Positions 1-64,000 of a stretch of 64,000 bases of DNA are shown piece after piece. Origin of the DNA: Pseudoalteromonas piscicida (GTDB taxonomy: Bacteria; Pseudomonadota; Gammaproteobacteria; Enterobacterales; Alteromonadaceae); assembly GCF_000238315.3 (NCBI RefSeq), contig NZ_CP011924.1:2671501-2735500 (forward strand), written 5' to 3'. The position numbers and the translations under genes are program-made. Each line of letters starts with the position of its first letter. Position 1 is the first letter of the stretch. Below the pieces are notes generated by a model that had not been told where the DNA came from, did not search any database, and saw only the letters and a list, made by a program, of their open reading frames with translations.

Positions 1-22
1 CATTCATATTATTCCTTATGAA

Positions 23-355
23 TTATAGATAACTCTCTTGATGTATTCGCACGAACAACTTAGTGCCAATTTTACTGTAATCTATTTTGTATTCTCGACC
101 GTCTAAAGCCTGAATAAACAGCAACCGTTTTACTTCACCAAATACATCAATACTCGAAACGTGGACGACCTCTAAATAACGCTCTTTAGCTTCTCTTCGA
201 TTTCTAGGTAAGTCTTCCTTAAAAGGCACCAAACCATTTGCAGTCACCTTGATTTTTGGGTGTGCTTCACCATTTACAATCACAAGATCTAACTTCTTCT
301 CTTTGTGAATAATGGTATTACGCCCACTTTTAATATAGGCCGTTTCTAAGCTCAT
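23..355 (-). CDS. Hypothetical protein, 110 aa
   Basis: I do not recognise this protein. It is soluble-looking, with no signal peptide or membrane segment, and rich in Lys, Arg and Ile/Val, with alternating hydrophobic strands in the C-terminal half that suggest a small beta-rich fold. The ATG is preceded by an AGGA about nine bases upstream, which supports the start. It lies 22 bases downstream of the membrane-protein gene at 378-1097 on the same strand, so the two are probably co-transcribed. Function unknown. Confidence 0.6.
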   Translation of the reverse strand: MSLETAYIKSGRNTIIHKEKKLDLVIVNGEAHPKIKVTANGLVPFKEDLPRNRREAKERYLEVVHVSSIDVFGEVKRLLFIQALDGREYKIDYSKIGTKLFVRIHQESYL

Positions 356-377
356 ATTGGTGTATCCTGTTACATCT

Positions 378-1097
378 TCAGTAGGTGGTTTGTTCTTCTA
401 ACAATGCTTTTACCACCTCTTTAGGGTTAAGTTTCCAGCGGTTTAACATGACTGAAAATTGCCAAATATCCCTGTCTAAGGCAGTCGCGGGGATCAATAA
501 ATCATATCCCGTCACTGTCTTTAAATTATCCATCCGGTTTGCAAACATTGCCATTAAACCAGTATATTCTTTTCCCGCCTTGGAGCGAAAAACGGTTTCT
601 TCTATCAACCATTCAGATGGGCAGTTGCCATTTTCACAATGCATTTTAACAGCTTGTAAAAAAATATGCCGCTGCTCGATCAATAATTTACCCGCAAGTC
701 TAGGTGTTAAATTTAATAAAAACGCATCAATATCATTAAGTTTAATACCAACTGCATTTAACTCAAGTGTTTCAACACCTTGTTGAACTTTGGGAATGCC
801 GCTGGAATGGAAGTTTACAATGGATAGCAGCCAAGCTCCATATTTATGCACATACCTAAACTCTTGTTCTGTAAAATATAAACTAAAATATGGTTGCTGA
901 CTTTTGAGAAAGCCAACAAAAATAGCCACTAACATGGCGCTGGCAAGAAATATTTCTACAATAGTAATAGCTGTACCACGCAAGTTGACAAAAAGCATGA
1001 TAACAACCAATCCAATTGCACCAACCAGCATAAATTCAACGCCATTGCGGTCAGCGGTTGCACGTAGTTTTGCTTCAAGCATGTGTATACCAGACAT
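378..1097 (-). CDS. Hypothetical membrane protein, 239 aa
   Basis: Two hydrophobic segments near the N-terminus (about residues 22-39 and 44-64) form a membrane hairpin. They are followed by a cytoplasmic-looking domain of about 170 residues with no motif I recognise. A second in-frame ATG five codons in is possible; neither start has a strong ribosome binding site. It probably forms a two-gene unit with the small protein downstream. It is transcribed divergently from the RND operon at 1311, with about 210 bases between them that must hold both promoters. Confidence 0.6.
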   Translation of the reverse strand: MSGIHMLEAKLRATADRNGVEFMLVGAIGLVVIMLFVNLRGTAITIVEIFLASAMLVAIFVGFLKSQQPYFSLYFTEQEFRYVHKYGAWLLSIVNFHSSGIPKVQQGVETLELNAVGIKLNDIDAFLLNLTPRLAGKLLIEQRHIFLQAVKMHCENGNCPSEWLIEETVFRSKAGKEYTGLMAMFANRMDNLKTVTGYDLLIPATALDRDIWQFSVMLNRWKLNPKEVVKALLEEQTTY

Positions 1098-1310
1098 AAA
1101 AGATGTACATGATGATCGCCCATGCGACTAATTTACGTATTGTGATGCATCGTTTACATGAATGACTGTGTTTCATAATATTTAATTTAGGTACAAACAC
1201 TTAAATTGAATTACATTTTCGTTTAATGCACAAATTTACAGGATATGCCGTCGACTTTGTTAGCCTTTAATTTTGTAAACTAGAGACAAATTATAATCTG
1301 GGTCACTTTT

Positions 1311-2363
1311 ATGCGTCATCAATCAGGAAAAGCACTGTTTCCTTTTATCATTGTAGTGCTAGTCGTCATCAGCGGCTATTTATATTTACCAGCCTCGGAA
1401 GGCAAAATGAGTGGCAACTCGGCACCCGTAACCTCCGTTCAAGCTCATACCGTAACCAAAGAGGAACGTATTATTGCTGTTCACTCTATTGGTTCCGCCA
1501 GAGCAAATCAAGCTATCAACGTGAGTAGCGCCCAAAGCGACTATGTGGCAGCCCTATATTTCGATGACGGAGACGTAGTAAAAAAAGGCGATCAGCTAGT
1601 CCAGTTGCGTGATGCCGAAGAGAAACTCGATATCGAAGCGCTGAAAGTGACGCTAAAGGAAGAAATTAGACAACTAAACCGCCTTAAAGACCTCGCAAAA
1701 ACTCAATCGGCGGCTCGCTCTCAACTAGAAGCGCAATCAGCAAAGGTAGACACCTTAACTGCACAATTAGAAGCCACCAAAACAAAACTCGCCGAGATGA
1801 CCATTTATGCGCCATTTGATGGATTATTGGGTACTCGAAATGTCTCTATCGGTAGCTTCGTAAACAACAATACAGTGATCACCACACTCGATGACATTAG
1901 CATCATTAAAGTGGATTTTCAGGTACCAGAAAAATACCTAGCGCAACTACAACTTGGTATGCAAGTGAATGCACAAAGCGAAGCTTACCCAGAGCAACTA
2001 TTTACCGGTAAAGTCTCCCATATTGACCCGCGCATTAATGAACAAACGCGCTCGGTACGAGTGACAGCGAGCTTCACCAATCTAGACCATAAACTTCGCC
2101 CTGGTATGCTACTACATATGGGACTCGAACTGGCTCGATTACAAGCCCTTGTGGTGCCAGAAAAAAGCATCATTCCAAGACAAGATAAGCATTTTGTATT
2201 TGTCATTGACGACCAAGGTAAAGCGCAACAACGCGAAGTACACCTGCAAACTCGCTTTAGCGGCTGGGTAGCTATCGATGAAGGGCTTACAGAGGGACAA
2301 CAAGTGATCACGGAAGGCACCCTGAAGATCCGCTCAGGCTCAAAAGTTGAAGTAAAGGGGTAA
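1311..2363 (+). CDS. RND efflux periplasmic adaptor (MFP family)
   Basis: Membrane fusion protein that would link the inner-membrane RND pump encoded just downstream to an outer-membrane TolC-type channel. The 350-residue protein has an uncleaved or signal-type hydrophobic segment at about residues 9-28. A lipoyl half-domain, a helical hairpin (about residues 100-160, Gln/Glu/Lys/Ala rich) and a second lipoyl half follow, the last beginning at APFDGLLG. The C-terminal beta-barrel and membrane-proximal domains complete the family layout at normal length. It lies six bases before the pump gene. No outer-membrane channel gene is present, so the pump presumably uses a TolC encoded elsewhere. The substrate cannot be read from the sequence. 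Confidence 0.9.
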   Translation: MRHQSGKALFPFIIVVLVVISGYLYLPASEGKMSGNSAPVTSVQAHTVTKEERIIAVHSIGSARANQAINVSSAQSDYVAALYFDDGDVVKKGDQLVQLRDAEEKLDIEALKVTLKEEIRQLNRLKDLAKTQSAARSQLEAQSAKVDTLTAQLEATKTKLAEMTIYAPFDGLLGTRNVSIGSFVNNNTVITTLDDISIIKVDFQVPEKYLAQLQLGMQVNAQSEAYPEQLFTGKVSHIDPRINEQTRSVRVTASFTNLDHKLRPGMLLHMGLELARLQALVVPEKSIIPRQDKHFVFVIDDQGKAQQREVHLQTRFSGWVAIDEGLTEGQQVITEGTLKIRSGSKVEVKG

Positions 2364-2369
2364 GGCGAC

Positions 2370-5300
2370 GTGAGAATCACTGATACGGCGGTAAAGCGCC
2401 CGATCTTCGCGATCGTCATTAACTTACTGCTGCTGACCTTTGGCTTAGTGGCATTTACTATGCTACCGCTGCGCGAATACCCTGATATTGAAACTCCAAT
2501 AGTCAGTGTAAGTACTAACTGCACAGGCGCATCGGCGGAAGTTGTAGAAACCAAGATCACCCAAGTATTAGAAAACCGGATTTCGGGGATCGAAGGGATC
2601 AAAAGCATAAATTCCAGTAGCCGCAACGGTAGCTCCAATATCACTATCGAATTTAATATCGATCGCGATATCGACGCTGCTGCAAATGATGTCCGTGAGC
2701 GGGTTTCTCGTGCGCTAGATAGACTACCAGAACAAGTTAGGCCGCCTGAAGTATCGAAATCAAACAGCGATGAAAGCCCTATCGCTTGGTTTGTACTCAA
2801 TAGCGAAACCATGGATACCTTACAGCTTTCAGACTACGCCCAGCGCTTTATCGTTGACCGTCTGGCGGTTGTTGATGGCGTATCAAATGTACGTATTGGC
2901 GGTGAACGTCAATACGCCATGAAGATTTGGCTAGACCGAAAGGCGATGGCTGCTCGTGGAGTCACAAGCAGTGATATTGAACAAGTGCTACGCAGAGAAA
3001 ACGTAGAATTACCCGCTGGCGAAATAGAATCCGTTGACCGTGATTTTTCTGTTCGTATTGCCAGAAGCTATAAGACTCAAGAAGACTTTGACAACCTAGT
3101 AATTAAGCGCGGTGAACAAGGCTATTTGGTGCGACTTGGTGAAGTCGCGCAGGTGGTACTTGAAGCCGCTGACGACGAAAGTACCTTCCGTGGTAATGGT
3201 AAAAATATGATTGGCCTTGGCGTTGTCAAGCAAGCTAAAGCCAATACGCTAGAAGTGGTCGACAACGCCCGTAAAGAGCTTGAAAAAATAAAACGCAACC
3301 TGCCTCAAGGCACCACCATAGAAGACAGCTACGATTCTTCTATTTTTATCCGTGAGTCCATTGCTGAAGTATACAGCACACTTGCGATTGCCATGGCGTT
3401 GGTAGTACTCGTTATCTACATCTTCCTTGGCAATATCCGCGCTACGCTGATCCCTGCTGTTACCGTGCCGGTAGCCTTAGTTGCAACCTTTATGTTCTTA
3501 CTGGCCATGGGGTATTCTATCAACTTGCTGACGCTGCTTGCACTTGTGCTTGCCATCGGCCTTGTGGTCGATGACGCCATTGTAATGCTAGAAAATATCT
3601 ACCGCCGCATCGAGCTTGGCGAACCTAAGTTACTGGCAGCGTACCGTGGCGCGCGTGAAGTAGGCTTTGCCATCATTGCAACAACGCTGGTTTTGGTTGC
3701 CGTATTTATTCCCTTGGTCTTTATGGATGGTCGTATTGGTGTCCTATTTACCGAGTTTGCCTTTGCAGTAAGTGCTGCGGTACTGTTCTCCAGCATTACC
3801 GCGTTGACCTTGTCTCCAGCCCTTTGCTCCAAAGTGTTAAAGCCTAGCAATAAAGAAAACCGCTTTAGTCAGTGGATGGACCGTCAATTTGGACGACTTG
3901 AACAAGGGTATCGTCGAGTTTTACAAGACAACTTATCGCGTAAATACAGCCTGATTGTGATGTTGGCACTGGCGGGCTTTACCAGCTACAGCCTGTTTAA
4001 ACAGATCCCGTCTGAACTGACACCAAAAGAAGACCGCGGTACTTTCTTCGTTATGATGAATGGCCCAGAAGGGGCAAGCTACGAAAACAACTCGCAAAAT
4101 ATGGCAAAAATTGAAGAGCGCCTACTTCCTTATGTAGACTCAGAGGAACTTAGCCGCGTGCTTATTCGCGTGCCTGGTTGGGGTGGTCAAGGCGGTGTTG
4201 CTATTATCGGCATGCCAGACTGGGATGAGCGAAAACGCTCTACTTGGGAAGTCATGGATGAGATCAGCGGTAAAATGCAAGATGTTACAGATATTCGCGC
4301 CTTTGCTATTATGCGCCGTGGTATTGGCGGCGGCGGTAACTCACGTCCCATTGAGTTTGTACTGCAAGGCAACGACTATGACGAATTGGCCGCATGGCGC
4401 GATCGCATTCTAGAACGCGCACGAGAAAATAAAGGACTGGTTCGTCTCGATCACGATTACAAAGAAACCTTCCCACAGTTTTTGATAAGCATTGATAAAA
4501 CCAAAGCTGCAGACTTAGGCGTGTCGGTAAGTGCTATAGGCCAAACGCTAGAAACCATGCTGGGACAACGTCGTGTTACCACCTTTATTGACCGCGGTGA
4601 AGAATACGATGTGATTTTAAAAGGCACTAAAGCCGACTTCTCTGCTCCAGATAATATTTCTGATATTTATGTGAAATCTCGTAGCGATGAGCTCGTGCCA
4701 TTAGACAGTTTGATCACTATAAAAGAAGAAGCCACGGCTTCTCGATTAAACCGCTACAACCGTATGCGCGCGATAACTATCACGGCAAACCTCGCAGGCG
4801 ACTATACACTGGAGCAAGCGCTCGACTTTTTAAATAAAGTTGCCGCCGAAGAGAATGATATCGACGGTGCCATCGACTACAAAGGCGAGTCACAGCTGTT
4901 TTATGAAGGTGCATCAGCGATGACCTATGTGTTTATTCTGGCGCTCACGGTTACGTTCTTGGTATTAGCCGCACAGTTTGAAAGCTTTGTCCATCCACTG
5001 GTTATCATGCTCACCGTACCGCTGGGTTTAGTTGGTGCAATGTATGGGTTATTTATTACCGACAGCACGCTAAACATTTATAGCCAAATTGGTATTGTCA
5101 TGTTGATTGGCCTTAGTGCCAAAAACGGTATCTTAATCGTGGAATTTGCTAACCAATTGCGTGACAAAGGCATTGCCTTCGAACAAGCCATTGTTGATGC
5201 TGCTGCGCAGCGATTAAGACCTATTATTATGACCTCGCTAACAACCGTGATGAGCTCTATCCCGCTTGTGTTTGCAACAGGTCCAGGGTTCGAAAGCCGC

Positions 5301-5468
5301 ATGGTGATCGGTGTCGTGATTTTTGCCGGTGTCAGTGTTGCCACCATTTTAACCTTGTTTGTTATCCCAACCGCCTATACTTTACTAGCTAAGAAGACGC
5401 AATCTCCAGAAGAGACGACAAAACGTCTTGAGGAGCAGTCGAAACAACATCCTGAGCAGGAGGTATAA
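2370..5468 (+). CDS. RND efflux pump inner-membrane permease (AcrB/MexB-like)
   Basis: Proton-driven exporter of the hydrophobe/amphiphile efflux RND family, 1032 residues, the normal size. It has TM1 at the N-terminus, a large periplasmic loop, a TM2-6 block, a second loop and a TM8-12 block. The paired aspartates of TM4 that carry protons are present at residues 401-402 (VVDDAIVMLEN). Translation starts at GTG 2370, six bases after the adaptor stop. The stop codon overlaps the msrA start by one base (TAATG), so efflux and methionine repair are translationally linked. No regulator gene is adjacent. Confidence 0.93.
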   Translation: MRITDTAVKRPIFAIVINLLLLTFGLVAFTMLPLREYPDIETPIVSVSTNCTGASAEVVETKITQVLENRISGIEGIKSINSSSRNGSSNITIEFNIDRDIDAAANDVRERVSRALDRLPEQVRPPEVSKSNSDESPIAWFVLNSETMDTLQLSDYAQRFIVDRLAVVDGVSNVRIGGERQYAMKIWLDRKAMAARGVTSSDIEQVLRRENVELPAGEIESVDRDFSVRIARSYKTQEDFDNLVIKRGEQGYLVRLGEVAQVVLEAADDESTFRGNGKNMIGLGVVKQAKANTLEVVDNARKELEKIKRNLPQGTTIEDSYDSSIFIRESIAEVYSTLAIAMALVVLVIYIFLGNIRATLIPAVTVPVALVATFMFLLAMGYSINLLTLLALVLAIGLVVDDAIVMLENIYRRIELGEPKLLAAYRGAREVGFAIIATTLVLVAVFIPLVFMDGRIGVLFTEFAFAVSAAVLFSSITALTLSPALCSKVLKPSNKENRFSQWMDRQFGRLEQGYRRVLQDNLSRKYSLIVMLALAGFTSYSLFKQIPSELTPKEDRGTFFVMMNGPEGASYENNSQNMAKIEERLLPYVDSEELSRVLIRVPGWGGQGGVAIIGMPDWDERKRSTWEVMDEISGKMQDVTDIRAFAIMRRGIGGGGNSRPIEFVLQGNDYDELAAWRDRILERARENKGLVRLDHDYKETFPQFLISIDKTKAADLGVSVSAIGQTLETMLGQRRVTTFIDRGEEYDVILKGTKADFSAPDNISDIYVKSRSDELVPLDSLITIKEEATASRLNRYNRMRAITITANLAGDYTLEQALDFLNKVAAEENDIDGAIDYKGESQLFYEGASAMTYVFILALTVTFLVLAAQFESFVHPLVIMLTVPLGLVGAMYGLFITDSTLNIYSQIGIVMLIGLSAKNGILIVEFANQLRDKGIAFEQAIVDAAAQRLRPIIMTSLTTVMSSIPLVFATGPGFESRMVIGVVIFAGVSVATILTLFVIPTAYTLLAKKTQSPEETTKRLEEQSKQHPEQEV

Positions 5469-6001
5469 TGGCAACTTTACGAACCGCAACTTTTGGTGGT
5501 GGTTGTTTTTGGTGTATTGATGCGGCATTTCGCCGCGTCAATGGTGTTGAGTCAGTGCAGTCAGGTTACGCAGGTGGCCACACAGATAATCCCACCTATC
5601 AAATGATATGTCGGGGAGACAGTGGTCATGCTGAGGTAGTCCAACTGCAATTTGATGCCGATATTGTCAGCTTTGATACTTTGCTTAATATGTTTTTTAC
5701 CCTGCATGACCCAACGCAGTTGAATCGCCAAGGCAACGACATTGGTACTCAGTACCGTAGTGTGGTGTTTTATCATGACCAGCAGCAACAGCAACAAACT
5801 CAAGATTGTATTGCGCAACTTCAAAACCAGTTAAGTGAAAAAATAGTGACTGAGGTTAGCCCTGCGCCTGAATTTTATCCTGCTGAGCACTATCACCAAG
5901 ATTATTACACTGAAAACCCAAACCAAGGCTATTGCAGTGTGATGATTGCCCCTAAAATTGCAAAATTTGAAAGCCATTTTGCGGCGAATTTAAAGCACTA
6001 A
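5468..6001 (+). CDS. msrA: Peptide methionine-S-sulfoxide reductase MsrA
   Basis: Reduces the S epimer of methionine sulfoxide in proteins, using thioredoxin. The 177-residue protein carries the GCFWC active-site motif at residues 13-17 and the conserved segments GYAGG, GHAEVVQ and AEHYHQDYY. It is a short, single-domain cytosolic form without a signal peptide. Its ATG overlaps the stop of the RND permease, so it is the third gene of that operon. A perfect inverted repeat follows the stop codon. Oxidative damage repair beside an efflux pump suggests a shared stress response, which is inference. Confidence 0.95.
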   Translation: MATLRTATFGGGCFWCIDAAFRRVNGVESVQSGYAGGHTDNPTYQMICRGDSGHAEVVQLQFDADIVSFDTLLNMFFTLHDPTQLNRQGNDIGTQYRSVVFYHDQQQQQQTQDCIAQLQNQLSEKIVTEVSPAPEFYPAEHYHQDYYTENPNQGYCSVMIAPKIAKFESHFAANLKH

Positions 6002-6009
6002 ACTTGTGT

Positions 6010-6035
6010 GCCGAACGCAATAGATTGCGTTCGGC
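6010..6035. terminator. Inverted repeat between convergent genes
   Basis: A perfect 12-bp inverted repeat (arm GCCGAACGCAAT) with a 2-base spacer lies between the convergent msrA and 6043 genes. It would fold into a very stable hairpin in either transcript. There is no clear U-tract on either side, so factor-independent termination is plausible but not certain. Confidence 0.6.
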
Positions 6036-6042
6036 TTACGCC

Positions 6043-7020
6043 TTACGGCAACATAGGTATAGCAAATACATAAAAGCTGGTGCGGCCATCTTTAATCCGC
6101 AAATGCCCACGCATTACTTCCATTTCTAAATTCGCCGTATCACCAGGTCTTAAGGTATCTAAGCCTTTAAGCGGAACAACACCTGAATTGATTAACTGGG
6201 CGTTGTGTTTAATGACCTGCGGAATATCTTCGCTCATATCCACACCCAAGAATTCAAACACATCAATCACAATACGGCTAAATTCAGTATAAAGCTTGTC
6301 AAAAATCCCCGGAGTCAAGGTATCTATCAAATCGAGGATCCACGGCAACTCTACCTTTGTCGTCACCACAGGCTTAAAGCTGGAAATTAACGGATCTAAC
6401 TCAAGCTGCTGGGTACGTACATCATACTTACCTTTGATGGTGACATTTTCGTTGTTAATATAGACATGGATATAAATATTCATCCCAAGCTGTTTCTTAC
6501 GAAACTTAGCGTAAGACTTCAAATCGAAACCATCGATCAGCACCGGTACTTTATTTTGCGCATCGACTCTACCTGCAATTTTCATATGCATAGTGCCGTA
6601 GAGACTAGTCGTGTGGCTCACTTTATTTGAACTAGATTGCGCGGCAATATTGTTGACGATATCGGTCGTCAACTCTTTGTAGTTATGTTCCACATTCGAA
6701 AATTGCTGATGAATGATATCTGACACCTGCGTATACATTTCCTTTGGACCTTGGCTAGATGTTGTCCTGCCAGTAGACCAACACTCTCCACCAGTATAAA
6801 TCACAGGCACTGATATAGGCGTTAGATGATCGTTGCCGGGGTGGCGATAGTACATCATGCTGCGGATCCGACTACAGGTTTGCGATGGCGCGTTAAACCA
6901 AGCGAAATCGCCCGTCATTGATTGTGTTGAAAATTGAGGTTCAAGCTGATTTTCAGGTAGTGAGGCTTGCGCTGATGTGACAATCCCAAGCGTGAGTAAC
7001 CCAAATAATAGTGACTTCAT
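6043..7020 (-). CDS. Hypothetical exported protein, 325 aa
   Basis: I do not recognise the family. A typical signal peptide (MKSLLFGLLTLGIVTSAQAS) starts at the ATG at 7020, preceded by AAGGAA seven bases upstream. An upstream in-frame start at 7107 would add 29 residues ahead of the signal and is rejected. The mature protein is beta-rich, with Cys in its N-terminal third and a long middle segment of alternating polar and hydrophobic residues. It is predicted periplasmic or outer-membrane associated. It is convergent with msrA, and its upstream region has been invaded by a MITE-like element at 7111. Confidence 0.7.
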   Translation of the reverse strand: MKSLLFGLLTLGIVTSAQASLPENQLEPQFSTQSMTGDFAWFNAPSQTCSRIRSMMYYRHPGNDHLTPISVPVIYTGGECWSTGRTTSSQGPKEMYTQVSDIIHQQFSNVEHNYKELTTDIVNNIAAQSSSNKVSHTTSLYGTMHMKIAGRVDAQNKVPVLIDGFDLKSYAKFRKKQLGMNIYIHVYINNENVTIKGKYDVRTQQLELDPLISSFKPVVTTKVELPWILDLIDTLTPGIFDKLYTEFSRIVIDVFEFLGVDMSEDIPQVIKHNAQLINSGVVPLKGLDTLRPGDTANLEMEVMRGHLRIKDGRTSFYVFAIPMLP

Positions 7021-7110
7021 GTTCTTTTCCTTAAGGTAGTAATAATACAAATCAAATCTATTATCAACCACACGTAAGGTAGAACACCAGTTACAAATGT
7101 AATGCAACTA

Positions 7111-7373
7111 GGGCCTGTTGATCTTTCAAGTTTGTTTTTGCAGCAGTTTGACTGGTATTTATACAAGGCAGAGCCTGAGTAGCATAGTTATTCTATGTAA
7201 GTCAGGTGATAACACAGTAGAAATGCCAGTCAGGCGCTGCCCTTTGGGTTCACCTGAGTGCGCTTTGTTCATTGTTGCTCAACTTTTGCCTAGATTACTA
7301 GGCGGCAAGTCGAGCGTCGCGATCAAAACACACTCAGAAGAACAAAAATCAAACAGCAAAGGTCAACAGGCCC
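7111..7373 (+). mobile_element. MITE-like element, copy 1 (263 bp)
   Basis: Non-coding element of 263 bp bounded by 16-bp terminal inverted repeats (GGGCCTGTTGAYCTTT) and flanked on both sides by TA, the expected target duplication of IS630/mariner-type transposition. The centre holds an imperfect internal hairpin (GCTCAACTT...AAGTCGAGC with CCTAG...CTAGG inside). An 89-codon reading frame across it is incidental. The second full copy, in opposite orientation, is at 10830-11092 and has exactly the same length. No transposase is encoded, so movement would need one supplied from elsewhere. Confidence 0.8.
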
Positions 7374-7445
7374 TAAATGATAAATAAGAAAAGTGATCCA
7401 TTACTCATGATGGATCACTCTGGGTATTGAAAAACAGTTAACGCA

Positions 7446-9308
7446 TTAGAAGCTGTAGCTCACACCAACGTAGGCTTGTCTACCTAGTGGCTTATAGCCC
7501 AGTAAAGAGCCATCTTTTGCTTCGCCCGCTGTGGCATTGAAATAACGCTTATCGGTTAGGTTTTCAATTCGGCCATTTAACTTGAATCCATTGAAAAACG
7601 TATAGTTAGCAGCTAAATTAAACAGCGTATATGACGGTAAAGTCACTGTATATGCACCTTCAGCTCCCCATACTTTATCGTCGCGATTACCTCTATGGAC
7701 TAAGGTCAGTGTTGCGTCGACATTTTCCCACTCTTTACTGACTGAATAAGTTAAGGTGCGTCTCGCTCTGCGCTGTAATTGCTTGTCAGTATCAGCGTCT
7801 TTAGCACTCACATAGCTCGCATTTACCGTATGCTCGATACCAAAGTTGTCTTCAATTTCAACAGAAAGATCAGCACCTTCAAAGTCAGCGCGCTGAACAT
7901 TGTAAGGGATGTATTTCCATTTATCATTTTGCTGATAAACGATTTTATCGGTAATACGGTTATCGTATACCGCAGCTTCCACACGGAAGTTCTTGCCGCT
8001 CCATGTGACAATAATTTCGTTATTAGTGGCTTCTTCCGGCTTAATATTTGGGTTAGGCAGATAGTAAGGACTATCAATCACAAACGCCTGTGATAAAGAA
8101 GGTGCTCTAAAGGCAGTACCATGATTCAACTTAACACTCAGGCCATCCATGAGTTGCTTGCCTACAGCAACCGTGTAGGTGTTTGCATGACCATGAAAAT
8201 CATAATCATCCGTTCTCAGTACAACCTCTGCCAGCCAATTTTCATCGTTGTAAAACCCACCTAGTGCTAAAGATAAGTTATCACGCTCAGGCTCTGAAAA
8301 AGAGGCGGTAGAATCACCAACATCTTCATTTAGAAAGGTAAAGTTACCCGTGAAGATCAAAGCTTCGGTTAAACTATATTGCGACTGATATTCAAATTGG
8401 CTGCGTTTGGTGACATAAGCGTTATCGTCAGCACTATTACCGATTTGAACGTTTTGTTCCTTACCTAAGCTGTATGACGCACTTTGACTAAACTTGTCAG
8501 TACGTCTTTTCCACGCCAACTTATTGGTGTAGTTATGGAAACGGTAAGCATCACTACCAAAAGAGTCATACTCCCCCTCACCTTCACTGTACTGTGAACG
8601 TAAGCTAAAAATGCCACTTTCTTCATCACCATACTGCACATTTAAACCGGCATTACCGTTATAATATCCATCACGGTCATGGTTTTTTGTGATTGCAGCT
8701 TCAGGGTCTTTCTCAATCACATCATAGCCATCGGTATGAGTGTAACCCGCATTAGCTGCAATACTAAACTTGTCTTTTTTGTAATTTACCGTTGCTTCGG
8801 TCTTGGAGTAATTGTTACTCCCAGTCGTAAGCGCGATTGTATTGTTATTCCCTTCGCGACTAATAATATTAATCACGCCAGCAATGGCATCTGAACCATA
8901 AATCGCAGCTTTGGCACCACGAATGATCTCAATCCTTTCGATGCTATTAAGTGGTAAATTAGTGAGCGAATTGTCACCGGAGTTTGCATCCGTCACTCGA
9001 ACCCCATCGATTAACACTAGCGTATGCTTAGCATCATTACCGCGTAGAAATAAACTCACGCTTTGGCCAAAGCCACCGTTTCTAACCGCTTGAATACCAG
9101 CGATATTATCGAGTAACGATACGACATCTTGAACCTTGCTTTTTTCAATATCAGCACGACCTATAACCGTAATGGCAGACAATGCGCTTTCTAGAGATTG
9201 TTCAAATTTATTGGCAGTAACAGTGATATGTTCAACATTTTGATCCGCAAATGCTGAAAAAGAGAGCGCCGTCGCTATCGCCGCGCTTAGAGCAGTTTTA
9301 TTTAACAT
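7446..9308 (-). CDS. btuB: TonB-dependent vitamin B12 receptor, BtuB-like
   Basis: Outer-membrane 22-strand barrel importing cobalamin with TonB/ExbBD energy. From the ATG at 9308 (AGGGGAAACC in front) the protein has 620 residues: a signal peptide ending ALSFSAFA, a TonB box EHITVTA, a plug domain (LIDGVRV, IERIEIIRG, YGSDAIAGVINI) and a barrel ending in the aromatic C-terminus VGVSYSF. The upstream in-frame start at 9344 is unlikely. A cobalamin riboswitch lies directly upstream, which is strong independent support for B12 as the substrate. The first third of the gene is duplicated exactly upstream (9742 onward). No btuCDF genes are in the window. Confidence 0.93.
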   Translation of the reverse strand: MLNKTALSAAIATALSFSAFADQNVEHITVTANKFEQSLESALSAITVIGRADIEKSKVQDVVSLLDNIAGIQAVRNGGFGQSVSLFLRGNDAKHTLVLIDGVRVTDANSGDNSLTNLPLNSIERIEIIRGAKAAIYGSDAIAGVINIISREGNNNTIALTTGSNNYSKTEATVNYKKDKFSIAANAGYTHTDGYDVIEKDPEAAITKNHDRDGYYNGNAGLNVQYGDEESGIFSLRSQYSEGEGEYDSFGSDAYRFHNYTNKLAWKRRTDKFSQSASYSLGKEQNVQIGNSADDNAYVTKRSQFEYQSQYSLTEALIFTGNFTFLNEDVGDSTASFSEPERDNLSLALGGFYNDENWLAEVVLRTDDYDFHGHANTYTVAVGKQLMDGLSVKLNHGTAFRAPSLSQAFVIDSPYYLPNPNIKPEEATNNEIIVTWSGKNFRVEAAVYDNRITDKIVYQQNDKWKYIPYNVQRADFEGADLSVEIEDNFGIEHTVNASYVSAKDADTDKQLQRRARRTLTYSVSKEWENVDATLTLVHRGNRDDKVWGAEGAYTVTLPSYTLFNLAANYTFFNGFKLNGRIENLTDKRYFNATAGEAKDGSLLGYKPLGRQAYVGVSYSF

Positions 9309-9354
9309 GGTTTCCCCTAACTTGTACCCACCGTACAAGAACACAAAGTGACTG

Positions 9355-9540
9355 TTTCAAGGCCGGTCTCCGGGCTCAGTAAATCTGCAGATTGGCAGTT
9401 CACTCTACCGTTGCGGGGGCAGCGCTGGCATAGAACCGATCCAAGCTAATCACGTGTAATAAACTGTCTTACTCAATTTATTATTGATTAACGCAATTAG
9501 ATGTTCCCTTGTGTTCGCACCAGTTTCCCGATTATCTATA
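9355..9540 (-). promoter_or_regulatory. Cobalamin riboswitch controlling full-length btuB
   Basis: Read on the minus strand, the leader contains the conserved core GCCCCCGCAACGGT and the B12 box GCCCGGAGACCGGCC, with the box about 50 bases before the btuB start codon. These are the signature segments of adenosylcobalamin riboswitches. Binding of the ligand should lower btuB expression, probably by hiding the ribosome binding site, because no clear terminator lies between box and gene. Limits are approximate. Confidence 0.92.
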
Positions 9541-9634
9541 CACTTAGCAACCACACTAGGTTGTGTACAGCACCTTGAAAATGCGAGGCTATTGTCTTGG
9601 GTTTCGGAATGATTGTCAATGGACGTCTAGAAAT

Positions 9635-9661
9635 CCAAAAGTGCAATCTATGCACTTTTGG
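9635..9661. repeat. 10-bp perfect inverted repeat, copy 1
   Basis: Arms CCAAAAGTGC and GCACTTTTGG are separated by seven bases, between the MITE fragment and the riboswitch. It is duplicated at 10783-10809. It could be a terminator stem for transcripts entering from upstream, or an operator. A U-tract is poorly developed, so its role is open. Confidence 0.55.
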
Positions 9662-9681
9662 AATGAAGGAAAGCGTAACTA

Positions 9682-9741
9682 GGGCCTGTTGACCTTTGCT
9701 GTTTGATTTTTGTTCTCCTGAGTGTGTTTTGATCGCGACGC
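9682..9741 (-). mobile_element. 60-bp fragment of the MITE-like element
   Basis: The first 60 bases match the left end of the full copy at 10830 (terminal repeat GGGCCTGTTGACCTTT and what follows) and then stop abruptly at the tandem-duplication joint. It is a by-product of the duplication, not a separate insertion. Confidence 0.88.
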
Positions 9742-10502
9742 GTGAACGTAAGCTAAAAATGCCACTTTCTTCATCACCATACTGCACATTTAAACCGGCA
9801 TTACCGTTATAATATCCATCACGGTCATGGTTTTTTGTGATTGCAGCTTCAGGGTCTTTCTCAATCACATCATAGCCATCGGTATGAGTGTAACCCGCAT
9901 TAGCTGCAATACTAAACTTGTCTTTTTTGTAATTTACCGTTGCTTCGGTCTTGGAGTAATTGTTACTCCCAGTCGTAAGCGCGATTGTATTGTTATTCCC
10001 TTCGCGACTAATAATATTAATCACGCCAGCAATGGCATCTGAACCATAAATCGCAGCTTTGGCACCACGAATGATCTCAATCCTTTCGATGCTATTAAGT
10101 GGTAAATTAGTGAGCGAATTGTCACCGGAGTTTGCATCCGTCACTCGAACCCCATCGATTAACACTAGCGTATGCTTAGCATCATTACCGCGTAGAAATA
10201 AACTCACGCTTTGGCCAAAGCCACCGTTTCTAACCGCTTGAATACCAGCGATATTATCGAGTAACGATACGACATCTTGAACCTTGCTTTTTTCAATATC
10301 AGCACGACCTATAACCGTAATGGCAGACAATGCGCTTTCTAGAGATTGTTCAAATTTATTGGCAGTAACAGTGATATGTTCAACATTTTGATCCGCAAAT
10401 GCTGAAAAAGAGAGCGCCGTCGCTATCGCCGCGCTTAGAGCAGTTTTATTTAACATGGTTTCCCCTAACTTGTACCCACCGTACAAGAACACAAAGTGAC
10501 TG

Positions 10503-10688
10503 TTTCAAGGCCGGTCTCCGGGCTCAGTAAATCTGCAGATTGGCAGTTCACTCTACCGTTGCGGGGGCAGCGCTGGCATAGAACCGATCCAAGCTAATCA
10601 CGTGTAATAAACTGTCTTACTCAATTTATTATTGATTAACGCAATTAGATGTTCCCTTGTGTTCGCACCAGTTTCCCGATTATCTATA
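10503..10688 (-). promoter_or_regulatory. Duplicate cobalamin riboswitch upstream of truncated btuB
   Basis: It shows no difference from the riboswitch at 9355-9540, including the B12 box GCCCGGAGACCGGCC. It now controls the truncated gene. Transcripts that pass through it and the truncated gene would meet the second riboswitch before reaching the intact btuB, giving two B12 sensors in series. Confidence 0.92.
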
Positions 10689-10782
10689 CACTTAGCAACC
10701 ACACTAGGTTGTGTACAGCACCTTGAAAATGCGAGGCTATTGTCTTGGGTTTCGGAATGATTGTCAATGGACGTCTAGAAAT

Positions 10783-10809
10783 CCAAAAGTGCAATCTATG
10801 CACTTTTGG
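10783..10809. repeat. 10-bp perfect inverted repeat, copy 2
   Basis: Same palindrome as at 9635-9661 (arms CCAAAAGTGC/GCACTTTTGG). It lies between the full MITE-like element and the btuB-type promoter region, downstream of yajQ. It may act as the yajQ terminator, but no U-tract of normal length follows. Confidence 0.55.
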
Positions 10810-10829
10810 AATGAAGGAAAGCGTAACTA

Positions 10830-11092
10830 GGGCCTGTTGACCTTTGCTGTTTGATTTTTGTTCTCCTGAGTGTGTTTTGATCGCGACGCTCGACTTGTCG
10901 CCTAGTAATCTAGGCAAAAGTTGAGCAACAATGAACAAAGCGCACTCAGGGGAACCCAAAGGGCAGCGCTTGATTGGCATTTCTACTGTGTTATCGCCTA
11001 ATTTACATAGAATAACTATGCTACGCAGGCTCTGCCTTGCATAAATACCAATCAAACTGCTGCAAAAACAAACTTGAAAGGTCAACAGGCCC
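10830..11092 (-). mobile_element. MITE-like element, copy 2 (263 bp)
   Basis: Full-length copy in opposite orientation to that at 7111-7373, with the same 16-bp terminal inverted repeats, the same 263-bp length and TA on each side (10828-10829 and 11093-11094). It abuts the end of yajQ: the yajQ stop codon TAG is made of the flanking TA plus the outermost G of the element. The btuB locus therefore sits between two inverted copies. Confidence 0.82.
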
Positions 11093-11574
11093 TAGTCGCG
11101 GAAGTTTTTGAATTGAAATGGTTGGCCAAGCTCACCGGTACGAACCAGTTGCATCGTTTCTTGCAAATCATCACGCTTTTTACCCGTTACACGCACCGTA
11201 TCACCTTGAATTGACGCTTGAACTTTAACTTTTGAGTCTTTAATAAGCTTAACCAGTTTTTTCGCCATCTCTTTGTCGATGCCTTGCTTTAACGCCACCT
11301 TACGCGATACGTATTTGCCAGAGCGCTCAATGTCTTTTAACTCGAAGCTTGCCACATCAAGGCCACGCTTAGCCGCTTTACCCACTAGCATATCGAACAA
11401 TTGCATAACTTGTTGTTCTGCTTCCGCTTTGAGGTTAATCATTTCACCGCTTAGCTCGATTGACGCATCAACGCCACGAAAATCAAAACGCGTATCAAGC
11501 TCGCGAACCGCGTTGTCTACGGTATTTTTTGCTTCTGTCATATCAATTTCAGATACAATATCAAATGAAGGCAT
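11092..11574 (-). CDS. yajQ: YajQ family nucleotide-binding protein
   Basis: Small cytosolic protein with two ferredoxin-like halves. Members bind nucleotides, and some Xanthomonas and Pseudomonas homologues bind cyclic di-GMP. The 160-residue length and hallmark segments ([11 protein letters not shown] at the start, [49 protein letters not shown] at the end) match the family over its full length. The stop codon is formed at the junction with the MITE-like element, yet the normal C-terminus is kept. An ATG with good context starts the gene. It is divergent from the VanZ-like gene. Confidence 0.93.
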
Positions 11575-11726
11575 GCTTCTCTCCTAAAGTCATTTTGGCT
11601 CGATTATAGCAGTTTATGCCTAATTTGAGTTACTTTAAGTTTTTAAACAGCGTATTAGGATGTTCACCCAATGGACAGTTTTCGATGGTATACTGCTCGC
11701 TTAGTCATACAGAAGTAGGATGTATT

Positions 11727-12077
11727 GTGACACGGCGCGTTTATAAAGCTCTTTTGATTATCTCATTAATTATATGTACGGTGCTATTCGCAAAGGAAAT
11801 TAGCTTGTCTCCAAAGCTGTTCCCAAATATCGATAAAGTGGCGCATTTTGGTGTATTTTTTGTGCTTGCGTTTATCTCTCACCATGCTTTTAAAGTAAAG
11901 GTATGGACACACATAGTGCTACTGTCCTTATATGGTGCAGGAATTGAGTGGATGCAACATACACTGCCGTACCGCCAAGCATCTACCGCTGATTTTTTAG
12001 CTGACTTAGCCGGTGCGGTCAGTTATTTTGTTCTATTTTATATTTGGGCAAGTTGGCGCAACAGAAAACATGGCTAA
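11727..12077 (+). CDS. VanZ-like family membrane protein
   Basis: Small integral membrane protein of 116 residues with about four hydrophobic segments and the VanZ-type pattern DKVAHFGVFFVLAF, then GAGIEWMQHTLPYRQAS and DFLADLAGA. The function of such single-domain members is unknown. I place the start at GTG 11727, which follows AGTAGGA with six bases between. An upstream ATG at 11616 would add 37 residues that do not look like family sequence. The end overlaps the start of the reductase gene by eight bases, so the two are translationally coupled. Confidence 0.75.
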   Translation: MTRRVYKALLIISLIICTVLFAKEISLSPKLFPNIDKVAHFGVFFVLAFISHHAFKVKVWTHIVLLSLYGAGIEWMQHTLPYRQASTADFLADLAGAVSYFVLFYIWASWRNRKHG

Positions 12078-12972
12078 CATACATATTTTAGGTGAAGGGG
12101 CGATAGGATTACTGCTCGCCCAGCACCTTAGTCAATCTCATCAAATTACGCTGATCACTCGAAATAAACGCGCAGCGACTTATCTCTATCAAACAGCAAG
12201 TATTCAACAAACCATCCCATGCAGCACAAAAACGCTTGCAGAACTTCCAGCCAGCAGTATAGATACGCTAATCATTCCCGTTAAAGCATATCAGGTCATC
12301 GAAGCACTCCGAGCGCTTCGTCCTGCTCTTTCAAAAAATGGCACGCTAATCCTTAGTCATAATGGCATGGTAGATTGGTCTGGTGAGTTAGCTGCGCTTG
12401 AAAAAACACAATCCGCCTACTTCTTAAGCACATCCATCGCAGGCTATAAAGTCGCAGACTCTGTGCACCATACAGGACAAGGCGCAACGTGGTTTGGGCC
12501 GTTAAATTCACCAGCCGAACACCACTACCTGCGCGTATTCTCGCAACTGTTTAGCACATTTGAAAATGCCAAAACCACGTTTGACATCATGCCAACACTG
12601 TGGAAAAAGCTGGCTGTTAATATTGCCATCAACCCATTAAGTGCATTGGAGCAAGTCGCAAATGGTCAGTTAAGACAGCCCAAATACGCAGCCCAAATCC
12701 TTAATTTAATGAATGAAGTACAGCTTGTGGCTGCAAGTGCAGGCGTAACCTTAGCACTTGGCGAGCTCGTCACGCTTGCTTACACTGTAATGGCGCAAAC
12801 CGCAAACAATCGCTCTTCAATGAATCAAGATCTCGCGAATAATCGACGCACAGAAATTGACGCCATGTGCGGGTATATTTGCGAGCTAGCAGCGAAGCAA
12901 AATATCGATGTGCCGTTTAATCAACAGTTACTCGAGGAAGTGAATAAGCGCTGGCAGCTAGCGCGACAATAA
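12070..12972 (+). CDS. panE: 2-dehydropantoate 2-reductase family protein (PanE/ApbA-like)
   Basis: NADPH-dependent reduction of ketopantoate to pantoate in pantothenate and CoA synthesis is the family reaction. The protein has an N-terminal Rossmann motif (ILGEGAIGLLLA) and the catalytic lysine segment (LWKKLAVNIAINPLSAL) with its conserved asparagines. Length is 300 residues, as usual. The start at 12070 overlaps the VanZ-like gene; the upstream ATG at 12013 is inside that gene and is rejected. The family also includes relatives acting on other keto acids, so the exact substrate is an inference. Confidence 0.85.
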   Translation: MANIHILGEGAIGLLLAQHLSQSHQITLITRNKRAATYLYQTASIQQTIPCSTKTLAELPASSIDTLIIPVKAYQVIEALRALRPALSKNGTLILSHNGMVDWSGELAALEKTQSAYFLSTSIAGYKVADSVHHTGQGATWFGPLNSPAEHHYLRVFSQLFSTFENAKTTFDIMPTLWKKLAVNIAINPLSALEQVANGQLRQPKYAAQILNLMNEVQLVAASAGVTLALGELVTLAYTVMAQTANNRSSMNQDLANNRRTEIDAMCGYICELAAKQNIDVPFNQQLLEEVNKRWQLARQ

Positions 12973-13038
12973 GCTTAACTTCTCGGCGGGTAAACCGCCT
13001 CCCACAAAACTATTTACACAGCGAATTAGGGATTAAGT

Positions 13039-13116
13039 ATGATGTCGGAGCGTCATTTCAAAAGAATGAACGAAGAGCGCATGGAGGGTAACTACAAAAT
13101 ACTAGCAAACAAATAA
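13039..13116 (+). CDS. Possible 25-residue small ORF
   Basis: A short, strongly basic and charged open frame (two adjacent ATGs, ending YKILANK) lies in the 246-base gap between panE and thiI, with AGGGAT a few bases upstream. I recognise no relatives. It may be chance. The rest of the gap holds an imperfect hairpin near 13170-13200 (GTTGGGT...ACCCAAC) that could terminate thiI transcription. Confidence 0.2.
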   Translation: MMSERHFKRMNEERMEGNYKILANK

Positions 13117-13218
13117 ATTGGGACGCGTGAGCAATAGCAAACGACCTCTACCTACCCACAAAAGCGTACGTTGGGTAAACCCTAAAGTCTCACCCAACGC
13201 TTGTTAACATGCTTTATT

Positions 13219-14676
13219 CTAAGGGCGGTACACCTTGACGTTAGCATAGCCATTTTCATGCAGAATAAGTGCTTGTAACTGGCTCATTACGCCTTTTGAA
13301 CAGTACAAGTAGTATTCTTTGTCCTGTGGTAAGTCGCCAAACTTAGTGGCTAGTCTAAAGAAAGGTAAGTGGATCACTTGTGCACCATCTAGCTCTAGAG
13401 GGTTGGCATCTTCCTCTTCTGGAGAACGAATATCTAATACTACTGCGTTGTCTGGTAATTCACTTACCGATTCCGCTTCTTTCACTTCTTCTTTTGCTTC
13501 AGCTTCAATATCACGAATATCTTTTACCGTCGCGTTCGCTACAACTGTATTCAATACATCAAAGTCAAACTTTTCTTCTTCAGCTAATATCTTGTGAAGC
13601 TGTGCTTTTACCGTTGGTTTTTGAGAGATCACACCACAATATTCAGGCATTGCTTCTGCCATTTCATTGGTGCCAATCGCTCTGGCAATACGAATGATCT
13701 CTTCTTTATCGTGTTGAATAAGCGGTCGTAATATCAGCATCTCTGTAACACGGTCAATCACGTTAAGGTTAGCCAAGGTTTGGCTCGATACCTGGCCAAT
13801 ACTCTCACCAGTTACCAATGCAGGGATCCCCAAACGCTCTGCGACCACAGCACCTGCACGCATCATCATGCGTTTTAGCACCACGCCCATTTGTCCGCTT
13901 TCGATATTCTCAAGAATTTCAGCGACAACTGGCTCAAAGTCAATCGTAATAAATTTAACTTTGTGGGTAGAGCTAAATTGTTTCCACAAGTAGTGGCTCA
14001 CTTGCTTAACACCAATTTCGTGGGCTGCGCCACCTAAGTTAAAGAACAAAAAGTGCGTACGCGCGCCTTTTCGCATCATTTGATAAGTCGCAACACCGGA
14101 GTCGAATCCGCCAGAAACCAAAGACAACACGTCTTCTTGCGTTGGTAGTGGGAAGCCACCTAGACCAAAGTGCTGGTGACGAACGATGTAGGCTTTATTG
14201 TCTTTGACTTCGATTTTAACCGTCACATCAGGTTTTTTCAGTCTTACGCTGGCACCCTCTACATTTTGGTTTAAACCACCACCAACATAACGCTCCACGT
14301 CGCTTGAAGTAAACTCATGCTTACCTTGGCGCTTTACGCGTACACAAAACGTTTTGCCCTTGATCAATGGCTCAACCAAAGCAATCGTTTGTTGGTAGAT
14401 ATCATCAAGCGTATCGAACTGTGTCTCTTGCACCTCAATAAACTGCACAATACCTGGCGTGCGTTTAAGGTGGTCGATTAGACCAAGGCGGGTTTTCTCG
14501 TCACTTAGCTCGCTCGTCACTGAGATATTGTCCCAGTTATTTTTAACTTTTACGTTTTCGTCAACGCGAACCAACAGCATTTTGATGTTTTTCTCTAATA
14601 CTTTGGTAAAACGCTTACGGACGGATTTGCTCTTAATAGCAATTTCGGGATGTAATTTGACGATAAATTTAAGCAT
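13219..14676 (-). CDS. thiI: tRNA 4-thiouridine synthase ThiI with rhodanese domain
   Basis: Adenylates and thiolates U8 of tRNA and, in gammaproteobacteria, supplies sulfur for the thiamine thiazole. An N-terminal ferredoxin-like/THUMP region covers about residues 1-165. A PP-loop follows (LSLVSGGFDSGVATY, the ATP pyrophosphatase motif), then a C-terminal rhodanese domain with the sulfur-carrying cysteine in LYCSKGVMSQ. Length of 485 residues matches the enterobacterial enzyme. The start at ATG 14676 (MLKFIVKLHPEI) fits the family better than the GTG three codons upstream. Confidence 0.95.
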   Translation of the reverse strand: MLKFIVKLHPEIAIKSKSVRKRFTKVLEKNIKMLLVRVDENVKVKNNWDNISVTSELSDEKTRLGLIDHLKRTPGIVQFIEVQETQFDTLDDIYQQTIALVEPLIKGKTFCVRVKRQGKHEFTSSDVERYVGGGLNQNVEGASVRLKKPDVTVKIEVKDNKAYIVRHQHFGLGGFPLPTQEDVLSLVSGGFDSGVATYQMMRKGARTHFLFFNLGGAAHEIGVKQVSHYLWKQFSSTHKVKFITIDFEPVVAEILENIESGQMGVVLKRMMMRAGAVVAERLGIPALVTGESIGQVSSQTLANLNVIDRVTEMLILRPLIQHDKEEIIRIARAIGTNEMAEAMPEYCGVISQKPTVKAQLHKILAEEEKFDFDVLNTVVANATVKDIRDIEAEAKEEVKEAESVSELPDNAVVLDIRSPEEEDANPLELDGAQVIHLPFFRLATKFGDLPQDKEYYLYCSKGVMSQLQALILHENGYANVKVYRP

Positions 14677-14894
14677 AAAAGTCACTCTACTACAGATCGA
14701 TTATCGGTTGCGATGACGCACTGATTTGACCTAAGCGGACTTTATCGTGGCGCACACTGACCGAGGACAGTTCGGGCGCGCGAGTATATCAAACTCAGAG
14801 CCGATTAGGAAATAAACAAACCTTTTCCCTCTGTGCTCTACAAAGCCTTTTGCACGTGCTCCCCTAGGCAAAAGGCCCGCTTAATTATTTAAGG

Positions 14895-15551
14895 CTAAGC
14901 AATACTCGGTAAGCTCGCCTCTGCTAGTGCTTGATAATGCTGCTGAAGTTGTGCCACTTTCGGTGCGCTCATTGGCGTCGCGTAAGGTTTAAAAATCATC
15001 AGTACTTTAACAATACCATTGTATATATCTTGTTGCTCGAGAACGCCTGTCATTCTTCTGGCTTTAACATAGGGAGTCCAGAAGCTAACGGTCATTTTCA
15101 ACATATGCGCAAGCTCTTTAGCATCGTCATCATCTATGGTGATCACTCCCGTATCTCTTAGGCCAATTACTACAGCCTTTACTTGCTCGAGTAAGCGTGA
15201 CTGAAAAGCAATGTAGTTTTTTTTCAATTCATCATCACGAGCTAAGATGTCTGTCAGGTTGTCGTAGAAAAAGTGATAACGCCACATCAGGTCGAACAAG
15301 GAATCTAAATATTGAGTTAGCTGCTCAAGCGGTTCGTTGTGCTGCTCCAGAGGCTTAAAATGCGTATTTAAATGCTCGCTATAAAGGGCGAATATTTGCC
15401 GAATGATGTCTTCTTTATTTTTAAAATGATAGTACAAATTGCCAGGGCTAATCCCCAAACTGGACGCTATATGGTTTGTCGTAATCGCGCGCTCTCCATG
15501 CAAATTAAATAACGCGATGCTGGTACGTATTATTTTTTCCTTGGTATTCAT
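14895..15551 (-). CDS. TetR/AcrR family transcriptional regulator
   Basis: One-component repressor of 218 residues. The N-terminal helix-turn-helix is clear (ERAITTNHIASSLGISPGNLYYHFKNKEDI), followed by an all-helical ligand-binding domain with several aromatic residues. It is transcribed divergently from coaD, with a 185-base intergenic region that may carry its operator, though I see no obvious palindrome. Downstream (14845-14880) the arms GCCTTTTGC and GCAAAAGGC form a likely terminator. The ligand and targets are unknown. Confidence 0.88.
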   Translation of the reverse strand: MNTKEKIIRTSIALFNLHGERAITTNHIASSLGISPGNLYYHFKNKEDIIRQIFALYSEHLNTHFKPLEQHNEPLEQLTQYLDSLFDLMWRYHFFYDNLTDILARDDELKKNYIAFQSRLLEQVKAVVIGLRDTGVITIDDDDAKELAHMLKMTVSFWTPYVKARRMTGVLEQQDIYNGIVKVLMIFKPYATPMSAPKVAQLQQHYQALAEASLPSIA

Positions 15552-15652
15552 TACGATTCTCTATCTTTGTTGATAACGTGGTCGCGTTATTACTAGTGTT
15601 ACTAGGCTATTTCGCGCTCCATGTGAAAAAATAGCACTAATTTTACCTCTAG

Positions 15653-17545
<1,893 letters not shown>

Positions 17546-17574
<29 letters not shown>

Positions 17575-18127
17575 CGAGCGGCCATCGCCGCTCTTTTATT
17601 ATGGCGTATAATCCAAGAAAGTCCTTAGGAATAAGCAAAACGACAATTAAAAGCCAATCGGTTATATACATTCCGATAGTGTATAACCAGTAAACCCAAT
17701 CACGATACTCTTTATCCACTCGGTGATTAGTAATAATATCCTCATGTATAATTAAAGCAAAAAGAAGTGAGTTTACAGTTAAAAAACCTATCGTATAGAA
17801 CTTCACTACTTTTGTCAGTCGATACTCTGGGAACTTAAATAGCTTTACTAACAAAAGTATTGTAGAAATATCTAAGAATAAAAATATAAAGTAAATTGAA
17901 AGATCATAGAACCCCGCTGTACCAGTTAACCAGCCTTTTGACTCACAAAAATAAAATGTAGGTATTGTGAGAAAATATGAACCTGCGAGGAGAAATGAAA
18001 TGCCACTGAGCTGCTTAAATTTAGGGTTTTTAGTCGCTCGAACAAAGTTAAAGAGTGCCACAAAAAGTAGAATCCATGAGTGCAAACTACTAAGAAACAA
18101 GTAAAACAAATAGTGAAAATCGACCAC
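17546..18127 (-). CDS. Polytopic membrane protein B of small-peptide islet, 193 aa
   Basis: I do not recognise a named family. The protein is almost entirely hydrophobic, with five or so membrane segments and a short basic C-terminus. Its end (DWVYWLYTIGMYITDWLL, then IPKDFLGLYAII) aligns with the end of the neighbour encoded at 18132-18647, so the two are paralogues. It starts at a GTG four bases after the upstream stop. The 3' end overlaps the convergent wzi gene by 29 bases. The islet is visibly more AT-rich than its flanks, which suggests transfer. Confidence 0.7.
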
Positions 18128-18131
18128 AACT

Positions 18132-18647
18132 TCAAGCTACCCTAGCTTTCACCTTACTTATAGCCCATTTAATACCTAACCAATCTTTATTGACTAATAG
18201 AGAAGTAACCATAATAAAGTCCACAGAAATCACTATATATGAGTACAAATACCATAATAACCAGCGCGTTACATTTTCATAAATATATGTATCAATATAC
18301 ATAAAGAAGAACATAACAGTATTAACAGTCAAACCTATCATGGTATATAAAACGCCGACCTCAAGCTTTTCATCTTTAAAAAAAGTATAAGTGACAAGAA
18401 AAAGAGCTAACAAAGTAAAGAGATCAAACAAAGCAAATATTCCGTGAATAGCTGTGTTGTAGCTATCAGAAACAATGATAAAATCACTTACAAAGTAGGA
18501 GGTAAATAACAGGATAGAAGCGAAGAGTAGCTGTAAATTTTTCTGGACTTTTAGTATATAAAAAAATAAATGTAGTAATGAAGCCATCAAGAAGCCCCAT
18601 ATTACAAGGGCTCCTATACTCATACCAAAAAAATCATAAATTAACAT
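18132..18647 (-). CDS. Polytopic membrane protein A of small-peptide islet, 171 aa
   Basis: Five predicted membrane segments with aromatic-rich loops and no catalytic motif. It is paralogous to the protein encoded at 17546-18127: both carry TVN before a membrane segment, then W..W..Y, and a C-terminal K-D-W/F-L-G. The gene starts six bases after the stop of the 52-residue peptide gene, without a strong ribosome binding site, so it is probably coupled to it. A transporter, receptor or immunity role for the peptide is possible; none is shown by the sequence. Confidence 0.7.
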   Translation of the reverse strand: MLIYDFFGMSIGALVIWGFLMASLLHLFFYILKVQKNLQLLFASILLFTSYFVSDFIIVSDSYNTAIHGIFALFDLFTLLALFLVTYTFFKDEKLEVGVLYTMIGLTVNTVMFFFMYIDTYIYENVTRWLLWYLYSYIVISVDFIMVTSLLVNKDWLGIKWAISKVKARVA

Positions 18648-18653
18648 TAATCA

Positions 18654-18812
18654 TTAGTGCGGATCTTTAGACCCAGGTGGAGTAATTACACTTCCACGTG
18701 CGCCAGATACCATCTCAAGTTTACTTCCAGATTGAATTACCTTATCAGAAAGCGACTTTACTTGACCAGTTGTTTTAGCTTGATTTTTTCTCGCTAGGAT
18801 TGTTCTTATCAT
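18654..18812 (-). CDS. Small peptide P1, 52 aa, upstream of membrane proteins A and B
   Basis: An ATG at 18812 follows GAGGGAA at normal spacing and opens a 52-codon frame. The N-terminal half is basic and amphipathic (MIRTILARKNQAKTTG). The C-terminal half contains SGARGSVITPPGSKDPH, which is Gly/Pro-rich and has a possible small-residue cleavage site. The GSVITP piece resembles GTVIDP in peptide P2 at 41614-41787. The organisation (peptide, then membrane proteins, one strand) looks like a secreted or signalling peptide with its membrane partners. That role is inference. Confidence 0.6.
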   Translation of the reverse strand: MIRTILARKNQAKTTGQVKSLSDKVIQSGSKLEMVSGARGSVITPPGSKDPH

Positions 18813-18943
18813 GAAATTTCCCTCAATATTTACAAATTAGTCTTAACTCTAAAAGTGAGTCATCTAAAAATTATCGGGATTAATTAAGCACAGGGTATGC
18901 CAATATTCATTGAGACAAACTCAATCGGTTGATTTACATACAG

Positions 18944-18967
18944 AAAGAGCGCTTACTAGCGCTCTTT
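18944..18967 (-). terminator. Terminator after argH
   Basis: A 9-bp perfect stem (AAAGAGCGC/GCGCTCTTT) with a 6-base loop lies 23 bases after the argH stop. In the minus-strand transcript the stem is followed by UUUCUG, a modest U-tract. It isolates the arginine operon from the small-peptide islet. Confidence 0.8.
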
Positions 18968-18989
18968 TTGATTTTATAAAAGCTTAGTG

Positions 18990-20855
18990 TTAAGCCACAA
19001 ATTTACATGGAATACTTAAGCTAGATGTTTGTTTTATAATGAAATCCATCGCAATTTCATCACAGTTATCTTTACGCAAGCACAGCTCACAGTCTTTCAT
19101 CACTTTTTCAGGCAAGCTATCTTTGGTACAGTTGTTAAAACCTTGTTTCATAAAGAAGCCAGGCACTCTAGTTAGCACAATAATACGATTGAGTGCCAAT
19201 TTTTTGGCTTTCACCAGTAAATGCTCGACTAAAAGTTGCCCTTGTCCCTTTATTTCGCTTTCGGGATTTACACCCAAAGAGCGAATTTCAGCAAGCCCAG
19301 TGTCGTAAATATACAAAGATGCACACCCGGTCACTTTGCCATCGACCTCAGTCACCGCAAACTCATTGATACTATGGATCATGTCACTTTTCGCTCGCGG
19401 TAGGTTCTCACCTACTTTAGCCCAGTATTGGATCAGCCCAGCAATGGCTTCAACATCATCTAAATTAGCATCACGTACTAAGATTTTTTGCTTTTTTTTT
19501 GCCGTTTTAATAGCACTAGTTACTTGTGGCAATGAGGTGCCGTCTAATGCTTTACGAGCGGCAATACAAGCGTCAATTTCGAGTACAGGGTAGACATCCT
19601 CTGCAATTACTGCGCTGACTTGCTGGAATTCTTCTAAGCTCAGATCTTCGAGGTTTTGCCCCTTACTAATAGCCAACTGCACTAATTCACCGACGATGTG
19701 GTGGCCTTCCCGAAACGGAATTCCCTTAGCAACGAGATAATCCGCAAGCTCAGTTGCATTGGCGTGACCACCTTTTGCCGCCGCTAACGTTTTATCACCA
19801 TTAACCTTAATGCCTTTAACACATGCTTCTGCCATATGAATACACGCAAGCCAAGTTGGCATGGCATCAAATAGGCCTTCTTTGTCTTCCTGCATGTCTT
19901 TGTTATAGGCCAAAGGCAAAGCTTTAAGCGTCATCATCATGCCGCTAAAGGCACCAAAAACTCGGCCCGTTTTGCCGCGGATCAGCTCTAAGGCGTCAGG
20001 GTTCTTTTTCTGTGGCATCAAGGATGAGCCAGACGTCACGCTGTCGGCCAGATCAATAAATCCAGATTCACCAGAATTGTAAAAGATCAAATCTTCAGCA
20101 AAACGAGATAAATGCATCATTGAAATAGACGCACAACTGAGTAGCTCAACCACAAAGTCACGATCAGAGACCGCATCTAAACTATTACGAGAGGCCTCTC
20201 TAAAGCCAAGGTTAACGGCCAACACTTCACGGTCGATAGGATAAGCAGTCCCCGCTAGTGCACCTGAGCCAAGTGGGCACACATTTAACCTTTCAAGCGC
20301 ATCATTTAAGCGCGACTCATCACGCTCAATCATCTCAACGTAAGCCATACACCAATGACTAAAGAGTACTGGCTGAGCACGCTGTAAATGGGTGTAGCCT
20401 GGTAAAATAGTACCAAGCTCCTGCTCTGCAAGTGTAACCAAAGCTTGCTTGAGTGAACTCAGTGCCACAAGCAGTTGCTGCGCAGTTTTACGACTCCACA
20501 GTCTAAAATCAGTGGCTACTTGGTCGTTACGGCTTCGACCTGTGTGCAGCTTTTTACCTAAATCACCCACTTTGTCGATAAGTTTAGCTTCAACATAAGA
20601 ATGAATATCCTCATGTCCCGCAGTTGCTACACTACGCGGATCAGCAATCACTTCATCCAAAAGCTGTTTCAGCGCAGCGATGATCTGCTGATGTTCGCTT
20701 TCAGTTAATACTTCTACTTGCTTTAGCGCACCCGCCCAAGCGATAGAGCCAACAATATCTTGCTCTGCCAATTGATAATCAAATGGCAGAGAATCATTAA
20801 ATTGCTTAAATGCCTCATCAGGACCTGATGAAAAACGGCCGCCCCATAATGCCAT
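18990..20855 (-). CDS. argH: Argininosuccinate lyase fused to N-acetyltransferase domain, ArgH(A)
   Basis: Bifunctional protein of 621 residues. Residues 1 to about 456 are argininosuccinate lyase, which releases arginine and fumarate; the fumarase-superfamily signature [14 protein letters not shown] is present. Residues about 463-621 form a GNAT domain ([18 protein letters not shown], then the acetyl-CoA loop [14 protein letters not shown]). Such argH(A) fusions are known from Moritella, Vibrio and Alteromonas relatives, where the domain can supply N-acetylglutamate synthase, the first pathway step. It ends the argCBFGH operon, 14 bases after argG. No separate argA is in the window. Confidence 0.95.
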
Positions 20856-20869
20856 CTCGCTCTCCTACC

Positions 20870-22081
20870 TTAAGACTGCTTTTGCTTGTTTAACGCCGCT
20901 ATCCGGCTAGATAGTGAGAATAGACGAATGAATCCCTCCGCATGAGATTGGTCATATACGTCATCTTCACCAAATGTGGCAAAATCTTCGCTGTATAAGC
21001 TATTGATTGATTGCTTTTGCACTGCATGTACGTGGCCTTTATAAAGCTTAAGTACCACCTCGCCAGTTGCCTGCTGTGCGAATGACTCTGCAGCAGCTAG
21101 AATTGAATCTTTCAGTGGGGTAAACCAGCGACCATCATAAACTAAGTGTGCAAACTCTTCGCTAAGCGCGGTTTTCCATTTGCGACAAGATTTGTCTAAG
21201 ATCAGCTCATCAATCGCTTGTAACGCAGCCATCATCACAGTGCCTCCCGGTGTTTCATAACAGCCACGAGATTTCATGCCGACGAGACGGTTTTCAACGA
21301 TATCCACACGACCAACACCGTGCGGCGCTGCAATCTCGTTTAACTTAACTAGACACTGATAAGGACTGTAACGCTCACCGTTAACACCGGTGATTTCACC
21401 CTTTTCGATTAATACCGACACATATTCAGGCTGATCCGGTGCGGCTTCTGGAGAATTAGTCATGGTCCAAACCTGATCGCTTGGCTCATTCCATGGGTCT
21501 TCCAATTCACCACCTTCGTGAGAAATATGCCAAGCATTGGCATCACGACTGTAGATTTTAGTAGCAGAGGCTGCACAAGGGATATTACGCTCGGCCAAAT
21601 AGTCAAGCAGCGATTCACGACTTGACAATGACCATTCACGCCATGGTGCAATCACTTTAAGATCAGGCGCAAGCGCTGAGAAGCAAGATTCAAAACGCAC
21701 CTGATCGTTCCCCTTGCCTGTACAACCATGAGAAAGTGCATCCGCGCCAACTTTACGGGCGATTTCTACTTGTGCTTTGGCGATAATAGGACGCGCCATT
21801 GAAGTACCCAGTAAATATGTCCCTTCATAGATAGCACCAGTTTTTAGGGTTGGATAAATATAGTCGCTAACCATTTCTTCTTTTAAGTCGACGATATAGC
21901 ACTCAGAGGCACCCGATGCGATTGCCTTTTCTTCAACCCCAACCAGTTCTTCTTCACCCTGACCTACATCGGCAACAAAGGCGACAACTTCACAACCGTA
22001 GTTCTCTTTTAACCATGGCACAATCGCTGATGTGTCTAATCCACCAGAGTAAGCCAGTACCACTTTTTTAATCTTGCTCAT
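20870..22081 (-). CDS. argG: Argininosuccinate synthase
   Basis: Joins citrulline and aspartate using ATP. The N-terminal PP-loop [16 protein letters not shown] and the segments [13 protein letters not shown] and [17 protein letters not shown] are diagnostic of the shorter ArgG class. From the ATG at 22081 the protein has 403 residues. A TTG five codons upstream is in frame but overlaps the argF stop and is unlikely. The ATG lies 11 bases after the argF stop, with GAGGTT upstream inside the argF end. Confidence 0.96.
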
Positions 22082-22092
22082 GTTCTTTAACC

Positions 22093-23013
22093 TCAAACGT
22101 AATCTTTGTTTAACAGCGATACCAGCAATGCGTTTTGGGCATGCATGCGGTTTTCAGCTTGTTGAATAATTTTTGACTTTGGCCCGTCCATCACTTCGGA
22201 AGTAATTTCAAACTCACGGTGTGCTGGCTGGCAGTGCAAAATGGTTTGTGCGCCACACGCTTCAACCAATTGTTGGTTGATTTGATATGGCATAAAGGTG
22301 TCTTTCACCTGTTCAATTGGCGTTTTATTCCCCATCGAAACCCAAGTATCAGCGTAGAGCACATTGGCGCCAGCCGCCGCTTCTACCCGATCACTGACCA
22401 GAACTGAGGCACCATTTACCGCTGCAATTTGTTCAGCCTGCTTTACAATTTGTGCATCTGGAGAATGGCCTTTAGGACAAACCGCCACAAAATCAGTGCC
22501 TAATGTTGCCGCAAGCAACATCAATGAATGTGTTACGTTGTTGCCTTCACCGAGATAAGCGATTTTGATCTGACTGACATCGTCGTAAGTTTCAAATAAG
22601 GTGAGAAAATCAGCCAACGCTTGGCAAGGGTGATATAAATCACATAGGCTATTCACAACTGGCACAGACGAAAACTCAGCGAGCGTCTCAAGCGTACTAT
22701 GATGATTTACACGAGCCACAAGGCCATCGGCCCAAGTCGAAATATTAAGCGCAAAATCTTTTACGGATTCACGCGCCCCCATTGCGCCATTTTGCTGATC
22801 TAAATACACAGCATGGCCGCCTAATTTGTGGATACCGATATCAAACGATAGCCGCGTTCTTAAGCTCGGCTTTTCGAATAACGTGACAATCGACTTGCCA
22901 GCTAAGGCTTGGTTATATTCTTGCGGTTGATTTTTAATATTTTTTGCAAGCTTTAATAAGTTTAAAACGTTAGTTTGGTCTAATTCCAAACCAGTTAAAA
23001 AATGTTTAGTCAT
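22093..23013 (-). CDS. argF: Ornithine carbamoyltransferase
   Basis: Transfers the carbamoyl group to ornithine, giving citrulline. The carbamoyl-phosphate loop is seen as [11 protein letters not shown] near residue 50. The ornithine-binding region is clear too (MGNKTPIEQ and [11 protein letters not shown]), although the usual HCLP motif reads HCQP here, as it does in many marine homologues. Length of 306 residues is usual. The gene is nine bases after argB in the operon. Confidence 0.95.
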
Positions 23014-23022
23014 GATGTTTTC

Positions 23023-23802
23023 CTACGGCAGAATTTGTGTACCTACGTGCTCACCATTGAGCAACGCAATTAAATTTTCTGGCTTTTGCCAGCTAGAGAT
23101 GTACACCCCTCGTCGTAAGTGTTGGGCAGCGTGAAGACTGGTCTTAACTTTGACCTCCATCCCGCCCAGAATGACCTTTTGCGCGATTAACGTTGAAATC
23201 TGTTCCGCGTTAAGTTGATTTAATGGCTGTTTATCGCCATCAAGTACCGCCTCAACGTCAGTCATAAAAATAAGTTCTGCACCAAGTTTACTGGCGATAG
23301 CAGCTGCTGCTTCATCCGCATTCACGTTGTATAAATGGCCGTCAGCGCCAATACCTACTGAACTAACAACAGGCAACCTATCAAACTCCAACACTGCTTC
23401 AAGCATGCCACCTTCACTCGCTTCACAGCTACCCACACGGCCAAGCGCTTTTAGCTTTTGAGTTGTGGTAAACCCTGCATCATATAAGCACAGCCCAACG
23501 GGCTTGAGCGTGGCGGTAATGGCGTCCGCCATCAGTTGCTTGTTAGCACAGCCTGCAAGTGCACCAACAATATAGGGCATTTGCTCTTGCGGACTGATCC
23601 GCAGTCCTTGATGTTTTGCAGTAGCAAAACCGGCATCGGTCAGCCACTTATCAACCAGCGCCCCGCCACCATGAACAATCACAAACTGCTTGTGTGGTGC
23701 ATCCTGTTGAATTTGCTTGATAGCTGAAAACAATGCTTGCGCTGCCCCCTCTTGATTCAACACCGCGCCACCTAGTTTTATCACCCAAGTTTGTTTGCTC
23801 AT
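23023..23802 (-). CDS. argB: Acetylglutamate kinase
   Basis: Phosphorylates N-acetylglutamate, the second step of arginine synthesis. Family features include VIKLGGAVL at the N-terminus, VHGGGALVDKWL for the substrate loop, the YNVNADEAAAAIASKL stretch and the GGMEVKVK segment. At 259 residues it is the short form typical of enterobacterial-type ArgB, lacking the N-terminal helix linked to arginine feedback inhibition. Feedback may therefore fall on the synthase domain. Its ATG overlaps the argC stop by four bases. Confidence 0.95.
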   Translation of the reverse strand: MSKQTWVIKLGGAVLNQEGAAQALFSAIKQIQQDAPHKQFVIVHGGGALVDKWLTDAGFATAKHQGLRISPQEQMPYIVGALAGCANKQLMADAITATLKPVGLCLYDAGFTTTQKLKALGRVGSCEASEGGMLEAVLEFDRLPVVSSVGIGADGHLYNVNADEAAAAIASKLGAELIFMTDVEAVLDGDKQPLNQLNAEQISTLIAQKVILGGMEVKVKTSLHAAQHLRRGVYISSWQKPENLIALLNGEHVGTQILP

Positions 23803-24812
23803 GCTAATACTCCCAAACCTTGATAATGATCAAGTCCCGCCGCCAAGTTCATACACTGTAATGCTTGGCCTGCAGCCCCTTTAAGCAAGTTATCAATCGC
23901 GACAACCACGATCAGTTGATTGCCCTTTTGCTGCCAACCAATATCCACAAAAGGTTGATTTTCAACGGCTTTGATTGATGGAAGTTGACTCCCCTTTAAC
24001 CTGATCAGCGGCTCATCGGCAAGCACCTGGTAAGCGGCATCGACTTGATTTGGTGTGACATTTTCTTTCAGAGTGACGTAGATCGTTTCCAAGATACCAC
24101 GCTTAAAATTCCCTAAATGCGGCGTAAACAACACTGGGTGTTCAAGGTATTTTTCTATTTCTGGACTATGTCTGTGCGTAAACAAACCGTATGGTGCAAG
24201 AGATACTTCGCAAAAGTGTGTGGCGACATTCGCTTTTCTACCTGCGCCGGTAACACCAGAAACAGCATTAATGATAACTGGCTGCTCTGTTATCAGATCA
24301 GCTTGTTGTAATGGCTTAAGTGCATTGAGTGCCGCAGTCGGATAGCAGCCCGCGACCGCCACTAACTTTGCCTTTTTAATGGCATCACCATACCATTCAG
24401 CTAGTCCGTATTGCGCTTGCGCTAACCAGTCTTGATGTGGGTGAGAAAAACCGTAGTAAGTTTCGTAGTCTTCATTGCAAGATAAACGGTAACCTCCAGA
24501 TAGGTCAAAAACCCGTTTGCCCATCTGTAAAAATACCGGTGCAAGTTCTACGCTAACCTTGTGATCCGTGCATAAACACACATAGTCCGATGATTGCTCT
24601 ATCAACGAAAAAGCTTGCTCATTTAAGGGTTGCAGCTCAATATCTAGCAAGCCCGAATATTCTGGATATAAATCGCTGATGAATTTGTGTTTGTCTAAGC
24701 TTTGCTCAGATACAAAGCAATGCGCAAGTGTGAAGGCAGGATGCTTGGCAACCAGCTTAGCAAGCTCAGCGCCACTGTAGCCGCTCGCTCCGATTATAGA
24801 TACTTTCAACAT
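23799..24812 (-). CDS. argC: N-acetyl-gamma-glutamyl-phosphate reductase
   Basis: NADPH-dependent reduction to the semialdehyde, third step of the pathway. The Rossmann start (VSIIGASGYSGAELAKLV), the active cysteine segment VAVAGCYPTAAL and the histidine-containing SPEIEKYLEHPVLFTPH region are present. Length is 337 residues. It is the first gene of the operon; its promoter lies in the 173-base region shared with the divergent argE, which contains an ARG box. Confidence 0.96.
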   Translation of the reverse strand: MLKVSIIGASGYSGAELAKLVAKHPAFTLAHCFVSEQSLDKHKFISDLYPEYSGLLDIELQPLNEQAFSLIEQSSDYVCLCTDHKVSVELAPVFLQMGKRVFDLSGGYRLSCNEDYETYYGFSHPHQDWLAQAQYGLAEWYGDAIKKAKLVAVAGCYPTAALNALKPLQQADLITEQPVIINAVSGVTGAGRKANVATHFCEVSLAPYGLFTHRHSPEIEKYLEHPVLFTPHLGNFKRGILETIYVTLKENVTPNQVDAAYQVLADEPLIRLKGSQLPSIKAVENQPFVDIGWQQKGNQLIVVVAIDNLLKGAAGQALQCMNLAAGLDHYQGLGVLA

Positions 24813-24890
24813 AGTGTTCTCAAGATTAAAAAAGTTTGATTAGGATTGGTTCTGCTAATTGTTGAAGTCAAATCGTCGCATTGCTGTTCC

Positions 24891-24929
24891 AAAATATATT
24901 TATGCTAAAAAAGTGAATTGATATTCACT
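24891..24929. promoter_or_regulatory. ArgR operator (ARG boxes) between argC and argE
   Basis: Positions 24912-24929 form an 18-bp near-palindrome, AGTGAATTGATATTCACT, with perfect 7-bp arms, close to the enterobacterial ARG box consensus. Exactly three bases upstream, 24891-24908 matches the consensus at about 11 of 18 positions. That is the spacing of paired ARG boxes bound by one ArgR hexamer. The position between argC and argE suggests arginine-dependent repression of both operons. Confidence 0.82.
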
Positions 24930-24985
24930 CTAAACATCTTTATATTTTTATGCAAGAACTTTGAATAAGTATTTTAGGAATTTTT

Positions 24986-26134
24986 ATGAAATTGCCCGCT
25001 TTTATGGAAATGTATCAGCAACTGATCGCCGCGCCATCTATCAGTGCATTAGAAGAAAGTCTCAACATGAGCAATCAGAATGTGATCCATCTACTCGCGC
25101 AGTGGTGCGAAACGTTAGGGTTTATCGTTGAAGTAACAGAGCTTGAACATGCAAAAGGAAAATATAACCTAATTGCAAGACGAGGCAGTGGCGATGGTGG
25201 ATTAATGTTGGCCGGCCACACGGATACCGTGCCATTCGACGATAGCCGCTGGCAATTTGATCCTTTTAAATTAAGCGAGCAAGATAATAAATTATATGGT
25301 CTTGGAAGTATTGATATGAAAGGCTTTTTTGCTTTCGTATTGAATGCAATCTCAGAGCTTGATGAATTACAGCAAAATGCTCCTATCATGATTTTAGCCA
25401 CCGCCGATGAAGAAACCACTATGGCTGGAGCTCAGGAAATCGCAAAACATCCAAGCTTGAAGCCGGCGCGCTGTATTATTGGTGAACCCACCGATATGGT
25501 GCCAGTATTTACCCACAAAGGCCATATGACGACCGCCATCCGCATCGTTGGTCGCTCAGGTCATAGCTCAGATCCAGAGCGCGGCTTAAATGCCATTGAA
25601 ATCATGCATCAGGTGATTGCAAATTTATTAAAGTTAAGAGAAGAATTAAAGAATAAATATTCAACGCCACATTTTGCTATCCCTTACCCAACTTTAAACC
25701 TTGGGCACATTCATGGTGGCGACAATGCCAACCGTATTTGTGGCTGTTGTGAACTACATATTGATATGCGCCCTTTGCCTGGTCTGAGCATCAAAGAATT
25801 ACAAGCCATGCTCACGGCAGCTGTAGCACCCATCAATACACATTATCCGAATAGTGTCTCGGTTATAGATATGCACGAACCCATTCCGGCTTTTACCGGC
25901 TCAACGGATTCTGCTTTGGTGAAAATGGCTGAGCGCCTGTCAGGACAACAAGCAATTGCTGTAAACTATTGTACCGAAGCACCATTTCTACAGCAGCTAG
26001 GTTGCGAAACTATCGTTATGGGACCGGGTTCGATTAATCAAGCACACCAACCCAACGAGTTTTTAGCAATGGAAAAAATCCAGCCAAGTCAGGATATTAT
26101 TAAGCAGCTAATAAGAGAAAGTTGCTTTGCTTAG
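24986..26134 (+). CDS. argE: Acetylornithine deacetylase
   Basis: Removes the acetyl group from N-acetylornithine, the linear-pathway route. It belongs to the M20 metallopeptidase family; the metal ligands are visible in [34 protein letters not shown] and the terminal [15 protein letters not shown]. Length of 382 residues matches ArgE. The divergent arrangement with argCBFGH is typical for gammaproteobacteria. Having ArgE agrees with an acetyltransferase domain being needed on ArgH to start the linear pathway. Confidence 0.95.
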
Positions 26135-26355
26135 CGGATTGGCGAGTTCATCACTTCACGCTCAGGCAATGAAATCGCTGTAATGATATGTAATTGCCAT
26201 ATTCACAGTCTGCACTATACCTAACTGCATTGCAGTGATGGTTGAAGATCCCGTCATCGCTGAGCGGTCATGACAGGGATCATAGTGCGGGCGCCAAATC
26301 AAAAGTAGCTAGAATTAGTCGAGGTGCTCGCAAGCAATTTAGCGAGGATATAACC

Positions 26356-27333
26356 GTGACTGAAACAACACCACCAGACCTATCGCAACCGTTACTTATT
26401 GATCCAGTCCAGAGCAGCCCAGCAGCTCCAACCACCAGCTTAGGTCCACTGCAACATTTGGTCGGCACTTGGACTAACCAACCCTTAGCCAACTCAGGAT
26501 TGGGTGGCCCCGACAAACCATTTTCTTACTGCTTAATGCCACTACCTCAAGAAGCCAGCTATATTCTTAAAAATTTCTCCTATTATGAAGAGCTTACTTT
26601 CTCAGCCATCCATGGCACCGCACCAAATCGAGGAGGATTTGGTACCCAGGTCGCTAATACCTTATTTTACGAACAAAGAGTTTATTTTGCAGAAGGTCCA
26701 GCGAAAGATCAGCTAGTGCATGCGGAAAATGGTTCGTTGTTGTATTTATCAGATGCAAAGCAATTACTTGGCCCGTATGGCAATGGTGAAAATCCAGGGC
26801 TTGGCAATGAAACCGTACCAAACAGTGTGGCGCCAACTCAAACTTATGACTTTATAAAACAAATGTCAGTTCCCCATGGTAATTCCATTTTAGCCAGTGG
26901 GCATTTTCAATCAGGTACTGGTGTCCCGACGATCCCAATGCTAAGCCAAAGTGATATTTTACCTATGGGATTACCCCATGGGATCAGTACGGCTCAATAC
27001 ACCACCAAAAGTGTTGGTAACTTAAATCCTGACTTTACACTCAATCCAAATCAGCCTTTAAATAATGCCTTAGAAGTTTCTCCTCCCAAGAAGTTTATTC
27101 TACTTGAGGTCGATACCGCGCATTCAGGGATCCCAGTCACGAATATTGGCTTTGAACAACAACATGCAAAAGTTAGCCGCTACGCGATTAGCTATTGGCT
27201 TGAGTCACTTGACGGTAGTGATAACTTCACGCAGCTGCAGTATTCGCAAAATATCACAATGGAAATTCCGATCGCTGGTCAACTCGTAACTTTTCCTCAC
27301 ATTACGACCAATACTATGGTCAAGAAGGCATAA
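26356..27333 (+). CDS. Hypothetical protein with lipocalin/nitrobindin-like GTW motif
   Basis: I cannot name the family with confidence. From GTG 26356 (GAGGA seven bases upstream) it has 325 residues and no signal peptide. A TTG at 26242 would add 38 residues of non-conserved-looking sequence. The segment LQHLVGTWTNQPLANSG resembles the first strand of fatty-acid-binding or nitrobindin-type barrels, and the rest is beta-rich with many Pro, Asn and Gly. A small-ligand or heme barrel is a guess. The gene stands alone, convergent with the metalloprotease gene. Confidence 0.65.
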   Translation: MTETTPPDLSQPLLIDPVQSSPAAPTTSLGPLQHLVGTWTNQPLANSGLGGPDKPFSYCLMPLPQEASYILKNFSYYEELTFSAIHGTAPNRGGFGTQVANTLFYEQRVYFAEGPAKDQLVHAENGSLLYLSDAKQLLGPYGNGENPGLGNETVPNSVAPTQTYDFIKQMSVPHGNSILASGHFQSGTGVPTIPMLSQSDILPMGLPHGISTAQYTTKSVGNLNPDFTLNPNQPLNNALEVSPPKKFILLEVDTAHSGIPVTNIGFEQQHAKVSRYAISYWLESLDGSDNFTQLQYSQNITMEIPIAGQLVTFPHITTNTMVKKA

Positions 27334-27361
27334 AAATAGGGGCGCTGCTGAGCCCCTATTT
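27334..27361. terminator. Bidirectional terminator
   Basis: A 10-bp perfect stem (AAATAGGGGC/GCCCCTATTT) with an 8-base loop sits between the convergent genes ending at 27333 and 27379. A/T-rich stem ends allow termination in both directions. Confidence 0.85.
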
Positions 27362-27378
27362 CCGAAGTGCACGTTTGA

Positions 27379-29802
27379 TTAAATTGGTGAGCCTGGCGGC
27401 ATTTCAAGCGCCTTAAAACTTTCAGGCCACTCTCCTGAATCTAAGTAGTGATTGATTTGCTGTGCAAGCATATGTTTAAACGCTTGCTCAAAAGCAACAT
27501 CGCTAAATACCGACGACTGATTAAAGTCTTTCGCAACTTTTGCTAAATAAAACTTTAACTGCGCCTGCACTTCAGGTGCGACTTTATCGTTGTTACTCAG
27601 TTTTACAAGCTGAGTTGCACTTAGGTATTGCACTCGTTGCTGTAGCTTTTGAGCCATACCTTTGCTGCCTGACTGGGCAAATACCTGCTGATATAAAGCC
27701 TCTAAAAGTGCCTGTGTACCAAAATATTGAGTATCACGTGCATGCTGCTGTGCAAGGCGGTTTAATCGCTGTGGATTAAGCAGCAAGTCAAGGCTATGCT
27801 GTGCGGCGACTTCTGGTAATGCCATCGCATCTAGGGTTAGTCCAGTTCGACCTTTAATACTTTCGCGAGTTTTGTACTCACCGTAAGCCTTAGGAGGTAT
27901 TAACGCCAAAATAGAGTCAGGGATAGTCAACGCCGCAGGTGACAGCGTACTCAAAAGCGCATTGGCCGCATTTTGCTGCACCTCTTTAGCCACAACTTTC
28001 GCCCCTTTTATTACCTCGTCACCGCGAACTTCATAGTCGTAATCCACGCCGCCAATCAATTTTACTGCGGCTTCAACCTGATAACGATGGAAAAGATACA
28101 GTGGTACCAGTTTCTCCTCTAGCTGCGACAGAGCAACTCCTTTTTGAATGCTGTGAATACCAAAGTTATTCAACGCCTGCTTGCGCACATCCAACACACG
28201 CAGTAATTCGGCAGCAGGATCCGCACCGTTATCCCAAAGGTGCGCCGTTGGGTGTGCTCCGCCCTGCGCTCTTGCATCAGAGTCAGAGATAAATTCAAGC
28301 CCCTGCGCCTTATTCTCAGCAAGAATAGCTGCAAGCTCAGTGGCTTCATCAGCACCACCGAAATCACTGTAACCATATTTAATCACTTGCGTATCCCACG
28401 CGCCCATACCTTTTGCGTAGCCCTTAGTGATATCCAGTTGGCCATTTTCAAATCCTACCAGCGGATGAGGATAGTCCATGACTGACGCGCGATCCTTTAC
28501 CGACGCTGAGAAGTTGTGTGCAATGCCCAACGTGTGGCCAATTTCATGTGCACTCAACTGACGAATACGGTCTAGCGCCATAGCATGAAGTCGCTCAGTC
28601 ACCTCATTACCCTCAACAAATGGCGCAGAAAGTGCTTCGGCAATAAGAATATCTTGACGGACACGCAACGAACCTAGCGTCACGTGACCTTTTAAAATTT
28701 CACCGCTACGTGGGTCTATTACCGACGCGCCGTATGACCACCCTCGAGTAGCACGATGCACCCATTGGATCACGTTATAGCGAATATCCATAGGATCGGC
28801 ATTTTCAGGAAGTACTTTGACTTGAAACGCATTTTTGTAGCCTGCAGCTTCAAATGCTTGGTCCCACCATTTAGCACCATCAAGTAATGCAGTTTTGACA
28901 GGCTCAGGTACACCAGGATCAAGATAGTAAATAATTGGCTCTACGGCCTCCGAGACTTGTGCAGTTGGGTCTTTTTTCTGTAAACGGTGGCGTGGGATAT
29001 AACGCACAAACATTGACTGTCCAAGCGGCGCTGAGTAGTCCTTATGCTCGATACTCCAATAACCCGATTGCGGATGAAATGCACGTGGCTGGTAGTTATC
29101 GTCAGGCAACTCAATTAAAGAATGGTGCTGATGTACCGTAAGCGCATAAGGATCTGCACTCACCTGGCGTACATATTCACCTGGCTTTGTCCCTTTGAAT
29201 GTCAACACAGCTTCAAGTTCTGTGTTTTTAACAAATGCCTTTGAACGCGACATAAACACAGCGCTGCGGCTTGAGTCTAAGCTAAAACTACCTTGATTAC
29301 GATTTGCCAACGTATGAGAAACACCATGCACATCGCTGAGTAGATAAGGCGTGTAATCAATCAACACACTGTCTTTATCTTCTGCGACCACGTTGAACCC
29401 GTGTAGAATGCTTGAAGCAAAAGCCTCTTTAACACTTTGCTTTTCGGCCTTATTATTCGCACTTGCGCGATAATAAGTGTTGATAGCACGCAGCATGACC
29501 TTATCACCAAAACGTTCAAACTGAACTAAGTGCGTACCGCCTAGCTGACCGCGGTCTAAACCGATATCATTCGAACCTACACCATAAGGTAAACTATGCT
29601 GTAACAAGAAAGGGGCGTCTAGTTTGTCGATGTCTAAGTACAATTTGCCGCTCGAATCATCGCTATAGAAGGCGTAAAAACCGGGATGATGATTAAAACT
29701 GGCAGTAAATTCGTCAATAGACTTAATTGCTGCGTGTGCTTGGGTTATCATACACAGTAGCAAAGCGGATACAGTTTGAGTGAAGCACGTTATTTTTCTC
29801 AT
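27379..29802 (-). CDS. Exported zinc-dependent metalloprotease (DUF5117/DUF4953 type)
   Basis: Large secreted or periplasmic protein of 807 residues with a signal peptide ending in ITQAHA. The extended zinc motif HEIGHTLGIAHNF at residues 419-431 gives three His ligands and the catalytic Glu, in metzincin-like spacing. The N-terminal region (GFYAFYSDDSSGKLYLDID) and the segment KTALLDGAKWWDQAFEAAG before the active site match the DUF5117/DUF4953 proteases common in marine bacteria. The substrate is unknown. It stands as a single gene, divergent from fbp. Confidence 0.88.
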   Translation of the reverse strand: MRKITCFTQTVSALLLCMITQAHAAIKSIDEFTASFNHHPGFYAFYSDDSSGKLYLDIDKLDAPFLLQHSLPYGVGSNDIGLDRGQLGGTHLVQFERFGDKVMLRAINTYYRASANNKAEKQSVKEAFASSILHGFNVVAEDKDSVLIDYTPYLLSDVHGVSHTLANRNQGSFSLDSSRSAVFMSRSKAFVKNTELEAVLTFKGTKPGEYVRQVSADPYALTVHQHHSLIELPDDNYQPRAFHPQSGYWSIEHKDYSAPLGQSMFVRYIPRHRLQKKDPTAQVSEAVEPIIYYLDPGVPEPVKTALLDGAKWWDQAFEAAGYKNAFQVKVLPENADPMDIRYNVIQWVHRATRGWSYGASVIDPRSGEILKGHVTLGSLRVRQDILIAEALSAPFVEGNEVTERLHAMALDRIRQLSAHEIGHTLGIAHNFSASVKDRASVMDYPHPLVGFENGQLDITKGYAKGMGAWDTQVIKYGYSDFGGADEATELAAILAENKAQGLEFISDSDARAQGGAHPTAHLWDNGADPAAELLRVLDVRKQALNNFGIHSIQKGVALSQLEEKLVPLYLFHRYQVEAAVKLIGGVDYDYEVRGDEVIKGAKVVAKEVQQNAANALLSTLSPAALTIPDSILALIPPKAYGEYKTRESIKGRTGLTLDAMALPEVAAQHSLDLLLNPQRLNRLAQQHARDTQYFGTQALLEALYQQVFAQSGSKGMAQKLQQRVQYLSATQLVKLSNNDKVAPEVQAQLKFYLAKVAKDFNQSSVFSDVAFEQAFKHMLAQQINHYLDSGEWPESFKALEMPPGSPI

Positions 29803-29956
29803 GGCTGCTCTTTGTTATTTATGGTTTTGAGGCTTAACCCCAGTTGTATATGAAATCGTATACAATTTACAGTCTTTCAAGACGAATTACAGCGCTGTTT
29901 ATGGCACCTCTCACACTATTTATTGCCATAAACACAAGGTGATCAGGATTTAAAAA

Positions 29957-30925
29957 ATGCGTAGACTCCCTCCGGTGTTAATTGAAGATGGTTGTTCTCG
30001 TGAGTTGGTTTCTTTAATCAGAACCATTCTCGCGGCATGTAAAGAAATATCGTTCCGTGTTGGCCAAGGTGCACTTTCAGGTGTATTAGGCTCAACCTTA
30101 GATGAGAACATTCAAGGTGAAACGCAAAAGAAGCTCGATGTACTTTCAAATCAACTATTGAAAGATATTTTGCTTGAATCTGGCTATGTCAAAGCCATCG
30201 CTTCTGAAGAAGAAGATTACACCGTCGCCGGCAATCCAAAAGCGAACTATATTGTCGCTTTCGATCCGTTGGATGGTTCATCCAATACCGACATTAATTC
30301 ACTAGTCGGTACTATTTTCTCTATTATGGAAGCGCCTGAAGGTTCAGACCCTAGCGATCCTGCGATCTTTATGCAGCCAGGTCATAAACAAGTTGCAGCG
30401 GGCTATGTGTTATATGGCCCATCAACCATGTTAGCGCTATCAACAGGCAAAGGAACTCGCTTGTTTACTCTGGACAAAACTCACGGTAGCTTCCTACTCA
30501 CACAAGACTTTGCTGCCATTCCTGAAGACACCAAAGAGTTTGCCATTAACGCTTCAAACCAACGCCACTGGACCCCAGCAATGCAAAACTACATTGCCGA
30601 TCTACTTGAAGGTGAAACCGGACCGCGTGGTAAAAACTTCAATATGCGCTGGATAGCGGCAATGGTTGGCGATGTTCACCGCGTATTATGCCGTGGCGGA
30701 CTATTCACTTATCCAGAAGATCGTAAAGATCCAAACAAGCCATTTAAACTTCGCCTACTTTACGAAGCCAATCCAATGGCGATGCTTATCGAGCAAGCTG
30801 GCGGTATTGCCCACACAGGTCGTGAACGAATTTTGGATATTCAACCTGAAGAAATACACCAACGAGTCGGTGTTATCTTAGGTTCAAAGCACGAAGTTGA
30901 AGCGTGCCTTGCTTATCATAAGTGA
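29957..30925 (+). CDS. fbp: Fructose-1,6-bisphosphatase class 1
   Basis: Gluconeogenic hydrolysis of fructose 1,6-bisphosphate. Metal-binding and substrate segments are intact: IASEEEDY, the signature [13 protein letters not shown], and [15 protein letters not shown] near the end. Length of 322 residues is typical. The gene is monocistronic, with a strong hairpin terminator 38 bases after the stop. Confidence 0.96.
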
Positions 30926-30963
30926 TCTATTTTGAAGCGAGGAAATAGCTCGCTTCGCAAATG

Positions 30964-30988
30964 AAAAAGGTGCCGTTGGCACCTTTTT
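30964..30988. terminator. Bidirectional terminator fbp / sulfurtransferase
   Basis: An 11-bp perfect stem AAAAAGGTGCC/GGCACCTTTTT with a 3-base loop has A-tract and T-tract built into the stem base. It separates the convergent fbp and sulfurtransferase genes and is a textbook factor-independent terminator in both directions. Confidence 0.93.
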
Positions 30989-31004
30989 CATATTAAATAG
31001 TGGA

Positions 31005-31832
31005 TTAATTTGTTTCAACGGGCACATCGGGATCAGCGCCCCATTCACTCCACGAGCCGTCATATACCGTCAAATCTTTATAACCTAGCTCGTCAGCCAC
31101 CAGCACTAAAATACAAGCTGTAACACCTGAGCCACAAGAGAATATCAGAGGCTTAGTTTTGTCCTTTGATAAGTCGCTATACAGCACTTCAAGCTGAGTG
31201 AGTGGTTTAAAGCAACCATCGGCATTTAACAAACTCGTGTATGGCAGGTTTTTACTTTTAGGCACATGACCGCTGCGCATATCTGCACGAGGTTCTTGCT
31301 CTTCACCAGTAAAGCGCTTTGCACCTCTAGCATCGAATAGGCAACTCAGTTCAGCGTCAATATTACTAAGCACAGCCGCTTTATCAACAAATGCTGTTTC
31401 ATCATATGCAGCGACAAAGTTTCCTGCTTGTTGGACTTGCGCGTACGCTTGACTCAAAGGGTATTGTTTTTCACACCAAGCAGGTAATCCGCCGTCCAGT
31501 ACATACACTTGTTTATGACCCATCATTTTGAGCATATACCAAGCTCTGGCAGCGCTAAACATGCCCTTATCATCGTAAGCGACTAACACATCATGTTGGT
31601 TGATACCAAGCTGTCGCATTTCTGCTTGAAATTGAGCTGGACTGCAGCACATATTGGGTGATGTAGCATGGGGATTAGCTAGCGCACCGCTAATATCAAA
31701 ACGCAGCGCGCCTTGAATGATTGCAGGGGCGTTATAAGGGCCTGACAGCCCCGGTTTCACAATGCCAGCATCCAATACTTTCACTTTGCCAAGATTTGCA
31801 AAGAGCCATTCCCTATCGACCACATGCTTCAT
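31005..31832 (-). CDS. 3-mercaptopyruvate sulfurtransferase / rhodanese, SseA-like
   Basis: Two tandem rhodanese domains in 275 residues; only the C-terminal one carries the catalytic cysteine, at residue 233. The active-site loop CGSGVTA is the form found in mercaptopyruvate sulfurtransferases rather than the CRKGVTA of thiosulfate rhodaneses, so mercaptopyruvate is the likely donor. The N-terminal domain has the usual VAYDDKGMFSAARAWYML signature. No export signal is seen, so it is cytosolic. It starts four bases after the cytidylyltransferase gene. Confidence 0.88.
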   Translation of the reverse strand: MKHVVDREWLFANLGKVKVLDAGIVKPGLSGPYNAPAIIQGALRFDISGALANPHATSPNMCCSPAQFQAEMRQLGINQHDVLVAYDDKGMFSAARAWYMLKMMGHKQVYVLDGGLPAWCEKQYPLSQAYAQVQQAGNFVAAYDETAFVDKAAVLSNIDAELSCLFDARGAKRFTGEEQEPRADMRSGHVPKSKNLPYTSLLNADGCFKPLTQLEVLYSDLSKDKTKPLIFSCGSGVTACILVLVADELGYKDLTVYDGSWSEWGADPDVPVETN

Positions 31833-31836
31833 GCTA

Positions 31837-32262
31837 TTACTTTCCTTCGGGTCTGCGTACGACCTCTATTATTTCCGTTGTTGAAATTGATGGGGTGCGC
31901 TCCAAGTAAACCACATCACAGATATCTTTATATATATCGAACTTGTCTTTCCAATCATCACCCATCACCAGAATATCGGCATCAAAGTCTTTGATATATT
32001 GCGCTTTTAGCTCCAGAGATTCTTCCACAAACACCTCATCTACAAATCGCAATGAGCTAATGATTTTTAGGCGATCTGCTATTGAGTATATTGGATTTCT
32101 ACCTTTTTTCGAAAAGTTAAGTTCATCCGATGAGATCCCCACAATGAGATAATCACCCAGAGCTTTCGCACGCTCTAAAATATTGACATGACCAACGTGG
32201 AATACATCAAAGGTTCCAAATGTGATAACTTTTTTCAACTTGGCTCTCTTTCTAATCAGCAC
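31837..32262 (-). CDS. Cytidylyltransferase-like protein (TagD family)
   Basis: Small nucleotidyltransferase of about 135-141 residues with the motifs GTFDVFHVGHVNIL and the C-terminal RTPSISTTEII, as in glycerol-3-phosphate cytidylyltransferase (RTEGISTT). A TTG at 32241 (LKKVITFGTFD) with AAGAGAG upstream may be the true start, giving the usual TagD N-terminus. The reaction would make a CDP-activated polyol for a surface polymer. No polymer cluster is adjacent, so the substrate is uncertain. Confidence 0.82.
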   Translation of the reverse strand: MLIRKRAKLKKVITFGTFDVFHVGHVNILERAKALGDYLIVGISSDELNFSKKGRNPIYSIADRLKIISSLRFVDEVFVEESLELKAQYIKDFDADILVMGDDWKDKFDIYKDICDVVYLERTPSISTTEIIEVVRRPEGK

Positions 32263-32486
32263 GGTTTGAGCTGTAACCCACTATGGCATTTATTTGTTGC
32301 TAAAACCGTGACGAACTTTACGACAATTTGGCTATTAGATTACAGAATTAAGCATCAAAATTCAGCTTATACTTTACTCTTTTGGATTAAGAACAGTAAT
32401 TCCAATAAACAACACAATTTATCTGCAAGGACAAGTTTACTAACAAAATACAAACAAACCTCTCTGCAAGCTTTTTGCTATCGAGC

Positions 32487-32906
32487 CTACAGCTTGATCA
32501 CTTCACTTCGCATCGGTGCTAGGCGGGCCAGAACTTGATTTTGTACAGAGTGAGCAATCCCAACCTCATTCATTGCGTTGATCAAGAGATCAACCACTCG
32601 ATTAAAGTCAGACTCACTAATAGCCATGCCGGTGTGGATCTGCACCATGCTATCACCTTCATAATCACAAGGGCCATCTAAGGTATCGCACAGATGAGTG
32701 ATAAACCCTTCACGAAAATGCCTAACATTGGACTCTCTAAAATACGGTAAAATAACGTCATCATTGCCAATCTGTTTAATAAACGCATCTACTAGCTTTT
32801 CTGCGCCGGCGTTGCCCCCTATTTGCTCATATAGGGAGGCTTGTGGAGTTGAAGCACTACACGCCACGAGGAAAAGCAAGATTGCCGTTAGTGATAGCCA
32901 TTTCAT
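32487..32906 (-). CDS. Group 1 truncated hemoglobin, lipoprotein form
   Basis: The N-terminal lipoprotein signal (MKWLSLTAILLFLVACSAS) predicts lipidation at Cys16. A truncated globin domain follows: YEQIGG at the start, a YF pair for the B10 region (ILPYFRES), and the proximal-histidine segment IHTGMAISESDF. A membrane-anchored extracytoplasmic globin is unusual. Binding of O2 or NO is expected from the family. It is the last gene of a four-gene operon with a GGDEF/EAL protein and directly abuts the DUF3034 gene. Confidence 0.85.
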   Translation of the reverse strand: MKWLSLTAILLFLVACSASTPQASLYEQIGGNAGAEKLVDAFIKQIGNDDVILPYFRESNVRHFREGFITHLCDTLDGPCDYEGDSMVQIHTGMAISESDFNRVVDLLINAMNEVGIAHSVQNQVLARLAPMRSEVIKL

Positions 32907-33734
32907 TTAAAAGTACCCCGTAACAGATAGATACCAACCCGTTTGAGAAGGCTGCCCTGCGATTTTGCCAAGGTCTAGCCATGCCGCCGTCACACTCACT
33001 GACTTATTCGGGATCCAAGCGACAAAAACATCTTTCCAATCTGATTCACCAAGTCCAAGGTTGTTGGATTTTTGGCGATATTCTGCACCGACAGCCCAAT
33101 GCCTAGATAAAAACACTGCACTGCTAGCTTCTAGTTGCCAAGGCGCACTGTCGTTAGCTCCACCATAACCTAGTATGCCAAGTTGATTAGCCCGAGAATG
33201 TCTCATCGTAATATTCCAGAACCAGTTATAACCGCCTACAGCGCCCAAATGCAGTTTGCTTGCAGCAAAGTAATAATCCGTTCCTGAGTCGTCTTCAGCG
33301 CCGAGCAAATTGGCAACCGTAGCATCATCCAGAGACTTATGTTGAATACCAAAGCTCAATTGTGGATATTTACTGTAGACGATATCGCCATATAGCCGCA
33401 CCTTGGCACCGACAATATCTTGCTCAATATCAAGATTAAGCGCATCCACATCGAAGTTTTGTCGAGCGAAACTTAACTCTACGCGGTTGAATAAGTTGGC
33501 TTGAACGCCACACACATCGAGCTGGTAGTCTTTCAGGCTAGCTCGGCTACAAAACCCGCTCGCCGCCCATTCATCTTCCGAAGCATATCCTGCAAGCTGC
33601 GCCCACGGCACAATGCCACCACCAGCACTACCCTCAACCTGTGACACCCCGGGAGTCGCTAGTAACTTTCCTGTTGCGGCGTAAGTTGGTCCGCACACTA
33701 TTAAACACACGGTAAAAACATTAGCCCACTTCAT
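32907..33734 (-). CDS. DUF3034-type outer-membrane protein
   Basis: Exported protein of 275 residues from the ATG at 33734 (MKWANVFTVCLIVCGPTYA signal). GKLLATPGVSQVEGSAGGGIVPWAQLAGY and a barrel-like rest ending WYLSVTGYF match the DUF3034 family, whose function is unknown. The start lies inside the end of the GGDEF/EAL gene, so translation is coupled. An upstream ATG at 33758 would place eight residues before the signal and is less likely. Confidence 0.8.
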   Translation of the reverse strand: MKWANVFTVCLIVCGPTYAATGKLLATPGVSQVEGSAGGGIVPWAQLAGYASEDEWAASGFCSRASLKDYQLDVCGVQANLFNRVELSFARQNFDVDALNLDIEQDIVGAKVRLYGDIVYSKYPQLSFGIQHKSLDDATVANLLGAEDDSGTDYYFAASKLHLGAVGGYNWFWNITMRHSRANQLGILGYGGANDSAPWQLEASSAVFLSRHWAVGAEYRQKSNNLGLGESDWKDVFVAWIPNKSVSVTAAWLDLGKIAGQPSQTGWYLSVTGYF

Positions 33735-36057
33735 TATACCTCCCCAACCACAGGTCAAAGTCTGCGGCTTTGAGTGGCTTACTTAGATAGTAACCTTGTG
33801 CATAATCACACTGCATTGACTCAAGTAGCACAAGCGATGCTTTGTCTTCAACGCCTTCCGCGACCACGCTAAAACCAAGTTGGTGACCAAGCGTGATGGT
33901 GGAGCGCACAATAAACTGGTCTTTTTCCGATTGAGCGAGCTTTAAAATAAATACCTTGTCGAGCTTCAGCTCATCAATAGGCAACATTTTTAATCGACCA
34001 AGGGAAGTTTGACCCACACCATAATCATCAAGCGAGACCTGCACGCCAAGCTGTTTGAGCGCTTGAAGAACCGCAATGCCTTTTTCCTCATTCTCAATCA
34101 TGTCTCGCTCAGTAAGCTCTATGGTGATCAACTCAGGTTTGACGTTATGTGTATCTAGTAGCGTCTTAAGATGAGACAAGAAGTTTTTATCTGCGATGTC
34201 TTGTGCCGATACATTAATGGCAGCCTTGATACGTTCACCTTGGCGTACCCAATTAGCAACTTGTGACACCACAGTCTTTACTACCCACTGAGTTAACTCA
34301 ACAATCAAACCTGATTGCTCGGCAAGATCGATAAATAGTTCGGGCGACACCCATTCACCATTTTTACGTTGCCAACGAATAAGAGACTCAACCTTATCAA
34401 TACGATTGGTTTTCATATTTAGCTTTGGTTGATAGGTCATAAAAAGCTGACCATCATCGTTGGCAATAGCGTGTTTTAGTTCATCAATAATTTGCAGACG
34501 CTCTAGATGGGCTTCATCTTCACCTGATTGGTAGTAGTAAACATCATGACCATCGTGCGCTGCAGTATCAACTGCGATCAAAGCCCGGCGAACGACATCC
34601 TCGGGAGTATGTGCCTGTTTGGGGTAATGCACTACGCCGATACTAAAGTGAAGCGAAATATCTAATCCCTGCACAGTGTAAGGCTTACTCAGGCCTTGAT
34701 TTAGCATCTCAGCACATTCAACAATACCAAGCACAGCACTTTGCGGATCGGCACACGCACTCGCTGGATGTGCAACTAAAAACTCATCACCACCAAGCCT
34801 AACATTCAATCCGCCTTCTGCTGTATTGATCTCCGCTATCCGTTTCGCCACGGCTTTAATGCAATCATCTCCTACCCGAGGGCCGAGCTTGTCATTGATA
34901 TGGCGTAATCCCTTTATGTCTATGGCAATAAAGTAATACTCTGCACCACTGCTGAGCATACTATGTAGTTTATCCAAAGCCGCATTACGATTAAAAAATC
35001 CAGTTAAATGGTCATGACTGGCTTGAAAGCGGATCTGCTCTTCACGCTGTTGAATGTCTTCGCCCATATCATTAAAAGCGTCAACGAGCTGGCAAATTTC
35101 TTGGGTAGGTCGAGCCTCTTCTAGCTTGGCTGAGTAATCCCCTTTAGCAAAGCGTTTTGCCAACTCAGTAAGCTTACTAAGCGGTGTCGTAAGATTCTTG
35201 GCAACAATACCACTGGTGATAAAACCAATAAGGATAGTACCTAGGGAGAGTAAAATAATGGTCAACACCATTTTATCGAATTCTTGATACTGAGTAGTTA
35301 AATCCGCACTGAGTACCAAACTCACCGGGTTACTTGCAAGAGAAGGTAAACTCACCTCTGCACTTTCATATACCGGATATTGGTTAAGCCACCGTGTCGT
35401 TTTTTGCGCCGCTAAGAAAGTAAATAAATCACCACCAAGTGCAAGAGTAGTCAGCGAACTTGCTTTTAGGTTATCAGCGGCACCAACAAAGCTCGTTTCC
35501 ATTCCTGTCAGCTCTTTGAGCTCTAGCGCCACAGCAGATCCAACCTCAAAGCCAATAATTGAGTATGCAATCGTTCTAGGTGCTCGCACAGGCAAAATAA
35601 TCACTTGATACAACTGCTCACTAAGCACCACAAAAGCTGAGTGGTCGGTATGGCTTTGCAACGCTTGCATCCAAGTTCTGGTATCGCTCGGGAAGTCGAG
35701 TCCTTCTCTGTTTGCGGAGATCAGGTCGCCTTTCACATCCAGCAGCAGCATTAAGTCGGCATCAATACGGCGAGAGTGATTAAGCAACACACTACTGATG
35801 GTTTGTGCGTCTCTTGTCGCGACCGCCTGTTTAAAGCCAAAGTCAGCGGTCAGTACAGTCGCCGCGGTAACCAATAGCTGCTCTCGCGCTTTTAAATATT
35901 GTTGATAAACATTTTGTGCCACTTGAATTTTTCTTTGCACTTGCGCTTCATTGAATTTACTTGTGGACCACCAAAAACTTGCCAAGCTCATCCCCGCCGT
36001 GACAAGGATAAGCAAAATACAGAGACTAATTATTTTATTTTTAAAGCTGTTATTCAT
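33721..36057 (-). CDS. Membrane GGDEF/EAL cyclic di-GMP enzyme
   Basis: Sensor enzyme of 778 residues: TM1 (about 9-29), a periplasmic sensing domain of about 230 residues, TM2 (about 263-285), HAMP (about 283-337), GGDEF (about 343-510) and EAL (about 525-772). The cyclase motif LGGDEF is intact at 421-426. The EAL signature reads ESLIRW (residues 557-562), keeping the metal-binding Glu; other phosphodiesterase residues (DDYG at 677-680, VAEGVED at 732-738) are present. Both activities are possible. The gene overlaps its neighbours at both ends in a cupredoxin/DUF3034/globin operon, which suggests a redox or gas stimulus. Confidence 0.92.
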   Translation of the reverse strand: MNNSFKNKIISLCILLILVTAGMSLASFWWSTSKFNEAQVQRKIQVAQNVYQQYLKAREQLLVTAATVLTADFGFKQAVATRDAQTISSVLLNHSRRIDADLMLLLDVKGDLISANREGLDFPSDTRTWMQALQSHTDHSAFVVLSEQLYQVIILPVRAPRTIAYSIIGFEVGSAVALELKELTGMETSFVGAADNLKASSLTTLALGGDLFTFLAAQKTTRWLNQYPVYESAEVSLPSLASNPVSLVLSADLTTQYQEFDKMVLTIILLSLGTILIGFITSGIVAKNLTTPLSKLTELAKRFAKGDYSAKLEEARPTQEICQLVDAFNDMGEDIQQREEQIRFQASHDHLTGFFNRNAALDKLHSMLSSGAEYYFIAIDIKGLRHINDKLGPRVGDDCIKAVAKRIAEINTAEGGLNVRLGGDEFLVAHPASACADPQSAVLGIVECAEMLNQGLSKPYTVQGLDISLHFSIGVVHYPKQAHTPEDVVRRALIAVDTAAHDGHDVYYYQSGEDEAHLERLQIIDELKHAIANDDGQLFMTYQPKLNMKTNRIDKVESLIRWQRKNGEWVSPELFIDLAEQSGLIVELTQWVVKTVVSQVANWVRQGERIKAAINVSAQDIADKNFLSHLKTLLDTHNVKPELITIELTERDMIENEEKGIAVLQALKQLGVQVSLDDYGVGQTSLGRLKMLPIDELKLDKVFILKLAQSEKDQFIVRSTITLGHQLGFSVVAEGVEDKASLVLLESMQCDYAQGYYLSKPLKAADFDLWLGRYNEVG

Positions 36058-36686
36058 TCATGTTGTCCAAAGCGCTCGCCAAAGGTATTACGCGGCGCTG
36101 GATAAGTTGTTTTTATTGTTACGGACATTGGCGCCGTTGTGTTCACTATTTGCACGGTTTGCCGACTATCTATGTCATTATCTTGATAAGGATGCCATAC
36201 CGTTACTTGTTTCGTAGAATTCGGCAAAGTTACTAATCCATTCGCATCAGATACCAATACTTGCTTGTCATCTGCAATGTAAATATAGCCCACCATAGAG
36301 TCGTGAATGTTACAACCTAACACCACTACACCAGCGTTTTCAAACTTAAGCGGTTGATTTGGCGTGCCAGCGTATAGCTTTAGCTCAAAAGGTTTTACCG
36401 CAGAAAACGAATAAACGTGATGACGGATATCATCGCTATTGGGAAAATTAACCAATTGTCCTTTTTGGATGGTCAGAATGAAAGGAACAAACTGTTTATT
36501 GATTTGATCCATAACCGCCACTGCTTTTGCTGCTGACTCGACAGGCTCGTCCGTCAATTCAACAACGGCATGCTGCAAGGGCTTGCCGCTGCCATCTAGC
36601 ACTGTTAATTGCCCGGCATTTGCGCAGTTTGAATCTAAAAGGAATAAAAAACAAAAACTTAGTAGGAGTAGAACAGACGTTCGCAT
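36054..36686 (-). CDS. Periplasmic cupredoxin-like protein (methylamine utilization type)
   Basis: Signal peptide ending in NCANA, then a cupredoxin-like fold of about 185 residues. The type I copper ligands appear as His in DIRHHVYSF (residues 89-90), Cys125, His128 and Met131 (LGCNIHDSM). Homologues are often labelled methylamine utilization protein, but no amine dehydrogenase is here. It leads the four-gene operon, overlapping the GGDEF/EAL gene by four bases, and could pass a copper or redox signal to that sensor. That link is inference. Confidence 0.85.
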   Translation of the reverse strand: MRTSVLLLLSFCFLFLLDSNCANAGQLTVLDGSGKPLQHAVVELTDEPVESAAKAVAVMDQINKQFVPFILTIQKGQLVNFPNSDDIRHHVYSFSAVKPFELKLYAGTPNQPLKFENAGVVVLGCNIHDSMVGYIYIADDKQVLVSDANGLVTLPNSTKQVTVWHPYQDNDIDSRQTVQIVNTTAPMSVTIKTTYPAPRNTFGERFGQHE

Positions 36687-36760
36687 ATCTGACTCTATTT
36701 TTTTGCAACAATTAGGTTAAGTAAAAGAGACCTTGCAATGAAAAGCAAGTGAATTGAGGA

Positions 36761-36794
36761 AATTGCCCTAATAAACTTGTCTATCAGGGCAATT
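36761..36794 (-). terminator. Possible terminator after purC
   Basis: Arms AATTGCCCT and AGGGCAATT (9 bp, perfect) are separated by 16 bases, just downstream of purC. The loop is long and no U-tract follows on the minus strand, so confidence is moderate. Confidence 0.55.
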
Positions 36795-36803
36795 GAAAAA
36801 TAA

Positions 36804-37904
36804 TTAATCTATTAAACCGTACTGCTTATCAAGAATATCAATAACTTCTTGGCGAGGATCAGCAGGGATCGTTAGTTCACGACCAACGATTTTACTTGCG
36901 ATCCCAACGTAAGTTTCGCTTACCGACATCATCACAGCTTCTGGCAAAAGATAATCGCGAGCAAGCGCTTCTCGCTCAGGCATGCGATCTTTATTAAGCA
37001 GCACATCGCTATCTGGTACATTGTTTATCAATAGCTGGCGGAAACCTTCTTTTGAGTTTTCAACGATCTTACTATCGCGATAAGCAGGGCCATCCCAAAT
37101 ACGTGACGAGTCAGGCGTACCCACTTCATCAATGTAAATTAGGCGCTCTTGGCCGTCTTTATCTTCAACGTAACCAAACTCAAATTTAGTATCAACAAAG
37201 ATCTGATCAAGCTTCTCAAGCTCTTTACTGATCAGGGCAAAGCCCTCGGTTAGCAACTGCTCGTACTTATCCACATCTGCCGCAGATTTAAAGTTGAACG
37301 CTGCAAGGTTATCTTCGATGTTTTTACGAGAGATGTTTACGTCATCCACTTCTGGTACGTCTGCTAAACCTTTGATGATCCCTTTGGTTGATGGTGTGAT
37401 TAAGACATTATCTAGTTTTTGATTGGCCTCTAAACCTTCTGGTAATTGCAAGCCACAAAACTCCCTTACGCCCTTTGCGTAATCGCGCCACATACTGCCG
37501 GTAATATATTGACGCGCAATCGCTTCAACTCTTACCGTACTGGCTTTACGCACAATCCAAACATAAGGATGTGGAATATCAACAATGTGATTACCTGCAA
37601 GGCCAGCTTTATCAAAAAGTGAAAACCAATGTGAAGCAACGCTGTTAAGCGCAATGCCCTTACCCGGTACACCGTTAAGACCATTTTCACCTTGCCAAAT
37701 ACAATCAAACGCTGAAATACGGTCTGAAATCACCATAATTGCCAGCTCTGTACCAACCGGGACTTGATAGCCTTTTTCTTCAATTAAACGTGCACTGTCG
37801 GCGTCGGTTAACCAATAAACTGAACGTACTTTACCACTGTGAACCGCACCTTTAGTGCGAATTGGAAGATCGTCATTAACGTCTAAAACTTTGTAGCTAC
37901 TCAT
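36804..37904 (-). CDS. purC: SAICAR synthase (long form)
   Basis: ATP-dependent condensation of CAIR with aspartate in purine synthesis. The 366-residue length matches the longer proteobacterial form. Signature regions are [44 protein letters not shown] and [16 protein letters not shown]. The start is ATG 37904 (GGAG six bases upstream); an ATG 13 codons upstream adds non-family residues. The gene is single and divergent from the ABC transporter genes. Confidence 0.94.
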
Positions 37905-38092
37905 TGTTACTCCAATGACAGGATGCGCCTTGCTAAAGGGCACAAAATAATGAGGGGGTTAGGGTCGCTATAATAGTCGAGCTGAACAAAAATCACAATT
38001 TAACTTACACGCTTGTTGTTGAGCTTAACTTAGTTTTGCTTTAGTCATTCTTGTTATACCATCACAACATTATTTGCCAGCGGTGAGGCGTT

Positions 38093-38785
38093 ATGCTTAC
38101 GATATCTCAATTACAGTTTACATGGCCTAAGTCGAGCACCCCGGTGCTAACCATACCTAAGCTACATATCGCCCGAGGTGAACACGTGTTTTTACATGGT
38201 CCAAGCGGCAGCGGTAAATCGACTTTGCTTGGATTGATTGCCGGCACCTTAGATTGCCAGCAGGGAGAAATTGAAATTGCAGGTACAAACGCGAGCGCAC
38301 TAAGCCGTGGCCAACGAGATAAGTTTAGAGCCGACCATATAGGTACTATTTTTCAGAACTTTAATTTGTTGCCCTATTTGTCGCCCATTGAAAACGTTAC
38401 CCTTGGCTGCGAATTTTCCAAAAAGCGCAGGCAAAACATTTTCTCACAGAATAAATCGCTTGAGCAGGAAGCCAAGATTCTGCTCTGTGATCTTGGTATA
38501 GACGAGCACACTCAGCAGCGCAGTGTCGCGGAGTTAAGTATTGGTCAACAGCAGCGCGTAGCCGCCGCTCGCGCATTTATAGGCAGGCCCGAAATCATTA
38601 TTGCCGACGAGCCAACCTCAGCCCTCGATGCCGACAGTCGTGATGGATTTATTAAATTACTCTTTAGCCAAGCCGCGGTTTACAGTGCATCTATTCTCTT
38701 TGTCAGTCACGATAAAAGCTTAGCGCCGTTATTTGATAGGCAAATAAGCTTGCCTGATTTACAACAAGGAGCACCGCTATGCTAA
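38093..38785 (+). CDS. ABC transporter ATP-binding protein (LolD/MacB class)
   Basis: ATPase of 230 residues with Walker A GPSGSGKST (residues 36-44), Q-loop at FQNFNLLPYLSPIENV, signature LSIGQQQRVAAARA and Walker B IIIADEPTSALD. It pairs with the FtsX-type permease whose start overlaps its end by seven bases. Such pairs handle lipoproteins, drugs, peptides or metals. The His-rich permease and DUF3299 partner here point to a metal-linked role, as inference. Confidence 0.92.
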   Translation: MLTISQLQFTWPKSSTPVLTIPKLHIARGEHVFLHGPSGSGKSTLLGLIAGTLDCQQGEIEIAGTNASALSRGQRDKFRADHIGTIFQNFNLLPYLSPIENVTLGCEFSKKRRQNIFSQNKSLEQEAKILLCDLGIDEHTQQRSVAELSIGQQQRVAAARAFIGRPEIIIADEPTSALDADSRDGFIKLLFSQAAVYSASILFVSHDKSLAPLFDRQISLPDLQQGAPLC

Positions 38786-40146
38786 TCAAACTTGCGTGGA
38801 AAAGTACGCTAAACCGAAAAGCCAGCGTCGCTCTAACGCTAGTGACCATTGCGATTAGTGTCATGTTACTGCTGTCGGTTGAGCGTGTACGCCAAGACGC
38901 AAAATCCAGCTTTGCGAACACGATTTCTGGCACAGACCTGATTGTCGGCGCACGTACTGGTGATATTCAGCTTTTGCTTTCAAGCGTATTTAGAATTGGT
39001 CACGCCAATAATGCCGTACAATGGCAAAGTTATGAGTACATTAAGGCACAGCGCGGCGTTGCGTGGAGTATTCCCATTAGCTTAGGTGATAGCCACAAAG
39101 GCTTTGCTGTGCTGGGCACAGATGCAAGTTACTTCAGCCATTATCAATACGCTAAAAAACAACACCTCACCTTTGCCGCTGGCCGACCATTTCACAATGG
39201 CAAAGAAGTGGTGCTTGGGGCTATGGTCGCAAAAAAGTTGGGTTATCAGCTAGGGCAAAAAATCGTCATTTCTCACGGTATGGGCAATACCAGTTTCCAT
39301 CATCATGATGACAATCCGCTGGTTATTTCTGGCATTTTGGCAGCCACAGGAACGCCTGTAGATAAAACGCTACATGTGCCGTTAAGTGCCATCGAGAGCA
39401 TGCATAGCTCAGGCCACAGCAAGCCATCTCGAATAGTTGCACGAAAACAAGATGCAACGCACCACGAGCATGAGCATGAGCATGAGCATGAGCATGAGCA
39501 TGAGCATGAGCATGAGCATGAGCATGACAGTAAAAACAATAATGCTCTAGTTCACAACCTCGACTCCAAACCCGGTGATTTAATTGGCTCGACAAAGCAA
39601 ATCACTGCATTTTTACTTGGCTTTGATTCACCGCTCTATACCCTCCAAGTGCGCAGAAATATTAATCAGTATAAAGGCGAGCCTTTGCTGGCAATTATGC
39701 CAGGGGTGACATTAAGAGAATTATGGGAAATGCTAGATATTGTCGAAAAAATCTTGCTTCTCATTACCCTTGCAGTGGTGTTGATAAGCTTGCTCGGCAT
39801 GTTAACCTCATTGCTCGCCACGTTGAACCAAAGGCGTCGAGAACTTGCTATCCTGCGCTCCGTTGGTGCGCGGCCTTGGCATATCTTTACGCTTCTCATC
39901 AGTGAAGCGATTTTTATCACCGTGTTGGGATGTGCTTTCGGTGTAGCGCTTTTCTATGCTCTGCTCATTGCTGCCCAATCCGGCCTACAGAGTCAATTTG
40001 GCGTAGTCCTAAGTATCTCAGCGCTCTCAACCTATGAACTCATGCTACTAAGCGTTATTATAGGTGCAGGTACTTTGATCGGCGCCATTCCTGCCGCCCG
40101 TGCTTATTTTTACTCGCTTGCCGATGGCATGCAAATTAAAACCTAA
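38779..40146 (+). CDS. FtsX-family ABC permease with His/Glu repeat
   Basis: MacB-type permease of 455 residues: TM1 (about 13-34), a large periplasmic domain, then three membrane segments (about 326-350, 371-399, 420-447). The periplasmic domain contains ten consecutive Glu-His pairs at residues 230-249, preceded by His-His, with other His-rich spots (SFHHHDDN). Such tracts commonly bind zinc, copper or nickel. The neighbours are its ATPase and a DUF3299 protein. It resembles transporters linked to zinc in vibrios (zrg-type), but I cannot confirm orthology. Confidence 0.88.
   Translation: MLIKLAWKSTLNRKASVALTLVTIAISVMLLLSVERVRQDAKSSFANTISGTDLIVGARTGDIQLLLSSVFRIGHANNAVQWQSYEYIKAQRGVAWSIPISLGDSHKGFAVLGTDASYFSHYQYAKKQHLTFAAGRPFHNGKEVVLGAMVAKKLGYQLGQKIVISHGMGNTSFHHHDDNPLVISGILAATGTPVDKTLHVPLSAIESMHSSGHSKPSRIVARKQDATHHEHEHEHEHEHEHEHEHEHEHDSKNNNALVHNLDSKPGDLIGSTKQITAFLLGFDSPLYTLQVRRNINQYKGEPLLAIMPGVTLRELWEMLDIVEKILLLITLAVVLISLLGMLTSLLATLNQRRRELAILRSVGARPWHIFTLLISEAIFITVLGCAFGVALFYALLIAAQSGLQSQFGVVLSISALSTYELMLLSVIIGAGTLIGAIPAARAYFYSLADGMQIKT
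39466..39525 (+). repeat. Ten perfect GAGCAT repeats inside permease gene
   Basis: Sixty bases made of ten uninterrupted GAGCAT hexamers encode (Glu-His)10. The unit length keeps frame whatever the copy number, so slippage would change only the length of the metal-binding tract. Long antisense frames over this stretch are artefacts of the repeat. Confidence 0.97.
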
Positions 40147-40156
40147 GAGGATCAAG

Positions 40157-40663
40157 ATGCAGTTAAGCGCACGAACTCACGTTTTTTACTTCATTGCATT
40201 CATCACTGCGATGGTATTCAGTGGTATTGCAAATGCGGCACCACCTAAAGAGATATTCTGGGAAGATTTAATTCCAAAAGGACATGTCCAGATCAGTAAT
40301 CAAGACGCAGCAAGCCATGATGGCGCCGAGCAAAATTGGGTGCAACCTGACTTAGACGCCCCAGTCGTCAAAGAGTTAGACGGTCAACTAGTCAGCTTAC
40401 CCGGCTTTGTTGTACCACTTGAAGGTGACAGTGAAGTGATCACCGAATTTTTGTTGGTTCCCTACTTTGGCGCTTGTATTCACGTGCCGCCGCCGCCACC
40501 GAACCAAATCGTTCATGTCAAAATCAAAGGCGGTGTTCCGATTGAAAGCCTATATGATGCAATCACAGTCAGTGGCACGATTAAGGTTTCTACTTGGAAG
40601 GGCGACATCGCGCAAACAGGTTATATGATGGAAGCCAAAGGCGTCGCGCCATTTGAGCTCTAA
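40157..40663 (+). CDS. DUF3299 periplasmic protein
   Basis: Exported protein of 168 residues with a signal peptide (ending SGIANA). The family core is visible as IFWEDLIPKGHVQI, LPGFVVPLEGD, LLVPYFGACIHVPPPPPNQIV and the C-terminal strand region. It starts at ATG 40157 (GAGGATC upstream); the ATG at 40100 lies inside the permease gene and is rejected. Third gene of the ABC operon, ten bases after the permease stop. Conserved Cys and His in YFGACIHVP could bind metal; this is inference. Confidence 0.88.
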   Translation: MQLSARTHVFYFIAFITAMVFSGIANAAPPKEIFWEDLIPKGHVQISNQDAASHDGAEQNWVQPDLDAPVVKELDGQLVSLPGFVVPLEGDSEVITEFLLVPYFGACIHVPPPPPNQIVHVKIKGGVPIESLYDAITVSGTIKVSTWKGDIAQTGYMMEAKGVAPFEL

Positions 40664-40684
40664 AAGTCATATAAATCACTAAAA

Positions 40685-40723
40685 AAGAGTGCCAATACTT
40701 AATTGAGCTTGATTGGCACTCTT
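40685..40723 (+). terminator. Terminator after DUF3299 gene
   Basis: A perfect 12-bp stem (AAGAGTGCCAAT/ATTGGCACTCTT) with a 15-base loop, 22 bases after the stop. T-richness after the stem is low, so it may also work from the other side for the 40763 gene. Confidence 0.75.
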
Positions 40724-40762
40724 ATCACTGCAAAACATACAATTTTATTTCTTTTATTTACC

Positions 40763-40996
40763 CTACTCAGTGGCAGGAACACTGGCATACACCAGTTCGA
40801 TGAGATTATTCATGGTTCGCGACTTTTGCATATACGCCTTTTCCATATACGCCAGCTCCTGAAGCTCAAATAAAGTACTCTCTACAAGAGAAAACCACTT
40901 AGTGGTCGTCTCAGCTATCTCAACCTCTCCGCGACTCGATTTTTTAAGTGCTTCATAGAGAATATTTAAGTCGTTATATTGACGTAGATAATCCAT
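40763..40996 (-). CDS. Hypothetical protein, 77 aa, helical
   Basis: Unrecognised small, acidic, all-helical protein with heptad-like leucine spacing (LYEALKKSSRGEVEIAE, LFELQELAYMEKAYM). GAGGG about five bases before the ATG supports translation. It is divergent from the HTH/peptide locus at 41272. No membrane segment. Possibly a regulatory or adaptor helix bundle, but nothing specific can be said. Confidence 0.55.
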   Translation of the reverse strand: MDYLRQYNDLNILYEALKKSSRGEVEIAETTTKWFSLVESTLFELQELAYMEKAYMQKSRTMNNLIELVYASVPATE

Positions 40997-41271
40997 ATCA
41001 CCCTCAGTCAGTTGTTACCCTTGTTTCATTTCACACTACAGTAACAAAAGCGTCGCTAAAAAATCTTGTCGAACCAACTTTTCTATTAAAATGATGAAAA
41101 TAAAGTGAAAAGTATAAGTGTATTTCTGAGCGCCACTTTCAGATCTTACTAATTAAATTTCCTCTTGCAGAAACATTTTTATTGATTACAATTACAAATT
41201 AACAAAGATTACACATAAAAATAACTTGGGTGGCACTGAGCAGACTCCCCATGCAAGAAAGGACTAAATTG

Positions 41272-41568
41272 GTGGGCAATCCCTATTTTAAATATAACGG
41301 TGACGACCTTAGAAGAATGCGCCTTGCTGCCCAAAAAACCACGCAGCAAATGGCTGACCTTGTGGGTATTAGCCGCCAAACCTACGAAAACTATGAAAAT
41401 GGTGTAAGCCGTATCCCTTGGGATCACTTTCAGGTTTGGTGTAGGTACTGTGATATTGACCTTTCTCCCATTATTAAGCAGTTTCAAGCGCTACGGAGCT
41501 TAATTAGTGATACCCAATTAAGACGCAAAAGCCCGACCTCTCCTGATGCAAAGAAAATGGAAGAGTAA
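41272..41568 (+). CDS. XRE-type helix-turn-helix regulator of small-peptide locus
   Basis: Cro/CI-type DNA-binding protein. The HTH is clear in MRLAAQKTTQQMADLVGISRQTYENYENG, followed by a short C-terminal region. AAAGGA precedes TTG 41269/GTG 41272 at good spacing. ATG 41251 and GTG 41230 are other in-frame starts that would add 7 or 14 residues. It is the first gene ahead of two small-peptide genes and a membrane-protein gene on the same strand, six bases before the long version of the first peptide frame, so it probably controls this locus. Confidence 0.8.
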   Translation: MGNPYFKYNGDDLRRMRLAAQKTTQQMADLVGISRQTYENYENGVSRIPWDHFQVWCRYCDIDLSPIIKQFQALRSLISDTQLRRKSPTSPDAKKMEE

Positions 41569-41613
41569 GTAATCATGTTATCAGCTGGTTTAAGTAGTAA
41601 AAGGATTAAAAGA

Positions 41614-41787
41614 ATGAAATTTGGAATGCAAAAAAAACTTAGTAAGGCAATAAAAATCAAGAAGTTACCAATGTACAGTGTAGAGTCCATTAAAGGTGGC
41701 AGCCTAGAAGAGGTTAAACATGACCCTCGAACTTTCTCTATAACTTCTCATGGTGGAACTGTAATAGATCCAAGATCAATTACTTAA
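41614..41787 (+). CDS. Small GG-motif peptide P2, 57 aa
   Basis: I prefer ATG 41614, since AAAAGGA lies nine bases upstream; an ATG at 41575 would add 13 residues. The N-terminal half is very basic (MQKKLSKAIKIKKLP). The second half reads YSVESIKGGSLEEVKHDPR, then GGTVIDPRSIT. IKGGS and HDPR line up without gaps with RGGS and DDPK of peptide P3 downstream. The Gly-Gly may be a leader cleavage site of the kind cut by peptidase-containing exporters, but no such exporter is adjacent. Confidence 0.65.
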   Translation: MKFGMQKKLSKAIKIKKLPMYSVESIKGGSLEEVKHDPRTFSITSHGGTVIDPRSIT

Positions 41788-41880
41788 CTTCTTTGGTTTT
41801 ACAAGTGATTCTCAATAGGTGAGTTTCAGAGTACAGTATTAACGATTTTAACCACTGCAAAAACTAAAAGGAATACTGCC

Positions 41881-42057
41881 ATGATACTTTTGAACCACTT
41901 TAAGACCCATAAAAGCCTTATTTCTACAAAAAATAAAATAAACAGAATACAACTTATTGGCACTAAAAGCGCGAGTCAGGTTAGAGGTGGCAGCACAGGA
42001 AAACAGGTGGATGATCCTAAGCTGAACCAACCGAACTCCGATGATGATGCTAATTAA
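41881..42057 (+). CDS. Small GG-motif peptide P3, 58 aa
   Basis: ATG 41881 follows AAGGA at eight bases. The basic N-terminal half (MILLNHFKTHKSLISTKNKI) is followed by SASQVRGGSTGKQVDDPK and an acidic, Asn/Asp-rich tail. The spacing from GGS to DP is the same as in P2, so the two genes are paralogues with diverged tails. It is too short for most gene callers. It lies 12 bases before the membrane-protein gene, which suggests joint expression. Confidence 0.62.
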   Translation: MILLNHFKTHKSLISTKNKINRIQLIGTKSASQVRGGSTGKQVDDPKLNQPNSDDDAN

Positions 42058-42069
42058 AGGGAATAAATA

Positions 42070-42753
42070 GTGAATAAAACGTATTATTTTGAAATTTTTT
42101 TTGCTCTACTTTGGTGCTTTTTAGCATTCGCACATCATTCTTTCGGGCGCTTCGTTGACATACCTATTTTACTTTTAATTTTATCGTTTACGTTCCTAGC
42201 CAGAGAGCAGTTAAATATTCAACATATTAGTACCTGTATTCTACTGGTTATGCTCATAGAGCTGGCAGGCTTTGAGCTGATATTAGCGAAACTACTAGTT
42301 GATGAAAAACCTTTTTATCAAAATCTAACAATTTATTTACTACAGCTAATATGCGACCTATTTCTATTCTTTTATTTCAAAAATAGAGTTCGCTTATCCT
42401 TATATTATGTTGAACGACGCAACCCTGCTCAGCGTGAATATATCTACATGACACATGCGGATATCTTATTGGTGGGTGTTTTCTTCCTATTTATACTAGT
42501 AGATATAGCTGCTTTTTCAGAGAACATAATACGTAACTTAGAATATTTGGGTATTGAAGAAAGCTTTGCAAAACAATTCTGGCATTGGGGTTTAGTATTC
42601 AATAGTTATCCATATCTAAAATCTGTATTGCTTTCACTCGTCATAACCACTCTATTGGCTACTATCTATATTGAACGTTTTCGTCCTGCGCCAATTAAAG
42701 AAAGTGAAGAAGACTTAACGCTTAAAAAATCCGAGCCACAGCATAGGTCATAG
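42070..42753 (+). CDS. Polytopic membrane protein of small-peptide locus, 227 aa
   Basis: About six hydrophobic segments (from IFFALLWCFLAFAHHSFG to YLKSVLLSLVITTLLATIYI) and a charged cytoplasmic C-terminus. No family recognised. GTG 42070 is preceded by AAGGGA at eight bases. It is similar in size, hydrophobicity and setting to the two membrane proteins at 17546-18647, but clear sequence similarity is not evident by eye. Transport, sensing or immunity for the neighbouring peptides is a reasonable guess. The stop codon sits in a hairpin loop. Confidence 0.72.
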   Translation: MNKTYYFEIFFALLWCFLAFAHHSFGRFVDIPILLLILSFTFLAREQLNIQHISTCILLVMLIELAGFELILAKLLVDEKPFYQNLTIYLLQLICDLFLFFYFKNRVRLSLYYVERRNPAQREYIYMTHADILLVGVFFLFILVDIAAFSENIIRNLEYLGIEESFAKQFWHWGLVFNSYPYLKSVLLSLVITTLLATIYIERFRPAPIKESEEDLTLKKSEPQHRS

Positions 42754-42769
42754 TGACCTATGCTGCTTT
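42739..42769 (+). terminator. Hairpin at the end of the membrane-protein gene
   Basis: A perfect 12-bp stem (CAGCATAGGTCA/TGACCTATGCTG) whose three-base loop is exactly the TAG stop codon of the gene, followed by CTTTT. It would end or attenuate transcription before the downstream Cys-rich peptide gene. Confidence 0.72.
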
Positions 42770-42797
42770 TACCCTAAATCAATTGAAGGAATAAACG

Positions 42798-43010
42798 ATG
42801 GATTTAAAACTGAAAAAAAGCAATTGAAGTCATTAGCAGGTGGTAAGCTAATTTTAGATAACAATAAGACCCGTGAGATTGGTGGTGGTTGTTCCTACTA
42901 TTGTAGTCGCGACTTAAACTGTGACACCGATCGCCTGCCCACGTAAGGCGTTAGCGTGTGTTCCTGAGCCAAATACATTACATTGTGATTGCCCAACCAA
43001 TATATGTTAG
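42798..43010 (+). pseudogene. Frameshifted Cys-rich RiPP-precursor-like gene P4
   Basis: ATG 42798 (AAGGA seven bases upstream) begins MDLKLKK but stops at 42825 in frame. A run of seven A at 42813-42819 lies just before; with one more A the frame reads through to a stop at 42946. That restored 49-residue product has a lysine-rich leader (KLKKKQLKSL), LDNNKTREIGGG, then CSYYCSRDLNC. This resembles precursors of class I lanthipeptide-like RiPPs annotated in marine bacteria. Beyond 42946 another frame continues with ACVPEPNTLHCDCPTNIC to 43010. Either the gene is decayed, or the indels are sequencing errors, or slippage is used. No modifying enzyme is adjacent. Confidence 0.6.
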
Positions 43011-43051
43011 TCACTAACCTGTCGCAATGTAATGTCGCAACAACAACCGTG

Positions 43052-43672
43052 CTATTCTACGTTCAACTTATACCAATAGTATTTAGCATAGACCTCTGCT
43101 TGATACTGCTGAAAACGCATAAAGGCCTGACGAGCGCCGGTGATCAATGCATCTTCTTGTGCACTGGTTAACTCAACCGTATCGATAAATTGAATTAAGT
43201 GACGCCACGCACTGCCACGCCCGGAACCTGGGCCTGCTAAGTAACGCGCGCCATACTCACCTGTGACGGGCAAACGCGCCTGCACTTGACGTCCAAGCAT
43301 CGCGGCCCCGACCTTAGAGCCTTCAACGACATAAAGCGCTCCCAAAGCAGTGGCAAACTCAGTTGAAGTTGTGATAAACGGCGACAAAGACGGCACAGGT
43401 AATGTGTGCTGTAAGTCAGCAAAGTCCTGCTCCAACAACCCAAGCCGTCGGCGCGATTTGAGATCGTCAATATGCATAGAGAGTTCACGGTGCTCATATA
43501 ATGCAGCGACATCTTTAAGAAACAGGTATTGAAGGGTTAAAAACTGGAGATAACGCTCAATGCTGGCAAACGGGTCTTTTGCCATAATGCTGTTATCTAT
43601 GCGGTCGTGAAGATCAGCAGTACTTGCTTTTAATTTCAATGCACGGCTAGTAAGTGCGCTGGCTGCGGTCAT
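43052..43672 (-). CDS. Biliverdin-producing heme oxygenase family protein
   Basis: Helical heme oxygenase of 206 residues. The proximal histidine is in STADLHDRIDNSIM near residue 22, and the distal-helix signature appears as ALYVVEGSKVGAAMLGRQ. Members open heme to biliverdin, CO and iron, either for iron release or, next to a bacteriophytochrome, as chromophore supplier. No phytochrome is adjacent, so heme-iron use or heme turnover is more likely. It is single and convergent with the peptide locus. Confidence 0.85.
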   Translation of the reverse strand: MTAASALTSRALKLKASTADLHDRIDNSIMAKDPFASIERYLQFLTLQYLFLKDVAALYEHRELSMHIDDLKSRRRLGLLEQDFADLQHTLPVPSLSPFITTSTEFATALGALYVVEGSKVGAAMLGRQVQARLPVTGEYGARYLAGPGSGRGSAWRHLIQFIDTVELTSAQEDALITGARQAFMRFQQYQAEVYAKYYWYKLNVE

Positions 43673-43792
43673 GGGACTTCCTGTAATGTAAAGCGAGGGG
43701 AAAATGAGTGGACTGTGTTGGCTTTTTGAAAAGCCGCTCCAGCGATTGACACTGGAGCGAAGAAATATATCTAACTATTAGTTAACCTGAGG

Positions 43793-44185
43793 TTAGTTAG
43801 TTGAAGGTAACTCCATAATGCCATCAATCTCAACTTGTGCGCCTTTTGGTAGTTCTTTTACACCAATTGCAGCACGAGCTGGATATGGCTTTCTAAAATA
43901 CTGAGCCATGATCTCGTTGACCGTCGCAAAGTTACTCAAATCAGTTAGGAAGATATTAACCTTAACCATATCTTGTAACTCGCCACCAGCCTCTTCACAT
44001 ACTGCGATAAGGTTTTTGAACACTTGGTGCGTTTGCTCTGCAAAATCTTCAGAAATAAATTCCATTGTCTCTGGTACCAATGGAATTTGGCCAGATAAAT
44101 AGACCGCAGTACCAACTTTTACCGCTTGGTTATACGTGCCGATTGCTGCTGGCGCTTTATCTGTTGAAATAATAGCTTTGTTCAT
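43793..44185 (-). CDS. ridA: RidA family enamine/imine deaminase
   Basis: Cytosolic trimeric protein of 130 residues that hydrolyses reactive enamines such as 2-aminoacrylate. Signature segments include [24 protein letters not shown], the conserved arginine in [25 protein letters not shown] and the C-terminal EID. The start is ATG 44185 (AAGGAAC upstream); an earlier in-frame ATG at 44224 lies inside spoT. It begins ten bases after the spoT stop, an arrangement widespread in gammaproteobacteria. Confidence 0.94.
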
Positions 44186-44195
44186 TAATGTTCCT

Positions 44196-46298
44196 TTATT
44201 TTTTACGATACACGCGTTGTACATCTGGCATCACTCGAATTCGGCGCATAATATCAGCGACATGAATTCGGTTTTTCACGGTAATACCTAAATCAATCAC
44301 GTATAAATTACTTTCTTTTTCGTCCGTTGCGATTTCGACAATATTAGCTTGGGTCGTCGCAACCACATTGGTTAATTTAGCCAACGCACCTTGGTGGTTA
44401 ATAATTTCCACACGCAGCGCCGCTATATATTCTTTCTCTGGGTTGTCTTCCCACTTCACGACGAAGTACTTCGAACGCTCGTTGCGCCACCCCTTAATAT
44501 TTTTACACTCTTGGCGGTGAACCATTAGGCCTTTGCCTTGGCTCATATATGCTGTGATAGCGTCACCCGGCACAGGACGACAACATTTAGCATAGGTTAC
44601 CAACATGCCTTCTGTTCCGATTATCGCGGCTTTTGCACGTTTAGCAATATCTTCTACCGCATTATCATCTTGCAGTAAACTCTTCGCTATCAATACGCTC
44701 ATGATATTGCCACAGCCAATCTCAACCAGCAGCTCCAACAAGGTATTGAGATTATGCTCTTCAAGTACGTTGTCGATTTGCTCTTGGGCAATATCGTCTA
44801 GCTTATACTCACCCAGTGCCGAGTCGAGCAGACGACGGCCTAGTTGGATCGCTTCTTCTTCTTGTTGGCTCTTAAGGTAATTACGGATCCCAAGACGTGC
44901 TTTACCTGTTACCACAAAGTTCAGCCAAGTCGCATTAGGGTGTGCACCTGAGCTGGTAATAACTTCGATCGTTTGACCGGTATCGAGCGCTTTACTCAAA
45001 GGATAAGGCTTACGGTTTACACGAGCACCTACACAAGTATTACCCACATCGGTATGCACGGCATAGGCAAAGTCTACCGCCGTTGCGCCCATCGGTAACT
45101 CTACAATGCGGCCATCTGGCGTAAAGACGTAAATCTCTTCTGGGAATAATTCGGTTTTAACGTTTTCAACAAATTCAAAAGACGAGCCTGCACTTTGCTG
45201 TAGTTCAAGCAAGCTCTGCATCCACTGACGAGCACGCTGCTGCGCGGTGTGACCGGCATTATCACCTGACTTTTTATACATCCAGTGCGCTGCTACCCCT
45301 TTATCCGCCATATGATCCATATCATGAGTGCGAATTTGGATTTCTACCGGAATGCCATGCGGGCCAACCAGTGACGTATGCAGCGACTGGTAACCGTTAG
45401 TTTTCGGCACAGCAATATAGTCTTTAAAGCGAGTTTCGATTGGCTTATATAAATTATGCGCAACGCCTAGCACACGATAGCAAGTATCCAGATTGTCGAC
45501 ATTGATCCTAAAGGCGTAAATGTCCATCACCTCGTTAAACATTAACTCTTTATTCAGCATCTTGCGGTAAATACTGTATAAGTGCTTTTCACGGCCTTTT
45601 ACTGAGCCTTGAATACCCGCTTCTTCCAGTCTAGATTCAATTTCAGACTGAATATTGCTGATCACTTCTTTACGATTACCACGTGCTTTGGCGACTTCTG
45701 AACGTAACGCACGATAGCGCATTGGATATAACGCCTGAAACCCGAGATCTTCTAACTCATTTTTAATATCATGAATACCAAGACGGTTTGCAATTGGCGC
45801 ATAAATCTCTAATGTTTCGCGGGCAATTCGACGGCGCTTGTCTGGACGCAAAGCGCCTAGCGTTCGCATATTGTGCGTTCTGTCTGCAAGCTTAATAAGG
45901 ATGACACGAATATCCTGCGTCATCGCCATGATCATCTTACGATAGTTTTCGGCTTGGAACTCTTTTTTATCTTTGAAGCTCAGTTTATCGAGCTTTGACA
46001 CCCCTTCCACCAACTCAGCGACCGTATCACCAAAGATCTCCGCTAAGTCGTCTTGGCTAAAGTCAGTGTCTTCAATAACATCGTGCATAAGCGCAGCCAT
46101 GAGTGTTTCATGATCAAGCCTCATGCTCGCAAGGATCTGGGTTACTTCTACTGGGTGAGTGATATAGGGCTCACCGCTAGAGCGCGTCTGTCCCTCGTGT
46201 GCCTCACGGGCCACGACATAGGCTTTTTGCACCAAATCGACGTCTTCTGGTGACAAATATTCTGAGATTTTCTTTTTGAGGCCTTCAAACAGATACAT
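44196..46298 (-). CDS. spoT: Bifunctional (p)ppGpp synthetase/hydrolase SpoT
   Basis: Stringent-response enzyme of 700 residues. The HD hydrolase motif HDVIEDT is intact at residues 72-78, so ppGpp hydrolysis is expected. The synthetase domain ([13 protein letters not shown], then [19 protein letters not shown]) follows, then TGS ([29 protein letters not shown]), a helical and Cys-containing region ([13 protein letters not shown]) and a C-terminal ACT domain. It follows rpoZ with about 250 bases between, including the rpoZ terminator, and so probably has its own promoter. It is coupled to ridA downstream. Confidence 0.96.
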
Positions 46299-46496
46299 TC
46301 ACACTCCAATGTTTCAGAGAAGCTATACTCGGCGAGTATAAAACGGGTTACAAGCTAGTTACTTAAGAATATACGATGAAACACCAGCAATGCCAATGAA
46401 CAATTTATGCTACTTGTTAGGAAATTAAAGGCGTTACGCGTTGTTTAATGTGCTGGCGATTTATACCAATTTGCTTAATTTCAATTGCTATAAAAC

Positions 46497-46526
46497 AATA
46501 ATGCCAGCAAAAAAGCTGGCATTATT
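46497..46526 (-). terminator. Terminator after rpoZ
   Basis: A perfect 12-bp stem AATAATGCCAGC/GCTGGCATTATT with a 6-base loop lies 20 bases after the rpoZ stop. The rest of the gap up to spoT (46299-46496) shows no gene and presumably holds the spoT promoter. Confidence 0.85.
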
Positions 46527-46546
46527 GAATCTAGACAGTGGTTGGA

Positions 46547-46822
46547 TTAGCGATTGCCACCAACGATTGCAGCTACTGCAGCAAGCTCTGCAGCTTCTTG
46601 GTGTTGCTGCTCTTCACGGTCGATAATATCAAGCGAGTCAGTGGTTACAAAACCTTGCTCAATTTCACGTAGCGCGATTACGGTTGGCTTGTCGTTTTCA
46701 GCATCAACCATAGGATCTTTACCGCCTACAGAAATTTGGCGAGCGCGACGCGCTGCTACTAAAATCAAGTCAAAGCGGTTACCAATTTTATCTACTGCAT
46801 CTTCTACAGTTACGCGAGCCAT
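46547..46822 (-). CDS. rpoZ: RNA polymerase omega subunit
   Basis: Assembly factor of RNA polymerase and part of one ppGpp binding site. The 91-residue protein starts with [20 protein letters not shown] and contains [16 protein letters not shown] and the segment [13 protein letters not shown], all diagnostic. It lies between gmk and spoT, the usual order. Confidence 0.97.
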
Positions 46823-46909
46823 CGAAGCACTCCAAATTCAGTTCATTATGCAAAAGGCTAGTTTACTGTATGTCTAGCCTTTCGCCAAGTATTGATGGTT
46901 AAAAAGTAA

Positions 46910-47533
46910 TTATTTTAGCAAGTCAGCGATAAGCGCTTGATGACGGATAGACTGTGCTTGTTGCTCAAGTCTTGCGGCAATAACAATATGTTCAAGTTCA
47001 CCGCGTGTTTGCTCAAAGTCATCATTGACAAGAATATAGTCAAACTCGTTATAGTGTGAGCTTTCTGATTTCGCTTCAGCCATGCGACCTGCAATTACTT
47101 CTTGAGAGTCTTGACCACGACCATTTAAGCGCTTTTCTAGCTCCGCAGTTGAAGGAGGTAAAATAAAGATAGTCTTTACTTCAGGCATCAACTCACGCAC
47201 CTGACGCGCACCCTGCCAATCGATATCTAAAAACACATCAATACCGGCGGCAAGCTGATCTTCTATCGCTTGTTTTGAAGTGCCGTAGTAATTTTCGAAT
47301 ACTTGCGCCCACTCAAATAAATCGCCTTTATCGATCAGCTGCTTAAATTCATCAACCGAGACAAAATGGTAATGTACGCCGTTTTCTTCGCCTGGACGAG
47401 GAGCGCGCGTAGTGTGAGACACCGACACTTTAATATCGTCGTGCTTTTCCAGTAACGCTTTGATTAAACTTGATTTACCCGCACCAGAAGGCGCAGAAAG
47501 GATAAACAGATTACCGCGTGTAGGTGATGTCAT
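46910..47533 (-). CDS. gmk: Guanylate kinase
   Basis: Phosphorylates GMP to GDP with ATP. The P-loop [19 protein letters not shown] is at the N-terminus, followed by [21 protein letters not shown] and [15 protein letters not shown] place the start at ATG 47533 (MTSPTRGN), giving 207 residues as in enterobacteria. In-frame codons up to 47635 add a non-family extension. First gene of gmk-rpoZ-spoT. Confidence 0.95.
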
Positions 47534-47757
47534 AGTCATTCTCAACAATAAGTACCGGCCGAGTGGTATTGGTTTACTCAAGTCTGCCGCAGAGCTAAAA
47601 GCGGGCATTATACCGAGTAACGTATAAGAATACACTAGGGATGAGAATAAGGAAAAGTCGAGGAATAAATTCAGCGTTGTGAGTAACCCAGAAACCTATC
47701 ACTGTGCTAAATTTATTCCTCTAAAACAGAGTGTTATTTTGCCGCGAAAAGCAGCAG

Positions 47758-48029
47758 CTCCTACCAAGGTATTCGCCCAGTAGGAGCGAGTTCACCGCGC
47801 AATCTTTTAACTGCTCGCCGCGTAAAGCATCTCCTACCAAGGCATTCACCCCGTAGGAGCGAGTTCACCTCGCGATCTTTTAACCACTCGCCGCTTAAAG
47901 CATCTCCTACCAATGCATTCACGCTGTAGGAGCGAGTTCACCTCGCGATCTTTTAACAGCTCGCCGCGTAAAGCATCTCCTACCAATGCATTCACCCCGT
48001 AGGAGCGAGTTCACCTCGCGATCTGTTTA
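47758..48029. repeat. Four tandem 73-bp palindromic repeats
   Basis: Units begin at 47758, 47831, 47904 and 47977, exactly 73 bases apart, with small differences between them. Each contains CTCCTACCAA, then GTAGGAGCGAG, TTCACCTCGCGATC and CTCGCCGC, giving a CTCCTAC/GTAGGAG stem and a GCGAG/CTCGC stem. They resemble REP-type elements and occupy most of the 493-base gmk-asnA gap; the last unit runs into the asnA stop codon. The part nearer gmk (47534-47757) shows no gene. Not CRISPR, since no distinct spacers exist. Confidence 0.9.
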
Positions 48030-49022
48030 AAGCAAATCAGCTACGCTGCTACGTACTTCTTCAGGCCATACACCCACTTGCACTTGGCCAATGTGCTGCT
48101 TTTGCAACAACAACATCACTAAACGCGATTGGCCAATACCACCCCCAATGGTTTGTGGTAATTCACCCGCAACTAACTGTTGGTGCCAATCTAAGCTCAA
48201 GCGTGCTTCGTCATCGGTTAATTTAAGCTGTCTTGCAAGCGAATCAGGACAAACACGAATGCCCATTGACGAGATTTCAAATGCGTCTTCTAGCACTGGG
48301 TTCCACACCAAAATATCACCATTAAGCCCTTGGTATTTGTCGCACGTTGGCGTAGACCAATCGTCATAATCCGGCGCGCGAACGTCATGAATCTTACCGT
48401 CACCAAGCTCACCACCAATACCAATTAAAAATACCGCGCCATATTCTTGAGCAATCGCTTTTTCACGTTGCTTGGCTGTGAAATCTGGATACATAGTGCG
48501 TAATTCTTCACTGTGCACAAAGGTAATTTTCTCAGGGAGGAATGCCGCAATGCCAAACTCATCCTCAACCACTTTTTCCGTTGCTTTAATTGAGCGATAA
48601 AGAGTTTCTACCGTTTCTTTTAATTTTGCCAGCGAACGCTCACTGTTTTCGCAAATCACCTTTTCCCAGTCCCACTGATCCACATAGACAGAATGGATTG
48701 GCGATAGCTTATCTTCGTCAGGGCGTAGTGCTTTCATATGCGTATAGAGGCCTTCGCCTTTAGCAAAACCATAATCGCCTAGTGTTTTACGTTTCCACTT
48801 AGCAAGTGAATGCACTACCTCAAACTGCGCATCCGGTAGCGTTTTCACTTTTACCTGCACCGCCTGCTCGTGGCCACTTAGGTTGTCTTGAATACCATCG
48901 CCCAAACGCGCCAAAATAGGCGCTTGTACTTCAACTAAACCCAATTGCTCGGTTAGCTGTGCTGAAAATACTTGTTTTACTCGTGCTATCTGTTTTTGTG
49001 TCTCTTGATACTTGCTCAACAT
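48027..49022 (-). CDS. asnA: Aspartate--ammonia ligase AsnA
   Basis: Ammonia-dependent asparagine synthetase of 331 residues, class II tRNA-synthetase fold. Family segments are [57 protein letters not shown] (written SPIHSVYV here), DYDDWSTP and the C-terminal [16 protein letters not shown]. It is divergent from asnC, the layout known from Escherichia coli where AsnC activates asnA. Its stop overlaps the 73-bp repeat array. Confidence 0.95.
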
Positions 49023-49183
49023 GGTTAGGTCCTCATTCCCGAATTTGTCGTTTTGTTGAGTCTATATTTAAAGAAATCGACACAAACATCAATAACCCGC
49101 AACAAAAACACCTTTACATAATTATTTTCATCAAAAATATGCTATAAATTTTATATAAACGACAATTGTTAATGGATATTTAC

Positions 49184-49642
49184 ATGGAAAATTATGAGAT
49201 CGACAATCTGGATAGATCCATCCTTCACGCTTTAAAAGAAAATGCACGAACACCCTACGCGGAATTAGCAAAAAGATTTGCTGTTAGCGCCGGTACCATC
49301 CATGTTCGGGTCGAAAAAATGAAGCAAGCAGGGATCATTGAGGGGACTCAAGTTAGCATTAATGCCAAACGACTTGGTTATGATGTCTGCTGTTTTATCG
49401 GAATAAACCTAAAACACGCCGGCGACTACCCGGGAGCCATTGCACGTTTAAAAGAATTTGAAGAAGTTGTTGAGGCCTACTACACCACGGGCAATTACAG
49501 CATCTTTATCAAAGTGATGGCGCGCTCCATCGACCACCTTCAAGATGTGCTAATCAATAAAGTGCAAACTATTGAGTCTATCCAGTCAACCGAAACACTA
49601 ATCTCGCTGCAAAACCCAATTCAGCGCACCGTTATGCCCTAG
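49184..49642 (+). CDS. asnC: Lrp/AsnC-type regulator of asnA
   Basis: Feast/famine regulator of 152 residues from ATG 49184 (MENYEIDNLDRSIL), the same length and near-identical start as the enterobacterial AsnC. The HTH is in TPYAELAKRFAVSAGTIHVRVEKMKQAGII and the ligand domain holds GYDVCCFIGINLKHAGDYPGAI and EAYYTTGNYSIFIKVM. Upstream in-frame codons from TTG 49166 are probably not used. The 160-base region shared with asnA should hold its binding sites. Confidence 0.94.
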   Translation: MENYEIDNLDRSILHALKENARTPYAELAKRFAVSAGTIHVRVEKMKQAGIIEGTQVSINAKRLGYDVCCFIGINLKHAGDYPGAIARLKEFEEVVEAYYTTGNYSIFIKVMARSIDHLQDVLINKVQTIESIQSTETLISLQNPIQRTVMP

Positions 49643-49692
49643 CTTCTTTTTTGTTATAATCGCGGGAATTTTTTGATTAGAGTAGTAAGTAG

Positions 49693-50391
49693 ATGGCCGA
49701 GAATAGATTCCATCGTGTAAAAAGCGTATTAGATAGACGCCAAACCGACCTCACAGTGTGCCTAGATGAAGTACATAAGCACCATAACCTGTCAGCGATT
49801 GTGCGTACCGCAGACGCGGTTGGCTGTCACCACGTACACGCAGTATGGCCACAAGATCAAAGACGGTTAACAAACAATACCTCTGGCGGCAGCAAAAATT
49901 GGGTTGAAACCCATATGCATGAGCATATCGACCAAGCTGTTGCGACAATCCGTGAACAAAACCCAGGTGTACAATTATTAGCAACCAACCTGAGCGATAG
50001 CGCCGTTGATTTTCGTGAAATTGATTACACCAAACCTACCGCTATTATTGTCGGGCAAGAGCGTTTAGGGATCTCAGAGCGCGCACTTGAGCATGCTGAT
50101 CAACACATCGTGATCCCAATGCAAGGTATGGTGCAATCACTCAATGTGTCTGTTGCTGCAGCGCTTATTTTATACGAAGCGCAGCGCCAAAGAGATGCAG
50201 CAGGACTGTACAAACGTACAGATATGATGGATCCTGTGGTAAAACATAAGTTACTATTTGAAGGATGTCACCCAATCATTGCAACCCGCTGTCGCGAAAA
50301 AGAGCTACCTTACCCGGCACTTGATGAGCACGGTGAAATCGTTGCAGACGACGCTTTTTGGGACATTCTTAAGTTTACGCAGAAGAAATAA
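49693..50391 (+). CDS. trmH: tRNA (guanosine-18-2'-O)-methyltransferase TrmH
   Basis: SpoU-class SPOUT methyltransferase that modifies G18 in the tRNA D-loop. The 232-residue protein carries DEVHKHHNLSAIVRTADAVGCHHVHAV, IIVGQERLGISERALEHAD and IPMQGMVQSLNVSVAAALIL, the three SpoU motifs forming the knot. It is followed by recG, an order kept from Escherichia coli (spoT-trmH-recG), although here spoT is on the other strand, with asnA/asnC between. Confidence 0.95.
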   Translation: MAENRFHRVKSVLDRRQTDLTVCLDEVHKHHNLSAIVRTADAVGCHHVHAVWPQDQRRLTNNTSGGSKNWVETHMHEHIDQAVATIREQNPGVQLLATNLSDSAVDFREIDYTKPTAIIVGQERLGISERALEHADQHIVIPMQGMVQSLNVSVAAALILYEAQRQRDAAGLYKRTDMMDPVVKHKLLFEGCHPIIATRCREKELPYPALDEHGEIVADDAFWDILKFTQKK

Positions 50392-50419
50392 ATAACGCGG
50401 ATCGCGCTAGAGGATTAGC

Positions 50420-52507
50420 ATGTCGACACCAAATTTGGCCACTTATCCAATCACCGAATTAAAGGGCGTAGGCCCAAAAGCGGCCGAGCGTTTGGCCAAA
50501 CTTGGCATTCAATCGGTGCAAGACATGTTATTTCACCTTCCGCTACGCTACGAAGACCGTGCGCGTACCTATCCTATCTGCGAGCTGCAAGCGCATAGCC
50601 ATGTCAGCATTGAAGCCGAGATTGAACGCAGCGAAATCACGCAAGGCAAACGCCGCATGTTGGTGTGTTATGTTAATGATGGAACGGGGCGGATCGCGCT
50701 GCGCTTTTTCAACTTTAATGCGGCACAAAAAAATGCCATGCAAGCGGGCAAAGTGATCCGCTGTTTTGGTGAGGTTCGCCGTGGTCACTATGGCTTTGAA
50801 ATGGCGCATCCAGAATACAGCATCAAAGAGACGCGCTCTGCACCGAGCGATCCGAGTCTTGCGACGCTTACCCCAGTGTATCCTACCACCGAAGGATTAA
50901 AGCAACTGAGCATTCGGGCAATTGCCGATCAAGCCGTTGAGTTACTGCGCAAATATGATGTACCAGACTATTTACCAGCGCAATATCGGCCATCGCAGCA
51001 AAGCGTAAAAGAGGCGCTGTTATTACTCCACCGTCCACCACAGGAAGTGGATTTAGCGCAATTAGAGCTAGGGCAACATCCCGCGCAAGCACGTTTGGCG
51101 TTTGAAGAGTTATTGGCGCAAAACCTCAGCTTGCTTAAGCTTAGGCAAAAAGGCCAAGCGGTAAAAGCGGTTGCACTAGTGCCCACCAATCCACTTGAAG
51201 CCCAGTTTTTGTCGGCCTTGCCATTTGCCCCCACCAATGCCCAAAGTCGAGTAGTGGCAGAGATCAAAGGTGATTTACAACATCCCTACCCCATGATGCG
51301 ATTGGTGCAAGGGGATGTTGGCTCAGGAAAAACGCTTGTGGCAGCGCTTAGCGCGTTAACGGCTATCGCACAGGGTTACCAAGTAGCACTGATGGCACCC
51401 ACTGAGATCCTATCCGAACAACACGGCATCAACTTCCTTAATTGGTTTGAACCTATGGGTATAGAAACCGTATGGCTGGGTGGTAAAACCAAAGGTAAGG
51501 AACGCACTCATGCGCTTGAGCGTATTGCTTCAGGGCAAGCACAGATGGTGGTCGGCACCCATGCGTTATTCCAAGAGCAAGTACAGTTTTCTAACCTTGC
51601 GCTTATCATCATCGACGAACAACATCGTTTTGGTGTGCATCAGCGCCTAGCGCTAAGAGAAAAGGGAAAGTTTGGCGATTGCTATCCGCATCAGCTGGTG
51701 ATGACTGCAACCCCAATCCCGAGAACCTTGGCAATGACGGCCTATGCAGATCTTGAAACCTCAATTATCGACGAGCTACCACCGGGCAGAACACCAATCA
51801 CAACCGTCGCCGTGCCAGACACCAGACGCAATGAAGTGATCAAAAAAGTACAAAAGGCCTGTGTTGAAGATAAGCGTCAAGTTTACTGGGTATGTACGCT
51901 TATAGATGAGTCGGAGGCGCTACAATGCCAAGCCGCAGAAGACACCGCCAAAGCACTTGCCGAAGCCTTGCCTGAACTTAATATTGCGCTGGTACATGGC
52001 CGTATGAAAGCCCAAGAAAAACAGGCCATCATGGGCGAGTTTAAACAAGGTCATACCCATGTGCTGGTTGCCACAACCGTGATTGAAGTTGGCGTGGATG
52101 TACCCAATGCTAGCCTTATCATCATTGAAAACCCTGAGCGTTTGGGTCTGGCGCAGCTTCACCAATTACGCGGCCGTGTTGGTCGCGGACAAATCGCATC
52201 ACATTGTTTACTGCTTTACCATGCGCCACTGTCGGTCACTGCGCAAAAGCGTTTGGGGGTGCTTAGAGAAAGTAACGACGGATTTGTCATCGCCGAGCGC
52301 GACCTTGAGATCCGCGGCCCGGGTGAAGTGCTTGGTACAAAACAAACTGGATTGGCAGAGCTAAAAATTGCCGATCTTAGCCGTGATAAACATTTATTAC
52401 CGCAAGTGAGAAGCCTCGCTTTTACCGTGCTAAAAAACCACAGCGATATTGTTGACCCGATTATCTGGCGCTGGATGGGTGATAAGAGCGAGCTGGCAAT
52501 GGCGTAA
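50420..52507 (+). CDS. recG: ATP-dependent DNA helicase RecG
   Basis: Branch-migration helicase that reverses stalled replication forks. Of 695 residues: an N-terminal wedge/OB domain (ITELKGVGPKAAERLAKLG, ELQAHSHVSIEAEIE) and helicase motifs I (VQGDVGSGKTLVAA), II (LIIIDEQHRFGVHQR), III (MTATPIPRTLAMTAYAD), V (VATTVIEVGVDVPNA) and VI (HQLRGRVGRG). Length is standard. It starts 28 bases after trmH. Confidence 0.96.
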   Translation: MSTPNLATYPITELKGVGPKAAERLAKLGIQSVQDMLFHLPLRYEDRARTYPICELQAHSHVSIEAEIERSEITQGKRRMLVCYVNDGTGRIALRFFNFNAAQKNAMQAGKVIRCFGEVRRGHYGFEMAHPEYSIKETRSAPSDPSLATLTPVYPTTEGLKQLSIRAIADQAVELLRKYDVPDYLPAQYRPSQQSVKEALLLLHRPPQEVDLAQLELGQHPAQARLAFEELLAQNLSLLKLRQKGQAVKAVALVPTNPLEAQFLSALPFAPTNAQSRVVAEIKGDLQHPYPMMRLVQGDVGSGKTLVAALSALTAIAQGYQVALMAPTEILSEQHGINFLNWFEPMGIETVWLGGKTKGKERTHALERIASGQAQMVVGTHALFQEQVQFSNLALIIIDEQHRFGVHQRLALREKGKFGDCYPHQLVMTATPIPRTLAMTAYADLETSIIDELPPGRTPITTVAVPDTRRNEVIKKVQKACVEDKRQVYWVCTLIDESEALQCQAAEDTAKALAEALPELNIALVHGRMKAQEKQAIMGEFKQGHTHVLVATTVIEVGVDVPNASLIIIENPERLGLAQLHQLRGRVGRGQIASHCLLLYHAPLSVTAQKRLGVLRESNDGFVIAERDLEIRGPGEVLGTKQTGLAELKIADLSRDKHLLPQVRSLAFTVLKNHSDIVDPIIWRWMGDKSELAMA

Positions 52508-52526
52508 GCCTGAAGCGGCAAATGAT

Positions 52527-52665
52527 ATAAAGATCGCGAGATAAACTCGCTCCCACTAGCGCGTTTTGTAGGTCGAGATTTATCTCGACAGCATAAGCTG
52601 AAACGTCGGAGCCGCTTTACGCGGCGAGCAGTAAAAAGATCGCGAGGTGAACTCGCTTCCACACA
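52527..52665. repeat. Dispersed REP-like palindromes after recG
   Basis: The 306-base gap after recG contains GATCGCGAGATAAACTCGCT and GATCGCGAGGTGAACTCGCT, which are inverted versions of the repeat unit at 47758-48029, plus a GTCGAGATTTATCTCGAC palindrome and GCCGCTTTACGCGGCGAG. These are scattered copies of one REP-like family. The rest of the gap shows no gene; it presumably holds the promoter of the 52814 gene. Confidence 0.75.
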
Positions 52666-52813
52666 ATGAGCCAGCCCCCACAAAATGAGTCGGATCTCAC
52701 AAAATAAACTCGTTCTCACAACTCTCTCATACAAAATAACCCATCGCGCTACGCTTGCTTCTTTTATCAAAGCTTGGCTACCATCTCGCTACATCAACTA
52801 AAAAGACTCAAAA

Positions 52814-53476
52814 ATGAATCCTTTACTACGTGCTGTATGCGCCTCCTTTGCCGCTTGCGTGGCATCAATCGCCTCTGCAAAAGCAGTTTTCCCAGATATA
52901 CCTGAGCAGATTAATCCATCTGCCAAATATGTTTTTTACTCTCATGGCTATATCGTTGAAGGTGATAATGAAACGCCTATTCATAAGCGCTGGGGGAAAT
53001 ATGACTTTCCAGCCATCAAACAAGCTTTAAGTGATGATGCCTATACGCTAATTGCTGAGCACCGCCCTAAAGGCGTCGCACCAGAAACGTATACAAAAAC
53101 CTTGGTTAGTAAGGTCCGCAATTTACTGGATGCGGGCGTCAGCGCCAGCAACATTACGCTCGTGGGGTTTTCTCGAGGTGGTGCATTAACGATAATGGCA
53201 AGTGATACATTAAAAAATGATGCTATTCACTACGTGGTACTAGCTGGATGCGCTGGGCTTATCAAAAGTAAAACCGAAATTCAGCTCTACGGCAAGGTGT
53301 TGTCTGTTTACGAAACCTCAGATCAAGTAGGTTCTTGCGATTTTGTGAAAGCCCGCTCAACAAACCTCAAAAGCTTTACAGAGCTTTCTATTTCAACTGG
53401 AAAAGAACACGGCGCTTTCTATCTCCCGAGAGACGAGTGGTTAAAGCCCGTTAAAAGCTGGATTTTAAATCACTAA
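52814..53476 (+). CDS. Exported alpha/beta hydrolase-like protein
   Basis: Signal peptide (ACVASIASAKA), then an alpha/beta hydrolase core of about 195 residues. The nucleophile elbow is GFSRGG (TLVGFSRGGALTIMA), and EHGAFYLP near the C-terminus offers the catalytic His. An early SHGYIVEGDNET probably forms the oxyanion region. The substrate is unknown. It stands alone between recG and the TetR/RND operon. Confidence 0.75.
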   Translation: MNPLLRAVCASFAACVASIASAKAVFPDIPEQINPSAKYVFYSHGYIVEGDNETPIHKRWGKYDFPAIKQALSDDAYTLIAEHRPKGVAPETYTKTLVSKVRNLLDAGVSASNITLVGFSRGGALTIMASDTLKNDAIHYVVLAGCAGLIKSKTEIQLYGKVLSVYETSDQVGSCDFVKARSTNLKSFTELSISTGKEHGAFYLPRDEWLKPVKSWILNH

Positions 53477-53610
53477 ACAATTAGCGTGGCGTTCTGTCAA
53501 AGAAACGCCGTACAGCGCCTTCATTCCACTCCCTTCGATATCTTTAAATCGCACTTTCAAGCAAACAAAACTCTGTTTACTTATTGCACTTTTAAAAATG
53601 CTCTCTATAA

Positions 53611-53647
53611 TTGAACCTTATTCGAATGACATTCGAATAAGGTTCAA
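53611..53647. promoter_or_regulatory. Perfect 37-bp palindrome, likely TetR operator
   Basis: Two 18-base arms (TTGAACCTTATTCGAATG and its exact reverse complement) surround a central A at 53629. It ends 16 bases before the TetR start codon, so it covers the promoter or leader. Such long palindromes are typical operators for TetR dimers and imply autoregulation of the TetR-RND operon. A direct hairpin role in the mRNA leader is an alternative. Confidence 0.82.
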
Positions 53648-53663
53648 GCTCTAAGGAGAAACG

Positions 53664-54389
53664 ATGGCACCGGCACCTAAATATGATAAAGAAACCCAGC
53701 AACGCATGATTTTAAACGCTGCGGAACAATGCATTAATGAGTCTTCAGTCACTGACTTTACGATGGCAAAAGTCTCTTTGCTTGCAGGATTGTCTATGGG
53801 CTCAATCTATAAGTTTGTGCAGACTAAAGAAGACCTAGTAATGGCGCTGGCCTATGAGTCTTTTACCCATACATCCAGTGTTTTTAGGCAAGTATTGTCG
53901 TTACCACTTAGCACGCCAGAACGCATGCTCGCGGTGTGTCTTATCTCGCCACAAAAGCTAAAACGTTTCTCTTTTGATTATGAATTACAGTCCTACTCTA
54001 CCAATGAGGCGGTGATAAAAAGGGCTTCTGAGTTTTGGACCAATAAAATTATCGAATCCTGTGGTGGCTGTGAAAACGTCTTTAAACAAGCGCTGATTGA
54101 TGGCATTGAAGCAGGTGAGTTGCAAGCTACACCAGATCTACACGACATGATAGAAGAAATTATCATCACCGGATGGGCGCTTACCGTAGGATATGAGCAA
54201 GTACTGCGCTTGCAACAAACTAAGCAAATTGTTGAGGGCACGGCTTCATTGCTCGCACCACTTGAGCTTAATGACCCTGTTATTCGCAGTACCGTGCGAT
54301 TACTTAACAGCTATCCATGGCAACAGCCTATCACTCAAGATTCACTGGTACGCATAGAGAAAGAATTGCAAGCGCTCGAGCTTCGTTAA
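53664..54389 (+). CDS. TetR family regulator of the RND operon
   Basis: Regulator of 241 residues with an N-terminal HTH (SSVTDFTMAKVSLLAGLSMGSIYKFVQTKEDL) and a helical ligand domain (KRFSFDYELQSYSTN). It is followed 15 bases later by the adaptor gene and then the pump, so it is most likely their local repressor, acting at the 37-bp palindrome just upstream. The ligand is unknown. Confidence 0.9.
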   Translation: MAPAPKYDKETQQRMILNAAEQCINESSVTDFTMAKVSLLAGLSMGSIYKFVQTKEDLVMALAYESFTHTSSVFRQVLSLPLSTPERMLAVCLISPQKLKRFSFDYELQSYSTNEAVIKRASEFWTNKIIESCGGCENVFKQALIDGIEAGELQATPDLHDMIEEIIITGWALTVGYEQVLRLQQTKQIVEGTASLLAPLELNDPVIRSTVRLLNSYPWQQPITQDSLVRIEKELQALELR

Positions 54390-54404
54390 CTTAAGGAAAT
54401 CACA

Positions 54405-55505
54405 ATGAATATCAAACGTTGGCTTATGGCCGTTGTCATCATTCTCATCGTTATTACCAGCCTTGGTTTTGTGAAGTTTACACAAATCCAAGCGGCGATC
54501 GCCTTTGGGGAATCTTTCCCAGATCCCTCCGCTTCGGTAAAAAGCACGTATGTATCAACCACTGAGCATATTAAATCGGTTAAGGTTGTAGGTCAGCTCC
54601 ATGCCAAGCGCACCGTCACCATTAGTAACGAGTATCCAGGTCTTATCACTTACGTCGGTTTTAAACCCGGTGAACAAGTGGAAGCGAACCAAATATTGTT
54701 GCGCTTAGATAGCAGCATTGATGAGGCAAATCTATTAGCGGCTAAAGCGCGAGTAAAGCTTGCTAAATCAACCTATCAACGGGTTGCCAAATTACTAGAA
54801 CAAAAGCGGATCAGCCCAGATGAGGTGGACAAAGCCGAAGCCGAGGTGGCAATAAATCAGGCAGACGTAAAACGACTAACCACATTAATCGAGAAAAAAA
54901 CCATTCGTGCCCCTTACCCGGGTCAAGCGGGGTTAGATCAATATCAGGTTGGTCAATTACTTGATGCCAATAGCGAAATCACGTTTTTAGTTGGGTTAGA
55001 TGAGAGCATTTGGGTGGATTTCAAAATGCCACAAACCTTACCACAACCTAACATAGGCGAAGACGTTAGCGTAGCAATTTCTAATGCCAGCGGCCAAGTG
55101 CCTGCTCGCGTATCAGCCAAAATGCCAATGGTCGATGTCGCATCGCGTCAACAAAGTTATCGTGCTGAGCTACAAAACAGCAATGGCACACTCAGCCATA
55201 ATCAAATGGTGCTAGTCAATGTACCAACCGAGGTCGTGAGCGCCGCAGTAGTGCCAACCAATGCAATTACGCGCAATCACTTTGGCGAGTTTGTTTATGT
55301 ACTTGAAAAGGACGACAGCCAAAATTGGCGGGCAAAACCGGTAAAAATCACATTAGGCGATAAGGTCAACGATCAGCAACTTGTACTATCTGGCCTGCGT
55401 GGTGGTGAATTTATTGCTGCTGAAGGGGCATTCAAGCTACAAGAAAACTTACTGGTTTATACCGATCAGGTTGCTGCTGTTGATGGCAATAACGGAGGCC
55501 AGTAA
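54405..55505 (+). CDS. RND efflux periplasmic adaptor
   Basis: Membrane fusion protein of 366 residues. An N-terminal hydrophobic segment (LMAVVIILIVITSLGFVKF) anchors it; lipoyl, helical hairpin (ARVKLAKSTYQRVAKLLEQKRISPDEVDKAEAEV written in part) and barrel domains follow. The second lipoyl half starts near TIRAPYPGQAGL. Its stop codon overlaps the pump start by one base. This pump differs clearly from the one at 1311-5468. Confidence 0.9.
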   Translation: MNIKRWLMAVVIILIVITSLGFVKFTQIQAAIAFGESFPDPSASVKSTYVSTTEHIKSVKVVGQLHAKRTVTISNEYPGLITYVGFKPGEQVEANQILLRLDSSIDEANLLAAKARVKLAKSTYQRVAKLLEQKRISPDEVDKAEAEVAINQADVKRLTTLIEKKTIRAPYPGQAGLDQYQVGQLLDANSEITFLVGLDESIWVDFKMPQTLPQPNIGEDVSVAISNASGQVPARVSAKMPMVDVASRQQSYRAELQNSNGTLSHNQMVLVNVPTEVVSAAVVPTNAITRNHFGEFVYVLEKDDSQNWRAKPVKITLGDKVNDQQLVLSGLRGGEFIAAEGAFKLQENLLVYTDQVAAVDGNNGGQ

Positions 55506-58500
55506 TGAGCGCATTACACGAAAATAAGCCGTCTATCATGGATATTTTTGTTAACCGGCCGGTACTGGCGATCGTGGTGTCATTGCTTATTGTGCTAGCG
55601 GGCTTTAATGCCGCCCGAGATATATCGGTGCAGCAATATCCAAAGATAGAAAGTGCCTCACTGGTGATCAACACCGTCTATACGGGCGCAGCCGCAGACG
55701 TCGTTAAAGGCTATGTTACCGAACCTATCGAGCGAGTCGCTTCTACTGTTCCGGGTGTCGACTATGTAGACTCAATAACTACCTCGGGACTTAGCAAAGT
55801 CACCGCTTGGCTTGAACTTAATCACAGTACCACCGACGCCTTGGCTGAGCTGACTACCCGTTTAAACCAGATTAAGTTTGAGTTACCCAGCGGAGCAGAA
55901 GATCCAGCCATTCAAATCGTACGTGCCGATAGCCCGTATGCAGTATTCTATCTCGATGTAGAATCTCAAGGTCTGCCACGTAATAACGTGAGCGATTATT
56001 TGATCCGTAATGTTGTCCCTTCTATGTCTGATATTCCCGGTGTACAAAAAGTGACACTGGAAGGTGGCCGCGATCCAGCAATGCGAATTTGGCTTGATAC
56101 CGAAAAACTCGCTATCTATGGCGTAAGTGCTAGCGATGTATTTGCCGCGCTACAAGCAAACAACACCATTGCCACCTTAGGTTACAGTGAAAATAACAGA
56201 CAACGCATCGACTTGATGGCCAATACCTCGTTAAAAACGGTAGCTGATTTTAACAACCTAGTGGTAAAAGAAATCGATGGCACGCAACTCAAGCTTGGTA
56301 ACATCGCCACGGTAGAACTCGGTGAGGCCGAAGGCATGGTAACCGCACGCCTTGATGACCACGATACGGTATTCTTAGCGGTGTGGGCATTACCGGGTGC
56401 CAATGAAATCGATATTGGTGATGCCCTGTATAAAAAGATTGATGAGATTAATACCATCTTACCCGACGGCATGCATTTAAGAATTGGCTACGATGGCACG
56501 CTTTATATGCGTGATTCCATAAAAGAAATCTTCACCACACTTGGGGAAACCGTCCTACTCGTGGGAATTGTTGTACTCGCCATGATGGGCTCGTTTAGAA
56601 CCGCTATGGTGCCGCTGGTGACCATTCCTATCTCGATTTTAGGCGCAATCGCGGTGATCTCAGCAATGGGCTTTTCACTCAACTTACTGACTATTTTGGC
56701 TATTGTGCTTTCTGTTGGTTTGGTAGTAGACGATGCAATCGTGGTGGTTGAAAACGTTGCGCGTCATATGCGCGAAGGCAAACCCAGATTACAAGCAGCG
56801 CTTATCAGTTCACGTCAATTACTCGTACCAATAATTGCCATGACGCTGACCCTTGCTGCGGTCTACGCGCCAATCGGATTTTTAACAGGTTTAACGGGAT
56901 TCTTATTCAGAGAGTTCGCGTTCACCTTAGCCATTGCGGTATTAATCTCTGGACTGGTTGCTATTACCTTGTCGCCCATCATGAGTGCTTACGTTAACCC
57001 TGAAGGCGGTAAAGAAGGTAAATTAACGCAAAAGGTCAATGGCTATTTTGATCGATTACAAGCGTTCTACTTTCGTGCGCTCGATACCTTGTTTAAGTGG
57101 CGTCCACAGGTCTTTTTTGTCGCTATCGTGTTCTCTTTATTGTCGGTGCCGTTTTACCTGTTATCACAAAAAGAGTTAGCCCCCATCGAAGATCAAAGCA
57201 GTATTCAAGTCGTAGTGGAAGCACCACCTGAATCTTCTCAAGCTTATACTTCAGCGAAAATGAATGACACTGCCGAGGTCATGAACGCCACTGAAGGCGC
57301 TGAGTTTACTTGGCAGATTATTACGGCGGCAGCGGGTTTTGGTGGTGTAGAGCTTGCACCATTTGATGAGCGAGAAAACTCAGTACACGACTTACTATAC
57401 GACCTATACGGTCGGTTAGGCAGCGTGACCGGGCTAAGTTTATTCCCTATTCTGCCAGCATCGCTTCCTACCGCAGGACAGTTTGACGTTGAGGTAGTAT
57501 TCCGTGCCAGTGACGACCCAACCGCGATGAAGCAGTACGCTGATGAGATTATTCAACGGGCAACCGCCAGTGGCAGCTTTATGTTCGTCAATACCGACCT
57601 AAAAATCGACTTGCCGCAAGCCGAGCTTGAAATCGACCGAGAGCTGGTTGCTGACTTAGGTCTCAGCTTATCGTCGGTAAACGAGCAACTTAGTATTTAT
57701 ATGTCGAATAATTTTGCCAACTACTTCAACAAAGAAGGCAAAGCCTACCGCGTCATTCCCATTGTAGGCGATGGCGAAAGGTACAATCCTGAGAACATTC
57801 TTAATATGCAAGTAAGAACGGATGCTGGCGATCTTATTCCGATTTCAGCATTTGCTACTTTGCGCACCTTTACAAGCCCTAGAGTGCTTGGCTCATTCAA
57901 TCAGCAAAACTCGTTTAGAATATTGGCAGGCACACTACCGCACATTACCAAAGAACAAGCGCTCACACAGGTTGAAGAAATTGCGGCAGATATCTTACCT
58001 AGTCATTACTCCATTGACTACGCAGGTGAATCAAGACAGTTAAGAAAAGAAGGCAACACCATGGTTGGCGTACTTTTATTTGCCATGATAGTGGTGTTTT
58101 TCTTACTGACGATCCAGTTCAACAGCTTTAGAGATCCGCTCGTGGTACTACTCGGCTGCGCACCACTGGCACTCGCAGGCGCATTGATGCTGCCATTTTT
58201 ATCACTCACGACAGTCAACATTTACAGCCAAATCGGCCTAATCACGCTTATTGGTTTAATAGCCAAAAATGGCATCTTGATTGTTGAATTTGCGAACCAT
58301 TTACAGCTTGAAGGTAAATCGAAATTTGAGGCGGTAAAAGGGGCAGCGGCCACACGTCTAAGACCTATACTGATGACTACAGGCGCAACCGTGCTTGGTC
58401 ACTTCCCGTTGGTATTGGTAACCGGCGCAGGCGCAGAAGCGCGCAATAGCATAGGTATTATCTTAGTCGCAGGCATGCTCATTGGTACTTTCTTCACTTT

Positions 58501-58612
58501 GGTTGTCTTACCGCTGCTTTATGAAAAGCTAGCCAGCGATCACCGTGGCGAAGCCGAAACCATTGAAACCTACCCTGAAGCGCAGTTGGTAGGCAAAGTA
58601 AGTATGATGTGA
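55505..58612 (+). CDS. RND efflux pump inner-membrane permease
   Basis: HAE1-type RND exporter of 1035 residues with two repeated blocks of membrane segments and periplasmic loops. Proton-relay aspartates are at residues 409-410 (GLVVDDAIVVVENV), followed by the usual RHMREG loop. The second half contains GLIAKNGILIVEFANHL, matching the other pump. The gene overlaps the adaptor and ends in a strong terminator. No channel gene is present. The drug range cannot be told from sequence. Confidence 0.93.
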   Translation: MSALHENKPSIMDIFVNRPVLAIVVSLLIVLAGFNAARDISVQQYPKIESASLVINTVYTGAAADVVKGYVTEPIERVASTVPGVDYVDSITTSGLSKVTAWLELNHSTTDALAELTTRLNQIKFELPSGAEDPAIQIVRADSPYAVFYLDVESQGLPRNNVSDYLIRNVVPSMSDIPGVQKVTLEGGRDPAMRIWLDTEKLAIYGVSASDVFAALQANNTIATLGYSENNRQRIDLMANTSLKTVADFNNLVVKEIDGTQLKLGNIATVELGEAEGMVTARLDDHDTVFLAVWALPGANEIDIGDALYKKIDEINTILPDGMHLRIGYDGTLYMRDSIKEIFTTLGETVLLVGIVVLAMMGSFRTAMVPLVTIPISILGAIAVISAMGFSLNLLTILAIVLSVGLVVDDAIVVVENVARHMREGKPRLQAALISSRQLLVPIIAMTLTLAAVYAPIGFLTGLTGFLFREFAFTLAIAVLISGLVAITLSPIMSAYVNPEGGKEGKLTQKVNGYFDRLQAFYFRALDTLFKWRPQVFFVAIVFSLLSVPFYLLSQKELAPIEDQSSIQVVVEAPPESSQAYTSAKMNDTAEVMNATEGAEFTWQIITAAAGFGGVELAPFDERENSVHDLLYDLYGRLGSVTGLSLFPILPASLPTAGQFDVEVVFRASDDPTAMKQYADEIIQRATASGSFMFVNTDLKIDLPQAELEIDRELVADLGLSLSSVNEQLSIYMSNNFANYFNKEGKAYRVIPIVGDGERYNPENILNMQVRTDAGDLIPISAFATLRTFTSPRVLGSFNQQNSFRILAGTLPHITKEQALTQVEEIAADILPSHYSIDYAGESRQLRKEGNTMVGVLLFAMIVVFFLLTIQFNSFRDPLVVLLGCAPLALAGALMLPFLSLTTVNIYSQIGLITLIGLIAKNGILIVEFANHLQLEGKSKFEAVKGAAATRLRPILMTTGATVLGHFPLVLVTGAGAEARNSIGIILVAGMLIGTFFTLVVLPLLYEKLASDHRGEAETIETYPEAQLVGKVSMM

Positions 58613-58628
58613 TAACTGACCAACAACC

Positions 58629-58663
58629 AAAAGGACACTAAGTGCCATACTTAGTGTCCTTTT
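58629..58663 (+). terminator. Terminator of the TetR-RND operon
   Basis: A 14-bp perfect stem AAAAGGACACTAAG/CTTAGTGTCCTTTT with a 7-base loop, extended by a fifth T, 16 bases after the pump stop codon. A strong factor-independent terminator. Confidence 0.94.
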
Positions 58664-59061
58664 TGATTGGTAAAACCTTTCTTTTGATAAGCCGGAATTT
58701 ATTCCAATCTATAGCCGCTTTTGAGCGTGATTTGGGCTGTGAACAGACAATAAAGTTTGCCCGTTAGCGGCTTTTAAAACAATAGAGTTTGTCCTTACGT
58801 TTTTATACATCCCCGTATAGCAACTATTATTCTGTGTGAGCAAACCATAGAATCATAGTTGCAAATTACACATTGTTTTTTCCAGTTCACGTAACACAAT
58901 GAATGGCCAATTTGGTGCACTATACACAGTTGTACTGGGGTTTTCGGGTAAACCGCCAAGGAGCTGAACGATGAATTTGTCTCATATTAGCATTCAACAT
59001 TCCCTTTCAACGAGTAAAGAAAGCCATTTACACAAATAGTTGAACACTACCCTTCGGTGTA
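58664..59061. other. Non-coding stretch at start of accessory island
   Basis: About 400 bases without a recognisable gene between the RND terminator and the module ending at 59062. The only thing seen is a 22-codon frame at 58971-59039. No tRNA, repeat or attachment core was recognised. Confidence 0.5.
58971..59039 (+). CDS. Possible 22-residue small ORF
   Basis: ATG 58971 is preceded by AAGGAG eight bases upstream, one of the best ribosome binding sites in the window, and opens a 22-codon frame rich in Ser and His (ending SKESHLHK). It could be a leader peptide, a real microprotein or the start of a lost gene. No relatives known to me. Confidence 0.3.
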   Translation: MNLSHISIQHSLSTSKESHLHK

Positions 59062-59508
59062 CTATTTCACACAACTTTTAGACTGACGGGATGCTTGCAG
59101 AACGGCCTGCGGTATATCAGAGGCCATTCTTTTGTCTCGCTTGCGTTGCTGATAGTCTCTGAACGTATTGCTTTGTAATCCCATTAAGTCGCGAAACAGT
59201 TTTGTTGAGCCTTTACTACCTCCAGCAATCAATAGCCCGGTCATAACAAAACCAAATGGATGAGTACTAGGGGCATTTCGGATGGCCTGTAACAGGTCGA
59301 TATCACAATAGTAAGTGGTGACGATTGACAGCACTGAGGCAATGAGTGGTTTGATGGTAAGCAGGTTGTCTGGTTTATCTTCCACCATGCCGATAAAAAG
59401 CGGGGACTCAAATAGTAATGCGAGCACTCTCTCCACCAACATAGATAGAATGATCACTATCATTAAACAACTGAAAATGAGGTCCCAGTTAATAGTTATC
59501 GAAGTCAT
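59062..59508 (-). CDS. Small membrane protein of accessory module, 148 aa
   Basis: Three hydrophobic segments (about 11-33, 54-76, 85-105) and a basic C-terminal tail (YQQRKRDKRMASD). The size and layout are holin-like, but no family is recognised. Last gene of a three-gene unit after the lipoprotein and thermolysin-like genes, 14 bases downstream of the latter. Confidence 0.65.
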   Translation of the reverse strand: MTSITINWDLIFSCLMIVIILSMLVERVLALLFESPLFIGMVEDKPDNLLTIKPLIASVLSIVTTYYCDIDLLQAIRNAPSTHPFGFVMTGLLIAGGSKGSTKLFRDLMGLQSNTFRDYQQRKRDKRMASDIPQAVLQASRQSKSCVK

Positions 59509-59522
59509 AGCATTGTCTCAAT

Positions 59523-60362
59523 TTACGCTCTAAGTAGTTGTTCAAGAATAGGAATATGTGCCAATCCTATTTGTTCACAGGCACTGAAAAATTGCGCTCT
59601 TTCCTCTTCGAGTGTACTTTTTAGGTTACTCAGGAAATGAAACAAGGCATTGTGAGCCGGAACGTTTTTGACACTTTCCCACCAAATTTTTCCGTAGCCT
59701 TCCAAGGGGCGGATACCACTACTGGCGACAACAAAGAAAAGGTAGTTAAGCGGCCCAAGAAGATCATACGACGAAGTATCGAGTTGCCAGTTGGGCCGCC
59801 TCATGAGGCTCGCAAGATCTGATGTCTGCCGATCATTTGGGTGGGCACTACCGGGATTGGCAAGATCCCGTATTGCTCTTCGTTGATTATCCTTGGCAAT
59901 CAGGTCACCTATCAACCAAGTAAAATCTTCTGGCGGTGTCTGATAGGCGTAGTACCGGCAAGTCAGCCCAATAACATCACAAATGTGTTCATTAATACCC
60001 TGATGCTCCAGACCTTGTCTGAGCATACTGTCTTTCTCAAGCACTATATGGGTAAGTTCATGCACAATGACATCAATAGCAAATGCCATGTTATTTAAGC
60101 TGGTGTCACCTGAGCCAAGCACCAGGTAAGGCTTATCCCACATGGCAACATTGCTGAAAATGTCATAGTTAACTAAACATTTGACATCAACGTCCGTTGT
60201 ATCGACATTCAATTCGGATTCGAAAAATGCCTCACCGTATTCAAGGCTCTCGTAAGCAAAGTTGACTTCGGCTGCTTGTGCCTTCGGCCAGCCTTTTTTG
60301 CGCCTCAATACCGCATCGCTGTATTGAGAGCTTTGATAAAGGTTGTAAATATTAATATCCAA
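59523..60362 (-). CDS. Thermolysin-like (M4) protein without signal peptide
   Basis: The 279 residues align end to end with an M4 catalytic domain. MWDKPYLVLGSGDTSLNN and IDVIVHELTHIV (zinc motif at residues 101-105) are followed by INEHICDVIG, where Glu125 lies exactly 20 residues after the second zinc His and Asp129 four further on, as in thermolysin. WLIGDLI also fits. There is no signal or propeptide. The segment where thermolysin has its catalytic His (NSGI region) reads SSYDLLGPLNYLFF with no His, so activity may be changed or lost. It sits between a lipoprotein gene and a small membrane-protein gene. Confidence 0.75.
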   Translation of the reverse strand: MDINIYNLYQSSQYSDAVLRRKKGWPKAQAAEVNFAYESLEYGEAFFESELNVDTTDVDVKCLVNYDIFSNVAMWDKPYLVLGSGDTSLNNMAFAIDVIVHELTHIVLEKDSMLRQGLEHQGINEHICDVIGLTCRYYAYQTPPEDFTWLIGDLIAKDNQRRAIRDLANPGSAHPNDRQTSDLASLMRRPNWQLDTSSYDLLGPLNYLFFVVASSGIRPLEGYGKIWWESVKNVPAHNALFHFLSNLKSTLEEERAQFFSACEQIGLAHIPILEQLLRA

Positions 60363-60373
60363 GCAGCTTTATC

Positions 60374-61960
60374 CTAAGGCAATAGCGCCAGGCGTCGCTG
60401 ATACTCCTCAACTTCAAGTTGGGCTTTACGCAAGTTTGCGTTTGCCGTGGCCAGTTCAGTGGCATCTTTGGCATTGCCAATTGCAATGGTTGCCAGCTCA
60501 ACTTGCTTTTCCGCTTCAAACAATTTTACCTTCAGATCGAACTTGGCTTGTGTATTAGTCTCTTTCTCTGTCGCTGCGGTCGCAGCAGCCGCAGCCTTGG
60601 TGGCAGGGTCATATTTACCTTTGAGATAATCTTTCAGTGGGTCTTTTGATGCGCCTAAAATAGTGCCAAGTGCTTTGAAAAACTTATTGCCTTCTTTGAC
60701 TTCTACGATTTCAGCAAAAAGCTCAAAATGGCCGCCGTATTTAGCGACTTCGCTTACTTTCTTTTTGACACGAGTTACTTTGTTTTCATGCTTTTCAAGA
60801 GAATCCATTTTGGGACCAATTGCCTTTAAGGCTGCAAAAGATTCGGCATTGCGTGTCGAAGTATCAGTAAGCTTGAGTAGTTTTTTCTCCGCTTCGCTTT
60901 CTTTGCCAGCCTGATTGACTACCAGCGAGTGTTTAAGGGTTTCTTCGGTTGAAAATTTAGCCTTTTTATAGGCGGTGTCATAGGTTACTATCGCGACATG
61001 AGATTCATCCTTCCAGGGGATATCCTGACACTTGATATTGGTGGCAAGATTCTTCAAATACGGATCGGTAACCTGATGGTTTTTTCGGACATCCGGATAC
61101 AGATTATAGTGATAAGCGTCGAGACACAGTTCACGCTGCAAAGCATTGACTTCCGAGATGGAGGATTTTAAGTCTTCAATCAATTGACTTCTTTCGGTTT
61201 CGACACCTGGTAGTTTCATCCAGGGCGTCACAGTACCTTTTAATGTATCACTGTCGTAAATGGTGCCCAGTTGCAGATCACTAAGTTCAATTAACGACGT
61301 CGCAAAGGTATCACTATCCCCGGTGCCACTCGGTTTTCTAAAATCTAGGGCGATGACCATATCCTTAACATTCCCGCTGTTTGAACCGTGCAGATGTTTG
61401 GTCTTGAGTAAAAATATAGGGCGCAATCTAAACATCTTGCCGTCTGCTGATTTTTCCACAAACATTTCCATGAAAAATGCAGGTTCTGCGGTCAGACTAT
61501 AGGCACCAAACTCTGCACTATATAAAGCATATTGGTTGGAAAAAGTCGTTGCGTTGGGATCGTTGTTGGGAATGAATAATGCCATACATGAGGTGGCTGG
61601 GTTGGAATCATAGCCGTCTAAACCAGTTTTAACCCGGTAAAAGTGTTTGTCGGTGTAAGCTGATAAAGACTTGGTCTTGTCTTCCCCGGCTTTTTGTACT
61701 GCACCGACTAAACTATCTACAGCCTGCTCGATAGCGGCAGGAACAAACAAGCCGAGGAATTCGCTAATGCCTTGCTTATCGGTTTTGAATTTGCATTGGG
61801 CTGAAAATTCTACCCTAGCTGTTACTGCTTTGGGTGAAAACTTTGTTGAGGCATACTTACTTCCAGTGGGTAAACTGTTATTTTCTTGGGGAGTTGATTC
61901 GCATCCGCTCAGTGCAACAATGCATGACAAAGCCACAATATTTACCAGTTTCATACTCAT
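60374..61960 (-). CDS. Lipoprotein with C-terminal coiled coil, 528 aa
   Basis: Lipoprotein signal with lipobox LSGC (Cys20). The body shows no family I know; mature N-terminal and middle parts look globular, with several Cys. The C-terminal 100 or so residues are Ala/Glu/Lys-rich heptads (EKQVELATIAIGNAKDATE), predicted coiled coil. First gene of the three-gene module, 11 bases before the thermolysin-like gene. It may tether or present a partner at the envelope; this is inference. Confidence 0.7.
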   Translation of the reverse strand: MSMKLVNIVALSCIVALSGCESTPQENNSLPTGSKYASTKFSPKAVTARVEFSAQCKFKTDKQGISEFLGLFVPAAIEQAVDSLVGAVQKAGEDKTKSLSAYTDKHFYRVKTGLDGYDSNPATSCMALFIPNNDPNATTFSNQYALYSAEFGAYSLTAEPAFFMEMFVEKSADGKMFRLRPIFLLKTKHLHGSNSGNVKDMVIALDFRKPSGTGDSDTFATSLIELSDLQLGTIYDSDTLKGTVTPWMKLPGVETERSQLIEDLKSSISEVNALQRELCLDAYHYNLYPDVRKNHQVTDPYLKNLATNIKCQDIPWKDESHVAIVTYDTAYKKAKFSTEETLKHSLVVNQAGKESEAEKKLLKLTDTSTRNAESFAALKAIGPKMDSLEKHENKVTRVKKKVSEVAKYGGHFELFAEIVEVKEGNKFFKALGTILGASKDPLKDYLKGKYDPATKAAAAATAATEKETNTQAKFDLKVKLFEAEKQVELATIAIGNAKDATELATANANLRKAQLEVEEYQRRLALLP

Positions 61961-62000
61961 TCCTTTAACTTGGTCGCGTCTATTCGTTTATTTTAGCAGA

Positions 62001-62207
62001 TCATTGTGATAAGGCTTGGAGAGATCTCATCGTATGTGAGATATTTTGGTCGGCAGTCCAAATTTCTACTTCATGATTGTCACTTTTTCGCTCATATCTG
62101 CCTGTCAGGTCGAGTCTAAACTGCCAACAGAGTATGTCAGATCGGATATGTCTATCCGTCTCTTTGTTCCTTTGTAAACCTGTAGTGGCATAGTTAATTT
62201 GGCCACC
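62001..62207 (-). pseudogene. Open 68-codon fragment next to the IS
   Basis: On the minus strand, the DNA left of the IS reads without a stop for 68 codons, from GGQINYATTGLQ to SLQALSQ and TGA. It has no start of its own, as expected of a 3' gene fragment cut by the IS. It is in line with the codon boundary where the ATPase gene is cut on the other side. I do not recognise the sequence, and chance is possible. Confidence 0.3.
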
Positions 62208-62277
62208 TGTAACTCCCCCAAAAAATGAAACAGTTTATAAGTAGAATTTTCCATTAACTAAAATAGGAAAATTTACG

Positions 62278-62544
62278 ATGAGAAAAAGCAAGTTCACCGA
62301 AACCCAAATTGTCAGCATGATCAAAGAAGCTGAGTCAGGTATTCCTGTACCAGAAATCTGCCGCAAACATGGCATCGGCCAAAGTACATTTTACAAATGG
62401 CGTTCAAAATATGGCGGTATGGAAGCGTCTGATATTAAACGCCTCAAAGAGCTTGAAGAAGAAAACCGTAAGCTAAAAGATATGTTTGCAACGCTTAGCC
62501 TAAAGCACTCGATGCTTGAGGATATCATCGCAAAAAAGCTGTAA
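62278..62544 (+). CDS. IS3 family transposase OrfA
   Basis: HTH protein of 88 residues: RKSKFTETQIVSMIKEAE at the start, HGIGQSTFYKWRSKYGGME in the HTH, then a leucine-zipper region (LKELEEENRKLKDMF) used for multimerisation. An AAAAAAG run at 62532-62538 near its end allows -1 frameshifting into orfB. Confidence 0.93.
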   Translation: MRKSKFTETQIVSMIKEAESGIPVPEICRKHGIGQSTFYKWRSKYGGMEASDIKRLKELEEENRKLKDMFATLSLKHSMLEDIIAKKL

Positions 62545-62618
62545 AAACAAGTAGGCGCAGAGCTTGGGTAGAGCATTTAAGAGCTCAATTTAACGTCAGC
62601 GTCGCATTTGCTTGTGAA

Positions 62619-63356
62619 GTGGCAGGGCTAAGCCGCTCAGTTTTTTATTACAAACATAAACGGCCGTTAGATGATGAAGTTATCGACGCATTACTTGCGC
62701 TGGTAGAGCGCCATCCTAGGTGGGGGCTGCCTAAGCTATTCAAAAGGCTTCGCAATAAAGGTAAGCCGTGGAATAAAAAGCGTGTTGAACGCGTTTACAA
62801 CATGCTAAAACTAAACTTGAGACGTAAGGGAAAGCGCCGTGTTCCAACAAGAACACCTGAACCATTAAGTGCACCGACACAACATAATGAATCGTGGTCA
62901 ATGGACTTTATGAGTGACGCATTAATCTATGGACATCGTTTTAGAACACTGAATGTGCTGGATGATTTCAACCGACAAGCACTGGCGATTGAGGTCGATA
63001 CAAGCTTAACTTCTGAACGAGTTATTAGAACACTACAACAAATTATTGCTTGGCGAGGAAAACCAAAGCAGATTAGAGTGGATAATGGTCCAGAATTTAC
63101 TTCAACGGCACTCGAAGATTGGGCAATAAAAAATGACATCAAGTTGGAATTTATAGAGCCAGGCAGTCCTTACCAGAATGGTTTTGTGGAAAGGTTTAAC
63201 CGAAGTTATCGTGAAGAAGTGCTCGATTTATACTTGTTTGAGTCACTGCAAGAAGTACGTGAAATCACTGATGAGTGGTTAGATATTTATAATTATGAGC
63301 GACCACATGATTCACTTGGCGATATGACACCAATTGGCTATCTTGAGGCTGCATAA
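62619..63356 (+). CDS. IS3 family transposase OrfB (DDE integrase core)
   Basis: The frame is open from the orfA slip site (about 62534), so the natural product is the OrfAB fusion; the 245-residue part given starts at the first possible GTG. The rve integrase core has the acidic triad in SWSMDFMSD, RVDNGPEFTS and SPYQNGFVERFNRSYREEVL. It appears intact, so the element could be active. Confidence 0.92.
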   Translation: MAGLSRSVFYYKHKRPLDDEVIDALLALVERHPRWGLPKLFKRLRNKGKPWNKKRVERVYNMLKLNLRRKGKRRVPTRTPEPLSAPTQHNESWSMDFMSDALIYGHRFRTLNVLDDFNRQALAIEVDTSLTSERVIRTLQQIIAWRGKPKQIRVDNGPEFTSTALEDWAIKNDIKLEFIEPGSPYQNGFVERFNRSYREEVLDLYLFESLQEVREITDEWLDIYNYERPHDSLGDMTPIGYLEAA

Positions 63357-63360
63357 AATT

Positions 63361-63795
63361 CTACGAAATAGCTGTACTAAATTGGGTGGAGTTACAAAGT
63401 GGCTTCGCAAGGATGAGATCCATCATCTGCTTTCTGCGCCAAACTTTAACTACGGGTAGTTCTCTTTTCGACGACACACTAACTGAAGTTTTGGTCCCTA
63501 AAATAGTCGCTCGCCAACTAGACCCATCTGAAAGAGATAGATCTACAGCGACATCAGAGCTCTTTTTACCGACAAACGGCCAGAACTTGTGTCGGGCACT
63601 ACCTAAGCTGTTATCACCTAAGGAGCTGCAATCACCATTAGCTAAAAAATCAATAGCGTCGCATATGGACGTTTTACCGGTACCATTATGTCCAAAAATC
63701 AGAGTAAAAGTTTTTTCGAAATTGAGCGTTAGAGGATTGGAAACACCCCGCAAACCCGAAATAGTTAACTTTTTGAGATTAAGCTTCGAGGTCAT
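63361..63795 (-). pseudogene. AAA/SMC-like ATPase, N-terminal part, cut by the IS
   Basis: The first 133 residues are host sequence: SGLRGVSNPLTLNFEKTFTL and Walker A GHNGTGKTS at residues 35-43, as in RecF/SMC-like and ABC-type ATPases of defence systems. The next 11 codons come from the IS end before a stop, so signature and Walker B motifs are lost. The gene overlaps the 62-residue ORF upstream by 17 bases. Its remaining part was not found in the left flank with certainty. Confidence 0.8.
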
Positions 63796-63967
63796 GATCT
63801 TCTCCCTCCTTGAAATGTGTATTTTCCAAGGCTGTAAGCCAGTCTTCCTCTTTAACCTTTCCAGATAAGACTAGCTTCTTTACAGATTTTACCTCAGCAG
63901 TACTGAGTAACTCCTCAGTCTCGACGGCTTTCATAATTAGCCCTAATAAAACTTCAGAATTACTCAT
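63779..63967 (-). CDS. Small partner of truncated ATPase, 62 aa
   Basis: Acidic helical protein (MSNSEVLLGLIMKAVETEELLSTAEVKS) encoded directly upstream of the ATPase gene and overlapping it by 17 bases, so the two are co-translated. Small proteins in this position occur with ABC-type ATPases of defence systems, for example ABC three-component systems, but I cannot assign this one. The window ends before any further partner upstream can be seen. Confidence 0.55.
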   Translation of the reverse strand: MSNSEVLLGLIMKAVETEELLSTAEVKSVKKLVLSGKVKEEDWLTALENTHFKEGEDHDLEA

Positions 63968-64000
63968 TCAATCAAGTCCTTTTATATTGTTGAAATAAAT

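Follow-up and report, generated by a model that had tools for sequence, protein, structure and literature searches.

A Broken Cysteine-Rich Precursor Gene in Pseudoalteromonas piscicida and a Dispersed Family of Putative Class I Lanthipeptide Precursors

The Precursor Locus

The window analysed here is the whole 64,000-nucleotide stretch at G000:C1:2671501-2735500 of Pseudoalteromonas piscicida, whose genome consists of two contigs, C1 of 4.25 Mb and a remainder of 1.23 Mb. On the forward strand of the window lies a small precursor gene that is spread over three pieces. A ribosome-binding-site-like AAGGAA (42786..42791), unchanged across all eight aligned loci, precedes the gene start, and the initial frame (42798..42827) encodes MDLKLKKSN before it meets a stop. 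Translation therefore confirms the first-pass annotation of this DNA, which had noted an ATG at 42798 with a good ribosome-binding site and a stop after nine codons. The run of seven adenines that it had placed at 42813..42819 is likewise present; the alignment shows it to be one base short relative to six intact relatives, and the same run occurs in P. sp. S2755.

The second piece (42824..42946) is read in another frame and comprises 40 amino acids, which include IGGGCSYYCSRDLNC. Its alignment to intact homologues identifies it as the remainder of the leader, the GGG and the first three core cysteines, followed by a stop. The third piece (42933..43010) matches the family profile at residues 48-74 and supplies the last five core cysteines and the native stop; the 25 amino acids leading to the stop at 43010 are ACPRKALACVPEPNTLHCDCPTNIC. 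The second and third pieces together hold eight cysteine codons (3+5), one more than the seven initially counted across the two stretches. At the junction 42934..42935, 11 bases that are found in all seven relatives are absent. There is no open reading frame for the full precursor in the window, as the two gaps break the frame.

A hairpin with a 12-bp stem (42739..42765, forward strand, fold z -4.5) overlaps the end of the membrane-protein gene upstream. Across eight loci, six of the 12 pairs are constant, and the other six show a one-sided change or are broken in one or more rows; no pair is changed on both sides. The hairpin was not listed by the terminator scan. At the level of a guess, it could be an attenuator of read-through into the peptide gene.

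Intact Homologues in Pseudoalteromonas

A strong match to the peptide profile was found in eight of 108 genomes of the genus, the window genome among them. The homologue occupies the equivalent place in seven of the 107 other genomes. Six of these seven copies are intact, with 74 codons and all eight cysteines (L006, L007, L008, L009, L002, which is the same as L010, and L011). The comparison with related strains that had been proposed at the outset thus yields homologues beyond what chance would give. The named carriers are P. flavipulchra NCIMB 2033, P. sp. S2755, P. sp. HM-SA03 and P. peptidolytica DSM 14001.

The setting of the gene is conserved. In all seven relatives, it lies 3′ of the same membrane protein gene, which is broken in one of them (G014), and 5′ of the same RidA-like gene. 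A haem oxygenase gene in between is whole in five of the seven (G105, G098, G095, G067 and G075) and a remnant in G014, and was not found at the G071 locus.

In an alignment of seven intact sequences, the eight cysteines and six serine or threonine residues of the core are invariant, and the family carries an IGGG before the core. The dN/dS ratio is 0.09-0.12 in five comparisons against the most distant relative and 0.09-0.50 in nine further comparisons, where the counts are small; one pair is identical. The intact copies in six relatives are under purifying selection.

A protein search with the intact 74-amino acid peptide returned two clusters, of 15 and three member sequences, the legible source names being “hypothetical protein” of Pseudoalteromonas sp. 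BMB and sp. J010. Pfam and NCBIfam gave no informative family for the peptide, either for its pieces or for the intact homologues, in runs that also covered the neighbours. A plasmid search with 2.5 kb of DNA gave no match.

Lesions of the Window Copy

Relative to the intact copies, the window copy carries two lesions: the one-base gap at the A7 run and the 11-base gap after CSRDLNC. The latter directly follows the first three cysteines, lies outside any homopolymer and has substitutions private to the window next to it. As the two gaps sum to a multiple of three, the last piece is back in the frame of the ATG; this frame nonetheless ends after nine codons. With the leader start and the two halves of the core split between frames, no working precursor is expected in the window lineage. 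Decay, one of the explanations offered initially, is supported by the presence of two separate gaps.

The copy in S2755 (G105) has the A7 run as in the window, lacks the second gap and keeps the remaining frame intact. Read by eye, its two private coding changes are both synonymous. A further base close to the 3′ end is common to the window and S2755 and absent from the six others. Of 225 sites, however, 11 differ between the window and S2755 and 9 between the window and P. flavipulchra, so that the shared A7 run may stem from common descent, recombination or repeated loss alike. The state of S2755 fits plain decay less easily, and is not demanded by a plain pseudogene reading.

LanB, LanC and C39 Enzymes

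The initial statement that no lanthipeptide synthetase is adjacent holds for the locus itself, near which there is none, but was misleading, since a LanB is encoded elsewhere on the same chromosome. The window genome has one LanB match and one LanC match. The sole LanB (C1:3188627-3190570) lies outside the window, about 0.47 Mb from the locus. Its neighbourhood at C1:3187559-3195782 contains LanB (both Pfam halves), LanC, a precursor, a C39-ABC protein and an HlyD family protein.

Each of the ten genomes tested has one LanB. Each also has one or more LanC-like proteins, an additional, weaker match being seen in one genome, and one or more C39 domains, of which two genomes have a second. Across the genus, LanB occurs in 51 of the 108 genomes. 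A single match is present in 47 of these, while G058 and G099 have two strong matches and G079 and G023 extra weak ones.

The Leader Family

The homologues of the window peptide and the precursors adjoining the LanB of the window genome have a common leader plan, LKLNKKxxKxLS...TPQ(I/V)AGG. Two precursors of the LanB region start MKLALNKKCIKALSNDSKSIPANMTPQIAGG and, a few kb away, MKLSLNKKKIKALSADKQTVPAVMTPQVAGG; the equivalent in the intact homologues is MDLKLNKKQLKSLAGSKLILDNNKTREIGGG. The leader model A6 matches both the 74-amino acid family and the LanB-linked precursor, and the window's own leader at model positions 7-31 only. Most of the invariant columns are carried by the N-terminal part of the leader. 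The description of the window peptide as a RiPP-like precursor, with a leader and a cysteine-containing core, is borne out both by the intact homologues and by this leader in common with LanB-linked precursors.

The leader profile was built from 14 leaders that were picked before the genus-wide LanB result was known, and the source genomes of all 14 later proved to be LanB-positive. At E 0.1 or better, it matches 52 of the 108 genomes. The leader is present in 51 of 51 LanB genomes versus one of 57 without LanB (Fisher p about 2e-30, in a test that ignores kinship, so that shared ancestry of the LanB genomes can inflate it). The lone exception, G062, lacks LanB and has a single weak match to the leader (E 0.036). 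Genus-wide, the eight top-ranking matches to the leader all sit in the LanB neighbourhoods of their own genomes. The leader family is thus present in every LanB genome searched (51) and heads the LanB-adjacent precursors.

At the same threshold of E 0.1, a LanB genome has from one to at least 75 leader matches, with a median of 22 and a sum of at least 1357. These are profile matches, and hence candidate genes; the counts for G051, G018, G066, G013, G088 and G121 are lower bounds, 75 of a larger number of candidates having been scored in each. The window genome has 23, of which two lie less than 20 kb from LanB, 18 farther along C1 (distances computed with C1 taken as circular) and three on C2. 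Among 394 genomes drawn evenly across the order, five match the leader at E 1e-4, two of the five being from the genus. The leader looks rare outside Pseudoalteromonas.

A search of the leader against RiPP precursor profiles had been proposed at the outset. For NF038153, the NCBIfam class I leader model, neither the 40-amino acid piece of the window nor three intact homologues gave a match. None of eight other members scored over its cut-off, the one match reaching 13.4 bits against a cut-off of 22. NF038153 is a database model and not a biochemical criterion.

Cores of the Family

From the loci, 76 peptides were read, and 68 were kept after six with E >1e-5 and two broken ones (the window and S2755) had been dropped. 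A non-redundant set of 42 of the 68, less than 60% alike, was used for the comparison of cores and leaders. Cysteine makes up 11.8% of the cores versus 0.2% of the leaders in these 42 peptides, a contrast biased toward cysteine in that some loci were retrieved with a cysteine-rich peptide as the query. Threonine accounts for 12.5% of cores and 4.8% of leaders, and serine for 6.9% and 6.8%, respectively. Two or more cysteines are present in 40 of the 42 cores, and none in one. The mean ungapped identity is 0.40 for leaders and 0.06 for cores; in L102, L183 and a few others, the scripted cut between leader and core falls two residues before the Gly-Gly. G071 has a LanB-linked leader peptide without cysteine, which was left out of the core count for its E-value.

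Some members of the leader family in the window genome are arranged in repeats. At G000:C1:3254772-3255400 (L094, L095 and L098), three tandem precursors without cysteine lie near what appear by eye to be membrane-fusion and ABC transporter genes. At G000:C1:3485202-3486524 (L102 and L103), a precursor is duplicated, with the copies 1.17 kb apart and each accompanied by an apparent cyclic-nucleotide-binding protein, also by eye.

The Upstream Membrane Protein and Other Window Features

The segment immediately upstream (window 41881-42753) holds a second peptide, of GG/DDP type, and a 227-amino acid membrane protein. Among eight genomes, the second peptide and the membrane protein's N-half sort into four types: G067/G075/G076; G095/G098; G105/G071, loosely; and G000. 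Between G098 and G105, the N-half of the membrane protein is 27% identical and the C-half 99%. Identity of the flanking DNA to four relatives is 84-96% in the parts that align, and as low as 76% in shorter pieces. The arrangement is reminiscent of a peptide/receptor or peptide/immunity pair whose cassettes have been swapped, as in the agr types. Across 28 pairs of genomes, the second peptide's identity shows no correlation with N-half identity (rho 0.11, p 0.58) and correlates with C-half identity (rho 0.56, p 0.002). The four-type grouping is therefore the only indication that peptide and N-half vary jointly. A fold search with the neighbouring membrane protein (model pLDDT 76.5) gave no match at E 0.001 or better.

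Of the 108 genomes of the genus, 45 carry the membrane family. LanB accompanies it in 44 of these and is lacking in G062, and seven LanB genomes lack the family. At G000:C1:3742078-3742722 (L024) and at L029, L031 and L026, paralogues of the membrane protein are found next to long precursors that consist of repeating GG...DDPK-like units; these are possibly multi-core precursors. A tandem array of membrane-family proteins lies at G000:C2:421686-426502 and occurs in several relatives as well. At G014:C152:10517-11196, the broken membrane protein, with five stops in its first part, is found beside an intact cysteine-rich peptide.

Elsewhere in the window, positions 38093-40663 encode, consecutively, an ABC ATPase, a MacB/FtsX-like permease containing a long His-Glu repeat, and a DUF3299 protein; a role in metal handling is a guess. 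On the minus strand at 47721-47995, overlapping short frames with recurring wording (MNALVGDAL...) are probably a short tandem or interspersed repeat.

Interpretation and Competing Explanations

The locus is best explained as a pseudogene belonging to a class I lanthipeptide system in which few enzymes serve many dispersed precursors and the intact copies are modified in trans, a reading to which a probability of roughly three in four is given. Modification in trans is suggested by the plan of the leader, by the set of LanB, LanC and C39 enzymes, by the Gly-Gly site and by the cysteine- and threonine-rich cores; the action of LanB on unlinked precursors is itself inferred from these. The leader of an intact copy would be bound by the remotely encoded LanB, which would dehydrate serine and threonine residues of the core. 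LanC would then close thioether rings with the cysteines, and the C39 transporter would cleave after the Gly-Gly and export the product. As the cores differ freely, one enzyme set could serve a scattered library of precursors.

An alternative for the intact members is that they are Gly-Gly leader peptides exported by a C39 transporter and held by disulfides, with no lanthionine, and that LanB acts on its neighbours only. The eight cysteines are an even number, one core in the family has none at all, and the leader of the 74-amino acid peptides is more divergent than the LanB-linked leaders (7.8e-12 vs 6.4e-17), all of which would suit such peptides, as would the failure of the intact copies to match NF038153. 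Leader and LanB nevertheless go together in 51 of 51 genomes, the leader being nearly absent elsewhere, and the invariant columns fall mostly in its N-terminal part. This weighs against the disulfide alternative, although LahT150, a C39 domain, is reported to act on one leader even when 10 to 30 residues are missing from its N terminus (PMC6363468). Disulfide-held peptides are accordingly considered unlikely, while remaining the most serious competitor.

The remaining alternatives concern the broken state of the window copy, and each is far less probable. Were the A7 run a programmed slippage site, a working peptide would arise in a small share of the products, and the S2755 copy, with the run and an otherwise intact frame, would suit this as a possibility. 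Slippage is unsupported for the window copy, where the second gap stops translation after three of the eight cysteines regardless, and six of the seven relatives lack the run and need no slippage. The runs cited for efficient slippage are usually longer than seven adenines. Slippage at this run is therefore rated improbable, and an error in the sequencing or assembly of the window genome marginally more so. One of the two gaps does sit in a homopolymer, where an indel of this kind had been suspected, but the independent assembly of S2755 shows the identical run, and the 11-base gap is non-homopolymeric with window-private substitutions beside it. The least probable reading is reinitiation: the TGA of the nine-codon frame overlaps a TTG start (42824), and the TTGA could yield a leader-truncated peptide. 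A peptide made in this way would miss the LNKK stretch of its leader and, in the window, would also be without five of the eight cysteines.

Relation to Known Systems and Significance

Class I lanthipeptides are known from the genus. Pseudorosins A-C of Pseudoalteromonas flavipulchra S16, made with the dehydratase PsfB, are reported to belong to this class (PMC12819058). Their source is of the same species group, and P. flavipulchra NCIMB 2033, taken here to be G067, carries an intact 74-amino acid gene and one LanB. PciA and PciC of P. citrea DSM 8771 have given a class I lanthipeptide produced in E. coli (PMC9993889, consulted in part). The likeness lies in class I machinery within the same genus; that system is presented as a gene cluster, whereas the set described here is dispersed.

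The closest counterpart in layout is that of the prochlorosins with ProcM and of SyncA with SyncM. In the excerpts consulted, one promiscuous synthetase serves 29-30 precursors, a number that reaches 79 in one strain. Many precursor genes lie far from the synthetase gene, and the leaders have a Gly-Gly motif and can be removed by a C39 protease (PMC7268733, PMC12328550, PMC6363468, PMC9872173). The comparison is one of layout, LanB, LanC and C39 being the enzymes searched for in the present genomes. The prochlorosin and SyncA systems are class II (LanM), with Nif11-family leaders, and belong to marine cyanobacteria, whereas Pseudoalteromonas has class I LanB and LanC. The literature searched, itself seen in part, showed no account of unlinked class I precursors in Pseudoalteromonas; the 2023 ACS Chem Biol work on pseudorosins may cover some of this ground.

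The broader proposal, favoured with somewhat less assurance than the reading of the locus, is that the genus runs a class I counterpart of the prochlorosins. This would comprise, usually, one LanB/LanC/C39 set per genome and up to about 75 or more precursors dispersed on the chromosome and a second replicon, with a fixed leader that NF038153 misses (11 intact members tested) and varying cores rich in cysteine and threonine. The window member would be dying in a birth-and-death turnover of the family. Taken alone, the window finding is an ordinary pseudogene, and the dispersed class I precursor system is the interesting part.

Genome mining by cluster finds a RiPP through its neighbouring enzyme, and unlinked precursors are therefore missed. 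If one LanB set does serve dozens of scattered precursors, the range of cores that a class I dehydratase tolerates would become directly testable, since the P. citrea system works in E. coli in the part of that study consulted (PMC9993889), and the genus would hold a large unread set of lanthipeptides.
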